From positions 248,001-312,000 of the forward strand of contig CAIJRD010000002.1 in assembly GCA_903822975.1 (NCBI GenBank): a stretch of 64,000 nucleotides of DNA, read 5' to 3'. Shown piece after piece: positions 1-64,000 of the stretch; within the stretch, counting starts at the first letter, position 1, and every line of letters begins with the position of its first letter. This DNA comes from an uncultured Sinobacteraceae bacterium (GTDB taxonomy: Bacteria > Pseudomonadota > Gammaproteobacteria > Nevskiales > Nevskiaceae). The position numbers were made by a program, and so were the translations under genes. Below the pieces are notes generated by a model. The model was not told the DNA's origin, searched no databases, and worked only from the letters and a program-made list of their open reading frames with translations.

Positions 1-285
1 ATGCGCGCCTGCGGCAGCGATGTCCACGAGCTGTTGCATGATGGTCATCCAACCGCCTGTGTTGGCGATGCCGCGTTCGGCTATGTGAATGCGTTCAAGG
101 CGCACGTCGATGTCGGTTTCTTTCGCGGCGCCGAGATTGACGATCCGGAGTCGCTGCTGGAAGGCACGGGCAAGTTCATGCGCCATGTAAAGCTGATGCC
201 TGAGCGTGCAGTGAACGCGGCGGCGCTGACGAAACTGATCGAAGCGGCCTTCGCCGATATGAAGCAGCGGCTGCAGTCGGAGTAG
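1..285 (+). CDS. DUF1801 (YdhG-like) domain protein, 3' part only
   Basis: The reading frame is open at base 1 and encodes 94 residues. It matches the C-terminal half of DUF1801 proteins, with the conserved stretches DAAFGYVNAFKAHVDVGFF and GTGKFMRHVKL. Family members usually run to about 130-150 residues, so the true start probably lies upstream of the window and the ATG at base 1 is probably internal. The biochemical role of the family is not established; these are small soluble proteins. The next gene starts about 370 bases further on, so no operon link is evident. Confidence 0.75.
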   Translation: MRACGSDVHELLHDGHPTACVGDAAFGYVNAFKAHVDVGFFRGAEIDDPESLLEGTGKFMRHVKLMPERAVNAAALTKLIEAAFADMKQRLQSE

Positions 286-430
286 TCCACCCGGCGTGTA
301 AGTTCCGGCGTTCTGGCGCGGCGGCACAGCACCGTTGCTGCCGTTGCATCACTACCCGACAACTACCCTTGAACCCTCTGGCGCCGAGCCTGGCGTATGG
401 ATCAGCATTCTGCTCGTGTCTGCAGGCAGA

Positions 431-456
431 CGATGGCTGCGCGCGATGGCTGCGCG
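431..456. repeat. 13-bp tandem duplication
   Basis: CGATGGCTGCGCG occurs twice without a gap, at 431-443 and 444-456. It is non-coding as far as can be seen and lies about 200 bases upstream of the PQQ dehydrogenase. Confidence 0.8.
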
Positions 457-499
457 GCTTTTCATCGGGCATTGCTGTGGTTGAAAAAGGCCGCGCCGG

Positions 500-540
500 A
501 TGGCATCGCCTGCGGCCGCGCAGAATGGCATCGCCTGCGG
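500..540. repeat. 16-bp direct repeat
   Basis: ATGGCATCGCCTGCGG is present at 500-515 and again at 525-540, so the copies start 25 bases apart. It lies upstream of the alcohol dehydrogenase. A regulatory role is possible but there is no support beyond position. Confidence 0.8.
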
Positions 541-654
541 CGCTGGCGCATGATGCGAACGTAGCGGTCCCGGCAATGCTGCTGAATCAAGCTGCCTGCA
601 AGCCGCCCCAAGGTGCGCCATCGATGCGCACCGAATAAAGCGAGGAGATGCACA

Positions 655-2805
655 GTGAAACTACAAGCATGGGCGCTGGCGGGTGCAGTCGTGGTCGGCA
701 CTTTTGTCAGCGGAGTGGCGGGCGCTAACAGCGATAAGGCGGCCAAGCATGCCGGCAAGGCGACGGCCAAAGTGGTGGACGCCGCGCGCATTCAGGCCGC
801 GGATACGGAGCCGGGCAGTTGGATGAGCACCGGCCGCACTTATGGCGAGCAGCGCTTCAGTCCGCTCACCCAGATCAACGCCGATAACGTCGGCAAGCTC
901 GGCCTCGCGTGGACCTATCGTCTCGATGTCGATCGGGCGACCGAAGGTACGCCGATCGTGGTCGACGGCATCATGTACGTCACCTCGGCCTTCAGCATCG
1001 TCACCGCGCTCGATCCGGTGAGCGGCAAGCAGTTGTGGAAGTACGATCCGAAAGTCTCGCGTGACCGCGATCGCGATGGCTGCTGCGATGTCGCCAATCG
1101 CGGTGTCGCCGTGTGGCAGGGCCGCGTCTACGTCGGCGCCTACGACGGCCGCCTGATCGCGCTCGATGCAAAAACCGGCAGGAAGGTCTGGATCACCGAC
1201 ACCGTGATCGACCACAACCGCAGCTACACCGTCACCGGCGCACCGCGCATCGTCAAAGGTCGCGTGATCATCGGCAACGGCGGCGCCGAACTCGGCGTGC
1301 GCGGCTACGTCTCCGCATACGATGCCAAGACCGGCAAGCTCGACTGGCGCTTCTTCACGGTGCCCGGCGATCCGAAACTGCCGCCCGAGAACAAGGCCAT
1401 GGAAATGGCGCAGAAGACCTGGTTCGGCGATACCTACTGGAAGCAGGGCGGCGGCGGAACGCCGTGGGATTCGATGGCCTACGATCCCGATCTCGATCTG
1501 CTCTATGTCGGCACCGGCAACGGCTCGATGTGGAACCGTGGCGTGCGCAGCGAGGATCACGGCGACAACCTGTTCCTGTCGTCGATCGTCGCGCTTAAGC
1601 CGGAGACCGGCGAATACGTCTGGCACTACCAGACCACGCCGGGCGATAGCTGGGACTACACCGCCACGCAGTCGATCATCCTGGCCGATCTCACCATCAA
1701 CGGCGAAGTGCGCAAGGTGCTGATGCAGGCGCCGAAGAACGCGTTCTTCTACGTCATCGACCGCAAGACCGGTGAACTGCTTTCAGCGGAGAAATATGTC
1801 AACGCCAACTGGGCGAGCAAGGTCGATCTGAAAACCGGTCGGCCGGTCGAAAGTGCGAGCGCCGATTGGTCGCAGAAAGCACAGCTGGTGATCCCCGGGC
1901 CGCTCGGCGGCCACAACTGGCAGCCGATGTCGTTCAGTCCGCAGACCGGCTTGGTCTACATCCCGACGCAGGACGCACCGGCGGTGTATACGCCGAACAA
2001 GGATGCTAAGTACGGCGGCAAGGGCACCTGGAATCTCGGCATGATGCCGATCTCTCTGCCGGAAGATCCGGCGCAGCTGAAGCCCTTGCAGGATATGTAC
2101 AAGGGTCATCTGGTGGCCTGGGATCCAGTTGCGCAGAAAGCCGTGTGGACGCAGGACTACGTCACCATCTGGAACGGCGGCACGCTCGCGACCGCCGGCA
2201 ACCTGGTGTTCCAGGGCACCGCCGATGGCCGCTTCGTCGCCTACGCGGCCGACAAGGGCACCAAGCTGTGGGAGACGGCGGCCAATAGCGGCGTGATGGC
2301 CGGGCCGATCAGTTACGAGATCAATGGCGAACAGTATGTGACCGTACTGGCGGGCTGGGGCGGTGCGTTCCCGCTGGCGCTGGGTGCCTTGTCGGCGCCC
2401 GCCAAGGTCAAGCCCGAGGCGCGCGTACTGACGTACAAGATCGGCGCCAGTGGCAGCCTGCCGCCGCCGAACCTCACGCCGGTGAAGCAACCGGAACCGC
2501 CGGCGCTGATTGCCGATGCGGCAACCGTCGACGCCGGACGCGATCTCTACAACAGCTACTGCGGCATGTGCCACGGGCCGAGCGCGATGAGCGGCGGCGT
2601 GATCCCCGACCTTCGCTATCTCACGCCGGAAAAGCACGCGATGTTCGCCGGCATTCTCGCAGGCGCCTACGCTCGCAAAGGCATGCCGGCGTTTGCCGAC
2701 GTGCTGAAGCCGGCCGATGTCGAGGCCATTCATCAGTACCTCATCAAGCGCGCGCAGGATCTGAAGAAAGAACTGGCGGCGACACCGGTGGCGGCTACGC
2801 AGTAG
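655..2805 (+). CDS. PQQ-dependent quinohaemoprotein alcohol dehydrogenase
   Basis: This periplasmic enzyme would oxidise primary alcohols to aldehydes using PQQ and pass electrons through its own haem c. The 716-residue product begins with a signal peptide (residues 1-23, ending VAGA). An eight-bladed PQQ propeller follows, with the adjacent cysteine pair C143-C144 ([10 protein letters not shown]) typical of PQQ alcohol dehydrogenases. A C-terminal cytochrome c domain carries CGMCH (C636, C639, H640). I chose the GTG at 655 because CGAGGAG lies 8 bases before it and the signal peptide starts there; an upstream in-frame start at 613 has no ribosome site. The acyl-CoA ligase follows after 10 bases, so the two may form an alcohol or fatty-acid catabolic operon. 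Substrate range cannot be read from the sequence. Confidence 0.93.
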
Positions 2806-2815
2806 GCCGTCTTCG

Positions 2816-4714
2816 ATGTCGACGCGGATCACCGAGCACGCGGTCACGAACGCGGTTGCGAACGCGATCACGAACGCGATCACGAACGTGGTGGCGGCGC
2901 CGTCGGTCGACGTGCTCGTGGACAGCACGGTGCGCGGTGCCACGCAGCCACCGCTGCTGACCGATACGATCGGCGCGTACTTCGACGCGATGGTCGCGCG
3001 CCAGCCGGATCACCTCGCGTTGATCGTTCGAAATCCGCCAACGCGCTGGACGTATCGCGAGTTGCAACAGCAGGTCGACGCGGTCGCCTCCGGCCTGTTG
3101 ACGCTCGGACTCGAACGCGGTGACCGCATCGGCATCTGGGCGCCGAACTGCGCCGAGTGGCTGGTGGTACAACTGGCAACGGCGAAAGCCGGGCTGATTC
3201 TGGTCAACATCAATCCGGCCTACCGGACGACGGAACTCGAATACGCGCTGAACAAAGTCGGTTGCCGAGCACTGATCACGGCGACGGCGTTCAAGTCGAG
3301 CAACTACCTGGCGATGTTGCGCGAGCTTGCTCCCGAACTCGAACACAGCCCGGCCGGCGCCTTGCGCGCCGCGCGCTTGCCCATGCTGCAATGCTTGATC
3401 GTGATTGACACGGCGAACAACACTACGATCGACACGGCGATCGACACGGCGATCGACACGGCGATCAACACGGCGATCGACACGGCGATCAACACGGCGA
3501 TCGACACGGCGATCGACCTGGCGGACCTGCCCGGCATGCTGCGCTACACGGATGTGGTGGCGCGAGGGAGCGCGACTGGATATCAGCAATTACAGGCCTT
3601 GGCGCCGACGCTTGCGTGCTTCGACGCGGTCAACATCCAGTTCACCAGCGGCACCACGGGCGCGCCGAAGGGCGCGACCTTGACGCATCACAACCTGCTC
3701 AACAACGCCCACAACGCCGGACGCGCGCTGCGCTTAGGGCCCGACGATCGCCTCTGCATTCCGGTGCCGCTGTATCACTGCTTCGGCATGGTGCTCGGCA
3801 ATCTCTGCTGCATCACGCAGGGCGCGACGATTGTGTATCCGGGAACTGCGTTCGATCCGCACGACGTGTTGCAGACCGTGCAGGACGAGCGCTGCACGGC
3901 CTTGCATGGCGTGCCGACCATGTTCATCGCGGAACTCGATCACGCCGATTTCGCACAGTTCGATCTGAGCAGCCTGCGCACCGGCGTGATGGCGGGCTCA
4001 CCGTGCCCGGCGGAAGTGATGCGTCGTGTGCGCGCGCAGATGCACATGGACGAAGTGACGATCTGCTACGGCATGACCGAGAGCAGCCCGGTGAGTTTCC
4101 AGACGGCCACTGACGATCCGGTCGAACAACGCGTCCACTCGGTCGGCCGCATCCAGCCGCACCTCGAAGCCAAGATCGTCGATGCGGACGGCGCAACGGT
4201 TGCCATTGGTGTATCCGGCGAATTGCTGGTGCGCGGCTACGCGGTGATGCAGGGTTACTGGAACGATCCGCAGCGGACCGCCGATACGGTCGACGCAGAT
4301 GGCTGGCTGCACACCGGTGATCTCGCCAGCTTCGATGCACACGGCTATTGCAGCATCGTTGGCCGCAACAAGGATATGGTGATTCGCGGCGGCGAGAACG
4401 TCTATCCGCGCGAGATCGAGGAATACCTGTATACGCATCCGGCGGTGCAGGACGTGCAGGTGATCGGTGTGCCGGACGCCAAGTTCGGCGAGGAAGTCTG
4501 CGCCTGGGTGCGGTTGCGCGAAGGCATGGACTGCGACGAAGAAGCGATTCGCGCGTTCTGCCGCGGACGCATCGCGCACTACAAGATTCCGCGCTACGTG
4601 CGCTTCGTCGATGGCTTTCCAATGACGGTGACCGGCAAGGTGCAGAAGTTCCTGATGCGCGAAGTCATGCTGCGCGAGCTGACCGTCGTCGAGGTCTCCG
4701 GCACGTCCAGCTGA
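2816..4714 (+). CDS. AMP-binding acyl-CoA ligase with tetrapeptide repeat insertion
   Basis: This is an ANL-superfamily ligase of 632 residues that would activate a carboxylic (probably fatty) acid to its CoA ester via an acyl-adenylate. Visible motifs are the phosphate loop [18 protein letters not shown], the adenine motif YGMTESSP, the hinge region [12 protein letters not shown] followed by [16 protein letters not shown], and the catalytic-lysine motif TVTGKVQKF. It is about 60-80 residues longer than FadD-like relatives. The excess comes from two repeat tracts: an N-terminal Ala/Asn/Thr/Val stretch and an eight-copy ID/NTA tract at residues 205-236. Both are encoded by 12-bp DNA repeats. 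The start at 2816 has no strong ribosome site, so a start inside the N-terminal repeat is possible. It follows the alcohol dehydrogenase by 10 bases. Confidence 0.9.
2847..2894 (+). repeat. 12-bp tandem repeat in the acyl-CoA ligase N-terminus
   Basis: There are four consecutive 12-bp units related to CGAACGCGATCA, at 2847, 2859, 2871 and 2883. The two central copies are identical. They encode N-A-I-T type tetrapeptides and stay in frame. Confidence 0.8.
3427..3522 (+). repeat. 8-copy 12-bp tandem repeat encoding I-D/N-T-A
   Basis: There are eight contiguous 12-bp units of GATCGACACGGC. Units 4 and 6 have G to A (Asp to Asn), and the last unit ends CCTGGC. The array adds 32 residues to the ligase without breaking frame. 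Near-identity of the units indicates recent slippage or unequal exchange. Confidence 0.92.
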
Positions 4715-4839
4715 TCGCAGGCGAGCCTTCCAGAATTGAGAATGCTGCGCGACAGGACTCCGGCTGCGCCGCGACGATCAGGTCGACGGCGCGAGCGATC
4801 GGGAATGCAGGTTCAAATGCGGCTGCTCGAAGAATCACG

Positions 4840-6204
4840 CTACTTCGTCGTCGCGGTCGCCGATGCCGGCGTCACGCGCCAGACTGTGTTGCCGACATCG
4901 TCGGCAACCAGCAACGCGCCTTTCGCATCGAGCGTGACGCCGACTGGCCGACCCTGCGCGTTGCCGTCGCTGTCGAGAAAGCCGGTCAGCACATCTTCCG
5001 GCAAACCAGACGGCTTGCCGGCGGCGAACGGCACGAAGATCACCTTGTAACCGCTGCGCGGTTTGCGATTCCAGGAGCCGTGCTGACCGATGAACGCGCC
5101 ACCGCTGTAATGCTGCGGCAGCAGGTTGGCAGTATCGAATACCAGACCCAGCGATGCGGTGTGCGCACCGAGCGCGTAGTCCGGCGCGATCGCCTTGGCC
5201 ACCATGTCCGGCGACTGCGGTTGCACCCGTGCATCGACGTGCTGGCCGTAATAGCTGAACGGCCAGCCGTAGAACGCGCCATCCTTCACCGAGGTCATGT
5301 AGTCCGGCACCAGTTCGTTACCCAACTCGTCGCGTTCGTTCACGGCGGTCCACAGCGCACCCGTCACCGGCTCCCAGCCGAGGCCGTTGGGGTTGCGTAA
5401 GCCTGAAGCGAAGATGCGCGACTGGCCGCTGGCCACATCGATTTCGAGAATGCAGGCGCGGCTCTTTTCTGCGTCCAGGCCGTTCTCACCGACATTGCTG
5501 TTGGAGCCGACGGTCACGTACAGGTGCTGGCCGTCGCGGCTGGCGATGACGTTCTTGGTCCAGTGATGGTCGATCGATCCGGCCGGCAAGTCGGCGACCT
5601 TGACGCCGGGCGTGGTGATCGCAGTATCGCCTGCGTGATACGTAAAGCGTAGCAGCGCATCCGTATCGGCGACATAGAGCGAATCGCCGGTCAGGGCCAT
5701 GCCGAACGGCGAGTTGAGGCCGGAGATCAGCACGCTATGCTGGTCGGCCACGCCGTCGCCGTCGGTATCGCGCAGCAAGGTGATGCGGTTGGGGCTGTCG
5801 ACGCCGGCGCCCGCGCGCTTCATGAACAAGTTGGTGGCCCAGCCGCGTAGACCTTTACGGTCGTCCGGATTGTGCGGCGTGTTGGTCTCAGCCACGAGAA
5901 CGTCGCCATTCGGAAGCGTGTACAGCCAGCGCGGGTGTTCAAGCCCGACTGCGTAGGCTTTCACCGCAAGGCCGGCCGCGGCGACCGGCGTAGCGCCGTT
6001 CGGCCAGCCCTTGGCCGGCGCGATATTCATCGTCGGCAGAATGCTGGATTGCGGCGCCGGCAGCGACGGGTTCGGGCCGAAGTCGCTCTGCGAGCCCGCG
6101 GGTTGGTTCGACTTCGCGGCGCAGGCGGCCAGGCTCAGGCCCAGAGTCAAGCTCAAGCTCAGGGTGACTCCAGTCAATAGTTGGGGAACAGGGCTGCGAC
6201 GCAT
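4840..6204 (-). CDS. PQQ-type sorbosone dehydrogenase-like lipoprotein
   Basis: This 454-residue exported beta-propeller protein resembles the L-sorbosone/glucose dehydrogenase (GSDH) family, which oxidises sugars or sugar aldehydes with PQQ. Propeller motifs include [41 protein letters not shown] and [12 protein letters not shown]. The mature start would be a lipid-modified cysteine (signal ending LSLAAC), placing it on the periplasmic face of a membrane. I chose the ATG at 6204 because it opens directly into the signal peptide; an extension to 6276 adds 24 uncharacteristic residues. It is convergent with the acyl-CoA ligase. With the PQQ alcohol dehydrogenase it makes two PQQ enzymes in 6 kb, but no PQQ synthesis genes are in the window. 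Substrate unknown. Confidence 0.85.
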
Positions 6205-6664
6205 TCGTGGACTCCAGGGTTGGTCATTGCGGCGTGCATTCTGCGCATGCAATGGTCTTAAGTGCATGCAGCGCAATGTCGAGCGAAGTTACCCGCATGC
6301 AGGATGCCGCCACATCTGTTGCCTAAGACCGGTCTCGGCGGTGTGAGTTCGCCAAAGCCGGAGATTAGCCCGAGGCAGCTTCACGCAGAGAATTGCGAAA
6401 CAGGACCTGGGTTCAATCCAAATGCCGAGATTGCAGCTTGCGTTCGGCCTCACTGAACACGCCGTTTGAGTGTCTCGGTCGTGTGGCGTTGTCGAGTAAC
6501 GGCATCGAGTGCCCGGATTGAGTTCCCGCCTCGAGTGCTCGGATCAGGTGCCCGCGTCGAGTGCTAGCGTCGCGAGCCCTCGAAGGGCGACGTTGTGACT
6601 GCCGCTTTCGAAAATCCACACGCGCACGTTTCAGGTGGCGGCGCGTAAGCAATGCGGCTTGCGC
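6205..6664. other. Intergenic region with degenerate GAGTGC repeats
   Basis: This 460-base stretch lies between the start of the sorbosone dehydrogenase-like gene and the end of the DUF3224 gene. Between about 6460 and 6580 the hexamer-like phrase (C/T)GAGTG(C/T) recurs every 15-20 bases as an imperfect array (GTCGAGTAAC, ATCGAGTGCC, CTCGAGTGCT, GTCGAGTGCT). No convincing reading frame is present. Confidence 0.45.
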
Positions 6665-7066
6665 TCAGGCCGGCGCGAAGCGGTACGTGAATTCATACAG
6701 ATGCTTGCCGTCGACGATGTCGATCTTGAACTCGCCGGAAAGTCTGGCCAGTTCGTCGGTGCCGGAGTCGGGGACCACGACCACCGACAGCGAGGGTGTT
6801 CCGCGATTCATCAGTCCGGTGTGCTGAAGCACGAAGGTGCCGCGCTTTCCATCGAGCACGCCGCTGACGCGCTCGATCGCGACATAGCCGGCGGAGCCTT
6901 GGGTGCCCGTCATCGCGCTGAGCATCTGCCCCTGCGTGGTGGCCACCAGATCGCCGGAGATTTGCTTGTCGATCGAGCGTCGGCCCAGTCGCGATTCGGC
7001 GTCCGCGCCTTCGAAAATCAGCGGCTGCAGTGCAACGCTGAAACTGCCCTTGGCAATTCGATTCAT
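6665..7066 (-). CDS. DUF3224 domain protein
   Basis: This 133-residue soluble protein matches DUF3224 end to end. Conserved stretches are SAGYVAIERVSGVL, GTFVLQHTGLMNRG and LSVVVVPDSGT followed by LAGLSG-like LARLSGEF. The family forms a small beta-barrel of unknown function. It is transcribed leftward, with the small lipoprotein gene upstream on the same strand about 50 bases away. It ends FTYRFAPA. Confidence 0.85.
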   Translation of the reverse strand: MNRIAKGSFSVALQPLIFEGADAESRLGRRSIDKQISGDLVATTQGQMLSAMTGTQGSAGYVAIERVSGVLDGKRGTFVLQHTGLMNRGTPSLSVVVVPDSGTDELARLSGEFKIDIVDGKHLYEFTYRFAPA

Positions 7067-7118
7067 TTCTTCGCGCTCCTAGACTGCGTTTGGCGACTTT
7101 GCTCGACGATGCGTCGCC

Positions 7119-7652
7119 TCAGCTGGCGTTGCCGAGCTTGGAATTGAAGTCCGGCTCATCGAGCCAGTCGAGAATGTCGCTGGATATTTCCTCACCGAGA
7201 TTATTCAGCGTCTTGCAGGCCGACAGTGAACCGGCGATGGTTTGGCGCCGGACTTCGAAATTGCCGATCAGCTTGCCGCCTTCGGTGAGGCGGCCTTCGA
7301 GCACCAACCACTTCGGCCCGGTATAGGCGCTGCCACTGAGCGTATGCAAGGTCACGGCGACCAGCGACAGTTCGCGGTGGCGGCCGCCGTCGGCAGCGGC
7401 TTCGCCGACGCGCAGCTTGCCTTCCGACTGCTCGGCCAGATAGCGCGGCATCACGCGGTTCCAATCGCAGTCGTCACGCACCCACTGCGGCGCGGTTTCA
7501 GAATCCTGATAAGGAATCACCGGCGCGGTGTAGACGACGATCGTTGGCGCCGTCGCTACCACAGTCGGCGTCGGCGGATTCGATCCGCAGCCCGCGCAGG
7601 ACAGGGCACTCAGCAGCAGGCTCACTGCCAAAACGCTCATCTGGGATTTCAT
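7119..7652 (-). CDS. Small predicted lipoprotein of unknown function
   Basis: This 177-residue protein has a signal peptide ending LSCAGC, a lipobox that predicts attachment to a membrane at Cys near residue 22. The C-terminal part (VTLHTLSGSAYTGPKWLVLEG, then LTEGGKLIGNFEVRRQT) vaguely recalls DUF4410-type lipoproteins, but not well enough to assign. The start at 7652 begins the signal peptide; an extension to 7709 adds a basic, non-signal stretch. It lies just upstream of the DUF3224 gene on the same strand and could be co-transcribed with it. No catalytic motif is visible. Confidence 0.7.
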   Translation of the reverse strand: MKSQMSVLAVSLLLSALSCAGCGSNPPTPTVVATAPTIVVYTAPVIPYQDSETAPQWVRDDCDWNRVMPRYLAEQSEGKLRVGEAAADGGRHRELSLVAVTLHTLSGSAYTGPKWLVLEGRLTEGGKLIGNFEVRRQTIAGSLSACKTLNNLGEEISSDILDWLDEPDFNSKLGNAS

Positions 7653-7967
7653 GCGGTATTCGCGTCGTGCGACGGGCGGGTCGCGGAATCTAGAGTGCCT
7701 CGTCGGCACTGGAGCGGCAAGACGCGCGTGGCGACCGCGAGGGATTGCAATTGGTCTTCGGCGGTGCGGCGTTTCGTGCGCTCGATGCGCGTGCCGACTT
7801 TCGAATCCGATTCCGATGCCGTGCGGGTGACCACCACTAGAGCGGTCAGCTCACAGCGGACAGGCCTCGGCGATGTTGTGATCCGGTGTGACGAATCGAG
7901 CGAAGCCCGCCAATCAATCCGCAATCGATCCGCATTCGATCCGCAGATCAATCCGCGGCGGGCCCAC
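7653..7967. other. Intergenic region with 11-bp repeats
   Basis: This 315-base stretch lies between the lipoprotein gene start and the end of flgN. At 7913-7945 there are three tandem 11-bp units (ATCAATCCGCA, ATCGATCCGCA, TTCGATCCGCA) and a partial fourth. They lie just downstream of the flgN stop codon. No gene is supported. Confidence 0.6.
7913..7945. repeat. Three 11-bp tandem units
   Basis: Units ATCAATCCGCA, ATCGATCCGCA and TTCGATCCGCA sit head to tail, with a partial ATCAATCCGC continuing to about 7956. They are non-coding and lie immediately 3' of flgN. Confidence 0.7.
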
Positions 7968-8381
7968 TCAGGCCATGCCGCGAACGCGGCCTGGAATCGC
8001 AAAGCGTTCGTGGCCGCGACCGTCGTATTGCGCGGGCAGACTGCCCTTGAGTCGATGCAGGCGCTGGCGACTGCGTGCGGCCAAGGCTTCGAGCAGGGCG
8101 CCGTTGTCGCCATTCAACTGCAGACATTCGGCCAGCAGGCGGCGCAGTCGCGGCTGCAATCCCGCCACGATGCCTGACTGCAGCTGTGCCAGCAGTTCGC
8201 CGAGTCCGCGTAACAGCGGCAGCTTCTCGCGCGCGAGTTGTTCCACGCGCAGGTGTTCGCCCTGGTGTAGCGCGCTGCGTTCGAGCTGCAGCAGGCGCTG
8301 CAGTTCTTCCAGGCGGCGCAGGTGTTCGTCGAGCGGTGTTGCCGCTGCGTGAACGCCAACCGTGGCGGAGATCGGAATCAC
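7968..8381 (-). CDS. flgN: FlgN-like flagellar export chaperone
   Basis: This small (137 aa) helical, Leu/Gln/Arg-rich protein would bind the hook-filament junction proteins FlgK and FlgL in the cytosol before export. It carries the family hallmark NGALLEALAARSRQRL. Position directly after flgM supports the call. I chose the GTG at 8381 because it overlaps the flgM stop as GTGA, a coupling arrangement repeated throughout this locus; a TTG at 8399 would lie further inside flgM. Sequence conservation in FlgN is low, so identification relies on motif and position together. Confidence 0.82.
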   Translation of the reverse strand: MIPISATVGVHAAATPLDEHLRRLEELQRLLQLERSALHQGEHLRVEQLAREKLPLLRGLGELLAQLQSGIVAGLQPRLRRLLAECLQLNGDNGALLEALAARSRQRLHRLKGSLPAQYDGRGHERFAIPGRVRGMA

Positions 8382-8689
8382 TTGCCGCCGAGATCCCAAT
8401 CCATGCGCGTCAGTTTGGCGGCGATCTGCTTGCTATCGATCTGATAGCTGCCGGAGGCGATGGCCGCGCGCGTCTTGGTAACGCGCGCCATATCGATGCC
8501 GTTGTGCAGGCTGCTGGCCTGATCGAGTTGCTGCAGTCTTACGGCGTCGCCGGTGAGACTGAGCTTGTCGACGGCCGCGGTCGGCGCCGTTGCGGCAACG
8601 CTGTTGCTCACCGTCTTGTCGCGCGCGCTCTGAATGCCGCTGAGCAGTGAGAGCGGTGAGGCTGTGCTTGCAACGATCTTGTTAGGCAT
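8378..8689 (-). CDS. flgM: Anti-sigma-28 factor FlgM
   Basis: This 103-residue protein holds sigma-28 (FliA) inactive until the hook is complete and FlgM is exported. The C-terminal half has the family pattern VDKLSLTGDAVRLQQL followed by RVTKTRAAIASGSYQIDSKQIAAKLTRMDWDL. Its own sigma-28 promoter lies at 8728-8754, giving the usual autoregulation of late genes. flgN follows with a GTGA overlap and flgA lies upstream. The FliA target is encoded in this window at 49140. Confidence 0.95.
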   Translation of the reverse strand: MPNKIVASTASPLSLLSGIQSARDKTVSNSVAATAPTAAVDKLSLTGDAVRLQQLDQASSLHNGIDMARVTKTRAAIASGSYQIDSKQIAAKLTRMDWDLGGK

Positions 8690-8727
8690 TGCCGTTCCTG
8701 GCGAACACCGAATCTGGTGTCCAGTCT

Positions 8728-8754
8728 TTAGCGGCTCCCTGGCATAGAACTTTA
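8728..8754 (-). promoter_or_regulatory. Sigma-28 (FliA) promoter of flgM-flgN
   Basis: Read on the minus strand the -35 is TAAAGTTC (8754-8747) and the -10 is GCCGCTAA (8735-8728), with exactly 11 bases between. The enteric consensus is TAAAGTTT-N11-GCCGATAA. The flgM ATG lies about 39 bases downstream of the -10. Confidence 0.9.
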
Positions 8755-8812
8755 ACCGTGACGATAAAATAATAATCGCCGCGATTACAAAGGCCTACGC
8801 GTGCACGACTGT

Positions 8813-9502
8813 TCAAGACCCGACCTCGATCGTTTCCGCATCGAGAACCACGCCTTCGACGATGCGATGTGACGCGACGTTCTCCACCCGTATGCGCTGG
8901 CCGCTTGCGCCGTCTGTCAGCGCCTTGCCGCCGGCGCGTACGCTGAAGCCGCCACTGCTGCTGATCAGCGTCACGTCCTGACCGCGTCGCACACTCGCGG
9001 CGACCGTCAGGGCATCGGGGCTCAGCACCGTGCCGGAGACCAGCGGGCGCCGCAGCAACTTGCCAACGACGTCTTCAGGTTTGGTGAAGTAGCCATACGG
9101 CATGCCGGCAACATCTCGCGCCTGCGTGCTGAGTGCATCTGCCGGAATCGCGGTGTTCGGCGGCAGTGCGCGCGTCAGCACCAGCACGTTCTGTGTTTCG
9201 CGCGCGCGCACCGGTACATATAAGGTCCACGACGCGGGTCCGGCGCAATGCACGGCCACCGACCAGGCATTGCCATTGCTCGGCATGCTGCCATCCGCGG
9301 TCAGCGGCGCGGCGCAGGCCGGCATGTGTACGCGTTCGTCGATCGACGCGCTGATCTGCTTGTCGCCGGCGCCGAGGTGCGCCGCAACGAAATCCTGCGC
9401 AGCTGCACGGATCTGCGCCAGAGGCTCGAGCTCGCCGGCCTGCACTGCGGGCGCAAGGGCACAAGCAACGATTGCGGCGGACAGCAGCAGGTGAGGGCGC
9501 AT
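8813..9502 (-). CDS. flgA: Flagellar P-ring assembly chaperone FlgA
   Basis: This 229-residue periplasmic protein helps FlgI assemble into the P ring. It has a cleavable signal (MRPHLLLSAAIVACALAPAVQA) and the SAF domain with VLVLTRALPPNTAI, VVGKLLRRPLVSGTVLSPDAL and the C-terminal GQRIRVENVASHRIVEGVV. I chose the ATG at 9502 because the signal peptide begins there and GGAG lies upstream; the longer frame to 9598 adds a Cys/Arg-rich stretch. It is transcribed leftward, divergent from flgB, with a sigma-54 type element at 9541-9556. Confidence 0.95.
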   Translation of the reverse strand: MRPHLLLSAAIVACALAPAVQAGELEPLAQIRAAAQDFVAAHLGAGDKQISASIDERVHMPACAAPLTADGSMPSNGNAWSVAVHCAGPASWTLYVPVRARETQNVLVLTRALPPNTAIPADALSTQARDVAGMPYGYFTKPEDVVGKLLRRPLVSGTVLSPDALTVAASVRRGQDVTLISSSGGFSVRAGGKALTDGASGQRIRVENVASHRIVEGVVLDAETIEVGS

Positions 9503-9540
9503 GACAGGCTCCACTCGAAATACGAGTACGCGTGCAGTCC

Positions 9541-9556
9541 AGCAAGGCCTGTGCCT
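9541..9556 (-). promoter_or_regulatory. Sigma-54 type promoter of flgA
   Basis: On the minus strand the element reads AGGCAC AGGCC TTGCT, matching TGGCAC-N5-TTGCW with the required GG and GC twelve bases apart. The flgA start at 9502 lies about 40 bases downstream. Confidence 0.7.
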
Positions 9557-9634
9557 CGACAGCCGAATGAGCCAGCACTCGCAGGAATTCGCGCGCATGC
9601 GCGCTTCAGTTCAAAGCAGAAGGCGAGCGGAGTC

Positions 9635-9670
9635 GGAGCCGGAGCCGGAGCCGCAGCCGCAGCCGCAGTC
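9635..9670. repeat. Hexanucleotide tandem repeat (GGAGCC/GCAGCC)
   Basis: Three GGAGCC units are followed by GCAGCC, GCAGCC and GCAGTC, six contiguous 6-bp units between the divergent flgA and flgB promoters. Slippage here would change promoter-region length without touching a gene. Confidence 0.85.
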
Positions 9671-9962
9671 TCTATAGAGTCCAATGATTACGGGCGTCTG
9701 CGCCGATCATGCGGATACGCAGTGCTGCTCTGTTACCGAGCTACATGGGCCCGGATGCGGCGGCGGACTGTCGCCGATTCCGGCAATGCGTCAATTCCTT
9801 GGCAGCGAACGCTCGCCGTTTCACCGGTTCAGGTGGGGCAACCAGCCGCTCGATGCCGACGGAAAACAGACGCGGCCTGGCCGATTCGTCGGCGGGCGCG
9901 CGTCGTTCGCGGCGATTTCTTCGTCACCGCCACACGTCTGCACGCGCAAGCGATGACGGCCG

Positions 9963-9978
9963 TGGCACAGGAGTTGTA
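9963..9978 (+). promoter_or_regulatory. Sigma-54 type promoter of flgB operon
   Basis: TGGCAC AGGAG TTGTA fits the -24/-12 pattern, with GT instead of GC at -12. It lies 51 bases before the flgB ATG. The same arrangement (TGG..C AGGA. TTGTA) recurs 45 bases before flgG, which supports both. Confidence 0.75.
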
Positions 9979-10028
9979 GGAAGCCGCCCGCAAGTTTCTT
10001 GAGCATTCTCGAACACGCGGAGTCCGCA

Positions 10029-10436
10029 ATGGCCGATCTCGATCCCATCTTTGGTATGCACGCGCAGTCGCTGGCGGTTCAGCGTCAGCGCATGGAAGTG
10101 CTGGCCTCGAATCTGGCCAACGCCGACACGCCGCAATACAAGGCGCGCGATATCGACTTCGCCAAAGTCCTCGCCGGCACGCAGCAGGGCGCGACATCCG
10201 GCGTGACACTCGCGACCACCGACGCCAAGCACGCGACCGGCGCTGCGGGCACGACCACCGGCACGATGCCGCTGAGCTTTCGCCAGCCGCTGCAGCCGAG
10301 TCTCGATGGCAACACCGTCGATGAGCAGGTCGAACAGTCCGCGTTCGCCGATGCGGCGATGCACTACCAGGCGAGCCTGAGTTTCCTGAGCGGCCAGATC
10401 AAGGGCCTGATGACCGCGATTACCGGTCAAGGCTGA
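10029..10436 (+). CDS. flgB: Proximal rod protein FlgB
   Basis: This 135-residue subunit of the flagellar proximal rod is exported by the flagellar type III apparatus. The N-terminal motif VLASNLANADTPQYKARDIDF is characteristic. The C-terminal helix (QSAFADAAMHYQASLSFL) is the second half of the rod coiled-coil. The ATG at 10029 follows GGAG; an in-frame TTG at 9999 lacks a ribosome site. It is first gene of the flgBCDEF block, with flgC 14 bases downstream. Confidence 0.97.
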   Translation: MADLDPIFGMHAQSLAVQRQRMEVLASNLANADTPQYKARDIDFAKVLAGTQQGATSGVTLATTDAKHATGAAGTTTGTMPLSFRQPLQPSLDGNTVDEQVEQSAFADAAMHYQASLSFLSGQIKGLMTAITGQG

Positions 10437-10450
10437 GGAGGACACCGCGC

Positions 10451-10861
10451 ATGAGTTCCTCGTTCAAGATTTTCGACATCGCCGGCTCGGCGATGAGCGC
10501 GCAATCGGTGCGACTCAGCACCGTCGCCAGCAATCTCGCCAACGCCGATGCGGTCGGCGCCGATCCTTCAACGGTGTTCAAGGCACACATGCCGATGTTC
10601 AAGACCGCGCCGGAAATCGCCGGGAAACAGACGCCGGGCGTGCGCGTCACCGGCATCGCCGAAGACCAGACGCCGGCCGAAAAGCGCTTCGAGCCGGGCA
10701 ATCCAATCGCGGATGCAGACGGCTATGTCTATGCACCCAACGTCAACGTCGTCGAGCAGATGGTCGACATGATCTCGGCGTCGCGCTCGTACCAGAACAG
10801 TGTCGAAATCATGAACACCGCGAAAGAGCTCGCGTTGAAGACGCTGAGCCTCGGCAGTTGA
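10451..10861 (+). CDS. flgC: Proximal rod protein FlgC
   Basis: This 136-residue rod subunit has the N-terminal axial motif STVASNLANADAVGAD and the C-terminal axial motif PNVNVVEQMVDMISASRSYQ followed by VEIMNTAKELALKTLSLG. It lies 14 bases after flgB with GAGGAGG upstream of the ATG. Its length and both end motifs are normal for the family. Confidence 0.97.
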   Translation: MSSSFKIFDIAGSAMSAQSVRLSTVASNLANADAVGADPSTVFKAHMPMFKTAPEIAGKQTPGVRVTGIAEDQTPAEKRFEPGNPIADADGYVYAPNVNVVEQMVDMISASRSYQNSVEIMNTAKELALKTLSLGS

Positions 10862-10887
10862 GCCCCTAAACGCAACCGGATCCCACG

Positions 10888-11589
10888 ATGAGCACCGCCA
10901 TCAACAACAGCAGCATCTACGCCGGCCTCGGCCTCACTGGCAACGGCAGCAGCGGTAGCACTGCCAACGCCGCCGCGACCGCTGCCACCAGTGCTGCCAG
11001 CACGCAGCTCAACGAGCAGGACTTCCTGCAGTTGATGACCACTCAGTTGCAGGATCAGGATCCCTTGAATCCGATCTCCAACAACGAGTTCTTCAGCCAG
11101 ATCGCGCAGTTCTCGACCGTCTCCGGCATCGCGCAGTTGAACAGCTCGTTCGGCACGCTGTCGTCGCAGCTCAGCTCGAGTCAGGCGCTCGATGCCGCTG
11201 CGTTGATCGGTCAGGGCGTGATGGTCGCCGGCACGCAGGCGCAGCTCGGCAGCACCGGCCTGTACGGCGCGGTGGAAGTGCCATCGAGTGGCGACGTCAC
11301 CGTGAAGATCAAGAATTCGAGTGGCGCGCTGGTCGGCTCGCTCGATCTCGGCACGCAGGCCGCCGGTACGGTGCCGTTCGTTTGGGACGGCAAGGACGCC
11401 AGCGGTAACGCACTGCCCACCGGCACGTACACGCTCAGCGCGCAGGTCGGCAACGGTGCGACGGCAGTGGCCGCGCCGACCGATGTGACCGCCGTGGTGC
11501 AGGGCGTGTCGACCTCCTCGTCCGGGCTGATGCTGAATCTCGGCACGCTCGGCGAAGTGCCGTTCAGCAGCGTCAAACAGATCATTTAG
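10888..11589 (+). CDS. flgD: Hook scaffolding protein FlgD
   Basis: This 233-residue hook-capping protein guides FlgE polymerisation and is then released. The N-terminal conserved stretch is NEQDFLQLMTTQLQDQDPLNP followed by NNEFFSQIAQFSTVSGI. The C-terminal half has the FlgD Ig-like/tudor region with VPFVWDGKDASGNALPTGTYT. The Ser/Ala/Thr-rich leader (residues 5-35) is typical of exported hook proteins. It precedes flgE. Confidence 0.97.
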   Translation: MSTAINNSSIYAGLGLTGNGSSGSTANAAATAATSAASTQLNEQDFLQLMTTQLQDQDPLNPISNNEFFSQIAQFSTVSGIAQLNSSFGTLSSQLSSSQALDAAALIGQGVMVAGTQAQLGSTGLYGAVEVPSSGDVTVKIKNSSGALVGSLDLGTQAAGTVPFVWDGKDASGNALPTGTYTLSAQVGNGATAVAAPTDVTAVVQGVSTSSSGLMLNLGTLGEVPFSSVKQII

Positions 11590-11659
11590 CGCGCGTTATT
11601 CACACACACGCGCGCCTTTCGTTTACGTCGTATTGCAGTTCGAACCGGAGTTCAAACCC

Positions 11660-12874
11660 ATGTCTTTCAAAATCGCTTTGTCGGGCATCGATGCCGCCTC
11701 GACCGATCTCAACACGATTTCCAACAACATCGCCAACGCCAACTCGACCGGCTTCAAGCAGTCGCGTGCCGAGTTTGGCGACTTCTTCCAGAACTCCGCT
11801 TACAGCTTGCAGAGCAATGCAACCGGCGGTGGCGTGCATACGCAGACGATCGCGCAGCAGTTCACCCAGGGCGCAATCACCAATACGTCCAACCCGCTCG
11901 ATCTCGCGATCAGCGGCGAAGGCTTCTTCACGCTGAAAGACAACGGCGCAACGGTGTATTCGCGCAATGGCGCCTTCACCACCGACAGCAATGGGTATGT
12001 CGTCAGCCCCAGCGGTCAGCGCCTGCAGGTGTTTCCTTCGCTCGGCAGCGGCAATTTCAGCACCGGTACGCTGACCGATCTGCAGCTTTCGACCGCAGTG
12101 AATCCGCCGTCGGCAACCACCACCATCGGCGCGGCGGTGAACCTGCCGGCGAATGCCACGGCCCCGGCGACGGCGACGTTCTCGCCGACCGATACCAGCA
12201 GCTACAACCAGACCACAGCCGTGACCGTGTACGACTCCCTCGGTGCAGCGCACACGGCAAGCCTGTATTACGTCGCAGGCGCGAGCGCCGGCAACTGGAC
12301 CGTGCATACCGTCGTCGACGGCAGCGAAGTCGGCACCGGTACCGCGATGAGCTTCGACAGCAGCGGCAAACCGACCGCACCGGTCGGCGGCAAGATTCCG
12401 CTGGCGTTCACGCCGAGCGACGGTGCGGCTGCGGTTGCGGCTTCGATCGACATCAGCGGTGCGACGCAGTACGGCAACACCTTCGCGGTGAACAGCCTGA
12501 CGCAGAACGGCTACGCCACCGGTCAGTTGTCCGGCATTTCGATCAGCGGTCCGGGCGTCGTCTCGGCGACTTACAGCAACGGCCAGACCAGCGTGCTGGG
12601 TCAGGTGGCGATGGCGAACTTCGCCAATCCGCAGGGCCTGCAGCAACTCGGCAACGCCACCTGGGCGCAGACCTTCGCGTCCGGTAGTCCGACTCCGGGT
12701 GCGGCCGGCAGCAGCAGCCTCGGCACCTTGCAGTCCGGCGCGCTGGAAAGCAGCAACGTCGATCTCACCGCACAGCTCGTGGACATGATGAACGCACAGC
12801 GCAACTACCAGGCGAACTCGCAGGTGATCTCGACCGACAGCCAATTGATGCAGACCATTCTGCATCTGCAGTAA
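11660..12874 (+). CDS. flgE: Flagellar hook protein FlgE
   Basis: This 404-residue hook subunit carries axial motifs at both ends: MSFKIALSGIDAASTDLN with SNNIANANSTGFKQSRAEF, and the C-terminal SSNVDLTAQLVDMMNAQRNYQ. The ATG at 11660 follows CCGGAG; an in-frame TTG at 11633 is less likely. The central part is the variable hook-surface domain, rich in Thr, Ser and Ala. Confidence 0.97.
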   Translation: MSFKIALSGIDAASTDLNTISNNIANANSTGFKQSRAEFGDFFQNSAYSLQSNATGGGVHTQTIAQQFTQGAITNTSNPLDLAISGEGFFTLKDNGATVYSRNGAFTTDSNGYVVSPSGQRLQVFPSLGSGNFSTGTLTDLQLSTAVNPPSATTTIGAAVNLPANATAPATATFSPTDTSSYNQTTAVTVYDSLGAAHTASLYYVAGASAGNWTVHTVVDGSEVGTGTAMSFDSSGKPTAPVGGKIPLAFTPSDGAAAVAASIDISGATQYGNTFAVNSLTQNGYATGQLSGISISGPGVVSATYSNGQTSVLGQVAMANFANPQGLQQLGNATWAQTFASGSPTPGAAGSSSLGTLQSGALESSNVDLTAQLVDMMNAQRNYQANSQVISTDSQLMQTILHLQ

Positions 12875-12919
12875 GGCCCGCTACTCAAGCGATAGCACAG
12901 CCAACCGCAGGAGACTGCC

Positions 12920-13660
12920 ATGGACCGCGCACTGTACGTCGGAATGTCCGGCGCGATGCAGACGCTGGTGGCGCAGACCGCCAACAGCCACAATCTCGCC
13001 AACGCCAGCACCACCGGCTTTCGCGCGCAGCTGGTGGATGCACAGTCGGCCGCCATCGCCGGTCCCGGCCTGGCCTCGCGCGTCAATGCGCAGGTGCTGG
13101 ATCAGGGATGGGACGCCAGCAACGGTGCGATCACCGAAACCGGCGGCCCGCTCGACATCGCGCTGCGTGATAACAAATGGCTCGCGGTGCAGGCACCCGA
13201 TGGCAGCGAGGCCTACACGCGCGCCGGAGATCTGCACGTCGATGCGTATGGCCAGCTGCAAACCAGCAGCGGACTCGCGGTGCTGGGCGATAGCGGTCCG
13301 CTGTCGGTGCCACCGAATTCTTCGGTCAGCATCGCATCCGACGGCACTTTGTCGATCGTGCCCGCAGGCCAGGGTCCGAATACCTTGAGCGTGGTGGGCC
13401 GTCTGCGTGTGGTGAATGCAACACCGGCCGATCTCGGTCGCGGTTCGGATGGACTGATGCGCGCGGCGGCCGGCGTCACGCTGGATTCCGCCGCGGGTGA
13501 AACCGTGATCCCCGGCGCGCTGGAAGGCTCCAACGTCAACATGGCCGGTACGATGGTGACGATGATTCAGCTGGCGCGGCAGTTCGATCTGCAGACCAAG
13601 CTGATGAAGACCGTCGAAGACAATGCCAGTGCCTCGTCTTCCTTGCTGAAAATGAGTTGA
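12920..13660 (+). CDS. flgF: Proximal rod protein FlgF
   Basis: This 246-residue rod protein has MDRALYVGMSGAMQTLVAQ and NLANASTTGFRAQLVDAQS at the N-terminus and LEGSNVNMAGTMVTMIQLARQFDLQTKLMKT-type axial residues at the C-terminus. A GGAG lies 9 bases before the ATG. It is the last gene of the first rightward block. flgG, normally next, is displaced by about 3.6 kb because a TonB receptor gene and its flanks lie between them. Confidence 0.97.
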   Translation: MDRALYVGMSGAMQTLVAQTANSHNLANASTTGFRAQLVDAQSAAIAGPGLASRVNAQVLDQGWDASNGAITETGGPLDIALRDNKWLAVQAPDGSEAYTRAGDLHVDAYGQLQTSSGLAVLGDSGPLSVPPNSSVSIASDGTLSIVPAGQGPNTLSVVGRLRVVNATPADLGRGSDGLMRAAAGVTLDSAAGETVIPGALEGSNVNMAGTMVTMIQLARQFDLQTKLMKTVEDNASASSSLLKMS

Positions 13661-13976
13661 GCAGCGGCGGCGACTGGACTAACTAATTTTCCGCCGCTGA
13701 ATCGGTCCAGGACTTCGCGCATGTCGAACGCGCGCAGCAGACGCGTACTGCAGCGTCGTCGTATGACTTGCACTTGGCTCACGCATGATTTGCGCATTCC
13801 TCGCGCATGACTTGCACATGCCCGGCGCGCCTCTGAACGCCCGATCAATGAAGCCCCGGACGCGAAGGTCCGGGGCGCCACAACCGATCACAGCTTTCGC
13901 TCAAACGCGAGTCACTGCCGCACTGCCACGATCAAACGGTCGATCGAGTGCTCGATGCATCGCGCCGAAATCCCGA
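13661..13976. other. flgF / TonB receptor convergent intergenic region
   Basis: This 316-base stretch lies between convergent genes. It contains a strong hairpin at 13853-13876 and, at about 13750-13820, a run of imperfect CGCATGA(C/T)TTGC repeats. No gene is supported. Confidence 0.5.
13853..13876 (-). terminator. Hairpin terminator after TonB receptor
   Basis: The perfect 9-bp stem GCCCCGGAC / GTCCGGGGC encloses GCGAAG (CTTCGC when read leftward, a stable UUCG-type loop). Leftward it is followed by TTCATTG, and it lies about 100 bases past the receptor stop. It may also stop readthrough from flgF. Confidence 0.6.
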
Positions 13977-16787
13977 TCAGAAGTGCAGCTTCACGCCGCC
14001 ACGGAAAAAGCGGCCCACGATACCGGCCTGTCCGTAGGTCGGGTTGTAGTTGATGCCCGCGTAATTCGCCGGATTGAACGGCGGGTTGGTATCGAACAGG
14101 TTTTCGATTGCACCGAACACTTCGAGATAGCTGGTGAGCTTGTACGAGCCGGTGAGATCGAAGTCGATGAACGATTTGACGTGGCAGCCCGACGGAAAGT
14201 CGTTGCCTGCTGCATCGACATCAAGACAGGCACTCGCATCGCCGGTGGCATCCACGCCGGTCTGCTTGAAGCCGCTGACGAAGTAGGTCGTGCCGGTGAT
14301 GGTGGCAGGACCGACGATCAGCGTATTCGCCCAGGTGGCGCGATAGCGCGGCGTACCCGCACCGGACGACAGGATGTACGGCGCCTCGGTGCCGACATAC
14401 TGCTGCGTGGTGCCGTCGGTGTTGATCAGCTTGAAGCTGGCGATCTCGGTCAGCGTCAACTCGCTGATGATCTTGGTTTGCGCGGTCGGTTTGAGGTTCA
14501 GCGCAAAATCGACGTCGAAGCCAGAGGTCTGCTCGGCAGTGGCGTTCTGGTACGGCGAGCCGATCGAGATCGGGCGCGGCGCCGCCCCTGGGAACGCCGG
14601 GTCCGGATTGTCGAGCGTCAGCGTGTAGCCGGCCGGCAGCGGCTGGCCGTTGTAATACGCATCCACTGCCGAGCCGGCGTCCGAACCGACGATCAGATTG
14701 GTCTTGCGGATGTTGTAGTAGTCGATAGCCACACTCAACGGCTTGATTGGCTGGAACACCGCGCCGAGCGTGTAATTGCGCGACTTCTCCGGCGACAGCT
14801 TCGGATTTGCCGAGGTCACCGTCGCCAGCGTGTAGGTCTGCGAGTACAAATCTTTGCCGTGCGCAGCCATGAAGTCCTGCGGTGGCGTCGAACTGATGAA
14901 GCCGGTCACGCCGCCGCTGCTCGATTCGGCGAAGCTCGGTGCGCGGAAACCCTTCGAGAACGTGCCGCGCAAAGCGACCTGTTCGATCGGCGTGAACTTG
15001 ATGCCGATCTTCGGCGTTACGCCGTGATCGGCAAAGTTACTGTAGTGGTCGTAACGCGCCGCCGCATCGACCTCGAGCATCGTCATCAGCGGCAGGTTGA
15101 CCTCGGCATAGGTCGCCGCCACATCCTGCTGACCCGTTGCGAACGTCGCACCGAGGCCTTGCGCGAGGTTGCCGGGATTGAGATCCGGATCGCGCTGTGC
15201 CTCGTATCGATATTCACCCCCGAGTGCCAAGCCGACTGCGCCGCCCGGCAGCATGAACAGCTCGCGGCTCGCACGGAAATCGATCGAATCCAGATCGGTG
15301 GTGGAGGTCTTGGTCAGCGTCGGTGCCAGTGCGGCCAAGGTTGCAGCCGAGTTGGGGCCGAGCGACTGGTTGAAGTTGTAGGTGCCGTTGGTGACGTCGG
15401 TGATCAGCTGCGGATAGTTGATGTAGCCGTTCAGCTGCGACAGCAGGGAGGTGTGATTGATGACCACGGCGCTGTCGTAGTCCCAGTTGAACGCGCTGCC
15501 CTTGATGCCGGCGACAAAGCGATAGTTCTGGTTCGAGTAGTGGCTGCTCGCCGGGATGTCGCCGAATGCGTAGTTGATCAAGGCATATTGTCCGGCCGCC
15601 GCGAACGGATCGTTCGGATTGAGGCTGCCGTCCGGCAGCGTCGGCGGCAGCGCGATGCCGTTGGTATTGGTTGGAATACCGTTCTGGATCTGCGCCGGCA
15701 CGCCATCGACCAGCACCTTGTTCTCGTAGAACGAAGCATTCAGGTAAGCCTGGGTGCTGTCGTTGACCTGGAAGGTGAAGCGGCCGTTGAGTCCGTAACG
15801 CTGTTCGGCCGGCTGTTCGTCGAGATACTGGCCCTGGAAGTTTTGCGTGCAATACGAACCGGATGAATCCGTAACTTGAGTGGTTCCCTTGCCGCAGGCA
15901 TTCAGCGGCTGCACCAGCGCGCCGTCGACGGCGGTGGCGGTGCCGCCGACCAGGGTCGCTGGCGTGACGCTGCCATAGATGGAACCCGAATCCGAACTCG
16001 GCTGACCACCGATCAGATTCACGCCGCCGAGCGGCGACAGATCCTGCGTGTTGAACGGAAAGCCGCGCTGCGAAGCGGCAATGCGATCGTCTTTCTGGTA
16101 CTCGAAGCTGAGATAGGCGTTGTAGCGATTCGCCGGCAGGCTGCCGGTGCCGACAATGCCGCTCAGGTGCGTCGTCGTTCCACCGCCATGCTGCGAGGTG
16201 CCGCCTTCGAATACGAACTCCTTCGCGCGGTACTCCTTCTTCATGATGATGTTGACGACACCGGCGATCGCATCGGCGCCGTACAGCGCGGAGGCGCCGT
16301 CCTTCAAGATTTCGATGCGGTCCACCGCGTTCAGCGGAATGGTGTTGAGATCGACAAAGCCGCGCTCGCCGTCGTCGTCGAGCGCGTAGTTGGCGGCGCG
16401 GCGTCCGTCGATCAGCACCAGCGTCGAGTTGACCGTCAGGCCGCGTAGCGCGACACCCGATGAGCCAGCAGCAAAGCCGTTGCCGAACGCGGTGGGCACC
16501 GAGCCGCTGTTGTCGGCCGAAACCGAACGCACCACGTCGGCGGTGGTGGTGAGTCCACTGCGGTCGATGTCGGCGCGCGTGAGGACCTGTACCGGTGATG
16601 AAGTTTCAGTGGAGGTTCTTGGAATGGCGCTGCCGGTGACGGTGACGGCTTGCAGTTGTTTCGGACTTCCCGAGGAGTCGGTGTCGTCGGCCCAGGCGCT
16701 GTGCGATTCCATCGCGGCGGTGAATGCGCCAATTGCAAAACAGCAATGCAAAGCGCGCCGCGTGCGGCGCTCTTTTGGCAGTTTCAT
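13977..16787 (-). CDS. TonB-dependent outer membrane receptor
   Basis: This 936-residue outer membrane transporter imports an unidentified ligand with TonB energy. A signal peptide (residues 1 to about 32) is followed by a TonB box-like LQAVTVTGSAIPRT. The plug domain has VALRGLTVNSTLVLIDGRRA and VDRIEILKDGASALYGADAIAGVVNII. A long 22-strand barrel ends in aromatic Phe (RGGVKLHF). I chose the ATG at 16787 because GGGAG precedes it and the signal begins there. It is transcribed against the flagellar genes and lies between flgF and flgG, a place with no functional logic, so it looks like an insertion. No regulator or transporter partner is adjacent. Confidence 0.93.
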   Translation of the reverse strand: MKLPKERRTRRALHCCFAIGAFTAAMESHSAWADDTDSSGSPKQLQAVTVTGSAIPRTSTETSSPVQVLTRADIDRSGLTTTADVVRSVSADNSGSVPTAFGNGFAAGSSGVALRGLTVNSTLVLIDGRRAANYALDDDGERGFVDLNTIPLNAVDRIEILKDGASALYGADAIAGVVNIIMKKEYRAKEFVFEGGTSQHGGGTTTHLSGIVGTGSLPANRYNAYLSFEYQKDDRIAASQRGFPFNTQDLSPLGGVNLIGGQPSSDSGSIYGSVTPATLVGGTATAVDGALVQPLNACGKGTTQVTDSSGSYCTQNFQGQYLDEQPAEQRYGLNGRFTFQVNDSTQAYLNASFYENKVLVDGVPAQIQNGIPTNTNGIALPPTLPDGSLNPNDPFAAAGQYALINYAFGDIPASSHYSNQNYRFVAGIKGSAFNWDYDSAVVINHTSLLSQLNGYINYPQLITDVTNGTYNFNQSLGPNSAATLAALAPTLTKTSTTDLDSIDFRASRELFMLPGGAVGLALGGEYRYEAQRDPDLNPGNLAQGLGATFATGQQDVAATYAEVNLPLMTMLEVDAAARYDHYSNFADHGVTPKIGIKFTPIEQVALRGTFSKGFRAPSFAESSSGGVTGFISSTPPQDFMAAHGKDLYSQTYTLATVTSANPKLSPEKSRNYTLGAVFQPIKPLSVAIDYYNIRKTNLIVGSDAGSAVDAYYNGQPLPAGYTLTLDNPDPAFPGAAPRPISIGSPYQNATAEQTSGFDVDFALNLKPTAQTKIISELTLTEIASFKLINTDGTTQQYVGTEAPYILSSGAGTPRYRATWANTLIVGPATITGTTYFVSGFKQTGVDATGDASACLDVDAAGNDFPSGCHVKSFIDFDLTGSYKLTSYLEVFGAIENLFDTNPPFNPANYAGINYNPTYGQAGIVGRFFRGGVKLHF

Positions 16788-16919
16788 GTTTACGGCTCCC
16801 TGAAAGATTGAATCGAATGTCACTTCCGATGTGTGTGAAGCGAAGGTACGTGTCGGTCTCGAGCGCGCATCCTTTTCGCGAAGTGCGACCGGCCTGGATC
16901 AAGTCCGGTCCCATGGCCT

Positions 16920-16937
16920 TGTGACACACAAGTCACA
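16920..16937. promoter_or_regulatory. Inverted repeat, candidate operator of TonB receptor
   Basis: TGTGAC ACACAA GTCACA is a perfect 6-bp inverted repeat with a 6-base spacer, about 135 bases upstream of the receptor start. It resembles a CRP-family half-site pair, but TGTGA and TCACA are 8 rather than 6 bases apart, so the binding protein is not assigned. Confidence 0.45.
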
Positions 16938-17225
16938 TACCAATTGTCCATTTCAGGTTTGAACGGCGGCGGAATATTTACCTGTGTTTACGTTTATTCC
17001 CTGTCGTTGATCAATCGACACGGTTCGCTCGAAAGCTTGCGACTTCTCAGGTTCCAGAGGCACTGAATGTGTGCGGCGCGCTGCGCCGACCTTGTGCGCG
17101 GGCGCGCGATCGTTGGCCTTGGTTGGCAACGATTGGCGATTGTTCAGCTGGATCGGTAGTTGCAAGTTTGACGCGAAATTGCGTCAGAACTTTGGCGCTA
17201 CACGCAGCGGCGGCAGTTTCGGTGC

Positions 17226-17241
17226 TGGTCCAGGACTTGTA
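17226..17241 (+). promoter_or_regulatory. Sigma-54 type promoter of flgG operon
   Basis: TGGTCC AGGAC TTGTA keeps GG-N10-GT spacing and closely resembles the flgB element. It lies 45 bases before the flgG ATG. This gives flgGHIJKL its own RpoN start downstream of the inserted receptor gene. Confidence 0.65.
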
Positions 17242-17285
17242 AGTCTGCCCGCAGTCGCCGCAAATCCGGCGTGGAGAACATCAGC

Positions 17286-18071
17286 ATGACTTCATCTCTG
17301 TGGGTCGCGAAGACCGGTCTTGATGCGCAGCAAACGCAGATGACCGTGATCTCGAACAATCTCGCCAACGTCAACACCACCGGCTTCAAGCGCGGTCGTG
17401 CGTCGTTCGAAGACCTGATGTATCAGAACTACGGACAGGCCGGCGGACAGACGTCGACACAGACGCAATCGCCGACCGGGCTGATGCTCGGCACCGGTGT
17501 TCGCATCGGTGCGACCGAGAAGCTGTTCCAGCAGGGCAACATGCAGAACACTGGCAACAGTCTCGACCTTGCGGTGAACGGTCGCGGCTTTTTCCAGATC
17601 CAGATGCCGGACGGCTCATTGGCCTACACGCGTGATGGCAGCTTCCAGGTCAACAGCCAGGGGCAGATGGTCAACAGCAGTGGTTATCCGCTGCAACCCG
17701 GCATCACGATTCCGCAGGCCGCGCAGAGCATCACGATTTCGACCGACGGCATCGTCAGCGTGCAGGTCGCTGGCGCCACCGCGCCGCAGCAGGTGGGAAC
17801 CTTGACCACCGCAGACTTCATCAATCCGGCGGGCCTCGAAGCGCGCGGTGGAAATCTGTTCGTTGAAACCGCCGCCAGCGGCAGCCCGCAGACCGGTACG
17901 CCCGGCCTCAACGGACTCGGCACGCTGGTGGAGGGTTCGCTCGAAGCCTCCAACGTCAACGTCGTCGAGGAGATGGTCAACATGATCGAAACGCAGCGCG
18001 CGTACGAGATGAACTCGAAGGCGATCTCGACGACCGATCAGATGCTGCAGTTCCTGACGCAGAACCTGTGA
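17286..18071 (+). CDS. flgG: Distal rod protein FlgG
   Basis: This 261-residue distal rod protein has [19 protein letters not shown] and [21 protein letters not shown] at the N-terminus. It also has the FlgG hallmark [18 protein letters not shown] and the C-terminal [21 protein letters not shown]. The ATG at 17286 follows GGAG by about 10 bases. flgH starts within the TGATG of its stop. Confidence 0.97.
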
Positions 18072-18733
18072 TGCGCACCTCGCAGACGGCATTGCCGGGT
18101 GTGCTCGCTGCCGCACTGTTGCTGGTCGGCTGCACGACGATCGAGTCGCGCATGGAAAAAGCACCGCCGCCGATTCCAGTGATGCCGCAGCCGGAAGCGC
18201 CCCGCGCAGGCGCGATCTCCGCACCCAGCAACGGCCTTGCCTTATTCGAGGATGCCAAGGCGCGCAACGTCGGCGACCTGCTGACGATCAAGCTGATCGA
18301 GTCGACCAGCGCGCAGAAATCCGCCACGACCGACACCACCAAGGACGACAACGTCACACTCGGCAAGCTCGGCGTGTTCGGTCACAACATCAACTCCGCT
18401 GCCAGCGTCGGCGGCAAACGTGCCTTCGCCGGCAAGGGCGATAGCGCGCAGAGCAATTCTCTGAACGGCAGCATCACCGTTGCGGTGGTGCAGCGCTTGT
18501 CGAACGGCAACCTGCAGGTGCAGGGCGAGAAGCAGGTGCAGATCAACCAGGGCTCCGAGTACATCCGGCTCGATGGCGTGATCCGCCCCGCGGATGTCGC
18601 GCCGGACAACACCGTCACGTCCGATCGCGTTGCCAACGCGCGCATTTCGTATACCGGTCGCGGCCAGCTTGCGGATGCAAATACGCAGGGCTGGATCACG
18701 CGATTCTTCAGCTCGCCGTGGATGCCGTTCTGA
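18071..18733 (+). CDS. flgH: L-ring lipoprotein FlgH
   Basis: This 220-residue outer membrane lipoprotein forms the L ring around the rod. The signal ends LLLVGCTT, a clear lipobox. Conserved core stretches are [16 protein letters not shown] and [21 protein letters not shown] followed by [14 protein letters not shown]. It overlaps the flgG stop and the flgI start through TGATG junctions, indicating translational coupling. Confidence 0.97.
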
Positions 18734-19836
18734 TGAAAACCTCGCCGCTGTTGCTGGGATCTCTGCTGATGCTGACTTGCGCGGCCGCACAGGCCGAACG
18801 CGTCAAGGATCTGGTGGATGTCGAAGGCGTGCGCAGCAATCACCTGATCGGCTACGGCTTGGTGGTCGGTCTCGATGGCACCGGCGATCAGACCACACAG
18901 GCGCCGTTCACGGTGCAGAGTCTCGAAGCGATGCTGCGCCAACTCGGCGTCACCGTGCCGTCGAACGTCAACCCGCAGTTGAAGAATGTCGCGGCCGTCG
19001 CCGTGCATGCCGAGCTTCCCGCGTTCGCCAAGCTGGGTCAGGCGATTGATGTCACCGCATCTTCGATCGGCAATGCCGGCAGCCTGCGCGGCGGTTCGCT
19101 GCTGATGACGCCGCTGAAGGGCGCCGACGGACAAATCTACGCTGTCGCCCAGGGCAACGTCGTCGTCGGTGGTCTCGGTGTCTCGGCCAAGGACGGCTCG
19201 CGCATCTCGATCAATATTCCCAGTGTCGGTCGCGTGCCCGGTGGGGCTTCGGTCGAACGCGAAGTGCCGAACGATTTCAACAACGGCGGCGATCTGCTGC
19301 TGAACCTGCACACCGAAGATTTCACCACGGCTTCGCGCATGGCCGAGGCGATCAATCGCACGATGTCGGCGCCGGTGGCGCGCGCGATCGACGCGGTTAC
19401 GGTCGCGGTGAAAGCACCGAGCGATCTGAACGATCGCGTCAGCTTCCTCGCCACGCTCGAAAGTGTCGATGTCGACCCCGGCGAAGCACCGGCGCGCGTG
19501 ATCGTCAATTCGCGCACCGGCACCGTCGTCATCAGCAGCCAGGTTCGGGTGATGCCTGCGGCGGTGTCGCACGGCAATCTGTCGGTGACCATCACCGAGC
19601 GCTCGCAGGTAAGTCAGCCGGCGCCGTTCTCGAAGGGTACGACGCAGGTGGTGCCGGTGTCGGACATTCAGGTGAACCAGGCGCCGGCGCACATGTTCGT
19701 GTTCCAGGCCGGCATCAATCTCGATGACATCGTGCATGCGGTGAATCAGGTGGGTGCGGCACCCGGCGATCTGGTCGCGATTCTCGAAGCGCTCAAACAG
19801 GCCGGTGCACTGCGCGCCGAGCTGGTGGTGATCTAG
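18733..19836 (+). CDS. flgI: P-ring protein FlgI
   Basis: This 367-residue periplasmic P-ring subunit has a cleavable signal ([16 protein letters not shown]) and highly conserved stretches [41 protein letters not shown] and [18 protein letters not shown]. The ATG at 18733 overlaps the flgH stop as TGATG. flgJ begins at the next base after the stop. Confidence 0.97.
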
Positions 19837-20739
19837 ATGGTCGCCGGCCCGGTCAATCCGGCCGTCGACGGCGGCGCACGCGCGTCCGCGGTTACTGATT
19901 TCGATCAGTACGCCAAGCTGCGCGCCGGTGCCAAGACCAACGATCCGCGCGCACTCAAGCAGGCCGCGCAGCAGTTCGAAGCGCTGTTCACCGAGATGCT
20001 GCTGAAGAGTTCCAACCAGACCAAGTTCGGTGACGACCTGACCGGATCGCAAGGCGATTTCTACAAGGATCTGTACAACCAGCAGCTCGCCTCGCATCTG
20101 TCGTCGGGCAAGGGCATGGGCCTGGCCGACATGCTGGTGCGTCAGCTCAATGGCGTACCCGGACATTCGACCAGCAACGGCACATTGAAAATGCCGAGCA
20201 CGCATGCAGCGAGTGCCGCCAGCAACAGCGACGTCGTCGCGCCGTCGAAATCGGCGCAGGAATTCGTCGATACGATTCGCCCGCATGCCGAGAAGGCCGC
20301 CGCCGAACTCGGCGTGCCGGCGCGTGCCTTGATCGCACAAGCCGCATTGGAAACCGGCTGGGGTCAACACATGGCCAAGCGCAAGGACGGCAGTGCAGGG
20401 CTCAATTTGTTCGGCATCAAAGCCGGTGCTGCGACCAGCGACGTCACCAACCAGGCCACGCGCGAATTCAAGAACGGCCAATGGGTCAGCGAGCCGGCGA
20501 GTTTCCGTGCGTACAAATCGGTCGGAGCGGCGTTCGACGACTACGTCAGTTTCCTGAAATCGAATCCGCGCTACACCGAAGCGCTGCGCAATGGCAGCGG
20601 CAGCGTCGGCGGTTTCGTCAGCGGTCTGCAGAAGGCCGGCTACGCCACCGACCCGCACTACGCGCAGAAGCTGCTGAAGATCGCCTACGGCACGCAGATG
20701 GCCAGCACCTACGACGGCGCCAGCCGCAACAGCGTCTAA
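19837..20739 (+). CDS. flgJ: Rod cap and peptidoglycan hydrolase FlgJ
   Basis: This 300-residue bifunctional protein has an N-terminal rod-capping domain (residues 30-105, LKQAAQQFEALFTEMLLKSS). The C-terminal glucosaminidase/muramidase domain (residues 145-295) has the catalytic Glu in AALETGWGQ and the motif AGLNLFGIKAG. It cuts peptidoglycan so that the rod can pass. The start codon directly abuts the flgI stop, and flgK follows after 13 bases. Confidence 0.96.
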   Translation: MVAGPVNPAVDGGARASAVTDFDQYAKLRAGAKTNDPRALKQAAQQFEALFTEMLLKSSNQTKFGDDLTGSQGDFYKDLYNQQLASHLSSGKGMGLADMLVRQLNGVPGHSTSNGTLKMPSTHAASAASNSDVVAPSKSAQEFVDTIRPHAEKAAAELGVPARALIAQAALETGWGQHMAKRKDGSAGLNLFGIKAGAATSDVTNQATREFKNGQWVSEPASFRAYKSVGAAFDDYVSFLKSNPRYTEALRNGSGSVGGFVSGLQKAGYATDPHYAQKLLKIAYGTQMASTYDGASRNSV

Positions 20740-20752
20740 AGAGGAACGAGTT

Positions 20753-22642
20753 ATGAGCGACATGCTGAACATCGGCAGCTCGGCGCTGCTGGCTTATCGC
20801 ACCGCCTTGAACGTGGTCAGCCAGAACATCGCCAACGCCAACACCACCGGATACTCGCGTCAGCGCGTGGACCTGCAGAGTGTGCCCGGTGCGACCTCGC
20901 CGAACGCGAGTGTCGGCAACGGCGTCACCGTGCAGACCGTGCAGCGACTCGGCGATGGCTTCCTGCAGCAGCAGTTGGTTGCCGACGACAGCAGCTACAA
21001 CCGCATCAACACGTTTCAGACTTACGCCGCACAGGCCGACAGCCTGCTGTCGGCGGCCCACGCCGGTCTGTCTGCGCCGCTGCAGCAGTTCGCCACCGCG
21101 CTGAATGGTCTGGCTTCCGACCCGAGTTCGAGTGCTGCGCGTCAGACCCTGCTGAGCAGCGCACAATCGCTCAGCGGCACGTTCAATTCGCTGCAGCAGC
21201 AATTGAGCGGGCTCGAGGATCAGAGCAATAGCGACCTGTCGACCGCGGTCGGCCAGATCAACACCTACGCCAGCCAGCTGGCCACGTTGAACGGACTCAT
21301 CAGCCAGGCGACCGCGCAGGGCAATGGTCAGCAACCGAACGATCTGCTCGATCAGCGTGATCAACTCCTGAGAAACCTGGGTTCGGCGGTTGGCATCAGC
21401 ACCACCAGCAATGCCGACGGCTCGGTCAACGTCTTCGTCGGCAACGGTCAGGCGCTGGTGCTCGGCAACACCGCCAATTCGATGTCGCTGCAGCCGGACG
21501 TTTACGGTCAGAGCCAGGATCTGGTGCTGAACAGCGGCAGCACCAAGACCGTCGTCACCAACGCCGTCTCCGGCGGCAACGTCGGCGGCTTGCTCGACGT
21601 GCGCCGCGAAGTGCTCGATCCGGCGATGAACCAACTCGGCCAGCTCGCCACGGCGATGGCCAGCGCCGTCAACGCACAGCATGCGCAGGGCATGGACCAG
21701 TACGGCCAGCTGGGCGGCGCGCTGTTCACGCAGCCACTGCCGCAGGTGAGCGCCGCGAGCAGCAACAGCGGTAGCGCCAGTGTGGCCGCGAGCGTCAGCG
21801 ACGCCAGCGCACTCGGCACATCTGACTACGTGCTGAAATTCGACGGCTCGCAATGGTCGCTGAGCGATCGCAGCAGCGGTGCGACGGTGCCGATGACCGG
21901 CGCAGGCACCTCCGCGAGTCCGTTCAAGGCCGCGGGCGTCAGCCTGGTCGTCAGCGGCAGCGCTGCGGCCGGCGACCGCTATCTGGTACAACCCACGCAT
22001 TCCGCCGCCGCACAAATCGGCACCGCGATCACCGACGTGCGCCGCATCGCGGCTGCGTCGCCGGTGCAGACCAAGGCAGTTGCCGGCAACAGTGGTTCCG
22101 GCACCATCGGCTCGGCCAGTGTGCTCGACGCCAGCAACAGCGCGCTGCTGAGCACCGCAACGATTCAGTTCACCAGTGCCAGCACCTACAGCGTCAACGG
22201 GGCCGGCAGCTACGCCTACGTGTCCGGCGGCGACATCGATGTCAACGGCCTGCGCGTGCAGATCAGCGGTGTGCCGGCCAACGGCGACAGTTTCACGCTC
22301 AGTGCCAACAGCGGCAGCAGCGGCGACAACAGCAATGCGAAGGCGCTGGCGGCACTCGGCAATGCCAAGCTGCTGAATGGCGGCACCGATACGTTCTCGA
22401 CTGCCAATGCCTCGCTGGTCTCGCAGACCGGTGCCGCGGCGGCGTCCGCACAGAGTCAGCTCACTGCGCAGGGCGCGATCCGCGATCAGGCGCAGACCTC
22501 GCGCGATTCGATGGCCGGCGTCAACCTCGATGAAGAGGCGGCGGACATGATGCGCTTCCAGCAGGCGTATCAAGCCGCCGCGCAGGTGATCGCCACATCC
22601 AACACCTTGTTCCAGTCGCTGCTCAGCGCGGTACACGGTTAA
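20753..22642 (+). CDS. flgK: Hook-filament junction protein FlgK
   Basis: This 629-residue first junction protein has MLNIGSSALLAYRTALN with SQNIANANTTGYSRQRV at the N-terminus and VNLDEEAADMMRFQQAYQAAAQVI at the C-terminus, the two axial helices. The middle is Ser/Ala-rich, as usual for FlgK in this group. GAGGAACGAG lies before the ATG. FlgN is its likely chaperone. Confidence 0.96.
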   Translation: MSDMLNIGSSALLAYRTALNVVSQNIANANTTGYSRQRVDLQSVPGATSPNASVGNGVTVQTVQRLGDGFLQQQLVADDSSYNRINTFQTYAAQADSLLSAAHAGLSAPLQQFATALNGLASDPSSSAARQTLLSSAQSLSGTFNSLQQQLSGLEDQSNSDLSTAVGQINTYASQLATLNGLISQATAQGNGQQPNDLLDQRDQLLRNLGSAVGISTTSNADGSVNVFVGNGQALVLGNTANSMSLQPDVYGQSQDLVLNSGSTKTVVTNAVSGGNVGGLLDVRREVLDPAMNQLGQLATAMASAVNAQHAQGMDQYGQLGGALFTQPLPQVSAASSNSGSASVAASVSDASALGTSDYVLKFDGSQWSLSDRSSGATVPMTGAGTSASPFKAAGVSLVVSGSAAAGDRYLVQPTHSAAAQIGTAITDVRRIAAASPVQTKAVAGNSGSGTIGSASVLDASNSALLSTATIQFTSASTYSVNGAGSYAYVSGGDIDVNGLRVQISGVPANGDSFTLSANSGSSGDNSNAKALAALGNAKLLNGGTDTFSTANASLVSQTGAAAASAQSQLTAQGAIRDQAQTSRDSMAGVNLDEEAADMMRFQQAYQAAAQVIATSNTLFQSLLSAVHG

Positions 22643-22663
22643 ACCTTTTTCAGGAGTACGGCC

Positions 22664-23860
22664 ATGATGCGCATCGCCTCGTCCGCGTTCTACCAGACCG
22701 CGGTCAACACCATCGACAACAACCAGAACACACTGGCCAAGCTGCAGACGCAGATGAGCAGCAGTTTGCGCATGCAGACCGCGGCGGACGATCCGGCTGC
22801 GGCCGGGCAGGTGCTGGGCATCGACAAGTCGATGTCGGATGTCAGCCAGTGGCAGTCGAACGCAACCGCGCTGAACAACAGCCTCGGCCTCGAAGACAAC
22901 GCCTTGAGCGCGGTAACCACCGCGCTGGGCCAGATCCAGACACTCGCGCTGCAAGCGAACAACGCCACGCTCGGCGCCAGCGATCGCCAGGCGATCGCAC
23001 AACAGATGCAACAGCAGTACAACGTGCTGCTGCAGCAAGCCAACACGCAGGACAGCAACGGTCGCTATCTGTTTGCCGGCACCAACGATGGCAGCGCGCC
23101 ATTTACGCAGACTGCGAGTGGTGTGAGCTACGGCGGCAACAGCAACCTGCGCACCTTGAGCGTTGGCCCTACCAGCGAAATCGCAGCCGGTGATCCGGGC
23201 GATGCGGTGTTCATGCAGATGCGCAGCGGCGACGGCGCGATCAGCGTCGGTGCGGCCAGTGGCAATACCGGGACGGCATCGCTGACCGCCGCACAGGTCA
23301 CCGATCCGACACGCTGGGATTCTGCCGCGTACACGCTGAGTTTCAGCGGCGGTCAGTACCAAGTCACCGATTCTTCAAACACCGTGATCAGTTCCGGCGC
23401 GTATACCGCCGGTACGGCGATCCAGTTTCGCGGCGCCTCGGTGACGCTCAGCGGCACGCCGGCGGATGGCGACAGCTTCAGCGTCGGCGGCAGCAGTACG
23501 CAAGATCTGTTCAGCGGCGTGCAGAACCTGATCAACCTGGTGAAGTCGCCGCAAACCACCGCCGCGCAACGCGCGCAGACGCAGACCGCGATGTATGGCG
23601 CGCTGCAATCGCTGAGCGGGGCACAGGCACAAATATTGAGCGTGCAGTCGGGTGTGGGTGCGCGCGAGCAAAGTGTCACGGCGACCACGACACAGCTGCA
23701 GGCCCGTGCAACGCAATTAAAGTCCGTGTTGTCCAGCGTGCAGGATCTCGACTTCGCCGCGGCGACGGCCGAGTTCAGCAAGACGCAGCTGACACTGCAG
23801 GCGGCGGAGCAAAGCTACGTGACGATTCAGGGCATGAGCCTGTTCAATTATCTGAAGTAG
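22664..23860 (+). CDS. flgL: Hook-filament junction protein FlgL
   Basis: This 398-residue second junction protein is flagellin-like at both ends: MRIASSAFYQTAVNTIDNNQ near the start and QDLDFAAATAEFSKTQLTLQAAEQSYVTIQGMSLFNYLK-type residues at the end. CAGGAG precedes two adjacent ATGs (22664 and 22667); either could be used. It ends about 50 bases before the sigma-28 promoter of fliC. Confidence 0.95.
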   Translation: MMRIASSAFYQTAVNTIDNNQNTLAKLQTQMSSSLRMQTAADDPAAAGQVLGIDKSMSDVSQWQSNATALNNSLGLEDNALSAVTTALGQIQTLALQANNATLGASDRQAIAQQMQQQYNVLLQQANTQDSNGRYLFAGTNDGSAPFTQTASGVSYGGNSNLRTLSVGPTSEIAAGDPGDAVFMQMRSGDGAISVGAASGNTGTASLTAAQVTDPTRWDSAAYTLSFSGGQYQVTDSSNTVISSGAYTAGTAIQFRGASVTLSGTPADGDSFSVGGSSTQDLFSGVQNLINLVKSPQTTAAQRAQTQTAMYGALQSLSGAQAQILSVQSGVGAREQSVTATTTQLQARATQLKSVLSSVQDLDFAAATAEFSKTQLTLQAAEQSYVTIQGMSLFNYLK

Positions 23861-23910
23861 CCGCCGGTCGGTCGTGCTGCGCCGCTCATCCCAGCAGTCA
23901 CTGATCGGCA

Positions 23911-23937
23911 TCAAGAAACTGAAGGTGACTCCGCTAA
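23911..23937 (+). promoter_or_regulatory. Sigma-28 (FliA) promoter of fliC
   Basis: The -35 is TCAAGAAA (23911-23918), the spacer is 11 bases and the -10 is TCCGCTAA (23930-23937). The CCGCTAA end matches the flgM and EAL-gene promoters in this window. The leader to the fliC ATG is about 95 bases. Confidence 0.85.
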
Positions 23938-24040
23938 CTCTTCCAGCACAAGACGTAACGCCCCTCCCGGGAAACGTCGATGCGATCCGACCGGACTGCC
24001 GGCCGGTTACCAAAGCCCAGTCAGTCTAAGGAGAGTACCC

Positions 24041-25435
24041 GTGAGCCTTATCGTAAACACCAACCTTGCATCGCTGGCGACACAGAATTATCTGTCGACC
24101 ACGCAGACCCAGCTGTCCAAAGCAACGCAGCGTCTGGCCTCTGGCCTGCGCATCAACAGCGCTGCCGACGACGCCGCCGGTTTCGCCATCTCGCAGCGCA
24201 TGACCGCCCAGGTCAACGGCGCCACCGCCGCGATCCAGAACACCAACAACGCAGTGTCGCTTGCGCAGACCGCGCAGGGTTCGCTGTCGGAAATCACCAA
24301 CAACCTGCAGCGCGTTCGTCAGCTGGCGGTTGAGTCGGCCAACGCCACCAACAGCGCAAGCGACCGCCAGTCGCTGAACAACGAAGCCCAGCAGCTGCTG
24401 AAGGAAGTCGATCGCGTTGCCTCGTCGTCGTCCTTCAACGGCGTGAAGCTGCTCGACGGTTCGTTCAGCGCCCAGCAGTTCCAGGTCGGCGCGAATGCCG
24501 GCGACACCATCACGGTGGCCTCGATCAGCAGCGCGCGCATCGGCTCGCTGGGTCAGGGCTACCTGGCGCAGACCTCCAGCACCTCGGTTTCGGCCATCTC
24601 CGGCGCCGGTCAGCTGACCATCAACGGCACCGACGTCTATGCCGGCACCGCGATTGGTGGTGATGCGCAGTCGGTCGTCAACGCGGTCAACAACGCCGGC
24701 ATCACCGGCATCACCGCCAGCGCCGCCGCCACCTCGGTGACGGGTACTGCCGGTACGGGCACCGCCGGTCATGCCGGTGCGATCACCATCAACGGTGTCA
24801 ACACCGCGTCGGTCACTGCCACCGGTGTGGCGTCAACCGATCTGGCGAACAGCATCTCGGCGATCAACAACATCAGCGCCGCCACCGGTGTCACCGCCTC
24901 GAACGTCGGCAGCGCCCTGAAGCTGACCGCAGTCGATGGTCGCAACATCACCGTCGCCTACGGCGGCACGCTGACTGCTGCTGATGTCTCCGGTTCGGCT
25001 GCCGGCACGACCTCGTCGACGGTGCAGCTGAGCTCGAGCAACTCGACCGCGCTGACGGTCGGTGGCTCGGTGAGCTTCGGCTTCGCCGCCAGCACCAACG
25101 CCAGCCAGTCCGGCACGGCGCTGTCGAACCTCGACATCTCGACCGTGAACGGCGCCACCAGCGCGCTGACCTCGATCGACAACGCACTCAACACGATCAA
25201 CACGAGCAACGGCAACCTGGGCGCATATCAGAACCGCTTCCAGTCGGCAGTCGCCAATCTGCAGAGCACTTCGCAGAACCTGACGGCCGCCCGTTCAACG
25301 ATTCAGGATGCGGACTTCGCATCTGAAACGGCGAACGAAACCCGCGCATCGGTGCTTCAGCAGGCGGGTGTCGCAGTACTCGGCCAGGCCAACTCTGGAC
25401 CGCAGCAGATCCTCTCTCTGCTGCAGCATCTGTAA
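24041..25435 (+). CDS. fliC: Flagellin FliC
   Basis: This 464-residue filament subunit has conserved D0/D1 ends: IVNTNLASLATQNYL, RLASGLRINSAADDAAGFAI, and at the C-terminus STIQDADFASETANETRASV then ILSLLQHL. The middle (about residues 175-330) is Ala/Thr/Ser/Gly-rich and holds two stretches like the flagellin IN motif (ITINGVNTASVTATGVAS and LTAVDGRNITVAYGG). AAGGAGA precedes the ATG. It is transcribed singly from a sigma-28 promoter and followed by a strong hairpin. Only one flagellin gene is in this window. Confidence 0.97.
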   Translation: MSLIVNTNLASLATQNYLSTTQTQLSKATQRLASGLRINSAADDAAGFAISQRMTAQVNGATAAIQNTNNAVSLAQTAQGSLSEITNNLQRVRQLAVESANATNSASDRQSLNNEAQQLLKEVDRVASSSSFNGVKLLDGSFSAQQFQVGANAGDTITVASISSARIGSLGQGYLAQTSSTSVSAISGAGQLTINGTDVYAGTAIGGDAQSVVNAVNNAGITGITASAAATSVTGTAGTGTAGHAGAITINGVNTASVTATGVASTDLANSISAINNISAATGVTASNVGSALKLTAVDGRNITVAYGGTLTAADVSGSAAGTTSSTVQLSSSNSTALTVGGSVSFGFAASTNASQSGTALSNLDISTVNGATSALTSIDNALNTINTSNGNLGAYQNRFQSAVANLQSTSQNLTAARSTIQDADFASETANETRASVLQQAGVAVLGQANSGPQQILSLLQHL

Positions 25436-25455
25436 GAGTCGGGCAGGTCGTAACA

Positions 25456-25485
25456 CCCCATGCCGGCATCGCTGCCGGCATGGGG
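25456..25485 (+). terminator. fliC hairpin terminator
   Basis: The perfect 13-bp stem CCCCATGCCGGCA / TGCCGGCATGGGG has a TCGC loop and lies 21 bases after the fliC stop. It is followed by ATTTG rather than a long T run, so it may serve as mRNA stabiliser as well as terminator. Confidence 0.8.
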
Positions 25486-25548
25486 ATTTGGCCGTTCAGG
25501 GGTTGAAGAAAACTCGCTGACGGCAGCTTGTTTGATGAGGGCGGCACG

Positions 25549-25965
25549 ATGACCGATGCCATCACCCCAGTTGGATCGAACGCCATTGAATTGAATCTTC
25601 CTGGATTGAATTCGAATGGCGTCAACCCTATTCCGGCCGCAGCGGACCTGAGTCCGCGCGCCACCAATTTTCCAGTCGTACCCGCAACCGGCGCAACGCT
25701 GGACGTCCGCGCAGCGTCGGCGAGCCAGCCGCCGGCTGCCACCGAGCAGCAGCTCGAATCCGCTGCCGCCGCAATCGCCGGCTCGTCCGAAGCCAAGCAA
25801 ACCGATTTGCGCTTTCAGATCGACAAGGTCACCCAGCAGCTGGTGATGTCGGTGATCGACAGCAAGGACGGCAGGGTGTTGTTGCAGGTTCCCGGACCCG
25901 AAGCGCTCAGCATTGCGCAATCTCTCGAAACACGGCAATTGCAGTTGCTCGACCGCAAGGCCTAG
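25549..25965 (+). CDS. flaG: FlaG family protein
   Basis: This 138-residue protein has a variable N-terminal half and a conserved C-terminal FlaG domain: LRFQIDKVTQQLVMSVIDSKDG then VLLQVPGPEALSIAQSLE. FlaG affects filament length in polar-flagellated bacteria; its exact mechanism is not settled. The ATG at 25549 follows GAGGGCGG; an upstream TTG at 25528 is unlikely. fliD starts 9 bases after the stop. Confidence 0.9.
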   Translation: MTDAITPVGSNAIELNLPGLNSNGVNPIPAAADLSPRATNFPVVPATGATLDVRAASASQPPAATEQQLESAAAAIAGSSEAKQTDLRFQIDKVTQQLVMSVIDSKDGRVLLQVPGPEALSIAQSLETRQLQLLDRKA

Positions 25966-25974
25966 GAGCTTTCC

Positions 25975-27375
25975 ATGAGTGTCAGTCTCACCACCATCGG
26001 CAGCAGCGCCGCCGCGACCGGCACCGTCACCTCGACCGGTATCGGTTCGGGCCTGGATATCAACAGCATCGTCACGTCTCTGGTCAATGCGGAAATCAAT
26101 CCGCAGAAGACCTTGCTGACGACGACGCAGACCAACGACCAGACCACGATCTCGGCATTCGGCGCGCTGTCTTCGGCGCTGGCGACCTTGCAGACCGCGA
26201 CCGACGCGCTGACCACCGGCCATGCGCTGAACGCGATGAAGGCCAGCTCCAGCAATAGCAGCGCACTCAGTGCGACCACCACCAACCAGGCGGTGAGCGG
26301 TAGCTATCAGGTGTCGGTCACGCAGTTGGCGCAGGCCAACACGCTGGTCTCCGGCGTTTACAGTACTGCGGATTCCGAAGTGGGGACCGGCAGCTTCGCG
26401 ATCAGTGCCGGCGGCGGCAGCTTTAACGTCACGCTCGGTGCGGGCAGCGACAGCCTCGCCAACCTGCGCGATGCGATCAACAGCGCCGATGACAACACCG
26501 GCGTGAGTGCGAGCATCGTCTACGCAAAAGACGGCGCGCGTCTGCTACTGACGGCGCAGCAGAGCGGCACCGCCAACGCGGTGTCGGTCACCACCACTGC
26601 GGCAACGTTCACGACGCTGACGCCGGCCGCCGATGCCAAGCTCACCGTCGCCGGCTTCGATGTAACCAGCGCCAGCAACATCGTCAGCAACGCTATCGAT
26701 GGTGTGACGCTGAACCTGACGCAGATGACCACCAGTCCGGTGACGGTGTCGGTTGCGGCCGACAGCAGTGCGGCAACGACGGCGGTACAAAGTTTCGTCA
26801 CCGCCTACAACGCCGTGCAGTCGCTGTTGTCCACCGATACCGCCTACACGCCGGCCAGCAGCACCTCGACTACCGGCAGCGCCGGACCCTTGCAGGGCGA
26901 CAGCGCGACGATGTCGCTGATGCGGCGCCTGTCAACGCTGATCGGTGTGACCGGCGGCAGTGGTGGAATCAATTCGCTGGCCGATCTCGGCATCACCAGC
27001 GATCCAACCAGCACCACCGGCGCGCTGACAGTCGACGCGACCAAGCTCGCGAGTGTGTTGCAGCAGAATTCAGCCGGCGCCAAGAATCTGTTCTCCGGCG
27101 CCACCGGACTCGGCACCCAACTGAACAGCGTGCTCGACGGCTACATCGGCCCGGGCGGGTTGATCGGTACCAAGACCTCGCTGTTGCAGGATCAGCTGAC
27201 GACGATCAGCGGCAAGCTCGATTCCTTGACGACGCGCTCGACCCAGCTCACCGCGCAGTACTCCGCGCAGTTCAACGCGATGGATGCAATCGTTGCCGGC
27301 TACAAGAACACTTCGAGTCTGTTGACGCAGTTGTACGCGCCGCGCACCACCGATGCATCCGGCAACAGCAATTGA
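25975..27375 (+). CDS. fliD: Filament cap protein FliD
   Basis: This 466-residue cap protein sits at the filament tip and guides flagellin insertion. The N-terminal hallmark is TGIGSGLDINSIVTSLVNAE followed by an Ala/Thr/Ser-rich coiled region. FliD_C features include LTAQQSGTANAV, LTQMTTSPVTVSV and the C-terminal helix LTAQYSAQFNAMDAIVAGYKN. It lies in a flaG-fliD-fliS unit. Confidence 0.96.
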   Translation: MSVSLTTIGSSAAATGTVTSTGIGSGLDINSIVTSLVNAEINPQKTLLTTTQTNDQTTISAFGALSSALATLQTATDALTTGHALNAMKASSSNSSALSATTTNQAVSGSYQVSVTQLAQANTLVSGVYSTADSEVGTGSFAISAGGGSFNVTLGAGSDSLANLRDAINSADDNTGVSASIVYAKDGARLLLTAQQSGTANAVSVTTTAATFTTLTPAADAKLTVAGFDVTSASNIVSNAIDGVTLNLTQMTTSPVTVSVAADSSAATTAVQSFVTAYNAVQSLLSTDTAYTPASSTSTTGSAGPLQGDSATMSLMRRLSTLIGVTGGSGGINSLADLGITSDPTSTTGALTVDATKLASVLQQNSAGAKNLFSGATGLGTQLNSVLDGYIGPGGLIGTKTSLLQDQLTTISGKLDSLTTRSTQLTAQYSAQFNAMDAIVAGYKNTSSLLTQLYAPRTTDASGNSN

Positions 27376-27437
27376 ACCTCAAGTTTTCGGCGTCCGGGCC
27401 GATTCAGTAGGTGTCGTCACCCAACCGGAATGCAGCC

Positions 27438-27833
27438 ATGTCAGTGCCTAATCTTGCCGCGCTTCGTCAGTATCGGAGTTCGGGCGTTACCTCTCAGATC
27501 AGCGACGCATCGCCGCATCGGCTGATCGCCATGTTGTACGACGGCGCACTCGAGCGGCTGGCGCTGGCGGCTTCGGGGATTACCTGGAACAACCTCGACG
27601 CCAAGCTGCGCGGCATCGACTCGACCATGGCGATCATCGAGCACCTGTTGTGCGTGCTCGACTACAAGGCCGGTGGTGACATTGCCAGCCGACTCGCCGC
27701 GCTGTACGACTACATGATGCGGCGCCTGCTGCAGGCCAAGCTCAATAACGATCTCGCGGCCGTCAACGAAGTGACGAAGTTGATGCGCACGCTGCAGTCC
27801 GGCTGGGACGCAATCGCGCCGAAAGTCGGCTGA
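27438..27833 (+). CDS. fliS: Flagellin chaperone FliS
   Basis: This 131-residue cytosolic helical bundle binds the C-terminus of FliC before export. Family residues include LRQYRSSGVTSQISDASPHRLI, MLYDGALERLALA and LAALYDYMMRRLLQAKLNND. The ATG at 27438 fits family length; a GTG at 27411 would add 9 residues. It is followed by the PilZ-like gene. Confidence 0.95.
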   Translation: MSVPNLAALRQYRSSGVTSQISDASPHRLIAMLYDGALERLALAASGITWNNLDAKLRGIDSTMAIIEHLLCVLDYKAGGDIASRLAALYDYMMRRLLQAKLNNDLAAVNEVTKLMRTLQSGWDAIAPKVG

Positions 27834-27903
27834 GCCGGGACGCGCCTTAGCGGGTCCGCGGCTTGCAGGGAGTACAGGCCGAGCCTGGCAGGAGAGACCC
27901 CAC

Positions 27904-28497
27904 ATGCACGCCGCGACCGATTCCCACAGCGATGGCATCAGCTATCGCAAGAAAATGCCCCTGCGCTGGACCACGCTGAGCGAACTGCCTGGCGTGGTCG
28001 AAGCCGAGCGGTATGCCGAGGCGAACGCACGGGTTCTTGCAGCGGTGGCCCTGCTCGAAGAACACGTACAGGTCGGCGACGAACCGTCGCCGCACGAACT
28101 GGAACTGCAACGCATCCATCAGAAGCTCAATCTGCTGATCGAGATGTTCGGCGGCTTCCTGAGTCAGCAGATCACGCGGCCGGAGGAAACGCCGGTGCGG
28201 CTGTCGTGGCGCAACATTTCTTGGGATGCGCCGGAGAGCGCGCCAACAGGTTCGCTTGCAATCGGCACGCTCGGCCTGGTCGAGCTGCAGCTCAGTGCCT
28301 TGCTTCCACAGTTGCTGCGATTACCGGCGCGCATCGTTGCCAACCATGATGGCGTCGTCAGCGCCGAGTTCGATGCGCTCGGAGAGGTCGGTCAACGCGC
28401 ACTCGAGCGGCACGTCTTCATGTGGCATCGACGTGAGGTCGCGGAAACCCGACAGCCGGCTCGCCACGTCGCGCGCGAAAATCGCGAAGCGCCATAA
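27904..28497 (+). CDS. Atypical PilZ-like flagellar-locus protein
   Basis: This 197-residue protein occupies the place where Xanthomonadales carry a PilZ-domain protein between fliS and rpoN. It starts with a charged helical region (residues 35-90, LAAVALLEEHVQVGDEPSPHE to LLIEMFGGFL), followed by a beta-rich segment (VRLSWRNISWDAP, then LGLVELQLSALLPQLLRLPARI). The canonical c-di-GMP residues RxxxR and (D/N)xSxxG are not visible, so c-di-GMP binding may be lost. It may act in motility control; the call rests on position and overall layout. Confidence 0.6.
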   Translation: MHAATDSHSDGISYRKKMPLRWTTLSELPGVVEAERYAEANARVLAAVALLEEHVQVGDEPSPHELELQRIHQKLNLLIEMFGGFLSQQITRPEETPVRLSWRNISWDAPESAPTGSLAIGTLGLVELQLSALLPQLLRLPARIVANHDGVVSAEFDALGEVGQRALERHVFMWHRREVAETRQPARHVARENREAP

Positions 28498-28623
28498 AAC
28501 TGCCGCATAACCCCTCGTTCGCTACCGCCTACCGGCAACAGGGCTTTTAGCGGCATTTACCTAGCCAAAACCGATGAATCAGTCTCTAAGATTGGCCCAC
28601 GTCAATCACATCCAGAGACCGCA

Positions 28624-29337
28624 GTGCGAATCATTTTGGCCGACCCGCATACGCTTTTCAGAGCCGCGCTCAAGCATCTGCTGACGAGCTTCGGCAACGT
28701 ACAAGTGGTCGCCGAAGCCGGCGATGGTCGCCATGCATTGGACCTCGCTGCGAGCTACGGCCCGGACCTCCTGCTGAGCGAATTCTCGCTCGATGGCATC
28801 ACCGGTCCCGAGTTGATTCACGAGCTGCGTCGGCGTTCGCCGCGCAGCGGCATCATCTTCATCAGCGCCTGCCACGACGACGTACATGTACGCGCCGCAC
28901 TGAAGGCGGGCGCGGTCGCCTACATCAGCAAGAGTGGCGACGCCAGCGAACTCGATGCCGCACTGCGCGCGTTTCGCAACGGCACGCCCTACGTCAGCAA
29001 GATGCTGGCGCACAACCTGGTCGAAAAGCGTCGCCACGAACGCAGTGAGCGTTCGGCTGTGCTGACACCGCGTCAGCGCGACGTGCTGCGTCTGGTCGCC
29101 GTCGGTAAATCGACGCGTGAGATCGCCCTGCAGTTGGGCTTGAGTCCGAAAACCGTCGAGACGCATCGTGCGCGTTTGATGCAGGCGCTGGGGCTGCGCG
29201 GCATCAATGCCTTGATGCACTTCGCGGTGCGCTTTTGCAGTCCCGCCAATGGCGATCCGCAAGCCGCAAGGTCGGCGGGTGGCGGGATGCGGGAGTCCGG
29301 ATTCTTGAGTGGCAGCGTCGCAGGACGTGCGGCGTAG
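28624..29337 (+). CDS. LuxR/NarL-type regulator with degenerate receiver
   Basis: This 237-residue protein has a receiver domain (1-120) and a C-terminal LuxR-type DNA-binding domain (LTPRQRDVLRLVAVGKSTREIALQL, then SPKTVETHRARLMQALGL). The receiver lacks canonical phosphorylation residues. The aspartate after the third strand is Glu53 (PDLLLSEFSLDG), and the acidic pair reads ADPH rather than DD. Lys remains in AYISKSG. It may therefore act without phosphorylation. I chose the GTG at 28624. A Gly/Arg tail of about 30 residues follows the HTH. It lies between the PilZ-like gene and rpoN, so it probably regulates flagellar genes; target unknown. Confidence 0.88.
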   Translation: MRIILADPHTLFRAALKHLLTSFGNVQVVAEAGDGRHALDLAASYGPDLLLSEFSLDGITGPELIHELRRRSPRSGIIFISACHDDVHVRAALKAGAVAYISKSGDASELDAALRAFRNGTPYVSKMLAHNLVEKRRHERSERSAVLTPRQRDVLRLVAVGKSTREIALQLGLSPKTVETHRARLMQALGLRGINALMHFAVRFCSPANGDPQAARSAGGGMRESGFLSGSVAGRAA

Positions 29338-29429
29338 GGTTGAGAGACGCAGGCTGTGCTGTAAGGGGATGTACCGAGGGACACACGGCCTGCGAGCCGT
29401 CCACAACTAGATCGAACGGGGAGTGCAAG

Positions 29430-30905
29430 ATGAATCCAGGAATGAAGATGCAGTCGGGGCAGTCGCAGACGATGACGCCGCAGCTGTTGCAGTCGATCCG
29501 CCTGCTGCAGCTGTCCTCGCTGGAACTCGAACAGGAAGTCCGGCAGACGCTGGAAACCAACGTGATGTTGGAAGAGCCTGACGACTGCGACGACGACGAA
29601 CATGCACAGATCGCCGCCGGCGAACTGACGCTGCAGGATGCAGTACCCACCGACTGCACCGAAGCTGCCGTCACTGGCTGCGACGAAGCTGCGTTCGACA
29701 AGGTCGACGCCGATTTCGACTGGAGCAATTCCGAAAGCTGGAGCGGCAGCGAAGGTGGTGACAGCGAAGGCGAATCGCTCGAAGCCCGCACGCCCGCCCG
29801 CAATTCCGAAGACCTGCGCATGCGTGCACTCGCGCAGCTGCGCCATATCATCGACAACGAGCGCGAACAGCGCCTGGTGTCGGCATTGATCGAACAGATC
29901 GACGACAACGGCTACCTCGCCGAGACGCTCAGCGACATCCTCGCCGAGCTGCCGTCGGAGTGGGCAGTGGAGATGGACGAACTCGAAGCCGCGCTTGCGC
30001 GCGTGCAGAGTGTCGAGCCCACCGGCTTCGGTGCGCGCAATCTGCGCGAATGCCTGCTGCTGCAAATCGATGAACTGCCGCAGCGGATGCCGGGTCGTCG
30101 CACCGCGCGCCGTCTGGTGGCCGAATATCTGGAACAACTCGGCGGTCGCGATCCCGCCGCGGTTGCGAGTCTGGTCGGCTGCACGCTCGATCATTTCGGT
30201 GTGGCGATGCGTCTGATTCGCGCGCTGAACCCGAAGCCGGGTTCGACCGTGCGTGAGCCGGCGCAGAACGTGGTGCCGGATGTACTGGTCAGCGGCAACG
30301 GCTACGCCTGGAAGGTCGAGCTGAACCCGGCGACGCTGCCGCGTGTACGCGTCAACACGCGTTACGAACAACTGATGTCCGGCCGCGCGCCGCATCGCGC
30401 GCTGCGCGACAAACTGCTGGAAGCGCGCTGGCTGGTGCACGGTCTGGAAATGCGTTACGACACCTTGCTGAAAACGGCACGCGCCGTGTTCGAAGCGCAG
30501 TGCGAATTCCTGCGCCGTGGTGAAGAGGGCATGGCGCCGCTGACACTGCGCGAGATCGCAGCCCAGATCGGCATGCACGAATCGACCGTCTGCCGCGTGG
30601 TCGCCAACAAGTATGTGCAAACGCCCTGGGGCATCTATGCCTTGAAGGCGTTCTTCCCGAGCCAGATCGCACGCACCGGCGGCGACACCTCCGGCACCGC
30701 GGTGCGCGCCATGATTCGCCGCATCGTCGATGGCGAGAACCGCGCAACGCCGCTGTGCGATGGCGCGATTGCAGCCCTGCTGGCGCGAGCCGGTGTACGC
30801 GTGGCGCGCCGCACGGTGGCGAAGTATCGCGAGGCGATGAAGATCCCGCCGGCAACCGAGCGTGTGCAGTTGCTGCGCGTTGCCAATCTCAGTTTCGCGC
30901 GTTGA
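29430..30905 (+). CDS. rpoN: RNA polymerase sigma-54 factor RpoN
   Basis: This 491-residue sigma-54 factor has the N-terminal activator-response region (MTPQLLQSIRLLQLSSLELEQEV). An acidic region II spans residues about 50-120, followed by a core-binding domain, a helix-turn-helix (MHESTVCRVVANKYVQTPWG) and the RpoN box ARRTVAKYRE near residue 466. The ATG at 29430 follows GGGGAG; the longer frame to 29235 is unrelated sequence. Lying next to fleQ within the flagellar locus suggests a dedicated second copy (RpoN2), as in Xanthomonas; whether another rpoN exists cannot be seen here. Confidence 0.96.
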   Translation: MNPGMKMQSGQSQTMTPQLLQSIRLLQLSSLELEQEVRQTLETNVMLEEPDDCDDDEHAQIAAGELTLQDAVPTDCTEAAVTGCDEAAFDKVDADFDWSNSESWSGSEGGDSEGESLEARTPARNSEDLRMRALAQLRHIIDNEREQRLVSALIEQIDDNGYLAETLSDILAELPSEWAVEMDELEAALARVQSVEPTGFGARNLRECLLLQIDELPQRMPGRRTARRLVAEYLEQLGGRDPAAVASLVGCTLDHFGVAMRLIRALNPKPGSTVREPAQNVVPDVLVSGNGYAWKVELNPATLPRVRVNTRYEQLMSGRAPHRALRDKLLEARWLVHGLEMRYDTLLKTARAVFEAQCEFLRRGEEGMAPLTLREIAAQIGMHESTVCRVVANKYVQTPWGIYALKAFFPSQIARTGGDTSGTAVRAMIRRIVDGENRATPLCDGAIAALLARAGVRVARRTVAKYREAMKIPPATERVQLLRVANLSFAR

Positions 30906-30954
30906 ATCGTATTCGAGCAGCACCGCCTAAGACCAAAGCGTCACGGAGTTGAAG

Positions 30955-32451
30955 ATGGCCGAAACCAAAGTTCTGGTAATCGATGCAGACGAGCAGCGTG
31001 CGGATACGCTGGTCGAGAACCTGCGCTTCATCGAGCAGCAGCCGGTTGTGGCTGCCAGTCTCGCGGAAGTCGCGACTGCCGAACGTCACCCGCAGGAATT
31101 CAGCGCGATCATCCTCGGCCAGGATGAAGATGAAGCCTCGCTGCTGCGCTTCGGCGAATGGCTGATGCGCGATCGCTATCATCCGCCGCTGCTGGTCGCT
31201 GCGCGTCTGCACGAAAAAGTCTTGAGCACGCTGAACCTCGATCGCAGTGCTTGTCTCGCGCTGGATTATCCGGTGCGCTACACGCAATTGATCGAGCTGT
31301 TGCGCCGCGCGCAGTTGCTGCAGGCCGAATCCGCACCGGTGAAGTCGCGCGCACCGAGCGCGCCGATGGGACCAACCGGCAACTCCGCGTTGATCCGTGC
31401 GACGCGCCGGATGATCGAACAAGTCGCACCGTTTGACAGCACCGTGCTGGTGACCGGCGAATCCGGTACCGGCAAGGAAGTGGTGGCTCGCGCCGTGCAC
31501 GCCCAGTCGGGCCGCCGCGACAAGCCCTTCGTCGCGGTCAATTGCGGCGCGATTCCGGCCGAGCTGCTCGAAAGCGAATTGTTCGGTCACGAAAAAGGCG
31601 CGTTCACCGGCGCGATCACCACGCGTCGCGGACGCTTTGAAATGGCCGAGGGCGGCACGCTGTTCCTCGACGAAATCGGCGACATGAGTCTGCCGATGCA
31701 GGTGAAGATCCTGCGCGTTCTGCAGGAGCACACCTACGAACGCGTCGGCTCCAGCCGCAGCCAGCATTGCGACGTGCGCATCATCGCCGCGACGCATCGC
31801 GACCTCGAAGCTTCGATCCTGCGCGGCACCTTCCGCGAGGATCTGTACTACCGCTTGAACGTCTTCCCGATCGAACTGCCGCCGCTGCGCGAACGTCTGG
31901 AAGACCTGCCGATGATGGTCGGCGATCTGATCGCCGCCCAGGAGCGCAACAATCGCGGCAGCGTGCGACTCACCGCCGATGCGGTGCATGCGCTGCGCAG
32001 CTATCACTGGCCCGGAAATGTGCGCGAGCTGGCGAACGTGATCGAACGTCTCACGGTGTTGCATCCGACCACGGCCGTTACCGCCGCGGATCTGCCGGCG
32101 CGTTATCGCGGCAACACGCTGGCGGCGCCGTTGGAGGAATCGCCATTGGAAATGGCGCAGCCGCCGTCTGCGGCGAGTGCCGCCGCCGCGAGCCTGGCGT
32201 CGCCGCTGCCGGTTTTCGGCGAGCGCGTCGGCATTCCGTCGCTGAACCGGCTGCCGAGCAGCGGACTCGATTTGAAGGAACACATCGAGGCGATCGAGAT
32301 CAGCCTGATCCAGCAAGCGCTGGAACAGGCCGGCGGCGTCGTTGCACACGCCGCGAAGCTGCTCAACACACGTCGCACGACGCTGGTGGAAAAGCTGCGC
32401 AAATACGGACTGCATCGCGAGTTCGCCGAGCGCGAGAAAAACATCGCCTGA
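30955..32451 (+). CDS. fleQ: Sigma-54 flagellar master regulator FleQ
   Basis: This 498-residue enhancer-binding protein has an N-terminal FleQ-type receiver-like domain lacking the phospho-Asp site (residues 1-125). The AAA+ domain has Walker A GESGTGKE (168-175), the sigma-54 loop GAFTGA (215-220), Walker [10 protein letters not shown] and the R finger region. The C-terminal HTH has [30 protein letters not shown]. The ATG at 30955 follows GGAG. FleQ activates class II flagellar promoters with RpoN and is the likely activator of the five sigma-54 elements listed here. In Pseudomonas it is controlled by c-di-GMP and FleN. Confidence 0.95.
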
Positions 32452-32497
32452 GTATGACCGCCGCCAAAAGCGCGACGGGAATGCGTCACCGGCCCAC

Positions 32498-32513
32498 GGG
32501 CATGGGACTTGCC
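32498..32513 (+). promoter_or_regulatory. Sigma-54 type promoter of fliE operon
   Basis: GGGCAT GGGAC TTGCC has the GG-N10-GC spacing. It lies about 108 bases before the fliE GTG. Between them the leader has a run of GGCTTGAAG / GGCCTGAAG / GGTTTGAAG phrases (about 32535-32595). Confidence 0.65.
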
Positions 32514-32620
32514 CCTAGCCCTGCACGAGTCTGAATGCGGCTTGAAGCTTGGCCTGAAGGTTTGTTGAGGGTGGGTTTGAAGGTGGCTTGAGGTTTTAAC
32601 GGGGCGGGCAGGAGAACGGC

Positions 32621-32974
32621 GTGAACGAGATCAGTGTCAACAGTGTGCTAGCGCAGATTCGCTCGCTCAGTGCGCAGGCCTCGGGCGCTGCGCAAAGTCC
32701 GCTCGCCGCCGCCGCCAATGGTTCGGTCAACGGCTCGGCCGCGACCACCAAAGGTGACTTTGGCTCGCTGCTGAAAGAAGCCATCGACCGCGTTGGCAAC
32801 ACTCAGAGCGAAGCCGCCAAACAACAGCGCGCGTTCGAACTCGGCGATCCCAACACCGATCTGTCGAGCGTGATGCTGGCAACCAGCAAGGCGCAGGTTT
32901 CGTTTCGCGGCATGGTTGAAGTCCGTAATCGCCTGGTATCTGCATACCAGGACGTGATGAACATGCCGTTGTGA
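32621..32974 (+). CDS. fliE: Hook-basal body protein FliE
   Basis: This 117-residue MS ring-rod junction protein has DFGSLLKEAIDRVGNTQSEA, LGDPNTDLSSVMLATSKAQV and VEVRNRLVSAYQDVMNMPL, all FliE signatures. It starts with GTG at 32621, ten bases after GGAG. fliF follows after 14 bases. Confidence 0.95.
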   Translation: MNEISVNSVLAQIRSLSAQASGAAQSPLAAAANGSVNGSAATTKGDFGSLLKEAIDRVGNTQSEAAKQQRAFELGDPNTDLSSVMLATSKAQVSFRGMVEVRNRLVSAYQDVMNMPL

Positions 32975-32988
32975 TGCGCTGAACGACC

Positions 32989-34674
32989 ATGGCTGAATCC
33001 ACTGCACTTTCGTTGAACCAGCTGCGCGGTCTGAAAGACCTGCCGGCGGTGCGTCAGCTCGCGCTGCTGATCGGTCTGGCCGGAGCGATTGCCGTGGGCA
33101 TCGCGCTGTTCAGCTGGTCGCAGCAGCCGAATTACATGCCGATCTATCCCGGCCTTGCCGAGAAAGACGCGGCTGAAGTGGCCGACGCGCTGCGTGCGTC
33201 GGGTGTGCCGGTGCGACTCGATCCCGGCAGCGGCACCGTCACCGTGCCGGCCGACAAGCTCTACCAGGCGCGTATGCGGCTGGCCTCGCAGGGCCTGCCG
33301 AAGAGTGCGGCCTCCGGCATGGAGATGATTCAGCAGGAGCAGGGGCTCGGCACCAGCCAGTTCATCGAAAACGCGCGCTACCAGATGGCGCTCGAAACCG
33401 AGCTTGCGCGCACCATCAGCAGTCTGCAGCCGGTCAAATCCGCGCGCGTGCATCTGGCGCTGCCGAAAGCCTCACCGTTCGTCCGCACGCAGGACAACGC
33501 AGCGGCATCGGTGACGCTGCAGCTGTATCCGGGACGTCAGCTGGAGACCGGGCAGGTGTCGTCGATCGTGCATCTGGTCGCGTCAAGCGTGCCGGATCTA
33601 TTGCCGAGCGCGGTGACCGTGATCGATCAGTACGGACACCTGCTGACGCAAGCAGACCCCGACGGCGCACTGGCACAGAGTGCGGTTCAGTTCGACCAGA
33701 CGCACCGTCTGGAAGCGGACTATTTGCGCCGCATCGAGGAACTGCTGTCGCCGATGCTCGGTGCCGGCAAGGTCAGCGCGCAGGTCGCGGCCGACATGGA
33801 TTTCGCCGTAACCGAAGAAGCCCACGAGAGTTACAAGCCGGACAGCGCGGTGGTGCGCAGCGAACAGACCAATGAAGACACCACACGCAATGCCGCCGGC
33901 AGCGGCGGACCTGCGCAAGGCATTCCGGGCGCGACCAGCAATCTGCCGCCGACCGCCAAACCGCCGGAGCCGGTGAAGAAGGACGCAGTACCGGCCGTCG
34001 CGGGCGCGACACCTGCTGCACCGACCAGCGCCGCCGCAGCGGCTGCGCTTGCCGACAATGTCCTGAGCCAGAGCCGCAGCAATACACGCAACTACGAGCT
34101 GGACCGAACCATCAGTCACACGCGGCAGCCGGTGGGTCGCTTGAAGCGACTCTCGGTGGCGGTGCTGATCGCCGAGCCGGTGAAGACGGACCCGAAGACT
34201 GGCAAGACCACACCGGCACCGCTGACACCCGAGCAACTGGCCAAGGTCGAATCGCTGGTCAAGGAAGCGGTCGGCTTCGATGCGACGCGCGGTGACAGTG
34301 TCAGCGTGCAGACCGCCGCGTTCGCGCAGGCCGACGTGCCGCAGGTCAACGCGCTACCGTTATGGCAGCGCCCGGATCTGCGCGACATCGGCCGCCAGGC
34401 ACTCGGCGCGATCGTCGTGCTGGTGCTGATCCTCGCCGTGCTGCGGCCCTTGATGCGCAATCTGTTGTCGCCGGCGCGCGTGCCGGTGCGCCTCGCCGCC
34501 AGCGGTGCGGCCGATGGCGGGCTGGCCGACGACCGCGTCTCGATCAATCGCGGGGCGGCGGTGCTGCCCGGCATCCCTTACGAACAGACCCTGACCACGG
34601 CGCGCAATGCGGTGACGCAGGATCCCGCACGGGTGGCACAGGTCGTCAAGACCTGGCTGAGCGAAGATGGCTGA
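32989..34674 (+). CDS. fliF: MS-ring protein FliF
   Basis: This 561-residue inner membrane ring protein has TM1 near residues 22-42 and TM2 near residues 463-483. The periplasmic YscJ/FliF domain has YMPIYPGLAEKDAAEV, RLDPGSGTVTVPADKLYQARM and ARVHLALPKASPF. The linker (about residues 305-350) is unusually Pro/Ala rich. The C-terminal cytoplasmic tail that binds FliG ends QDPARVAQVVKTWLSEDG. It overlaps fliG by 8 bases. Confidence 0.97.
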   Translation: MAESTALSLNQLRGLKDLPAVRQLALLIGLAGAIAVGIALFSWSQQPNYMPIYPGLAEKDAAEVADALRASGVPVRLDPGSGTVTVPADKLYQARMRLASQGLPKSAASGMEMIQQEQGLGTSQFIENARYQMALETELARTISSLQPVKSARVHLALPKASPFVRTQDNAAASVTLQLYPGRQLETGQVSSIVHLVASSVPDLLPSAVTVIDQYGHLLTQADPDGALAQSAVQFDQTHRLEADYLRRIEELLSPMLGAGKVSAQVAADMDFAVTEEAHESYKPDSAVVRSEQTNEDTTRNAAGSGGPAQGIPGATSNLPPTAKPPEPVKKDAVPAVAGATPAAPTSAAAAAALADNVLSQSRSNTRNYELDRTISHTRQPVGRLKRLSVAVLIAEPVKTDPKTGKTTPAPLTPEQLAKVESLVKEAVGFDATRGDSVSVQTAAFAQADVPQVNALPLWQRPDLRDIGRQALGAIVVLVLILAVLRPLMRNLLSPARVPVRLAASGAADGGLADDRVSINRGAAVLPGIPYEQTLTTARNAVTQDPARVAQVVKTWLSEDG

Positions 34675-35689
34675 CAGCGGCATGGACCAAGGACTCGTCG
34701 GCGCAACCGGGCCCGAGCGGGCAGCGATCCTGTTGATGTCGCTCGGCGAAGCCGAAGCCGCACAGGTGCTCAAGCACCTCGGCGCCAAGGACGTCCAGAA
34801 AGTCGGGCAGGCGATGGCCTCGCTCACCAACGTGTCGCGCGAGCACGCCGCATCGGTGGTCACGCGCTTCGTCGACGAGATCGAGAATCAGACGTCGATC
34901 GGCGTTGGCGCCGACGACTACGTGCGGCGCGTGCTGGTTGGCGCACTGGGTGAGGACAAGGCCAGCGGACTGATCGATCGCATTCTGCTGGGACGCAACA
35001 GCAAGGGTCTCGAAGCATTGAAGTGGATGGAAACGCGCGCGGTCGCCGATCTCGTGCGCAACGAGCATCCTCAAATCGTTTCAATCGTGCTGGCTTATCT
35101 GGATCCGGATCAAGCCGCCGACATCCTCGTGCAACTGCCCGAGCGCATGCGCAGCGATGTGCTGATGCGCATCGCGCGACTCGATGGCATTCAGCCGGCG
35201 GCACTGCGCGAACTCGACGAAATCATGGAGAAGCAGTTCTCCGGCGGCGGCAATCTGAAAACCTCCAGTGTCGGCGGCGTCAAGGTTGCGGCCAACATCC
35301 TCAACCTGATGGACTCCAGCAACGAAGGCAAGATCATCGCGTCGATCTCGGAGACCGACGCCGATCTCGGCACCAGCATCCAGGACCTGATGTTCGTGTT
35401 CGACGATCTTGCCGAAGTCGACGATCGCGGCATTCAGGCGCTGCTGCGCGAAGCCAATCCGGAACTGCTCGGTGTCGCCCTGAAGGGCGCCGAGCCGCGC
35501 CTGCGCGACAAGTTCATGAAGAACATGTCGAAGCGCGCGGCCGAAATGATGGTCGAGGACATGGAAGCCAAGGGCCCGGTGCGACTCGCCGATGTCGAGG
35601 CGGCGCAGAAGGAAATCTTGACGGTCGCGCGGCGTCTCGCCGAGGCCGGCACCATCATGCTGGGCGGCAAGGGAGAAGAATTTGTCTAA
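34667..35689 (+). CDS. fliG: Motor switch protein FliG
   Basis: This 340-residue C-ring rotor protein has an N-terminal FliF-binding domain and a middle domain with the EHPQIVSIVLAYLDPDQAA motif. The EHPQ motif normally contacts FliM, which is not encoded in this locus. The C-terminal torque helix is DLMFVFDDLAEVDDRGIQ, with charged residues facing the stator. Length and motifs are normal, so the protein itself gives no sign of adaptation to a missing FliM. Confidence 0.97.
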   Translation: MADSGMDQGLVGATGPERAAILLMSLGEAEAAQVLKHLGAKDVQKVGQAMASLTNVSREHAASVVTRFVDEIENQTSIGVGADDYVRRVLVGALGEDKASGLIDRILLGRNSKGLEALKWMETRAVADLVRNEHPQIVSIVLAYLDPDQAADILVQLPERMRSDVLMRIARLDGIQPAALRELDEIMEKQFSGGGNLKTSSVGGVKVAANILNLMDSSNEGKIIASISETDADLGTSIQDLMFVFDDLAEVDDRGIQALLREANPELLGVALKGAEPRLRDKFMKNMSKRAAEMMVEDMEAKGPVRLADVEAAQKEILTVARRLAEAGTIMLGGKGEEFV

Positions 35690-36308
35690 GGTATTCGGCG
35701 GCGATACGGCCTCGGGTTCACCCGCACTGCTGTGGCAGTTGCCCGTATTCGGCGAACACGTGCAGGCCGACAGCCTGCGCCGACCGCCGACCGCCGATGA
35801 ACTCGATGCGATCGACGCGGCCGCGCGCGAGGAAGGTTTTGCGCGCGGCTACGCCGAAGGGCTCGCGGCCGGTGCGGTCGAAGCGCGCGCGCAGGCGCAG
35901 CGTCTGGCCGAAGTGCTGCAGCACTGTGCACTGCCGTTGCAACAGCTCGATGCCGGACTCGAAGCCACGCTGGTGGATCTGGCGATGGCGGCTGCACGCC
36001 GGCTCACGCAGCAGCAGTTCGCGCTCGATCCGCAGAAGATGGCCGCGACGGTCAACGAAGCGGTGGCCGCACTCGCAACTTTGCCGCGCGAACTGCGTGT
36101 GCATCTGCACGCTGCCGATGCGGCGCTGCTGAAAGAACATCTGAGCATGCCGATGGAAGTGGTCGGCTGGCGCATCGTCGTCGATCCGGCACTGGCGCGC
36201 GGCGATTGCCGCATTGCCGCCGATGGCGGCTGGGTCGACGCGACACTGGCCACACGCGAACGCGTGCTGGCGCAGTCACTGCTGGGTGACCGTGAGTTGG
36301 ACGTGTGA
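35682..36308 (+). CDS. fliH: Flagellar export stalk protein FliH
   Basis: This 208-residue regulator of the FliI ATPase has [22 protein letters not shown]-type helical, GxxxG-like residues and a C-terminal FliH/YscL domain ([28 protein letters not shown]). The start appears to be TTG at 35682, inside the end of fliG, with GGGAGAAG upstream; no ATG fits. It overlaps fliG by 8 bases and fliI by a GTGA. Confidence 0.92.
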
Positions 36309-37654
36309 ACGCGCTGCTCGAGGCCAGCCGTCTGCGCATGCAGGCCGCGCTCGAAGCGCATGTCGTTGCGGTGCCGGAAATCGAACGCAGCGTGGTTGCC
36401 GAAGGGCTGCTGAAGCGGGTCGTCGGCCTGACGCTGGAAGCGGTCGGTTGTCAGGCGCAGATCGGCGCGCGCTGTCGTGTGATCAGCGGGCCGGAAAACA
36501 TTGTAGAAGCCGAAGTGGTGGGCTTCTCCGGCGAGCGCGTGTTCCTGATGCCGATTGGCGAGATGCAGGGTCTGTTGCCGAATGCGCGGGTCATTCCGCT
36601 GCCGCATGCCGCGGCGATTCCGTTCGGCGATGGCCTGTTGGGCCGCGTGCTCGACGGTGAAGGCAAGCCTATCGACGGTCATGGCCCGCTGCATTGCGAG
36701 CGACGCATTCCCACCGCCGATACGATCAATCCGATGTTGCGCGCGCCGATCGAGCGACCGCTCGATGTCGGCGTGCGCGCGATCAACACGCTGCTCAGCG
36801 TCGGCCGCGGCCAACGGCTTGGACTGTTCGCCGGAACCGGCGTCGGCAAGAGCACGCTGCTCGGCATGATGACCCGCTTCACCGAGGCCGACGTCATCGT
36901 CGTCGGACTGGTCGGCGAACGCGGCCGCGAAGTGCGCGATTTCATCGACCACAGTCTGGGTGTGGAAGGTCTCAAGCGTTCCGTGGTGGTCGCAACACCG
37001 GCGGATCGTCCGCCGCTGCTGCGGCTGCGCGGTGCCTGGCTGGCGACGTCGATTGCGGAAAGTTTTCGTGATCGCGGCCAGCATGTGCTGCTGCTGATGG
37101 ATTCGCTGACACGCTTTGCGCACGCGCAACGCGAGATCGGTTTGGCGGTGGGTGAGCCGCCGACCACGCGCGGCTATCCGCCCTCGGTGTTCGCGCAGTT
37201 GCCGCGGCTGGTGGAGCGCGCTGGCAACGGCGAGCCGGGCGGCGGTTCGATCACCGCGATCTATACCGTGCTGACCGAGGGCGACGATCCGAACGATCCG
37301 ATCGCCGACACTGCACGCGGCATACTCGATGGTCACATCCTGTTGTCGCGCAGCATCGGCGAGTCGGGGGTTTATCCGGCGATCGATGTCGAAGCCTCGA
37401 TCTCGCGCGTGGCCAAGGATGTCACCGGCGTGCCGCAACAGAAGCTGGTGCGTCGCTTCCGCCAGCTGATTTCTGCCTACCAGCGCAACCGCGATCTGAT
37501 TTCCATCGGCGCTTATCAAAAAGGTAGCGATGCCAACGTCGACGCCGCCATCGCTTTGTGGCCGCGCATCGAAGGCTTCCTGCGGCAGGACGTACACGAG
37601 CCCTCGAACTTTGCCGCCGGTCTGGCGGCGCTTGAAAGTCTGATTCCGCAATGA
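36305..37654 (+). CDS. fliI: Flagellar export ATPase FliI
   Basis: This 449-residue F1-like ATPase of the flagellar type III export gate has Walker [12 protein letters not shown], Walker [16 protein letters not shown], and the family stretches [13 protein letters not shown] and [16 protein letters not shown]. It starts with GTG at 36305, overlapping the fliH stop as GTGA. Length is standard. Confidence 0.97.
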
Positions 37655-38103
37655 GTGCCAAACCGATCCAGTCGCAGCGGCTGCAGCCGATCCGCCATCT
37701 CGCGCAGAACCGCGAGGACGAAGCCGCGCGTCGCGTCGCCGAGAGCCAGCAGGCCCTGGCGCGACAGGAAGCGCAACTGCAGGAGATGGAGCGCTATCTG
37801 CAGGAATACGGTGCGGCATCCAGCGATGCGCCGGTGGCGCCGTCGCTGCTGGCGAATCGCGAGGCTTTCCTGCGCCAGCTCGCCGAAGCGCTGCGTTGGC
37901 AGGCCGGAGCAGTGGAGGAGGCGCGTGGACGTCTGGCACTGGCGCGCGATTTGTGGACCGGCAAGCACCGCGATACGGACGTACTGCAACAACTGATCGC
38001 GCGCAGCCAGCGTAGTGAACTGAACGAACAGGAACGCCGCCTGCAGCGCGAGATGGACGAGTTTGCACAGCGCATGCGGCCGGCGTCGCAGCGCGACGCA
38101 TGA
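37651..38103 (+). CDS. fliJ: Flagellar export protein FliJ
   Basis: This 150-residue coiled-coil protein forms the central stalk of the FliI ATPase and escorts chaperones. It is highly charged and helical throughout ([21 protein letters not shown], then [21 protein letters not shown]). ATGA overlaps join it to fliI upstream and fliK downstream. Confidence 0.93.
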
Positions 38104-39587
38104 ACACGGCGTCCTCAATCTCGGCGCATCAACCGGCGGTGAAGCCGGTGCGCACCACGCTGTATCGCCAGGATGAGGCCGGCGCGGACGACGCCAAGGC
38201 TTATGCGCGCGTGCACGAACAGACGCAGGCGCAGACTCAAGTACAGGCTCAAGTACAGACACAAGTACAGACTCAAGTACAGGCTCAAGCTCAATACCGG
38301 ACACAAGCTCAGGCAAAAACTCAAGCACAAACTCAAGCACAAACCGACGCCGCTGCGGCCGACGCTGATAGCGGCCCGCACGCGCCGACCACATCGCCGA
38401 CCAGCGGCCGGACACCCGCGTCCGCGGCGAGGGCGGATGCTGCGAAGACAGATGCTGCAAAGACATCCACGTCAACGCATGCGGACCGGTCGACTGCCAA
38501 ATCGACGTCGTCGCGCTCTGGAGAGGCGGCGCGCAGTCACGCATCACACGAAAAGTCGGACGCAGTCGACGCTGGCGATCGGGCTGACGATGCCGGCTCG
38601 GCAGACTCGGCAGACTCGGCAGACTCGGCGGACGCAGCGGATTCGGCGGATGAGAACGGCGCGACGAACCTCGTGACGGCAGGCGGCGCTGCTGCAGGCG
38701 CGAATGCGCCAGCGGATGGCGCCGTCGTGCAGCCGTCGAGTGGCGACCTCGCGCGCATTGCCTGGATGCTGGGTGCCGTGAAGGCGGTTTCGACGGTGGC
38801 CAACGATCAGGCGAACGGATTGAGTTCAGCGCGCGCGCCGGCGTCGAGTGTGCTCGGTAGCGCTGTGGTCGTCGGCGGCAGTCGCGGAACCGCTGCGATG
38901 GCAATCGGCGATCCGGTTGACGATGCCGGCACGACAAGCATGAGCCTGCTCGGCGACAAGGCGCATGGCAGCGCAGCCGGCAGCGCGTCGGTCCTCCCGT
39001 TTTCGTTGCTGCCGGACGCTGCTAATTCCGCATCGCGACCCATCGACCCGATGGCGACCGTCGTCGCCGCAGGTACGCCAGTGCCACTGCCGACGAATGC
39101 CACGCAGGCGGCGACCAGCACCGAGGCTGCGCCGTTGTCGACTTTGTCTTCTTCACTCGCATCAATGGCCAGCACGCTCGGTAGCGCGCCGATTGCGCTT
39201 GATCAGCCCGGCTGGACCGGTGGACTCGGCGCGCACCTGCATCTGCAGCTCGCGCAGGGCGTGCAAGAGGCGCGTCTGGAACTGCATCCGCGTGACTGGG
39301 GCATGTTGCAAATTCATTTGAAGATCGTCGGCAGCGAGGCGCAGCTGCAGTTCAACACGGCGCACCCGCAGGCACGCGCCGCGCTGGAAGCCGGCTTGCC
39401 GGATTTGCGCACCCAGCTCGCCAGCGATGGCCTGCAGCTGCAAACGCAGGTCGGTCAGCAACAGCAGTCGCGGCAGCAGACCTTCCGACCGGCATTCACC
39501 GCCGCCGAACGCGCGGATGAACCTGAGGCGACCTCAGCGCCGCAGATCCGGTCGATCCGCATCGGCCTGGTTGACGACTTCGCCTGA
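38100..39587 (+). CDS. fliK: Hook-length control protein FliK with repeat-rich N-terminus
   Basis: This 495-residue secreted ruler would stop hook export at the right length. The C-terminal domain (about residues 375-470) has the FliK_C pattern GAHLHLQLAQGVQEARLELH, GMLQIHLKIVGSEAQLQF and ARAALEAGLPDLRTQLASDG. The N-terminal half is low complexity: a Gln-rich tract (residues about 40-84) from 12-bp DNA repeats and an S-A-D tract (residues about 168-185) from 9-bp repeats. In other species ruler length sets hook length, so these repeats could change hook length. ATGA overlap with fliJ. Confidence 0.93.
   Translation: MNTASSISAHQPAVKPVRTTLYRQDEAGADDAKAYARVHEQTQAQTQVQAQVQTQVQTQVQAQAQYRTQAQAKTQAQTQAQTDAAAADADSGPHAPTTSPTSGRTPASAARADAAKTDAAKTSTSTHADRSTAKSTSSRSGEAARSHASHEKSDAVDAGDRADDAGSADSADSADSADAADSADENGATNLVTAGGAAAGANAPADGAVVQPSSGDLARIAWMLGAVKAVSTVANDQANGLSSARAPASSVLGSAVVVGGSRGTAAMAIGDPVDDAGTTSMSLLGDKAHGSAAGSASVLPFSLLPDAANSASRPIDPMATVVAAGTPVPLPTNATQAATSTEAAPLSTLSSSLASMASTLGSAPIALDQPGWTGGLGAHLHLQLAQGVQEARLELHPRDWGMLQIHLKIVGSEAQLQFNTAHPQARAALEAGLPDLRTQLASDGLQLQTQVGQQQQSRQQTFRPAFTAAERADEPEATSAPQIRSIRIGLVDDFA
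38232..38351 (+). repeat. 12-bp tandem repeats encoding Gln-rich tetrapeptides in fliK
   Basis: About ten 12-bp units related to CAGACTCAAGTA and CAAACTCAAGCA run from 38232. The first five are the closest to each other. They encode QTQV/QAQV/QTQA tetrapeptides and preserve frame. Confidence 0.88.
38601..38654 (+). repeat. 9-bp tandem repeats encoding A-D-S in fliK
   Basis: Three exact copies of GCAGACTCG are followed by three diverged copies (GCGGACGCA, GCGGATTCG, GCGGATGAG). They encode the acidic A-D-S tract. Confidence 0.85.
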
Positions 39588-39833
39588 ACGTCGACGCGTC
39601 GGATCGGTTTGTCCGCATCGACGGTTTTGCTCAAATACCCGACTGCCTTTGCAAGCTCGCAATCGCTTGTTGCGACCAGCTAAGACGGCACGTCGCGGCG
39701 TAGCTGAAGCAACGCGAGTGACAAACTGACGCGACGCATTTCCGGCAGGGCAGCTCAGCACCGGCCAGTCAAAATTCCGGCGTAGGCACCCGCGATTCGC
39801 CGCCACAGCGGGCCAGCATCGGTCACCATTGCA

Positions 39834-39849
39834 TGGCATACGGCTTGCT
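39834..39849 (+). promoter_or_regulatory. Sigma-54 type promoter of fliL operon
   Basis: TGGCAT ACGGC TTGCT is the best sigma-54 match in the window (GG-N10-GC). It lies about 31 bases before the fliL ATG. The 292-base gap after fliK therefore marks a true operon boundary. Confidence 0.8.
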
Positions 39850-39879
39850 CCACGCCGCCCGACTTCAATGGAGTAGGCG

Positions 39880-40485
39880 ATGGCCACCGCAGCAAAAGCC
39901 GCAAGCAAAAAAGAACGCGACGAAGACGACGAAGCGCCGGCCGCCGCGCCGCCGAAGCCGGCCAAGCGCGGGGGTCTGTTGCTGCCCTTGATCGGTGTTG
40001 CGGTAATCGCAGCCGGTGCTGCCGGCGGTGGCGTGTGGTTCATGACGCGTCATGCCGCGCATCCGGCCGCCCATGTCGCCGCAGAGGGTGCCGCTGAAGC
40101 GGGCGCCGCCGAGGGCGGGGAGGCACCCGCAGGCGAAGGCGCGAGTGCGCCGGCCGGCGATGGTTCTGCGGCGATCTACCTCGATCTGATGCCGGCGTTC
40201 GTCGTCAACCTTGCCGACGAGGAGGCCATCCGCTTTCTGCAGGTCGAAGTGGAACTGATGGCGCGCGACTCAAAATCGATCGACGCGGCGAAGGATCATA
40301 TGCCGAAGATTCGCAATGCTCTATTGCTACTGTTTGCGCAGCAGCAGTCTCACCAACTGGCGACGCGCGAGGCCAAGGTCAAGCTGCAGGCCGATGCACT
40401 GGCAGAAGTTCAGCGCGCGCTGCGCGAGGAAAAAGTGCCGGCGGCCATCGAAGGCGTCTATTTCACCGCGTTCGTGATCCAGTGA
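39880..40485 (+). CDS. fliL: Flagellar basal body protein FliL
   Basis: This 201-residue single-pass inner membrane protein has a TM helix at residues about 30-53 (GLLLPLIGVAVIAAGAAGGG). The periplasmic domain has YLDLMPAFVVNLADEEAIRFLQVEVELMA-type residues, and the C-terminal region has VPAAIEGVYFTAFVIQ. FliL stabilises the stator-rotor contact. It overlaps the 18-codon minigene that sits where fliM should be. Confidence 0.95.
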   Translation: MATAAKAASKKERDEDDEAPAAAPPKPAKRGGLLLPLIGVAVIAAGAAGGGVWFMTRHAAHPAAHVAAEGAAEAGAAEGGEAPAGEGASAPAGDGSAAIYLDLMPAFVVNLADEEAIRFLQVEVELMARDSKSIDAAKDHMPKIRNALLLLFAQQQSHQLATREAKVKLQADALAEVQRALREEKVPAAIEGVYFTAFVIQ

Positions 40486-40541
40486 TGGCCGCGAACGTTC
40501 ATTTCAAAGGTTTCAGCCACAACACAGGTGCCGCACCATGA
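40485..40541 (+). other. 18-codon minigene in the fliM slot (possible scar)
   Basis: The frame encodes MAANVHFKGFSHNTGAAP. Its ATG overlaps the fliL stop (TGATG), and its TGA overlaps the fliN ATG (ATGA). These are the kinds of coupled junction seen throughout this locus and expected on either side of fliM. The peptide does not resemble the FliM N-terminus (usually with LLSQDEIDALL). It may be what remains of fliM after an internal in-frame loss, a leader that couples fliL to fliN, or chance. Confidence 0.4.
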
Positions 40542-40930
40542 GTCTCGTCAGCGATGCCGTTAATCCCGTAGCGTCCGGTTCCGCCAGCGGTGCGCCGAAT
40601 GCGCCACCCACCGACTACGCCCGCGCCAGCTTCCAGAATCTGCAGACGGATCCTTCCGGGCACGGCGGTGACATCGATATTGATGTGCTGCTCGATGTCG
40701 GCGTGACCTTGTCGATGGAAGTCGGCCGTGCACGTTTGCCGATCCGCAACCTGTTGCAGCTGAATCAGGGTTCGGTGGTGGAACTGGAACGCGCTGCCGG
40801 CGAGCCGCTCGATGTCTATGCCAACGGCACGCTGATCGCACACGGCGAAGTCGTGGTGGTCAACGAGAAGTTCGGCGTGCGTCTGACCGATGTGGTCAGC
40901 CCGGCCGATCGCATCCGCAAGCTGCGTTGA
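40538..40930 (+). CDS. fliN: Motor switch protein FliN
   Basis: This 130-residue C-ring protein has the SpoA domain (residues 45-130) with IDVLLDVGVTLSMEVGRARL, IRNLLQLNQGSVVELERAAG and VVNEKFGVRLTDVVSPADRI. The first 45 residues are a Ser/Ala/Pro-rich tail of usual length. It is a normal FliN and not a FliM-FliN fusion. It follows fliL by 52 bases, with no fliM between them. Confidence 0.96.
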   Translation: MSLVSDAVNPVASGSASGAPNAPPTDYARASFQNLQTDPSGHGGDIDIDVLLDVGVTLSMEVGRARLPIRNLLQLNQGSVVELERAAGEPLDVYANGTLIAHGEVVVVNEKFGVRLTDVVSPADRIRKLR

Positions 40931-40935
40931 ACGCC

Positions 40936-41298
40936 ATGACCGCACCTGCGGTGGCGACCGGTGCGGGCATGCTGCAGACCGCCTTGAGCCTGCTGCTGGT
41001 GCTTGCTGCGATTTTCGCGCTGGCCTGGTTGCTGCGTCGTGTGCAGGGCTTTCGGCCGCCTTCGAGTGCTGCACTGAGCGTGCGCGGCGGCCTGCAGGTT
41101 GGTCCGAAAGAGCGGGTGCTGTGGCTGCGTGCCGGCAATCAGGACTTGTTGATCGGTGTGGCCGCCGGCCGCGTGCAGACCCTGCACGTATTCGATCAAG
41201 CGCCGGACGAAATGGTACTGCCGCCGTTGCCGGCAGCAACGCCACCGAGCTTTGCCGACGCGCTGCGCAAAGTGATGCGCGGCAACAAGCCGCAGTAA
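40936..41298 (+). CDS. fliO: Flagellar export protein FliO
   Basis: This 120-residue single-pass membrane protein aids assembly of the FliP ring. It has a TM helix at residues about 12-31 (LQTALSLLLVLAAIFALAWLL) followed by the FliO domain (LSVRGGLQVGPKERVLWLRAG). The ATG at 40936 is preferred; a TTG at 40927 overlapping the fliN stop as TTGA is an alternative. FliO is poorly conserved; position confirms it. Confidence 0.88.
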   Translation: MTAPAVATGAGMLQTALSLLLVLAAIFALAWLLRRVQGFRPPSSAALSVRGGLQVGPKERVLWLRAGNQDLLIGVAAGRVQTLHVFDQAPDEMVLPPLPAATPPSFADALRKVMRGNKPQ

Positions 41299-41324
41299 GT
41301 TGTCCTCAATCTCGCTGAACCCAG

Positions 41325-42128
41325 ATGCCGAGCGAAATGGCTGCCATGAATCCTGAAATCCGCCGGCACCGCCTGCTGAGGTCGATGCGCGCCTGGTGCG
41401 TCATCGGCGTCTCGTTGACGGCTGTGATCGCATTGCCGGCGTTTGCCGTCGCCGCACCAGCGCTGACTCTGCCGGCCGGCCCCAATGGTCAGAGCTACAG
41501 CCTGAGCATTCAGCTGCTGCTGGCGATGACGGCGCTGACGCTGCTGCCCGCCGCATTGATGACGATGACCGCGTTCACGCGCATCGTCGTTGTGCTCGGA
41601 CTGCTGCGTCAGGCGATGGGTACCGGCAATACGCCGTCCAACCAGATTTTGCTCGGACTGTCGTTGTTCCTGACGCTGTTCGTGATGGCGCCGGTCGAGC
41701 AGAAGGTCTATGCCGATGCGCTGCAGCCCTACATCGACGGCAAGCTGGAGTTCCAGCCGGCGGTGGCGGCGGCGGCCAAGCCGATGCGCGGGTTCATGCT
41801 GGCGCAAACGCGCAATGACGATCTGATGACCTTCACCCGCATCTCCGGTAACAAGCGCTTCGAGACGCCGGACGATATTCCGTTCACGGTGCTCGCAGCG
41901 GCCTACATGACCAGCGAGCTGACCACCGCCTTCCAGATCGGCTTCATGCTGTTCATTCCGTTCGTGGTGATCGATCTGGTGGTCGCCAGCGTGTTGATGA
42001 GCATGGGCATGATGATGCTGTCGCCGATGCTGATCTCGCTGCCGTTCAAGCTGATGCTGTTCGTGTTGGTGGATGGCTGGGCGCTGGTAATGGGCTCGCT
42101 CGCAGCCAGCTTCGCAGCCCCCGTATGA
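41325..42128 (+). CDS. fliP: Flagellar export gate protein FliP
   Basis: This 267-residue polytopic protein of the export gate is made with a cleavable signal (about residues 20-43, then AAPALTLPAG). Core signatures include MTAFTRIVVVLGLLRQAMGTGNTP, VLAAAYMTSELTTAFQIGF and SMGMMMLSPMLISLPFKLMLFVLVDGW. The start could also be the ATG at 41346. ATGA overlap with fliQ. Confidence 0.96.
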   Translation: MPSEMAAMNPEIRRHRLLRSMRAWCVIGVSLTAVIALPAFAVAAPALTLPAGPNGQSYSLSIQLLLAMTALTLLPAALMTMTAFTRIVVVLGLLRQAMGTGNTPSNQILLGLSLFLTLFVMAPVEQKVYADALQPYIDGKLEFQPAVAAAAKPMRGFMLAQTRNDDLMTFTRISGNKRFETPDDIPFTVLAAAYMTSELTTAFQIGFMLFIPFVVIDLVVASVLMSMGMMMLSPMLISLPFKLMLFVLVDGWALVMGSLAASFAAPV

Positions 42129-42394
42129 ATCCCGCCGCCGTTATGACCTTGGGCCAGCAGGCGCTGCAGCTGGCTTTGCTGCTGGCAGCACCGCTGCTGC
42201 TGGTGTCGCTGGCGGTGGGTTTGCTGGTCGGTATCTTCCAGGCCGCCACGCAGATCAACGAGAGCACGCTGTCGTTCATCCCGAAACTGATCGCGATGGC
42301 GGCGACGCTGGCCTTCGCCGGTTCCTGGATGTTGCAGCAGTTGACCGAGTTCACTCGGCGGCTGATCGAAAACATTCCCTCGCTGCTGCACTAG
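42125..42394 (+). CDS. fliQ: Flagellar export gate protein FliQ
   Basis: This 89-residue protein has two TM helices and the family pattern VGLLVGIFQAATQINESTLSFIPKL. It starts in an ATGA overlap with fliP and ends 16 bases before fliR. Confidence 0.96.
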   Translation: MNPAAVMTLGQQALQLALLLAAPLLLVSLAVGLLVGIFQAATQINESTLSFIPKLIAMAATLAFAGSWMLQQLTEFTRRLIENIPSLLH

Positions 42395-42410
42395 ACCGCG
42401 CGATCGCCGC

Positions 42411-43229
42411 ATGACCGTCACCGACGCGATGCTGGCCGGCTGGTTGCAGATGTATTTCTGGCCGTTCCTGCGCATCGGCGGTCTGGTGATGGCCGCACCA
42501 CTCTTGAATGCCCGCGCGGTTCCGGCACGCGTGCGCCTGTTGCTGGCGCTGCTGCTGACGCTGGTGGTTGCGCCGCTGCTGCCGGCCGCACCCGTGCTTG
42601 AAACGTTCAGCGCCGGCTGGACGCTGCACATCGCCACCGAGTTCATCATCGGGGTCGCACTCGGCTTCGTGCTGCAGCTGGTGTTCGAGGCGACCATGCT
42701 GGCGGGCGAGGTGGTGTCCTACGGCATGGGGCTCGGCTTTGCGCAGCTGGCGGATCCGCTGCACGGCGCGTCTGCACCCATGCTCGGACAGTTCTACCAG
42801 CTCTGCGCGATGCTGCTGTTTCTCGCCTTCGGCGGACAGCTGCGGCTGGTCGAACTGGTGGTCGATAGTTTCCGCTCCGCACCCGCCGGTGTGGCGACAC
42901 TCGACCCCGCCGCATTCATGGCGTTGGTGCGCTTTGGCGGCCTGTGCTTCGAGGGTGCCTTGCGCATTTCACTTCCGGCGGTGATGGCGCTGCTGCTGGT
43001 GAACCTGAGCTTCGGTGTGATGAATCGCAGTGCGCCGGCTTTGAATGCGATGTCGCTGGGCTTTCCGTTGTCGCTGATCGTGGGCCTGCTGGTGCTGCGC
43101 TTCACCTTGCCGCAATTGCCGAGCGTGTTGACGGATCTGCTCGATCAAGCCTGGGGTTTCGCCGGGCATTGGGTGACGATGGGCACACCGAACAGCCTCG
43201 TCGACAGCACCGCGATGGCGGCGCCCTAG
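42411..43229 (+). CDS. fliR: Flagellar export gate protein FliR
   Basis: This 272-residue polytopic protein has FliR features FLRIGGLVMAAPLLNARAVPARVRL, LQLVFEATMLAGEVVSYGMGLGFAQ and FSLIVGLLVLRFTLP-like PLSLIVGLLVLRFTL. It completes the FliPQR core. flhB begins one base after the stop codon. Confidence 0.96.
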   Translation: MTVTDAMLAGWLQMYFWPFLRIGGLVMAAPLLNARAVPARVRLLLALLLTLVVAPLLPAAPVLETFSAGWTLHIATEFIIGVALGFVLQLVFEATMLAGEVVSYGMGLGFAQLADPLHGASAPMLGQFYQLCAMLLFLAFGGQLRLVELVVDSFRSAPAGVATLDPAAFMALVRFGGLCFEGALRISLPAVMALLLVNLSFGVMNRSAPALNAMSLGFPLSLIVGLLVLRFTLPQLPSVLTDLLDQAWGFAGHWVTMGTPNSLVDSTAMAAP

Positions 43230-43230
43230 C

Positions 43231-44355
43231 ATGTCGTCCGGCGGCCAGGAGAAAACCGAATCCGCAACGCCCAAGCGCAAGCGCGAAGCTCGCAAGCGCG
43301 GCCAGATTCCACGTTCGCGCGAGCTTGGTGCTGCCGCAGTGGTCGGTTCGATGGCCGTGGCGGCACAAGCCTTCGGCGGCAAGCTCGCCGCTGCCGCCAG
43401 TCAGCAGATGCAGCAGCTGCTGAGCCTGACGCCGGCAATGCTGGTGGACGCACACGCAATGCCGGCGTATTTCGGTCAGGCGCTGATGCATGCGCTGCTG
43501 CTTTGCGTGCCGCTGTTCGCCGCCGCCGTGGTCGCCGCGATTGCCGCACCGCTGTTGCTGGGCGGCTGGAATTTCAGCATCGGCGCCTTGAAGCCCGATT
43601 TCAACAAACTCAATCCGATTCCTGGCATCGGCCGGATGTTTTCCGGCCAGGCTGCGATGGAGCTGTTCAAAGGCCTGCTGAAGCTGGCCTGGATCGGCGG
43701 TGTCGGTGCGCAGTACCTGTGGCTGCACCGCGATGCACTGATCGGACTCTCCGGCGAACCGACTGCGCGCGCAATCGGCGACGGTGGCGCGATTCTCGGC
43801 GGTGCGCTGGTGTGGCTGTCGATGGCGCTGGTCGCCGTCGCGGCAGTCGATGCGCCGTATCAACTGCTGAGCTACGCCAAGAAAATGAAGATGTCGCGGC
43901 AGGAAGTACGCGACGAACACAAGCAGAGCGAAGGCCGCCCCGAGGTCAAGGGTCGCATCCGTCGCATGCAGATGGAGCTGTCGCGGCGACGCATGGCGCA
44001 GCAGATTCCCAATGCTGACGTCATCATCACCAACCCGACGCATTACGCCGTGGCGCTGAAGTACGACAGCACGGCGATGCGCGCGCCGCGTGTGATCGCA
44101 AAGGGCGCCGACGAACTCGCCGCGATGATGCGCGAGTTGGCACGCGCGCACCGCATCCCGATTGTCGCCGCGCCGCCGCTGGCGCGTGCGCTGTACCGCA
44201 GCGTCAAGCTCGACCAAGAGATTCCTGCGGCGCTGTACGCCGCGGTCGCGCGCGTGCTGACTTACGTCTACCAACTGCGCAACTGGAGCGGCACCGGCGA
44301 ACCGACCAAGCCGGAGATCGAGACCGTGCCGGGCGGCGAGCCGGATCCGCGCTAG
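43231..44355 (+). CDS. flhB: Flagellar export switch protein FlhB
   Basis: This 374-residue membrane protein has a basic N-terminus (TESATPKRKREARKRGQIPRS), four TM helices and a cytoplasmic domain. The domain has the autocleavage motif N268-P-T-H271, which switches export from hook to filament proteins together with FliK. The C-terminal part has AMRAPRVIAKGADELAAMM and LARALYRSVKLDQEIP. It is the last gene of the fliL operon. Confidence 0.97.
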   Translation: MSSGGQEKTESATPKRKREARKRGQIPRSRELGAAAVVGSMAVAAQAFGGKLAAAASQQMQQLLSLTPAMLVDAHAMPAYFGQALMHALLLCVPLFAAAVVAAIAAPLLLGGWNFSIGALKPDFNKLNPIPGIGRMFSGQAAMELFKGLLKLAWIGGVGAQYLWLHRDALIGLSGEPTARAIGDGGAILGGALVWLSMALVAVAAVDAPYQLLSYAKKMKMSRQEVRDEHKQSEGRPEVKGRIRRMQMELSRRRMAQQIPNADVIITNPTHYAVALKYDSTAMRAPRVIAKGADELAAMMRELARAHRIPIVAAPPLARALYRSVKLDQEIPAALYAAVARVLTYVYQLRNWSGTGEPTKPEIETVPGGEPDPR

Positions 44356-44697
44356 CGCGTCGATTCGTTGTGGCGTGCCCGCGCTGCGACCGGGTTCTGG
44401 TGCAAAACACGTTTGATCTTGCGTAAATCCTGCCGCTCGATCCTTGCTTGCGCAGCCCGCAAGGCGGTGCCGACGAAGATGCACCGCCGCCACGGACGAC
44501 TGTCACCGATTGTTGACGGAAGGCTGCGACGACGGTGACACGGAATGGCTCCGGCGCACTCAAGCCGCGACCTTCGACGCGTCCGAAGCAGGCCGCCGAT
44601 CGTTCATGAATCGTCGATGCGGCTACGCGGCACCAGTCGAATGCACAGTGACTTCGTCTACGGCTTTGGCAAGAACAGAACTTGCTGATCCGCCGGC
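44356..44697. other. flhB-flhA intergenic region
   Basis: This 342-base gap holds an 8-bp inverted repeat with a 10-base loop, GGCGGTGC (44463-44470) and GCACCGCC (44481-44488), which could end the fliL operon. No promoter for flhA stands out, and no gene is supported. Confidence 0.45.
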
Positions 44698-46773
44698 ATG
44701 GCCATCACGCAAACCGCTGACAACGCATTTTTGACACGCATTCGCAATATCGGCCGCAGCGGTCTGGGCGCGCCGGTCTTGATGGTGGTCGTGCTGTCGA
44801 TGATGGTGCTGCCGCTGGCACCGTTCGCGCTCGATCTGCTGTTCACGTTCAACATCGCACTGGCGATCATCATCCTGCTCGCCGTGGTCTACGTGATGCG
44901 GCCGCTGGAGTTCTCCGCATTCCCGACGGTGCTGTTGGTGGTGACCTTGTTGCGCCTGGGCCTGAACGTCGCCTCGGCGCGCGTGGTGCTGCTGCACGGT
45001 CACGAAGGCACGCATGCGGCGGGCCGCGTGATCGAGGCGTTCGGCGAGTTCGTGGTCGGCGGCAATTACGCAGTCGGTTTCGTCGTCTTCATGATCCTCA
45101 CCATCATCAATTTCATGGTGGTGACCAAGGGCGCCGAGCGCGTGTCGGAAGTCTCCGCGCGCTTCGTGCTCGACGCGCTGCCCGGCAAGCAGATGGCGAT
45201 CGACGCAGATTTGAATGCCGGATCCTTGACGCGCGAAGAAGCCAAGGCGCGGCGCGACGAAGTGCGTGAGGAAGCCGACTTCTACGGCTCGATGGACGGT
45301 GCCTCGAAATTCGTTCGCGGCGACGCGATGGCCGGCATCCTGATCCTCGCGATCAACATCGTCGGCGGCCTCTTGATCGGCACCTTGCAGCACGGCCTGC
45401 CGCTGGCGGTGGCGCTGAAGAACTACACGCTGCTGACGATCGGCGACGGACTGGTGGCGCAGGTGCCTTCGCTGTTGCTGTCGACCTCGGTGGCAATGCT
45501 GGTCACCCGTGTCTCGCGTTCGCACGACATGAGCGCGCAGCTGGCCTTGCAGGTGTTCGGCAAGCCGCGCGTGCTGGCGATTACGGCGACCGTGCTGGCA
45601 ATGATCGGTCTGATTCCCGGCATGCCGAATTTCGTGTTTCTGGCGCTCGCCGCCGGTTGCGGCTTGATCGCGTGGAAAAGCCATCAGCGCAGCAAGCGTC
45701 CGGTTGAAGTGATTGCGCCGCCGGTCAACGCCAATGCGCCGCCGGCGGAGTTGAGCTGGGACGACGTCGCCTCGCAAGACGTGCTCGGTCTCGAAGTCGG
45801 CTATCGCCTGATTCCGCTGGTCGACCTGCGCCAGGGTGGCGAGTTGATGGCGCGGATCAAGGGCGTGCGCAAGAAGCTCACGCAGGAACTCGGCTTCCTG
45901 GTGCAGCCGGTACACATCCGCGACAACCTCGAACTCGCACCGAACGTGTATCGCGTGCTGCTGCATGGCGTGCCGCTGGCGAGCGCGCAGATCTATCCGG
46001 ATCGCGATCTCGCGCTCAACCCCGGTCGCGTGTACGGCACGCTCAACGGCATCGCCGGTAAGGACCCTGCGTTCGGTCTCGAAGCGGTGTGGATCGAGCG
46101 CGGCGCACGCGATCACGCGCAGACGCTGGGCTACACCGTGGTCGATGCCTCGACCGTGATCGCCACGCATCTGTCGCAACTGATCAAGGAACACGCGGCC
46201 GAATTGCTCGGCCACGACGAAGCACAGCAGCTGCTGACTGCTCTGGCGAAGAGCTCGCCGAAGCTGGCCGAGGATCTGGTGCCGAAGCTGTTGCCGCTGG
46301 TCAGCTTCGTGCGCGTGCTGCGTCTACTGCTGGCCGATCGTGTGCCGATTCGCAATCTGCGCGGCATCGCCGAAGCCTTGGCGGATGCGGCACCGCGGAG
46401 TCAGGAACCCGTCGCGCTGGCGAGTGCCGTGCGCGTGGCTTTACGTCGCCAGATCGTCCAGGACATTGGGGCCGGTGACGGCGAACTGCCAGTTCTGACA
46501 CTGAGCGCGGGGCTGGAACGTGTGTTGCAGGACAGCGTCGCCAACGGCGCAGCCGCGCTCGAACCAGGACTCGCAGAACGCATGCAGCAATCGGTATCAC
46601 AGAGCGCACAGCGGCAGACCAAGGCTGGTCAACCGGCGGTGCTGCTGGTGCCTTCGACGCTGCGGCCACTGCTGGCCCGATTCACCCGTCAGAGCGTGCC
46701 GGAACTGCATGTGCTGGCGTACGACGAAATTCCGGAAGACCGGCGTGTGCGGATGGTGGGAGCAATCGCATGA
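44698..46773 (+). CDS. flhA: Flagellar export gate protein FlhA
   Basis: This 691-residue export gate has about eight TM helices in residues 25-320. The FHIPEP-family signature is RPLEFSAFPTVLLVVTLLRL then NVASARVVLLHG, and the cytoplasmic loop has PGKQMAIDADLNAGSLTREEA. The cytosolic domain docks chaperones and substrates. It starts the flhA-flhF-flhG-fliA series, the order seen in polar-flagellated Gammaproteobacteria. Confidence 0.97.
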   Translation: MAITQTADNAFLTRIRNIGRSGLGAPVLMVVVLSMMVLPLAPFALDLLFTFNIALAIIILLAVVYVMRPLEFSAFPTVLLVVTLLRLGLNVASARVVLLHGHEGTHAAGRVIEAFGEFVVGGNYAVGFVVFMILTIINFMVVTKGAERVSEVSARFVLDALPGKQMAIDADLNAGSLTREEAKARRDEVREEADFYGSMDGASKFVRGDAMAGILILAINIVGGLLIGTLQHGLPLAVALKNYTLLTIGDGLVAQVPSLLLSTSVAMLVTRVSRSHDMSAQLALQVFGKPRVLAITATVLAMIGLIPGMPNFVFLALAAGCGLIAWKSHQRSKRPVEVIAPPVNANAPPAELSWDDVASQDVLGLEVGYRLIPLVDLRQGGELMARIKGVRKKLTQELGFLVQPVHIRDNLELAPNVYRVLLHGVPLASAQIYPDRDLALNPGRVYGTLNGIAGKDPAFGLEAVWIERGARDHAQTLGYTVVDASTVIATHLSQLIKEHAAELLGHDEAQQLLTALAKSSPKLAEDLVPKLLPLVSFVRVLRLLLADRVPIRNLRGIAEALADAAPRSQEPVALASAVRVALRRQIVQDIGAGDGELPVLTLSAGLERVLQDSVANGAAALEPGLAERMQQSVSQSAQRQTKAGQPAVLLVPSTLRPLLARFTRQSVPELHVLAYDEIPEDRRVRMVGAIA

Positions 46774-46799
46774 AGTTCGAATCAGGGAGCGACGCTTAG

Positions 46800-48278
46800 A
46801 TGAAGATCAAACGGTTCGTCGCCAAGAGCATGCGCGACGCCATCCGCCAGGTGCGCGATGAGCAGGGGCCGCACGCGGTGATCCTGTCGAATCGTCGCGT
46901 GCCGGGCGGTGTCGAAGTGGTCGCCGCTACCGATTACGATGCGGCGATGGCACATCAGGCCGAGCGTCAGCGTGCCGGCAGCGAGACGGAAACCGGTGAC
47001 GCCGCCGAAATGTCGGCGGACGCGACGGTAATCGATGAAGCCGCGGAGTTGGCGGCGAACGGTCGTCGTACGCAGGCCAAGGTGCTCGATCGACTCGCCG
47101 CCGCAGCCGGCGGCCTGGTGCGCGGCAATCAAGCGCAAGCCACGCAGTCGTTCGCAAGTGATGCAACGAGCGAACGCGGCGTCACGCGCCGCTTCGAATC
47201 CGCCGCTGCCGTCAACGCGCCGGCAACTGCCGAAGTGAACGACAGTCCGAAGCTGGCGGCAGCCTTCGCGCCGCGTCGTCTGCGCACTGCGGAAGCCGCA
47301 GCGGTCGTGAGTGCTGTCGCCGCGTCGCAGTCTGCACCGAGCGAGCTGGCGGCGATGCAGCAGGAACTCGGCAGCATGCGCCGCCTGATCGAAGAGCAGT
47401 TGTCGGGCTTGTTCTGGAATGAACTCAAGCGTAGCCAGCCGCAACGCGCGGCGGTGATGATGGCCTTGTCGAAACTCGGACTCGATGCGGATCTGTCGCG
47501 TTCGATCGCCGACGCGCTGCCGCCGGACACCGATCGCGAACGAGCGCGCTTTCTGCCGCTGGGTCTGCTGGCCAATCGCATTCCGATCGGCGCGGCGGAT
47601 CCGATTCTCGATGGCGGCATCGTTGCACTGGTCGGCCCCACCGGCGTCGGCAAGACCACGACGATCGCCAAGCTGGCCGCGCGCTTCGCACGCCACAATC
47701 GTCCGCGCGATATCGCACTGGTGACGCTCGATCATTACCGCATCGGCGCGCAGGAGCAGCTGTTCAGCTACGGCCGCCTGCTGGGCGTGCCGGTTCACAG
47801 TCTGTCGCCCGATCAGGATTTGCCTGCGCTGCTGCAGCAGTTGTCCGATCACAAGCTGATCCTGATCGACACCGCCGGCATGAGCCAGCGCGACGCGACA
47901 CTGATGCAGCAGATCAATCGCCTGAAACGCGTTGGACCGAGCCTGCGCAGCTACGTGGTGCTGGCCGCCAACGCCGCGTCGAGCGACGAAGTGGTGCGCC
48001 GCTTCGCACCGCTGGAACCGGCCGGCTGCGTACTCACCAAGATCGACGAAGCCACCACCATCGGCGCGGTGCTGTCGGCAACGATTCGCCACGCGCTGTC
48101 GATCGCCTACGTCAGTGAAGGACAACGTGTACCGGAAGACCTGCAGCTGGCGCAGGCCGACCAACTGGTGCTGAGCGCCACGCAACTGGCGCGCAACACT
48201 CCGAAGATTCTGGACGACGAGATGCTCGCCTTCAGTTTCGCCAATCCCATCGCAGACCCCACCTCAATCCATGCGTGA
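46800..48278 (+). CDS. flhF: Polar flagellum placement GTPase FlhF
   Basis: This 492-residue SRP-type GTPase sets the site of polar flagellum assembly. The N-terminal B domain has MKIKRFVAKSMRDAIRQVR and GPHAVILSNRRVPGGVEVV. A long variable linker follows, then the NG domain with G1 GPTGVGKTTTIAKLAARFA, VTLDHYRIGAQEQLFSYGRL and LIDTAGMSQRD. Its presence argues for polar flagellation. It overlaps flhG by 8 bases. Confidence 0.96.
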   Translation: MKIKRFVAKSMRDAIRQVRDEQGPHAVILSNRRVPGGVEVVAATDYDAAMAHQAERQRAGSETETGDAAEMSADATVIDEAAELAANGRRTQAKVLDRLAAAAGGLVRGNQAQATQSFASDATSERGVTRRFESAAAVNAPATAEVNDSPKLAAAFAPRRLRTAEAAAVVSAVAASQSAPSELAAMQQELGSMRRLIEEQLSGLFWNELKRSQPQRAAVMMALSKLGLDADLSRSIADALPPDTDRERARFLPLGLLANRIPIGAADPILDGGIVALVGPTGVGKTTTIAKLAARFARHNRPRDIALVTLDHYRIGAQEQLFSYGRLLGVPVHSLSPDQDLPALLQQLSDHKLILIDTAGMSQRDATLMQQINRLKRVGPSLRSYVVLAANAASSDEVVRRFAPLEPAGCVLTKIDEATTIGAVLSATIRHALSIAYVSEGQRVPEDLQLAQADQLVLSATQLARNTPKILDDEMLAFSFANPIADPTSIHA

Positions 48279-49143
48279 ACGACATCTCGACCAGGCCAGC
48301 GGCCTGCGTCTACTCAAGCAGTCGCCTCCGGTGCGCGTGATCGCGGTCACCAGTGGCAAAGGCGGCGTCGGCAAGACCAGCGTTTCGGTCAATCTGGCCG
48401 TCGCGATGGCACTGTCGGGCAAGCACGTGATGCTGCTCGACGGCGATCTCGGCCTGGCCAACGTCGACGTCATGCTGGGCTTGCAGCCGATCTGCAATCT
48501 TGCGCACGTGTTGGCCGGCGAATGCTCGCTGGAGGACACCTTGCTCGAAGGTCCGGGCGGCGTGATGGTGGTGCCGGCCTCGAGCGGCAAGCAGCACATG
48601 GCGGAACTCTCGCCGATGCAGCACGCCGGACTGGTGCAGGCATTCAGCGAGCTGACGCGTCCGCTCGATACGCTGATCGTCGACACTGCGGCCGGAATCG
48701 CCAACTCGGTGATCACTTTCAGCCAGGCGAGTCAGGAGGTGATCGTGGTGATCACCGCCGATCCGACTTCGATGACCGATGCGTATGCGCTGATCAAGGT
48801 CTTGAACCGCGATCAAGGCATTCATCGCATGCAGGTGCTGGTGAACATGGCGGCCAATCCGGCGGAGGTGCGCGAGATCTACGAGAACTTGCGCCGTGTC
48901 GCCGAGAAATTCCTTGATGTGACGCTGAGCCTGATGGGCAGCGTGCCGCAGGACGAATGGATGAAACGCGCTGTGCGTCGGCAGCGTTCTGTGGTCGACG
49001 CCTATCCGAATTCTCCGGCGGCGAAAGCGTTTGTCGATCTGGCGAAGAAGGCGGATCGCTGGATCATGCCGCAGGGACCGCGCGGCAATCTCGAGTTCTT
49101 TGTAGAACGGCTGATGCAGCCGGCAGCGGGGCTATCGGCATGA
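48271..49143 (+). CDS. flhG: Flagellar number ATPase FlhG (FleN)
   Basis: This 290-residue MinD/ParA-type ATPase limits the number of polar flagella, in Pseudomonas by restraining FleQ. It has the deviant Walker A SGKGGVGKTSVSVNLA, Walker A' region LLDGDLGLANVDVMLGL, DTAAGIANSVITF and a C-terminal amphipathic segment. It overlaps flhF by 8 bases and fliA by ATGA. Confidence 0.95.
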   Translation: MRERHLDQASGLRLLKQSPPVRVIAVTSGKGGVGKTSVSVNLAVAMALSGKHVMLLDGDLGLANVDVMLGLQPICNLAHVLAGECSLEDTLLEGPGGVMVVPASSGKQHMAELSPMQHAGLVQAFSELTRPLDTLIVDTAAGIANSVITFSQASQEVIVVITADPTSMTDAYALIKVLNRDQGIHRMQVLVNMAANPAEVREIYENLRRVAEKFLDVTLSLMGSVPQDEWMKRAVRRQRSVVDAYPNSPAAKAFVDLAKKADRWIMPQGPRGNLEFFVERLMQPAAGLSA

Positions 49144-49895
49144 ACGCACAGGTACAGATGCAATCCCCAACAACGCCGGTCTTCGCCGGTCCGGTGTTGA
49201 ACGACAACGAGCTGGTGCGTCGTCACACCGAGCTGGTGCAGCGGATCGCGCATCATCTGGCCGCGCGTCTGCCGGCGAGTGTCGATGTTGGCGATCTGAT
49301 CCAGGCCGGATTGATCGGCTTGCTCGAAGCGGCTCGAAACTACAGCGGCGCGCACGGCGCGTCGTTCGAAACCTATGCCGGAATCCGCATTCGCGGTGCG
49401 ATGCTCGACGAGCTGCGCCGCAGCGACTGGGCGCCGCGTTCGGTGCATCGGCGCCTGCGTGAAATCAGCGCGGCGATGCGCGCGCTGGAACAGCAGCTCG
49501 GCCGCGAACCGCGCGATGCGGAAGTCTGCAAGCTGCTCGACATTCCCTTGAGTGACTATCACCAGCACGTGCAGGACGCATCGCAATGCCTGGTGCTTTC
49601 GACCAGCGCACGCGACGACGAGGACGGCGATCTCGACTATCCGTCGACCACCGACGGCCCGCAGAAAGAACTGGAGCGCGACGAGTTTCGCCGCGAGCTT
49701 GCCGAAGGCATCGAATCGCTGCCGAAGCGTGAGCAGCTGGTGTTGTCGATGTACTACAACGACGAGATGAACCTGCGCGAGATCGGCGCCGTGCTGGATG
49801 TCAGCGAAAGCCGCATCTGCCAGATCCATGGTCAGGCGCTGCTGCGCCTGCGCGCCAAGCTCGGCGATTGGGCCGGGCAGGACGGTGCCGAATGA
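49140..49895 (+). CDS. fliA: Flagellar sigma factor FliA (sigma-28)
   Basis: This 251-residue late-gene sigma factor has region 2 (VDVGDLIQAGLIGLLEAARN, then FETYAGIRIRGAMLDELR), region 3 and region 4 HTH (LVLSMYYNDEMNLREIGAVL, then VSESRICQIHGQALLRLR). I chose the ATG at 49140, overlapping the flhG stop as ATGA; the longer open frame upstream lies within flhG. It is the cognate of the three sigma-28 promoters listed here and the target of FlgM. Confidence 0.96.
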   Translation: MNAQVQMQSPTTPVFAGPVLNDNELVRRHTELVQRIAHHLAARLPASVDVGDLIQAGLIGLLEAARNYSGAHGASFETYAGIRIRGAMLDELRRSDWAPRSVHRRLREISAAMRALEQQLGREPRDAEVCKLLDIPLSDYHQHVQDASQCLVLSTSARDDEDGDLDYPSTTDGPQKELERDEFRRELAEGIESLPKREQLVLSMYYNDEMNLREIGAVLDVSESRICQIHGQALLRLRAKLGDWAGQDGAE

Positions 49896-49968
49896 GTCCG
49901 CCGTCGTCGCCCTGCGTCCGCATTATCGTTTCGCGTGATCTTGTTTCGATCGTTCTGGGGAGGCTGCC

Positions 49969-50367
49969 GTGGATCGTCAAGCACGCATCCTGATCGTCGA
50001 TGACTTTTCCAGCATGCGGCGCATCGTGCGCACGGTGCTGCAGGACCGCGGCTATCACTGCACCGCAGAAGCCAGCGATGGCCGCCTGGCCTGGGCGGCG
50101 TTGCAAGCGCAACGTTTCGATCTGGTGGTCACCGACTTGAACATGCCAGTGATGAGCGGGCTGGAGTTGCTGCGCAAGATTCGCTCGGATGAACGCTGCG
50201 CCGGCACCAAGGTGCTGATCGTGACGGCGGAGGCCAAACGCGAGCAGATCGTCGAGGCGGTTGCCGCAGGGGTCGACGACTATCTGGTGAAGCCATTCAC
50301 GGAGCAGCTGCTGCGCGACAAGATCGATCGCATCATGACGCCACGCAGCCTCGGAGTTGCCGCGTGA
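49969..50367 (+). CDS. cheY: Chemotaxis response regulator CheY
   Basis: This 132-residue single-domain receiver has all key residues: D11-D12, phospho-acceptor D56 (VVTDLNMPVMSG), T86 (LIVTAEAK) and K108 (YLVKPF). The GTG at 49969 follows GGGGAGG. CheY-P normally binds the FliM N-terminus. Neither FliM, nor the CheA kinase, nor the CheZ phosphatase is encoded in this window, so its partners must lie elsewhere or be absent. The next frame begins in a GTGA overlap. Confidence 0.95.
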   Translation: MDRQARILIVDDFSSMRRIVRTVLQDRGYHCTAEASDGRLAWAALQAQRFDLVVTDLNMPVMSGLELLRKIRSDERCAGTKVLIVTAEAKREQIVEAVAAGVDDYLVKPFTEQLLRDKIDRIMTPRSLGVAA

Positions 50368-50582
50368 ATATCCGAGCGATCGTCGCCTGCAGAGCTTCAG
50401 TTCTGCCGCCTCCGGCCGCTATCGATAACAGGCTGACCAGCCCGGTCGCCGCGCGGCAGTTTGAAACCGTCCGAACGGACAGGCATATGGACATCCAGAC
50501 TGAGCGTGTCGTGAAACTGTCGTGCGATGCACGCAATGCAGGCCTGCGTCCATGGCCGTCTATTTCCGCTTCGCAGGGCTAG
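50364..50582 (+). other. 72-codon unrecognised frame in the cheZ-cheA-cheB slot
   Basis: The frame starts with GTG overlapping the cheY stop as GTGA and ends three bases before motA, so it fills the gap exactly. The product (MNIRAIVACRASVLPPPAAI at its start) has no recognisable domain. In Pseudomonas-type loci cheZ, cheA and cheB lie here. It could be a decayed remnant, a new small gene or chance. Coupled start and tight end favour at least translational relay to motA. Confidence 0.35.
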
Positions 50583-50585
50583 CGC

Positions 50586-51326
50586 ATGGATCTGCTCAGC
50601 ATCATCGGCTTCGCCCTCGGCATGACCGCCATCATCGGCGGCGAGATGCTGCATGGTGGCGGTGTATCCGGATTGCTCGGCGGACCTGCGGCGACGATCG
50701 TCTTCGTCGGCACCTCCGGCGCGATCCTGCTGCAGACACCGATGAAAACCTTCAAGCATGCGTTGGGCATGCTGCGCTGGGTGTTCAAACCGCCGAGTCT
50801 CGATGGCGCCGCCTTGATTGCGCGCATCGTCGAGTGGAGCAACGCCGCGCGCAAGCAGGGCTTGCTGGCCCTCGAAAGTGCCGCCGAGTCCGAGCCGGAT
50901 CACTTCCTGAAGAAAGGCCTGCAGATGCTGGTGGATGGCGCCGAGCCCGACGTGATCCGCAAGACCCTGGACGTGGAACTCAACAACCGCGAGCACTTCG
51001 ACCTGGCCAGCGCCAAGGTGTTCGAGGGCATGGGCATCTATGCGCCGACGATGGGCATCATCGGCGCCGTGATGGGGCTGATGGAAGTGATGGCGAATCT
51101 CGCCGACCCCAGCAAGCTCGGTCCCGGCATCGCGGCCGCGTTCATCGCCACGATCTATGGCATCGCCTCGGCGAACCTGTTTTTCCTGCCGATGGCGTCG
51201 AAGTTGAAATCCGTTGTCGGCGACCAGACCCGTGTGCGCGAAATGACGATCGAAGGTCTGGTGTCGATTTCGCAAGGCGAAAATCCGCGCAACATCGAAG
51301 CGAAACTACAGGGCTACCTGCACTGA
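50586..51326 (+). CDS. motC: Flagellar stator protein MotA/MotC
   Basis: This 246-residue MotA-type stator subunit has four TM helices and the cytoplasmic loop with torque residues. Characteristic stretches are IIGFALGMTAIIGGEMLHGG, PDVIRKTLDVELNNREHF, EGMGIYAPTMGIIGAVMGL and LGPGIAAAFIATIYGIASAN. Position after cheY and pairing with the next gene match motC of Pseudomonas. It is probably proton-driven, but ion choice is not proven by sequence. Confidence 0.93.
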   Translation: MDLLSIIGFALGMTAIIGGEMLHGGGVSGLLGGPAATIVFVGTSGAILLQTPMKTFKHALGMLRWVFKPPSLDGAALIARIVEWSNAARKQGLLALESAAESEPDHFLKKGLQMLVDGAEPDVIRKTLDVELNNREHFDLASAKVFEGMGIYAPTMGIIGAVMGLMEVMANLADPSKLGPGIAAAFIATIYGIASANLFFLPMASKLKSVVGDQTRVREMTIEGLVSISQGENPRNIEAKLQGYLH

Positions 51327-51327
51327 T

Positions 51328-52689
51328 ATGGCACGCGTCAAACACGAAGAACATCAGAACCACGAAGCCTGGGCGATTCCCTACGGCGACCTCGTCACCT
51401 TGCTGTTGGCGTTCTTCGTCGTCATGTATTCGATCTCATCGGTCAATGAGGGCAAGTATCGTGTGTTGTCCGATGCGCTGTCGCAGGCCTTCGGCGGTCC
51501 TCCGAAATCGATGAAGCCGGTGCAGATGGGCAGCCATCGCGCGAGCGGATCCAACTCCGATCAACGGATCAACATCCTCAACCAGAACAGCGTCGAGCAA
51601 ACCCTGGCGGGCGACATGCACGACGCACGCAGCGCGGTGGTGATGGCCGGAAAACTCAAGCTGCCGACCGCGCTGCAGCAGCTCAGTGCATCGGGCGCGA
51701 CCGGTTACAACGCACAGAAGGCCGCCTTGCAACACATGGCCGACGAAGTACAGAAGGCGATGGGGCCATTGATCGATCGCAAGATGATCATCGTGCGAAA
51801 GACCGATACGCGGCTGGAGATCGAGATTCGCACCGATATCCTGTTTGCCAGCGGTGTGGCGATGGTGGATGCGCGTGCTCAGCCGATTCTGGCCAAACTC
51901 GCCGCGATCATGCAGCCGTTTCCAAACGCTTTGAGAATCGAAGGCCACACCGACAACGTACCGATTCATACCCTCATGTTCGCTTCGAACTGGGAGCTGT
52001 CCGCAGCGCGCGCGGCGTCGGTGGTGCACTTGTTCATGGAGCGCGGAGTCGATCCGAAACGGATGAGCGTGGAGGGCTTCGGCGAATACCAGCCGGCGCT
52101 CGACAACAGCAGCGTTGAAGGCCGCAACCGCAATCGCCGCGTCGTGCTGGTGGTCTTGGCCGCGCCCGGCGAGACGGTCCCGGTGGAATCGGACGCAGAA
52201 GCTGAAACGAAGCCGGTGTCGGATGCGACTGCTGCTGCGGATGGCGCGACGACGCTGGCGTCCGCATCGTCAGGTGCTACGTCGCCAGTGTCGGCGTCGA
52301 AGGCGATGCCATCGTCGTTGGCCTCATCGCCATCGCAATCGTCATCGCCATCGTCGTCGGCATCATCGATCTCTCCAGCAGCCATCGCCGCGACGCCAGC
52401 ATCGTCCGCTGCGACTGCAGTGACTGCGCCGACCGCAACATCCTCATCGACAGCCGCGCCAACAGCAGCCCCAACAAGCGCCTCAACCAACGCCTCAACC
52501 GGCGCCTCGACAACTGCCGATACGACCGCCTCAACAGCAGTGCCAACCAAAGCATCGGCTGCGTCGATGCGGACAGTCGGCAGTGCGACCGCATCGTCGC
52601 CGTCGAACGATGCCGCGTCCCATGCTGCCGGCGTTGCGAGCGCTGCGCGCGCGAGCGCGCAGCCGGTTGTGGCGAAGACGCCGCCTTAA
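51328..52689 (+). CDS. motD: Flagellar stator protein MotB/MotD with long Ser/Ala/Thr tail
   Basis: This 453-residue stator subunit has an N-terminal PYGDLVTLLLAFFVVMYSIS helix with ion-binding Asp21. The periplasmic OmpA-like domain has ALRIEGHTDNVPIHT, SNWELSAARAASVV and GRNRNRRVVLVVLA. After about residue 280 comes a tail of some 170 residues made almost only of Ser, Ala, Thr, Pro and Val, partly from 12-bp repeats. MotB/MotD proteins usually end soon after the OmpA domain, so this tail is unusual and would lie in the periplasm. It starts one base after motC. Confidence 0.92.
   Translation: MARVKHEEHQNHEAWAIPYGDLVTLLLAFFVVMYSISSVNEGKYRVLSDALSQAFGGPPKSMKPVQMGSHRASGSNSDQRINILNQNSVEQTLAGDMHDARSAVVMAGKLKLPTALQQLSASGATGYNAQKAALQHMADEVQKAMGPLIDRKMIIVRKTDTRLEIEIRTDILFASGVAMVDARAQPILAKLAAIMQPFPNALRIEGHTDNVPIHTLMFASNWELSAARAASVVHLFMERGVDPKRMSVEGFGEYQPALDNSSVEGRNRNRRVVLVVLAAPGETVPVESDAEAETKPVSDATAAADGATTLASASSGATSPVSASKAMPSSLASSPSQSSSPSSSASSISPAAIAATPASSAATAVTAPTATSSSTAAPTAAPTSASTNASTGASTTADTTASTAVPTKASAASMRTVGSATASSPSNDAASHAAGVASAARASAQPVVAKTPP
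52480..52539 (+). repeat. 12-bp tandem repeats in the motD tail
   Basis: Units GCCTCAACCAAC, GCCTCAACCGGC, GCCTCGACAACT, GCCGATACGACC and GCCTCAACAGCA run head to tail and encode A-S-T-N/G type tetrapeptides. Copies are diverged but keep the 12-bp period. Confidence 0.75.
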
Positions 52690-53063
<374 letters not shown>

Positions 53064-54326
53064 TTAGCTGTGCACCGGGTGCAGCAGCTCGAGCAGGCGT
53101 TCGCTCGGAATCGCCGGGTAGAACAGATGACCTTGCGCGTAGTCGACGCCGATCTCGCGCAGCATGCGCAAGGTGGTGCCGTTGTCGACGAACTCGGCGG
53201 TCGTCTTCTTGCCGGCGGTATGCGCAATCTGGTGAATGGCGCTGATGATCTGGCGCGAGAGCGGGTCGCTGGCAATTTCGCGAACGAAGCGGCCGTCGAT
53301 CTTGACTTCTTCGACCGGCAGCGAGCGCAGGTAGGCAAACGAGCACAGACCGGAGCCGAAGTCATCGAGGCTGAACGGGCAGCCGATCGCGCGGAATTCC
53401 TTGATCGTGTCGGAGGCGACCTCGATATGCTCGATCGCCGCGGTCTCGGTGATCTCGAATGCCAGGGTTCCGGGCGGCAGCCGCGCGCTGCGCACGTCGT
53501 TGAACAGTTTGTGCATGAAATTGCCGTCGCCCACCGAGCTTGCCGAGAGGTTGATCGAAACGCTGCGCAGCTGCGACATTTCGTCGCGATGTTCGTCGAG
53601 CCAGGCGAGAATGAAGTCGGCAGCGAAGCAGTCCAGATCGATCACGCGGCCGCAACGTTCGAGCGCGCGGATCATGCCTTCCGGTGGCGGAACGTAGCGA
53701 TCGTCCTGACGGATTCGCAGCAGGAATTCGGCCTTGACCAGGTTCGAGCGTCCATCGCCGATGTCGATGATGGGTTGCGGATAAAGAGTGAGTCCACCAC
53801 TGTGCAGCAGGCGATGGAAGTCTTCGACTTCGTCGGCTTCCAGCGTCTGGCGCATGCGCTCGTCGTGTATGGCGGAGTGCGGCGCAATCTGATTGCGCCC
53901 GCGCTTTTTCGCCTGCTCACAGGCCTGCGCCGTCTGGCGCAGATAAGTTGGCCAGTCGGACGAGCTGCCCACGCAGCTCACGCCGATCGACACGGCCAGA
54001 TCCCAGCCGGCGACATTGACGGATTGTCCCTGCGACAGCAGCAGGCGGCGCAGCTGCAAGGCTTCTTCGATGACTGATTGCGCGTGATCAACCGGCTTGA
54101 TCGCGACGAACTCGTTGCTCCACAGGTGACTGCTGATGCCCTCGGCACCGACCCAGCTACCGATGAGCTGGCCGACGCGGGCGATCACCTGGTCGGCGCG
54201 GTTGGGGCCGGCGCAGAAGTTGAGTCCGCGGATATCGTGCAGATCGATATGGAACACGGCGGCCAGCGGTGCGTAGGTCCAGCCGCGTAGCTGTTTGAGA
54301 ACTTTGTTGTAAGCGGATAGGGCCAT
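53064..54326 (-). CDS. EAL-domain c-di-GMP phosphodiesterase with degenerate GGDEF
   Basis: This 420-residue cytosolic protein has an N-terminal GGDEF-like domain (1-165), in which the signature reads WSNEF (69-73), so it is not a cyclase. The C-terminal EAL domain (175-415) keeps catalytic residues: E200 (AEFLLR), N259 (INLSAS), E291 (EITET), D321-D322 (DDFGSG), K342 (KIDG), E378 (AEFVDN) and Q398 (DYAQGH). It is probably an active c-di-GMP hydrolase. A sigma-28 promoter at 54352-54378 places it under FliA, linking late flagellar gene expression to lower c-di-GMP. It is convergent with motD. Confidence 0.92.
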   Translation of the reverse strand: MALSAYNKVLKQLRGWTYAPLAAVFHIDLHDIRGLNFCAGPNRADQVIARVGQLIGSWVGAEGISSHLWSNEFVAIKPVDHAQSVIEEALQLRRLLLSQGQSVNVAGWDLAVSIGVSCVGSSSDWPTYLRQTAQACEQAKKRGRNQIAPHSAIHDERMRQTLEADEVEDFHRLLHSGGLTLYPQPIIDIGDGRSNLVKAEFLLRIRQDDRYVPPPEGMIRALERCGRVIDLDCFAADFILAWLDEHRDEMSQLRSVSINLSASSVGDGNFMHKLFNDVRSARLPPGTLAFEITETAAIEHIEVASDTIKEFRAIGCPFSLDDFGSGLCSFAYLRSLPVEEVKIDGRFVREIASDPLSRQIISAIHQIAHTAGKKTTAEFVDNGTTLRMLREIGVDYAQGHLFYPAIPSERLLELLHPVHS

Positions 54327-54351
54327 GATGCGTCACTGTTGTGATGCATCC

Positions 54352-54378
54352 TTAGCGGCGCTATTAAAAAGGACTTGA
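54352..54378 (-). promoter_or_regulatory. Sigma-28 (FliA) promoter of the EAL gene
   Basis: On the minus strand the -35 is TCAAGTCC (54378-54371), the spacer is 11 bases and the -10 is GCCGCTAA (54359-54352), identical to the flgM -10. The ATG at 54326 lies 26 bases further on. Confidence 0.8.
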
Positions 54379-54454
54379 TAGTGCGTTCTGTCCGCAGCGC
54401 CGTGCGAATCGGCGGTGCGCCGACCAGCGTTGTCGTCTGCGCGATAAGTGGCGT

Positions 54455-54481
54455 CCCGGTGCGGGGATGAACTGCACCGGG
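54455..54481. terminator. Hairpin between hydrolase and EAL genes
   Basis: CCCGGTGC (54455-54462) pairs with GCACCGGG (54474-54481) across an 11-base loop, followed rightward by CGCTTTTC. Leftward transcripts from the hydrolase genes would meet it about 42 bases after the stop, but no T run follows in that direction. Confidence 0.45.
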
Positions 54482-54522
54482 CGCTTTTCAGGAGGCAATC
54501 CTTACGACAGCAACTGCATGCA

Positions 54523-55704
54523 TCAGGGCAGCGGATGCGCGCGCAAGTAGGCGAGGAACGCCGGGTTCTGCGTTTGCGGCCAACGCGTGTGATTGTGCTG
54601 CTCGCGTTTCTGGATCGCCGGATCGGTCGAGTGGCCCTCGCAGGCCGGATCGCAGGCCTGGACGATGTTCTCGTTGTCATCGAGGATTTCGCCGCTGACC
54701 AGCGACGGCGGTACCAGAACGCCGGCGCGCAGATCGTCGAGGAATTGGTTGCCGGCCACGCAGGCATTGCCGACATCGCAGGACCGCACCACCAGCTTCA
54801 ACGGTCGCGTGGTGTTGGTGGCCGACGCGGGCTGCGGGCAAGGATCGGCCGGATCATCGAACGGGCTGATGCTTGAATAAATGTCGGTCGCTGCGATGCC
54901 GGGCGTGTTGATGCCGTAGAGCGATGCCATGTCGGCGCCTTCCGAGTGGCCCGACATGTAGACGCGCTTGGTATCAACCGTTCCGCGCGACTCGACCTCG
55001 GCGATGAAGTGATCGATCGCGGCCACATCCTGATTGACATAGCGGCTGCCGCGATTGAAGTTGCGATACCAGTGATCCCAGCCAATGCCGGTGCTGAGCG
55101 GTGCCGGCAGAAACATCTCGATATTACGACCGTACGGAATCAACAGGCTGTAACCGAGCTGCTTCGGATCGGAGCCGAGCAGGCCGGTCTTGGTCAGCGG
55201 GGCGAGACCCGTGCCGCCGAAGGCATCCTTCGCGACCAGCGTCGGATGCAGCCATACCAGCAGCGGCAACGGCGCGGACTTCGTCGCTTTCGGTGTCGTG
55301 ATCAGGCAGGCCTGGCGCGGCGTGTTGTCGGAGTCGGTCCAATTCAGAATTTCGCCACCGTCGATCGTGCACAGCGGCAGGATCCTGGTCAGGAAGCCGT
55401 CGAGCGCTCCATCCAAAGACACCTTGACGACCTTGCGTGCAGGCGCGCCGTAAGCGGTACAGCCGGCGCCATTGATCGGCGGCGGTTGATCGCCACCGCT
55501 GGTGCCGCCGCCGGAAGTTCCGCCGGTGCTGCCTCCAGTGGACCCGCCAGTGGAGCCGCCAGTGGAGCCGCCAGTGGACCCACCGGAGCTGGCGACTTCG
55601 GTCGGGTCGCTGCCGCCGAAACAATGGCTCAGCGCGAGTGTCGACAGCAGAATTGCAAGCGTCGCGAAACGACGTGGTTGAAAACGACGAACTGGGTTGT
55701 ACAT
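54523..55704 (-). CDS. Lipoprotein serine hydrolase, paralogue 1
   Basis: This 393-residue exported protein has a signal ending LALSHC (probable lipid-modified Cys28) and a Gly-Gly-Ser-Thr linker (about residues 40-65) from 12-bp repeats. The alpha/beta-hydrolase core has the nucleophile elbow GHSEG. Conserved around it are GWDHWYRNFNRGSRYVNQ, DVAAIDHFI and SSISPFDDPADPCPQP, plus paired cysteines suggesting disulphides. It resembles secreted PHB depolymerase/esterase-type hydrolases only broadly, so the substrate is unknown. It is the most diverged of three tandem copies and the only one with the long linker. All end in AYLRAHPLP. Confidence 0.8.
   Translation of the reverse strand: MYNPVRRFQPRRFATLAILLSTLALSHCFGGSDPTEVASSGGSTGGSTGGSTGGSTGGSTGGTSGGGTSGGDQPPPINGAGCTAYGAPARKVVKVSLDGALDGFLTRILPLCTIDGGEILNWTDSDNTPRQACLITTPKATKSAPLPLLVWLHPTLVAKDAFGGTGLAPLTKTGLLGSDPKQLGYSLLIPYGRNIEMFLPAPLSTGIGWDHWYRNFNRGSRYVNQDVAAIDHFIAEVESRGTVDTKRVYMSGHSEGADMASLYGINTPGIAATDIYSSISPFDDPADPCPQPASATNTTRPLKLVVRSCDVGNACVAGNQFLDDLRAGVLVPPSLVSGEILDDNENIVQACDPACEGHSTDPAIQKREQHNHTRWPQTQNPAFLAYLRAHPLP
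55511..55582 (-). repeat. 12-bp tandem repeat encoding Gly-Gly-Ser-Thr linker
   Basis: On the plus strand four units of CCAGTGGAGCCG or its one-base variants run from 55535 to 55582, with two more diverged units from 55511. They encode G-G-S-T tetrapeptides between the lipobox and the hydrolase domain. Confidence 0.88.
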
Positions 55705-55802
55705 GTGAATGGCCTCTTGATTTTTTGTTTCCCGACAACTTTGTGTGTGTTGTCTCGCGGCACGATCGGGATTGTTCGGCTGCGAGAGGATTGGAAAGCG
55801 GA

Positions 55803-56921
55803 TTAGGGCAGCGGATGCGCGCGCAAATAAGCCAGAAGTTCAGGATTCCGAGAGACTGGCCATGGCACGTGATTGAGCTGTTCGCGTATGAAAGTCACCG
55901 TGTCCGGGTTGGGGTCTTCACAGGTCGGATCGCAGGCTTCGACCACCTTGCCCTGCAGATCGAGGGTTTCGCCGCCGACGTTGGCAGCAGGCAGCACGCC
56001 GGCCCGGAGCTGGTCCAAGAACTGATGACCCGCGACGCAGGCATTGCCGGCATCGCAGGCGCGCGTCGTCAGAAAATACGGACGCGTGTTGTTGCTGGCG
56101 AATGGCGCTTGCGGACACGGATCGGCCGGATCATCGAACGGGCTGATTGACGAGAACACGCGAGTCGCCGCAATTCCTGGAGTGTTGAGTCCGTACAGCG
56201 TTGCCATGTCTGCGCCTTCGGAGTGGCCGGTGATGTACACACGCTTGGTGTCGACGATGCCTTCGGCTTCTGTCGCAGCAATGAAGTGATCGATCGCAGC
56301 AACATCCGGATTCAGATACGGCGAGCCGCGATTGAAGTTGCGATACCAGTGATCCCAACCGATCCCGTAATTCACTGGAAACGGCAGAAACTGCTCGATG
56401 TCGCGGCCTTCGGGCATCAAGATATTGAAGCCGGGCTCGGCATCGTTCGCGCCGAGTACCGCGGTCTTACTCTGTGGTACCAGCCCAGTGATCAATAGTG
56501 CATCTGGTCCAATGCCTGTCGGCGGCAGATACACCAGCAAGGGCAGTGGATGTGTCGGGCTGGACTGTGGCGCCTTGATCAGGCACGCGGTGCGCGGTGT
56601 GGCGTTCGCATCGGTCCAGGTCAGCACTTCGCCGTCGTGCAGGCGACAGCTTTCGACAATCGCCATCAGCACCTTGTTGATCGCGCCGTCCAGCGATTCG
56701 GCCACGGTCGCACGCGGTCGCACGCCATACGCGCTGCAGCCCTGCGCGTTGTAAACGGGTGCCGCGGCACGTTCAGCAACGTCGGGCGTGACGCTGCTGC
56801 CGCAGGCAGCCAGCAATGCGAGACAACCGCAAACAAATCCGCAAACAAACCCGCGGATAAGCCCGCCGGCTGCGAGCCGGCGGATTGATTGGATGCTCGG
56901 TACTCTCATCGAAAGAGTCAT
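55803..56921 (-). CDS. Lipoprotein serine hydrolase, paralogue 2
   Basis: This 372-residue exported hydrolase has a signal peptide ending LALLAACGSS (lipobox) and the elbow ITGHSEGADMATLYGLN. Like its neighbours it has GWDHWYRNFNRGSPYLNP, FSSISPFDDPADPCPQ, ACDAGNACVAGHQFLDQLRAG and the tail LLAYLRAHPLP. I chose the ATG at 56921 (a second at 56909 is possible); the frame stays open further upstream, but that part overlaps the end of paralogue 3. It lacks the Gly-Ser-Thr linker. Substrate unknown. Confidence 0.8.
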   Translation of the reverse strand: MTLSMRVPSIQSIRRLAAGGLIRGFVCGFVCGCLALLAACGSSVTPDVAERAAAPVYNAQGCSAYGVRPRATVAESLDGAINKVLMAIVESCRLHDGEVLTWTDANATPRTACLIKAPQSSPTHPLPLLVYLPPTGIGPDALLITGLVPQSKTAVLGANDAEPGFNILMPEGRDIEQFLPFPVNYGIGWDHWYRNFNRGSPYLNPDVAAIDHFIAATEAEGIVDTKRVYITGHSEGADMATLYGLNTPGIAATRVFSSISPFDDPADPCPQAPFASNNTRPYFLTTRACDAGNACVAGHQFLDQLRAGVLPAANVGGETLDLQGKVVEACDPTCEDPNPDTVTFIREQLNHVPWPVSRNPELLAYLRAHPLP

Positions 56922-57072
56922 TGGCTTGCCAGGGACCTGTGATCGGGAACGGCCATACGAATACCGGCGTGTCGCGAGCGCGCACAGGCGAGCGCTTGTG
57001 TAGCCGCCAAGTGCGGCAAGGCCGCGCATGAACGCGGCGCACGCAAGGTATGGATGCGAAGCTGATCTCTCC

Positions 57073-58176
57073 TCATGGCAGCGGATGCGCGCGCAAGTAG
57101 GCGAGGAATTCGGCGTTGCGACTGACCGGCCAGAGGAGATGATTGGCCTGCTCGCGCAGGAAGTCGGTGAAGTTCGGGTTCGGGTCTTCGCACGTGGCGT
57201 CGCAGGCGCTGACGAGCTTGCCGGAGAGATCCAGGATTTCGCCGCCGACATCCACGACCGGCAGCACACCCGCACGCAATTCGTCGAGGAACTGGTTGCC
57301 GGCCTTACAGGCGTTTCCCGTATCGCAGGCGCGCTCGGTGACGAAGTAAGGACGAATGTTGGTTGCGGTCGGTGCTTGTGGGCAGGGGTCGGCCGGATCG
57401 TCGAACGGGCTGATGGTCGAGAACACGCGGGTGGCGGCAATGCCCGGCGTATTCAATCCGTACAGCGTGCCCATATCGGCGCCCTCGGAGTGTCCGGTGA
57501 CGAAGATGCGCTTGCTGTCGACGATGCCTTTCGCCTTGCTGGCCTCGATGAAGTGATCGATCGCGGCCACGTCCGGATTCAGATAATCGGAGCCGCGATT
57601 CAGATTGCGATACCAGTGATCCCAGCCGACGCCGTAGTCGAGCGGCGCCGGCAGGAACTGTTCGATGTTGCGCGGAACGGGAATCAGCAGATTGAAGCCG
57701 GGCTGACTGGGATCGGCCGCAAGCTGACCGGTTGCCGTCAGCGGTGCCAGTCCGCTCAACAACACGGAGTCGAGCCCCACCAAGGTCGGCGGAAGGTACA
57801 CCAGCAAAGGCATCGGCTGACTTGGGCTCGTCTGCGGCGCCTTGATCAGGCAGGCCTCGCGCGGCGTGCCGTTGGCGTCCGACCAGGTCATCATCTCGCC
57901 CGAATGGAGCGTGCAGGAGTTGACGATCGCATTGAGCAGGTTGTTGAGAGCGAGATCGAGCGAGACCGGCACGACCGCGCGCGGCCTTACGCCATAGACG
58001 CTGCATCCGGCTGCGTCGTACACCGGTGCGGCGTTCGCCGCGGCGGAGGTGTCTGGTGTGTTGCTGCCGCCGCAAGCGCTGAGCAAAAGCGCTACTGAAA
58101 TCGACAGCAGTCGGTTACCGCCAGTGGCGCCGAGAGAAGTGCGAGATAGGGCGGGTGCTTTGAGAAAAAATGTCAT
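57073..58176 (-). CDS. Lipoprotein serine hydrolase, paralogue 3
   Basis: This 367-residue exported hydrolase has a signal ending LLSACGGS (Cys35) and the elbow VTGHSEGADMGTLYGLN. Conserved positions are shared with paralogues 1 and 2: CSVYGVRPRAVVPVSLD, GVGWDHWYRNLNRGSDYLNP, FSTISPFDDPADPCPQ and ends FLAYLRAHPLP. It lies 84 bases after rhlC on the same strand, so the hydrolases could be read through from the rhamnolipid operon. Short direct repeats of GGTGTATCGGT lie just upstream of the start. Confidence 0.8.
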   Translation of the reverse strand: MTFFLKAPALSRTSLGATGGNRLLSISVALLLSACGGSNTPDTSAAANAAPVYDAAGCSVYGVRPRAVVPVSLDLALNNLLNAIVNSCTLHSGEMMTWSDANGTPREACLIKAPQTSPSQPMPLLVYLPPTLVGLDSVLLSGLAPLTATGQLAADPSQPGFNLLIPVPRNIEQFLPAPLDYGVGWDHWYRNLNRGSDYLNPDVAAIDHFIEASKAKGIVDSKRIFVTGHSEGADMGTLYGLNTPGIAATRVFSTISPFDDPADPCPQAPTATNIRPYFVTERACDTGNACKAGNQFLDELRAGVLPVVDVGGEILDLSGKLVSACDATCEDPNPNFTDFLREQANHLLWPVSRNAEFLAYLRAHPLP

Positions 58177-58260
58177 CGGTCGGTGTATCGGTGGTGTATC
58201 GGTTGGCGTATGGATTCGAATGGGTTGGTCACGCGAACGCCTAGGGTTCGCGAAAAGTGC

Positions 58261-59205
58261 TCAGGTCTCGGATCGCCCGGTTGCAGGGCGTCCATGCAGG
58301 CTCGCGTAGGTTCCAGCACGGTTAGTCAGCCCGTCGCCGATGCCTTGCAGCAGCAGGCGCAGCTTCTTGCGCTTGTCGGTCTCGAACAGCAGGATCGCGA
58401 GCGCCTGATTGAGTGTGAGCAGATTGATCAGTGCAATCAGCGGGTACCGACGCGCGTAGCTGCGCGTCAGCAGCAGGCTGTTGCGTGCGAAGTAGTAGCG
58501 CCGCAGCGCGCTGTGATTCCAGGCGCGCAGGCGGAAGATCAGCCAGCGCCGCTCGACCTTGGTGCCGATCGCATGGTTCATGCGAATTGCAGGATTGAGG
58601 TACATCGGGACTGCGCGCTGCGCCGCCCGCAAGCAGTATTCGGTATCGACGTGGTCGATCACGTAGTCCTCGCGGAAGCGCCCCAGCAGGTTGTAGGCGG
58701 CGACCGATAACAGCGTGCCCGAGGAGATCAGGAAGGAGCAGGACAGTAAGCCGCCGTCGCAGTCGTCGTTGATCGCGATTTTCTTTGCGCCGTGCGCGGT
58801 CAATCGGAAGCTGGGCAGGTAGCGACCCAGGTTGATATCGAAGATCTTGGGGCCGAGCAGGAATTCGCGCGTGGCGATCGAGCGACTCGCTGCCAGCATG
58901 GTTTCGACATAGCCTTCGGGCAACGTCGAGTCTTGATCGAGCAACAGCAGCACCGTGCAACCGTCCGCAATGAGGTGCTCGGCGCCACGGTTGTAGGCGC
59001 CGGCGATGCCACCCAGATTGCGATTAGCGATGACGTCGATACCGTCACGAACCAATCCGGCATGCAGGCTGCGATCGATCAGCGCCGTGTTATCCACCAC
59101 CACGACTCGCGCGCATTGCTGGCGCAGACGATAAACCCCGGCAATCTGCTCAACGCTCGGATCGAACAGCACAACGATGGCGCCGCAGTTCTGGGGAGAT
59201 TCCAT
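58261..59205 (-). CDS. rhlC: Rhamnosyltransferase 2 RhlC
   Basis: This 314-residue GT2-family transferase would add the second rhamnose from dTDP-rhamnose to mono-rhamnolipid. Signatures match Pseudomonas RhlC: IVVLFDPSVEQIAGV, VVVDNTALIDRSL, NLGGIAGAYNRGAEHL, LLLLDQDSTLPEGY, LLGPKIFDI, SCSFLISSGTLLS, DYVIDHVDTEYCLRAAQ and HAIGTKVERR. The ATG at 59205 lies 11 bases after the MFS gene stop; the longer open frame is a shadow of the MFS gene. It is the fourth gene of the rhl operon. Confidence 0.93.
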   Translation of the reverse strand: MESPQNCGAIVVLFDPSVEQIAGVYRLRQQCARVVVVDNTALIDRSLHAGLVRDGIDVIANRNLGGIAGAYNRGAEHLIADGCTVLLLLDQDSTLPEGYVETMLAASRSIATREFLLGPKIFDINLGRYLPSFRLTAHGAKKIAINDDCDGGLLSCSFLISSGTLLSVAAYNLLGRFREDYVIDHVDTEYCLRAAQRAVPMYLNPAIRMNHAIGTKVERRWLIFRLRAWNHSALRRYYFARNSLLLTRSYARRYPLIALINLLTLNQALAILLFETDKRKKLRLLLQGIGDGLTNRAGTYASLHGRPATGRSET

Positions 59206-59216
59206 CGCGCGCGGCC

Positions 59217-60767
59217 TCAATGTCCGAACGGCGTGCCGCTGGCCGGCGCCGGCTTGGCGAGCCAGATCAAACCGGCCAGCAGCAGGCAGACGACGGCGCT
59301 CAAATGGAACACGTCGTTGGTCGCCATCATGTAGGCCTGCTGGCTGACCACGCGATCGATCGCCGCGAGGTCGCGGCCGGCGCCGAGTCCGGCGGCATGC
59401 AACAGGTCGAGGTAGTGACGCGAGTTCGGTGCGTAGACGCTGATCGACTGCGCCAGTTCGGCGTGATGATAGGTCGCACGGTTGTCCCACAAGGTCACGC
59501 TCATGGCGGTGCCGAAGGCGGCCGACAGCGTGCGCAGAAAGTTCGACAAGCCGGAGGCCGCAGCCAGACGATCGTTGGGAATGCGCGACATCGTCGCGGT
59601 GGTCAGCGGAATAAAAAAGCAGGCCAGTCCGATGCCCTGGAAAAACCGCGGCAACACGACATCGCCGAAGCTGGCATTGATCGCAAAGTAGGAGTTCCAC
59701 AAGGCCACGCCGGCGAACACGCAGAAGCCGAACGACACCACCGCGCGCAGATTGAGCCGGGCCATGTTCTTGCCGATGTAGATCGACACGATCAGCGCCA
59801 GCAAGCCGACCGGCGAGGTGGCGATGCCGGCTTGCTTGGCGCTGTAGCCCATTACCGTTTGCAACCACAGCGGGAAGATCACGCCGACGGTTGAGAACGT
59901 CAGCATGCCGAGACAGATGACGATCACGCAGGATGTGAAGGTGCGATCTCGGAACAGACTGAGATCGATCACCGGATGACGTTCGCTGAGTTCCCAGATG
60001 ATCAGCAAGCCCAGGCATACGAATGCAACGAGCGCGAGCGTGACGATCAGCGGCGAGGCAAACCAGTCGCGATCACGGCCGAGGTCGAGCATCATCTGCA
60101 GCGCGCCGACGCCGAAGATCAGCAGGCCAACCCCGACGCCGTCGATCGGTTGTTGTTCGATGCGCGTCTCGCGGCCCTTGAGCAGGCTTGCGCAGACGGC
60201 GAACGAGAACAGACCGATCGGCAGATTGATGTAGAAGATCCAGGGCCATGAATAGGTGTCGATGATCCAGCCACCGACCACCGGTCCCAGGATCGGCGCG
60301 ATCACCACCGTCGCGCCCCATAGCGACAGCGCAAGCCCGCGCTGGTGACTCGGAAAGCTGCGCAACAGAATCGTTTGCGACAGCGGCACCATCGGCCCGG
60401 ACAACAGACCCTGCAGAACGCGCAAAATTACGAGTGTGTGCAAGCTGCTGGCGAGGCCACACAGCATCGACACCAGCGTGAACAGCAGCACGGCGCCGCT
60501 GAACAGCCGCACCTCGCCGATGCGTTTGGCGAGCCAACCGGTCAGCGGAACTGCGATTGCGGCGGCCACGGAGTACGAGCTGATGACCCAGGTGCCCTGG
60601 CTGTTGGAGACACCGAGCGTGCCGGCGATGGTCGGCACTGCGACGTTCGCCACCGTCGAATCGAGTACTTCGATAAATGTGCCGAGCGACAAGCCCAGCG
60701 TGAGCAGGGCTAAGGCGGCACCGCGCACCGGCAGATCGGCAGCGATGCGGCCGGTGGTGGCGTTCAC
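59217..60767 (-). CDS. DHA2-family MFS transporter of the rhamnolipid operon
   Basis: This 516-residue EmrB/QacA-type exporter has about 14 TM helices. It shows the family stretches VLDSTVANVAVPTIAGTLGVS, GTWVISSYSVAAAIAVPLTGWLAKRIG and PILGPVVGGWIIDTYSWPWIFYINLPIG-type motif C. It lies between rhlB and rhlC, exactly where Burkholderia rhl clusters carry an MFS gene, so export of rhamnolipid or its precursor is likely. The GTG start at 60767 overlaps the rhlB stop as GTGA. Substrate is inferred from context. Confidence 0.9.
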   Translation of the reverse strand: MNATTGRIAADLPVRGAALALLTLGLSLGTFIEVLDSTVANVAVPTIAGTLGVSNSQGTWVISSYSVAAAIAVPLTGWLAKRIGEVRLFSGAVLLFTLVSMLCGLASSLHTLVILRVLQGLLSGPMVPLSQTILLRSFPSHQRGLALSLWGATVVIAPILGPVVGGWIIDTYSWPWIFYINLPIGLFSFAVCASLLKGRETRIEQQPIDGVGVGLLIFGVGALQMMLDLGRDRDWFASPLIVTLALVAFVCLGLLIIWELSERHPVIDLSLFRDRTFTSCVIVICLGMLTFSTVGVIFPLWLQTVMGYSAKQAGIATSPVGLLALIVSIYIGKNMARLNLRAVVSFGFCVFAGVALWNSYFAINASFGDVVLPRFFQGIGLACFFIPLTTATMSRIPNDRLAAASGLSNFLRTLSAAFGTAMSVTLWDNRATYHHAELAQSISVYAPNSRHYLDLLHAAGLGAGRDLAAIDRVVSQQAYMMATNDVFHLSAVVCLLLAGLIWLAKPAPASGTPFGH

Positions 60768-62182
60768 TCGGCGTCTGCGCCGACAGGGCTCGCAGTAACG
60801 ACGCGTCCTGCGTTCTGTCGGACAACCCCTGCCGTGCGGCGCAGAGGTGCGAGTGCTTCGACTGCGTCGGCCGCCGCGTCGCAGGCCTGCATACTGCTGG
60901 GCATCCGCGCTTTGATGCTCGCGCAGGTCTGCGCCATCGCCGGGTCTTGCAGCATCGGCTGTAGCGCGCGCAGCAGATCCGAGCCGTTGACCGGCGCATC
61001 GAGTCGCCGTCCACAGCCGATCCTCTGAATACGTTCGGCGTTGTCGAACTGATCGTGTGCGAACGGCGTGGCGAGTTGCGGAATGCCGGCGGCGAATGCG
61101 AGCGCGGTACTGCCGACGCCGCCGTGATGCACCAGCGCGGCACTTCTCGGCAGCAGCTGGCTCATCGGTACATAGCTGCGCAGGCAGACGTCCGCTGGCA
61201 GCGGTCCGGTCTGCGCGAGGTCCTTCGCCAAATAGATTCCGCGACGACCGAGCGAACGCAAAGTTGCGCCGGCTGCGCCGAAGAACGCCGGACCATCGAT
61301 CATCGTCGAGCCCGGCGTGAACACGATCGGCGCGGTGCCGTTATCCAGGAAGTCCTGCAGTTCCGCATCGAGACTGTGGAACTCGGCTTCGTCGAACAGC
61401 GGAAATCCAGTCAACCGGACTTGCGGTGGCCAATCGCGCTGTGGCGGCGCATACCATTCCGGGAAGAGTCCGAGAACCCCCTGGGGCGAATGCATCCAGT
61501 GCCCCATGATGCGGTGCACCGGCGGTAGCCCTAGCTCGCTACGAAAGCGGTTCAAGTCAGGGCCGCAAATTCGATCGAGTACCGAACGCTCGATCAGCCA
61601 CAGCAGCGCCGACTTCATCGCCACCGGCATCGCCGCGGGAATGGTGAAGCGCTTGTGGGTCGGCGGACTATGCGCGGAGAGCAGCGTCGACGGTGACACC
61701 TGCGCGGTGAGCAGCGGAACGCCATAGCGCTCCTGCAGCAGTCGCGCACTGAAGGCCCACAGCGAGCCCAGCATCACCGTGTTGTCGTCGACTTCCCTGG
61801 CCAGCAGATCAAACAGCGGCTTGAGATTGTCGGCAATCACGCGCCACAAGGTGCGCAGCGATGTCCGCGGATCCCACATCGCCGGATCGTTCATCGCGGC
61901 CTGATATTCCTGCAGCGTCCCGATCGGCAGAAAGCGCAGGCCGCATCGAGCGACCAGGCCTTCGAACGCCGGGCTGCAGCAGACAGAAACCTGGTGGCCG
62001 CGTTGGCGCAGCGTGCGGCCGATGCCGATGAAGGGATGCACGTCGCCGGCCGATCCCAACGCGATGATGATGACGTTCAGCGGCGCGGTACGGGACCCAA
62101 GCCGCGCAGCAGCACCCGCCGACGTCGGCAGCTGCTGCGTCTGCGGGATTTGTACCGCGTTGTTGAAGGCTGAATCAGGCAC
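60764..62182 (-). CDS. rhlB: Rhamnosyltransferase 1 catalytic subunit RhlB
   Basis: This 472-residue GT1-family enzyme would join dTDP-rhamnose to the 3-(3-hydroxyalkanoyloxy)alkanoate (HAA) made by RhlA. Matches to RhlB run along the whole protein: IIALGSAGDVHPFIGIGRTL, DPAMWDPRTSLRTLW, MLGSLWAFSARLLQERYG, TAQVSPSTLLSAHSPP, HWMHSPQGVLGLFPEWYAPPQ, LTGFPLFDEA, VHHGGVGSTALAFAAGIPQ and AHDQFDNAERIQRIGCG. It starts with GTG at 62182 after GGGGGC. The first 36 residues are an extra polar leader relative to P. aeruginosa RhlB. Confidence 0.95.
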   Translation of the reverse strand: MPDSAFNNAVQIPQTQQLPTSAGAAARLGSRTAPLNVIIIALGSAGDVHPFIGIGRTLRQRGHQVSVCCSPAFEGLVARCGLRFLPIGTLQEYQAAMNDPAMWDPRTSLRTLWRVIADNLKPLFDLLAREVDDNTVMLGSLWAFSARLLQERYGVPLLTAQVSPSTLLSAHSPPTHKRFTIPAAMPVAMKSALLWLIERSVLDRICGPDLNRFRSELGLPPVHRIMGHWMHSPQGVLGLFPEWYAPPQRDWPPQVRLTGFPLFDEAEFHSLDAELQDFLDNGTAPIVFTPGSTMIDGPAFFGAAGATLRSLGRRGIYLAKDLAQTGPLPADVCLRSYVPMSQLLPRSAALVHHGGVGSTALAFAAGIPQLATPFAHDQFDNAERIQRIGCGRRLDAPVNGSDLLRALQPMLQDPAMAQTCASIKARMPSSMQACDAAADAVEALAPLRRTAGVVRQNAGRVVTASPVGADAE

Positions 62183-62258
62183 GTAGATGCCCCCGATTCG
62201 AAATCAGCCGGTAGCTGCCGATGCGTGCCGCCGTCGATGCCGGCTTCACAGGCATCCG

Positions 62259-63134
62259 TTACAACAGAAACGCAAAGATCGCATCGCGAACTTCCGCACG
62301 GGCATACTTGTTCTCGAGTTCGAGAAAATGCCCAGCACTCGGAACGGTTACGAAGCGACCTTTGCGGATGTATCGGCTGAGCTGCTCGACATCCTTTGGC
62401 GTGGTGTGTTCGTCGAGCTTGCCGTTGACGAACAGCACCTCGATGTCGATCTCGGAGAATCGATCGACGTAGTTTTCCGAATCCAGCGCGATGATCTGCT
62501 GAATATGAAAGGCGATCTGCTCGGCCTCGTGTTCGGAGAGCGACAGCAAGTAGCGCCCGTTGTAGATCTTCAGCAGTCGCGGCAGGTGCTGGCCGACGGT
62601 CTCGTTGAGCAGGCGTGCGGCGCTGCCGTGGTCGCGCGAGCCGAGGTAGAGCTGCGCCTTGTCGAGATAATCCTGCATCGCCTCGTTGAGGACCGGCGAG
62701 AACGAGCCGATCACGGCCTTCTTGATCGAAGGCGGACGTCGGGCCAAGGTCAGCAACGCGGCAACGCCGCCCCAGGACATCGAAATCAGATATTCGGGCT
62801 TGAACCGATCAATCAGCGACGACAGGATTTCCACCTCGTCGTCCTTCGTCAGCATCGCCAGATTCGGGCTGTGGCCTTTCGACCTGCCGGCGTAGGGCAG
62901 GTCGTAGAGAATGATATTGAAATGCGGACGCAGATACTTGACGGTCTGATTGAACGAACTGGTCGTCGCCAGTGCGCCGTTGACCAATATGATCGTTTCG
63001 AACGAGTCGTCGATCCAATAGCGCTCAACGTAGACTTTGAATCCGCGGTAAACATCTAGAATGAATGTTTCCGGCTGTTTTGGCAGCGTTGGTGTTCTGA
63101 CGCTATCGAAATCAAAGTTCAAGATCGAGCTCAC
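62259..63134 (-). CDS. rhlA: HAA synthase RhlA
   Basis: This 291-residue alpha/beta-hydrolase-fold enzyme would link two 3-hydroxyacyl units into the lipid part of rhamnolipid. It matches P. aeruginosa RhlA throughout: LVNGALATTSSFNQT, LYDLPYAGRSKGHSP, LTKDDEVEILSSLIDRF, the nucleophile S120 in SMSWGG, ARLLNETVGQHLPRLLK, NGKLDEHTT (Asp) and AGHFLELENK (His). The N-terminus is about 20 residues longer than in Pseudomonas. It starts with GTG at 63134 after GGGGAC. It is first gene of the rhl operon, and an inverted repeat lies upstream at 63258-63279. Confidence 0.95.
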   Translation of the reverse strand: MSSILNFDFDSVRTPTLPKQPETFILDVYRGFKVYVERYWIDDSFETIILVNGALATTSSFNQTVKYLRPHFNIILYDLPYAGRSKGHSPNLAMLTKDDEVEILSSLIDRFKPEYLISMSWGGVAALLTLARRPPSIKKAVIGSFSPVLNEAMQDYLDKAQLYLGSRDHGSAARLLNETVGQHLPRLLKIYNGRYLLSLSEHEAEQIAFHIQQIIALDSENYVDRFSEIDIEVLFVNGKLDEHTTPKDVEQLSRYIRKGRFVTVPSAGHFLELENKYARAEVRDAIFAFLL

Positions 63135-63740
63135 AAGAGTCCCCGGTTTTCAGCAGTTGAGCGGATCGATGGATGCAACGCGTTGGTGTCGCATCGCTCA
63201 GAATCACGTCGGGTGTTGCCGGGAGAGGTGCGTCTGGTCGCGTCTGCGGTGCGGCTCCAAAACTAAAGGTCCAGTTTTGAAAGTCGGCGTCCGTGAAGCG
63301 CCCTGACTGTCCAGCAAGGAGGCCTCACGGCGTCCTTAGAGAATCGTTCCTTTTCCGTGCTGGCCTGTCGGTGATATGAGCTACTGCGGCATTGAGAAAC
63401 AGTTTCTGCCGCAGACCGTCGATGGCCTAGTCACAAAAAAGCGCTAGTGCTTTGAAAACATGAAGCGACCGTCATGCAAGGAATTTGCGGAATAGACGTT
63501 TAAACCACAGAGGCGGACGCGCGGTTTCGGATACAACTCTCCGATGCTCGACTTGCTCAAAGGACTGCGCGCGCGACAGGGACTGTCTGGACGTTCATTC
63601 GTCGACGTCACTGCATCGCGATTGATCGGAACAACCCCCGATCGTGAAGAACCTCAGAACGACGCATTCGAATATTCGCAGCGGAGCGAACGTGCGGCAC
63701 CGTTCACACGCGAAGCGAACTTCTCCTTTCGTTGATATCG
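63135..63740. other. Divergent rhlA / NodT control region
   Basis: This 606-base region lies between the divergent rhlA and outer membrane factor genes. It holds a perfect inverted repeat at 63258-63279 and a smaller one at 63438-63453 (AAAGCGC and GTGCTTT, one mismatch). A 63-codon frame at 63544-63735 has no ribosome site and no recognisable product. I see no lux-type box of the Pseudomonas rhlA kind. Confidence 0.5.
63258..63279. promoter_or_regulatory. Inverted repeat upstream of rhlA, candidate operator
   Basis: CAAAACT and AGTTTTG are perfect 7-bp arms separated by AAAGGTCC. The site lies about 125 bases before the rhlA start codon. It is AT-rich in a GC-rich setting, as regulator sites often are. 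The regulator is unknown. Confidence 0.5.
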
Positions 63741-64000
63741 ATGGGACCTTCGACTTCCCACGTACGGCTGGGTGTGCGTCTGTCGATCTGCGCCGTCGGC
63801 GCCGGCGTGTTGCTTGGCGCGTGTGCGGGCCTGCCGGGCGTTCACGCACTGACGCAGGTTCGATCGAGCGAGAGTTTCGAAACCACCAAGAGTCTGCGCA
63901 GCGACGGCGGTGCCTGGCCGGAATCCGATTGGATTTCTCAAATCGGCGGCGCTCAGTTGGCGCGCCTGAGTCGCGAGGCCTTGGCTGCGAATCCGGATTT
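63741..64000 (+). CDS. NodT-family outer membrane efflux lipoprotein, 5' part
   Basis: The frame runs off the window end and encodes 86 complete residues. It begins with a lipoprotein signal (MGPSTSHVRLGVRLSICAVG, then VLLGACAG). The N-terminal pattern of RND outer membrane factors follows: GGAWPESDWISQIGGAQL then ARLSREALAANPD. It would form the outer membrane channel of a tripartite pump. It is divergent from rhlA; Burkholderia rhl clusters also have RND efflux genes nearby, so a link to rhamnolipid export is possible but not shown. Confidence 0.85.
   Translation, partial: MGPSTSHVRLGVRLSICAVGAGVLLGACAGLPGVHALTQVRSSESFETTKSLRSDGGAWPESDWISQIGGAQLARLSREALAANPD

Follow-up and report, generated by a model that had tools for sequence, protein, structure and literature searches.

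Is fliM lost from the flagellar gene cluster of this uncultured Sinobacteraceae bacterium (genome G000), or is it encoded elsewhere, and what is the short open reading frame that occupies its usual place? The question arises from the window, i.e., the whole 64,000-nucleotide stretch that was analysed (C2:248001-312000), in which fliL is followed by fliN. The first-pass annotation read this junction as a possible rotor without FliM and the 18-codon frame as the residue of a clean in-frame loss, while allowing that FliM may be encoded elsewhere. A clean operon gap inside a fixed window is weak evidence of gene loss.

The fliL-fliN junction

The junction itself is as the annotation described it. 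The sequence, the Pfam matches and a FliM-family search of the whole genome agreed that fliL is followed by fliN and that neither the letters nor the translations of the window contain fliM (Table 1). The arrangement that defines a fliLMN operon, with fliM between fliL and fliN, is not found in G000, where the order at this locus is fliL, fliN, fliP, fliR, flhB. The fliL stop codon (TGA, 40483-40485) overlaps the start codon of the 18-codon frame (ATG, 40485-40487) as TGATG, and the stop codon of that frame (TGA, 40539-40541), which encodes MAANVHFKGFSHNTGAAP, overlaps the fliN start codon (ATG, 40538-40540) as ATGA. The translation of fliG also confirmed that FliG retains the EHPQ motif. No Rfam family matched the window at gathering scores. 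Gene names other than those given by the family searches were assigned by reading the translations and by BLAST between these genomes. By eye, an rpoN-like gene adjoins a fleQ-like gene (29430-32451) within the flagellar cluster, an arrangement that was matched also in the congener G001.

Table 1. Features of the window discussed in the text (positions are those of the window).
Feature	Position	Strand	Basis
fliG, intact, with EHPQ motif	34667..35689	+	FliG_N, FliG_M, FliG_C (Pfam)
GTCAAAA-type box GTCAAAATTCCGGCG ahead of fliL, potential FleQ-type site	39768..39782	+	motif likeness
sigma-54-like promoter element of fliL, TGGCATACGGCTTGCTC	39834..39850	+	exact pattern match
fliL	39880..40485	+	Pfam FliL, E=9.6e-26
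18-codon frame at the usual place of fliM	40485..40541	+	sequence; TGATG with fliL, ATGA with fliN
fliN	40538..40930	+	Pfam FliMN_C, E=4e-24
second, diverged cheY-like gene (cheY') after fliA	49969..50367	+	Response_reg
motA-motB, still at the old place but lacking cheZ and cheA1, which stand before motA in the congeners read	50586..52689	+	

A complete fliM gene downstream of the window

The FliM-family search of the whole genome gave a single match, free of stop codons, at C2:321154-321732 (E=1.9e-73). It lies on the same contig as the window, approximately 9 kb past the window end and 32.5 kb downstream of fliL. We took the gene as C2:321037-322047 (L001:1384-2394), which encodes 336 residues beginning MSGPLQDLLSQDEIDALL; this start was picked to match relatives (G009), and the frame is open further upstream, giving 375 residues from the first ATG. 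The predicted protein carries the PF02154 middle domain (246 bits, against a curated cut-off of 27) and a C-terminal FliMN_C (SpoA) domain (79.5 bits, residues 253-322). The N-terminal CheY-binding motif of FliM, LLSQDEIDALL, is present in the translation as MSGPLQDLLSQDEIDALLHG.

At its new place fliM heads a series of genes on one strand, fliM-cheY-cheZ-STAS-cheY-cheA-cheW-mcp-cheR-cheD, of which CheY, CheZ and STAS were confirmed by Pfam and the first three have operon-like spacing. The approximately 20 kb between motB and fliM contain no match to flagellar or che reference proteins at E<=1e-4. Three similar esterase-like genes, recognized by eye, stand in tandem in this interval (54523-58176, minus strand).

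The suggestion that FliM may be encoded elsewhere is therefore borne out by a complete gene, with both domains and the CheY-binding motif that a genome-wide search was expected to recognize. True loss of FliM is ruled out by this full-length gene on the same contig; a rotor that works without FliM, for which the absence of fliM from the window spoke, is almost certainly not what this genome encodes. Judged by gene content, the flagellar C ring is genetically complete in G000; the motor is probably ordinary and the flagellar gene order unusual, and FliM would be expected to bind the product of the adjoining chemotaxis genes. This forestalls what could have become a false claim that the motor lacks FliM.

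Conservation of fliL-fliM-fliN in related genomes

We surveyed gene order in related genomes, counting fliL and fliM as adjacent when the FliM and FliL domain matches lay on the same contig and strand, less than 700 bases apart. Within the family, 58 genomes were searched and 48 contained both proteins; the genes were adjacent in 47, G000 being the sole exception. In 24 genomes from other families of the order, both were present in 15 and adjacent in 15/15; one genome of this set (G048) had FliL without FliM. The class sample of 184 genomes, which shares G039 and G041 with the order-level set, contained both in 95 and adjacent genes in 92 (92/94 when G000 is left out), the exceptions being G000, G168 and G211. 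Among the matches listed in a wider survey of the class (377 genomes), adjacency was found in at least 62 of 67 additional genomes.

BLAST of the 80 named loci around FliM similarly gave the order fliL-fliM-fliN in 78. At L089 no fliL was detected upstream of fliM, and at L137 fliN lies 2 kb from fliM; cheY is not beside fliM at either locus. In three genomes (G107, G117 and G243) fliM and fliN are adjacent and FliL was undetected. The nearest named relative, Nevskia sp. MAG_CA22 (L063), has a FliM that is 85% identical and a normal gene order. The adjacency in all 47 other family genomes that contain both genes contradicts the idea, raised with the first-pass annotation, that fliM might always have been at another locus in relatives. 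The conclusion that fliM left an ancestral fliL-fliM-fliN order in the G000 lineage is supported.

We also asked where the relocated gene comes from. A FliM tree with 33 rows, 30 taken from a set of 44 matches and three from named loci, groups the G000 protein with those of the congeners G001, G009 and G012 (SH-aLRT 99), so fliM was inherited. Identity to the proteins of these three genomes is 81-86% for FliM, 81-85% for FliN and 74-87% for FliP. Horizontal import of fliM is ruled out by its placement within the genus.

A fliL-type region upstream of the relocated fliM

Sigma-54 promoters have a consensus of the GG(-24)/GC(-12) type, and an element of this type, TGGTATGCGGCTTGCTC, lies upstream of the relocated fliM at C2:320916-320932. 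The pattern TGGYAYRCGGCTTGCTC has two sites without mismatches in the 4.46-Mb genome, one upstream of fliL (C2:287834) and one upstream of fliM (C2:320916). With up to two mismatches it gave 16 matches as compared to 13 for a control pattern, and therefore only the exact sites are informative. A sigma-54-like element together with a AGTCAAAA box precedes fliL in G000, G009 and G001, and a similar combination precedes fliM in G000. In the 131.5 kb of G000 scanned, the motif GTCAAAANN[CT]CG[GT]CG, which was composed after inspecting the sites, has three occurrences, one upstream of fliL and two upstream of fliM.

The likeness between the upstream regions of fliM and fliL spans about 120 bp. Alignment of the two G000 regions scored 58, where 1000 dinucleotide shuffles reached at most 43, and the fliM upstream region scored 52 (shuffle maximum 44) with the fliL upstream region of G009 and 46 (shuffle maximum 40) with that of G001, controls that leave shared promoter function and elements unaccounted for. 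Because the shuffles ignore shared promoter function, these scores establish a fliL-type upstream region at fliM and not its date, and it is possible that the likeness arose by convergence. A duplicate of the fliL-type sigma-54 promoter probably drives the joint transcription of fliM, cheY and cheZ. In this genome a very conserved flagellar neighbourhood is split, while fliM apparently carries its promoter along.

Short frames at the junctions

The 18-codon frame had been interpreted as what remained of fliM after an in-frame loss. Local alignment of the 52-nt gap with fliM of G000, G009 and G001 found no significant similarity (p 0.52-0.84), and the last 32 bases before the ATGA, compared with three fliM 3' ends, scored 34 against 26.8 expected (p 0.13). 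The TGATG had been considered the junction expected at a fliM start. In G009 and G001, however, the fliL-fliM junction is ATGA (CAATGAG), so the start of the minigene is not the old fliM start. At the fliL-fliN junctions of G211 and G168, inspection by eye showed that the stretch from the stop of fliL to the start of fliN lacks an ATG. The proposed residue is thus unsupported by similarity, by the form of its start junction and by other junctions lacking fliM.

For the chance expectation, a bridging frame was defined as one with an ATG within -4 to +10 bases of the end of the fliL stop and ending at the fliN ATGA. When the 52-nt gap was shuffled 20,000 times with its dinucleotides preserved, such a frame arose in 19% of cases; with the gap length drawn from 30-75, it arose in 7%. 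The minigene is therefore not clearly beyond chance and, having been seen in no second genome, does not qualify as a translated small gene. We read the 18-codon frame as a spacer, possibly one that couples the translation of fliN.

Two further short frames flank the relocated gene. Upstream, a 26-codon frame (L001:1307-1387) follows an AGGAGG and runs into fliM through an ATGA overlap. The chance of such a frame is about 18% (a 55% chance of being open in the given frame, multiplied by one third); as a fliL residue it found no support (p 0.07 and 0.27). Downstream, a 33-codon frame (L001:2391-2492) opens at the fliM stop in another ATGA and closes 3 bases ahead of the cheY start.

Origin of the split

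The congeners G001 and G012 have the order fliL-fliM-fliN...fliA-cheY-cheZ-cheA1-motA-motB-STAS-cheY-cheA2, with cheW before STAS in G001. The G000 genes read fliL-fliN...fliA-cheY'-motA-motB at the old place and promoter-fliM-cheY-cheZ-STAS-cheY-cheA2... at the new one, and the gene order within these pieces follows the ancestral one. The cheA1-cheW genes, which lie around motAB in the congeners, are together on contig C11 (L209:14698-17110); their presence there rules out loss of cheA1 from G000. A tree of 28 rows pairs cheY' with the relocated cheY as sisters (ultrafast bootstrap 97, SH-aLRT 91); cheY' is on a very long branch (1.23 changes per site) and has an unusual composition. Among 41 genomes, G000 alone has two matches to cheY' at E<=1e-25.

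Because the pieces are collinear and cheY' is sister to the relocated cheY, the data fit a duplication of the region in the G000 lineage followed by reciprocal gene loss between the copies, which we consider the probable course of events. The ancestral block from fliL through cheA2 would have been duplicated, after which copy 1 would have lost fliM, cheZ and cheA1, and copy 2 fliL and fliN...fliA, with cheA1-cheW ending up on another contig. On this view the 18-codon frame would be a spacer remaining where fliL now meets fliN, and may hand ribosomes from one to the other; the 26-codon frame, which lies after the copied promoter and before fliM, may likewise hand them on to fliM. A simple tandem duplication is insufficient, because approximately 20 kb free of flagellar or che matches lie between motB and fliM and cheA1-cheW are on another contig. 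No second genome showed an intermediate of duplication and loss. Clear remnants of fliM, fliL or fliN were not found at the junctions (lowest p 0.028, for the frame after fliM against fliN of G009). Among the nine comparisons made in all, uncorrected, the frame after fliM gave p 0.09 (G000) and 0.03 (G009) against fliN, and p 0.06 (G000) and 0.25 (G009) against the fliA-cheY regions. By eye, the end of the fliM-cheY gap resembles the fliA-cheY gap of G001.

Alternatively, transposition or recombination could have carried fliM alone into the che operon, where it captured, or converged on, a fliL-like promoter, with no large duplication. The lack of clear remnants of other duplicated genes is consistent with such a move, as are the other genes that fill the space between the old and new places and the example of G211, in which fliM sits singly between cheR and cheY. 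It does not readily accommodate the approximately 120 bp of likeness to the fliL upstream region, the two boxes before fliM, the duplication of cheY as well, or the collinearity of the genes at the new place, and we regard it as unlikely, though worth keeping in mind. A separate proposal, compatible with duplication and reciprocal loss, holds that the 18-codon frame is a selected coupling element that ties fliN translation to fliL after the departure of fliM. Its overlaps with both neighbours and the parallel 26-codon leader into fliM argue for selection; the frequency of both frames by chance, the lack of a second genome known here with the 18-codon frame, and the fliL-fliN junctions of G211 and G168, which have none, argue against it and make it doubtful.

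The split could also be an artefact of assembly or binning, the true genome having fliL-fliM-fliN. G000 is a draft of 20 contigs and 93.81% completeness, but the old and the new place both lie well within a single 747-kb contig. Window positions 39001-42000 share no exact sequence longer than 13 bp with the 3.6-kb fliM locus, which is too short for misjoining through repeats. Moreover, a promoter-like region of their own precedes the genes at the new place, and the spacing of the first three of them is that of an operon. An artefact is therefore very improbable, and duplication with reciprocal loss is the reading we retain.

Comparison with other flagellar systems

In sum, fliM has undergone a rare relocation and is preceded by a fliL-type promoter region; this is unusual operon evolution and not a new motor. 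The literature searched, most of it not in depth, yielded no report of fliM relocated beside cheY, and passages of PMC9321776, PMC6120874 and PMC8036289 contain none. In Campylobacterota, flagellar and che gene order has been altered by rearrangement and loss, as in G000, according to passages of PMC9321776; this is another phylum, and those passages describe no move of fliM beside cheYZ. In Pseudomonas, passages of PMC6120874 report that FleQ with RpoN activates fliLMNOPQ, and fliL of G000 similarly has a sigma-54-like element and a GTCAAAA box upstream. This type of box resembles the first half of the proposed FleQ consensus, which the same passages regard as unsettled. Unlike in the Pseudomonas operon, fliM of G000 no longer stands between fliL and fliN, and a separate fliL-like region lies upstream of it.

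Of the three class-sample genomes with fliM apart from fliL, two have it directly upstream of cheY. The second, the gammaproteobacterium G211, has the order mcp-cheR-fliM-cheY-cheA (L207:6861-8434), with an ATGA overlap between fliM and cheY and a FliM confirmed by Pfam; its fliL and fliN are adjacent, about 15 kb from fliM and on the other strand. As in G000, fliM is absent between fliL and fliN; unlike in G000, the FliM is distant (36% identity, tblastn) and the fliL-fliN junction has no minigene. The split in G211 is regarded as a separate event, because this genome belongs to another family of the class. Neither G168 nor its congener G276 shows a reference flagellar or che gene next to fliM in the stretches read; the contig of G168 stops shortly past that gene. 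Together, G000 and G211 suggest a recurrent route of fliM to cheY. A broader and rather speculative proposal, which we think more likely wrong than right by some distance, is that fliM moved beside cheY repeatedly because linkage of switch and CheY is favoured; in G000 this would have happened through duplication and reciprocal loss, with two short frames coupling translation at both scars and two CheY paralogues that may share work at one FliM.

The fla/che operon of Bacillus subtilis has the order fliL-fliM-fliY-cheY. There, as in G000, fliM is near cheY in one operon, whereas fliL and fliM, separated in G000, stay together.
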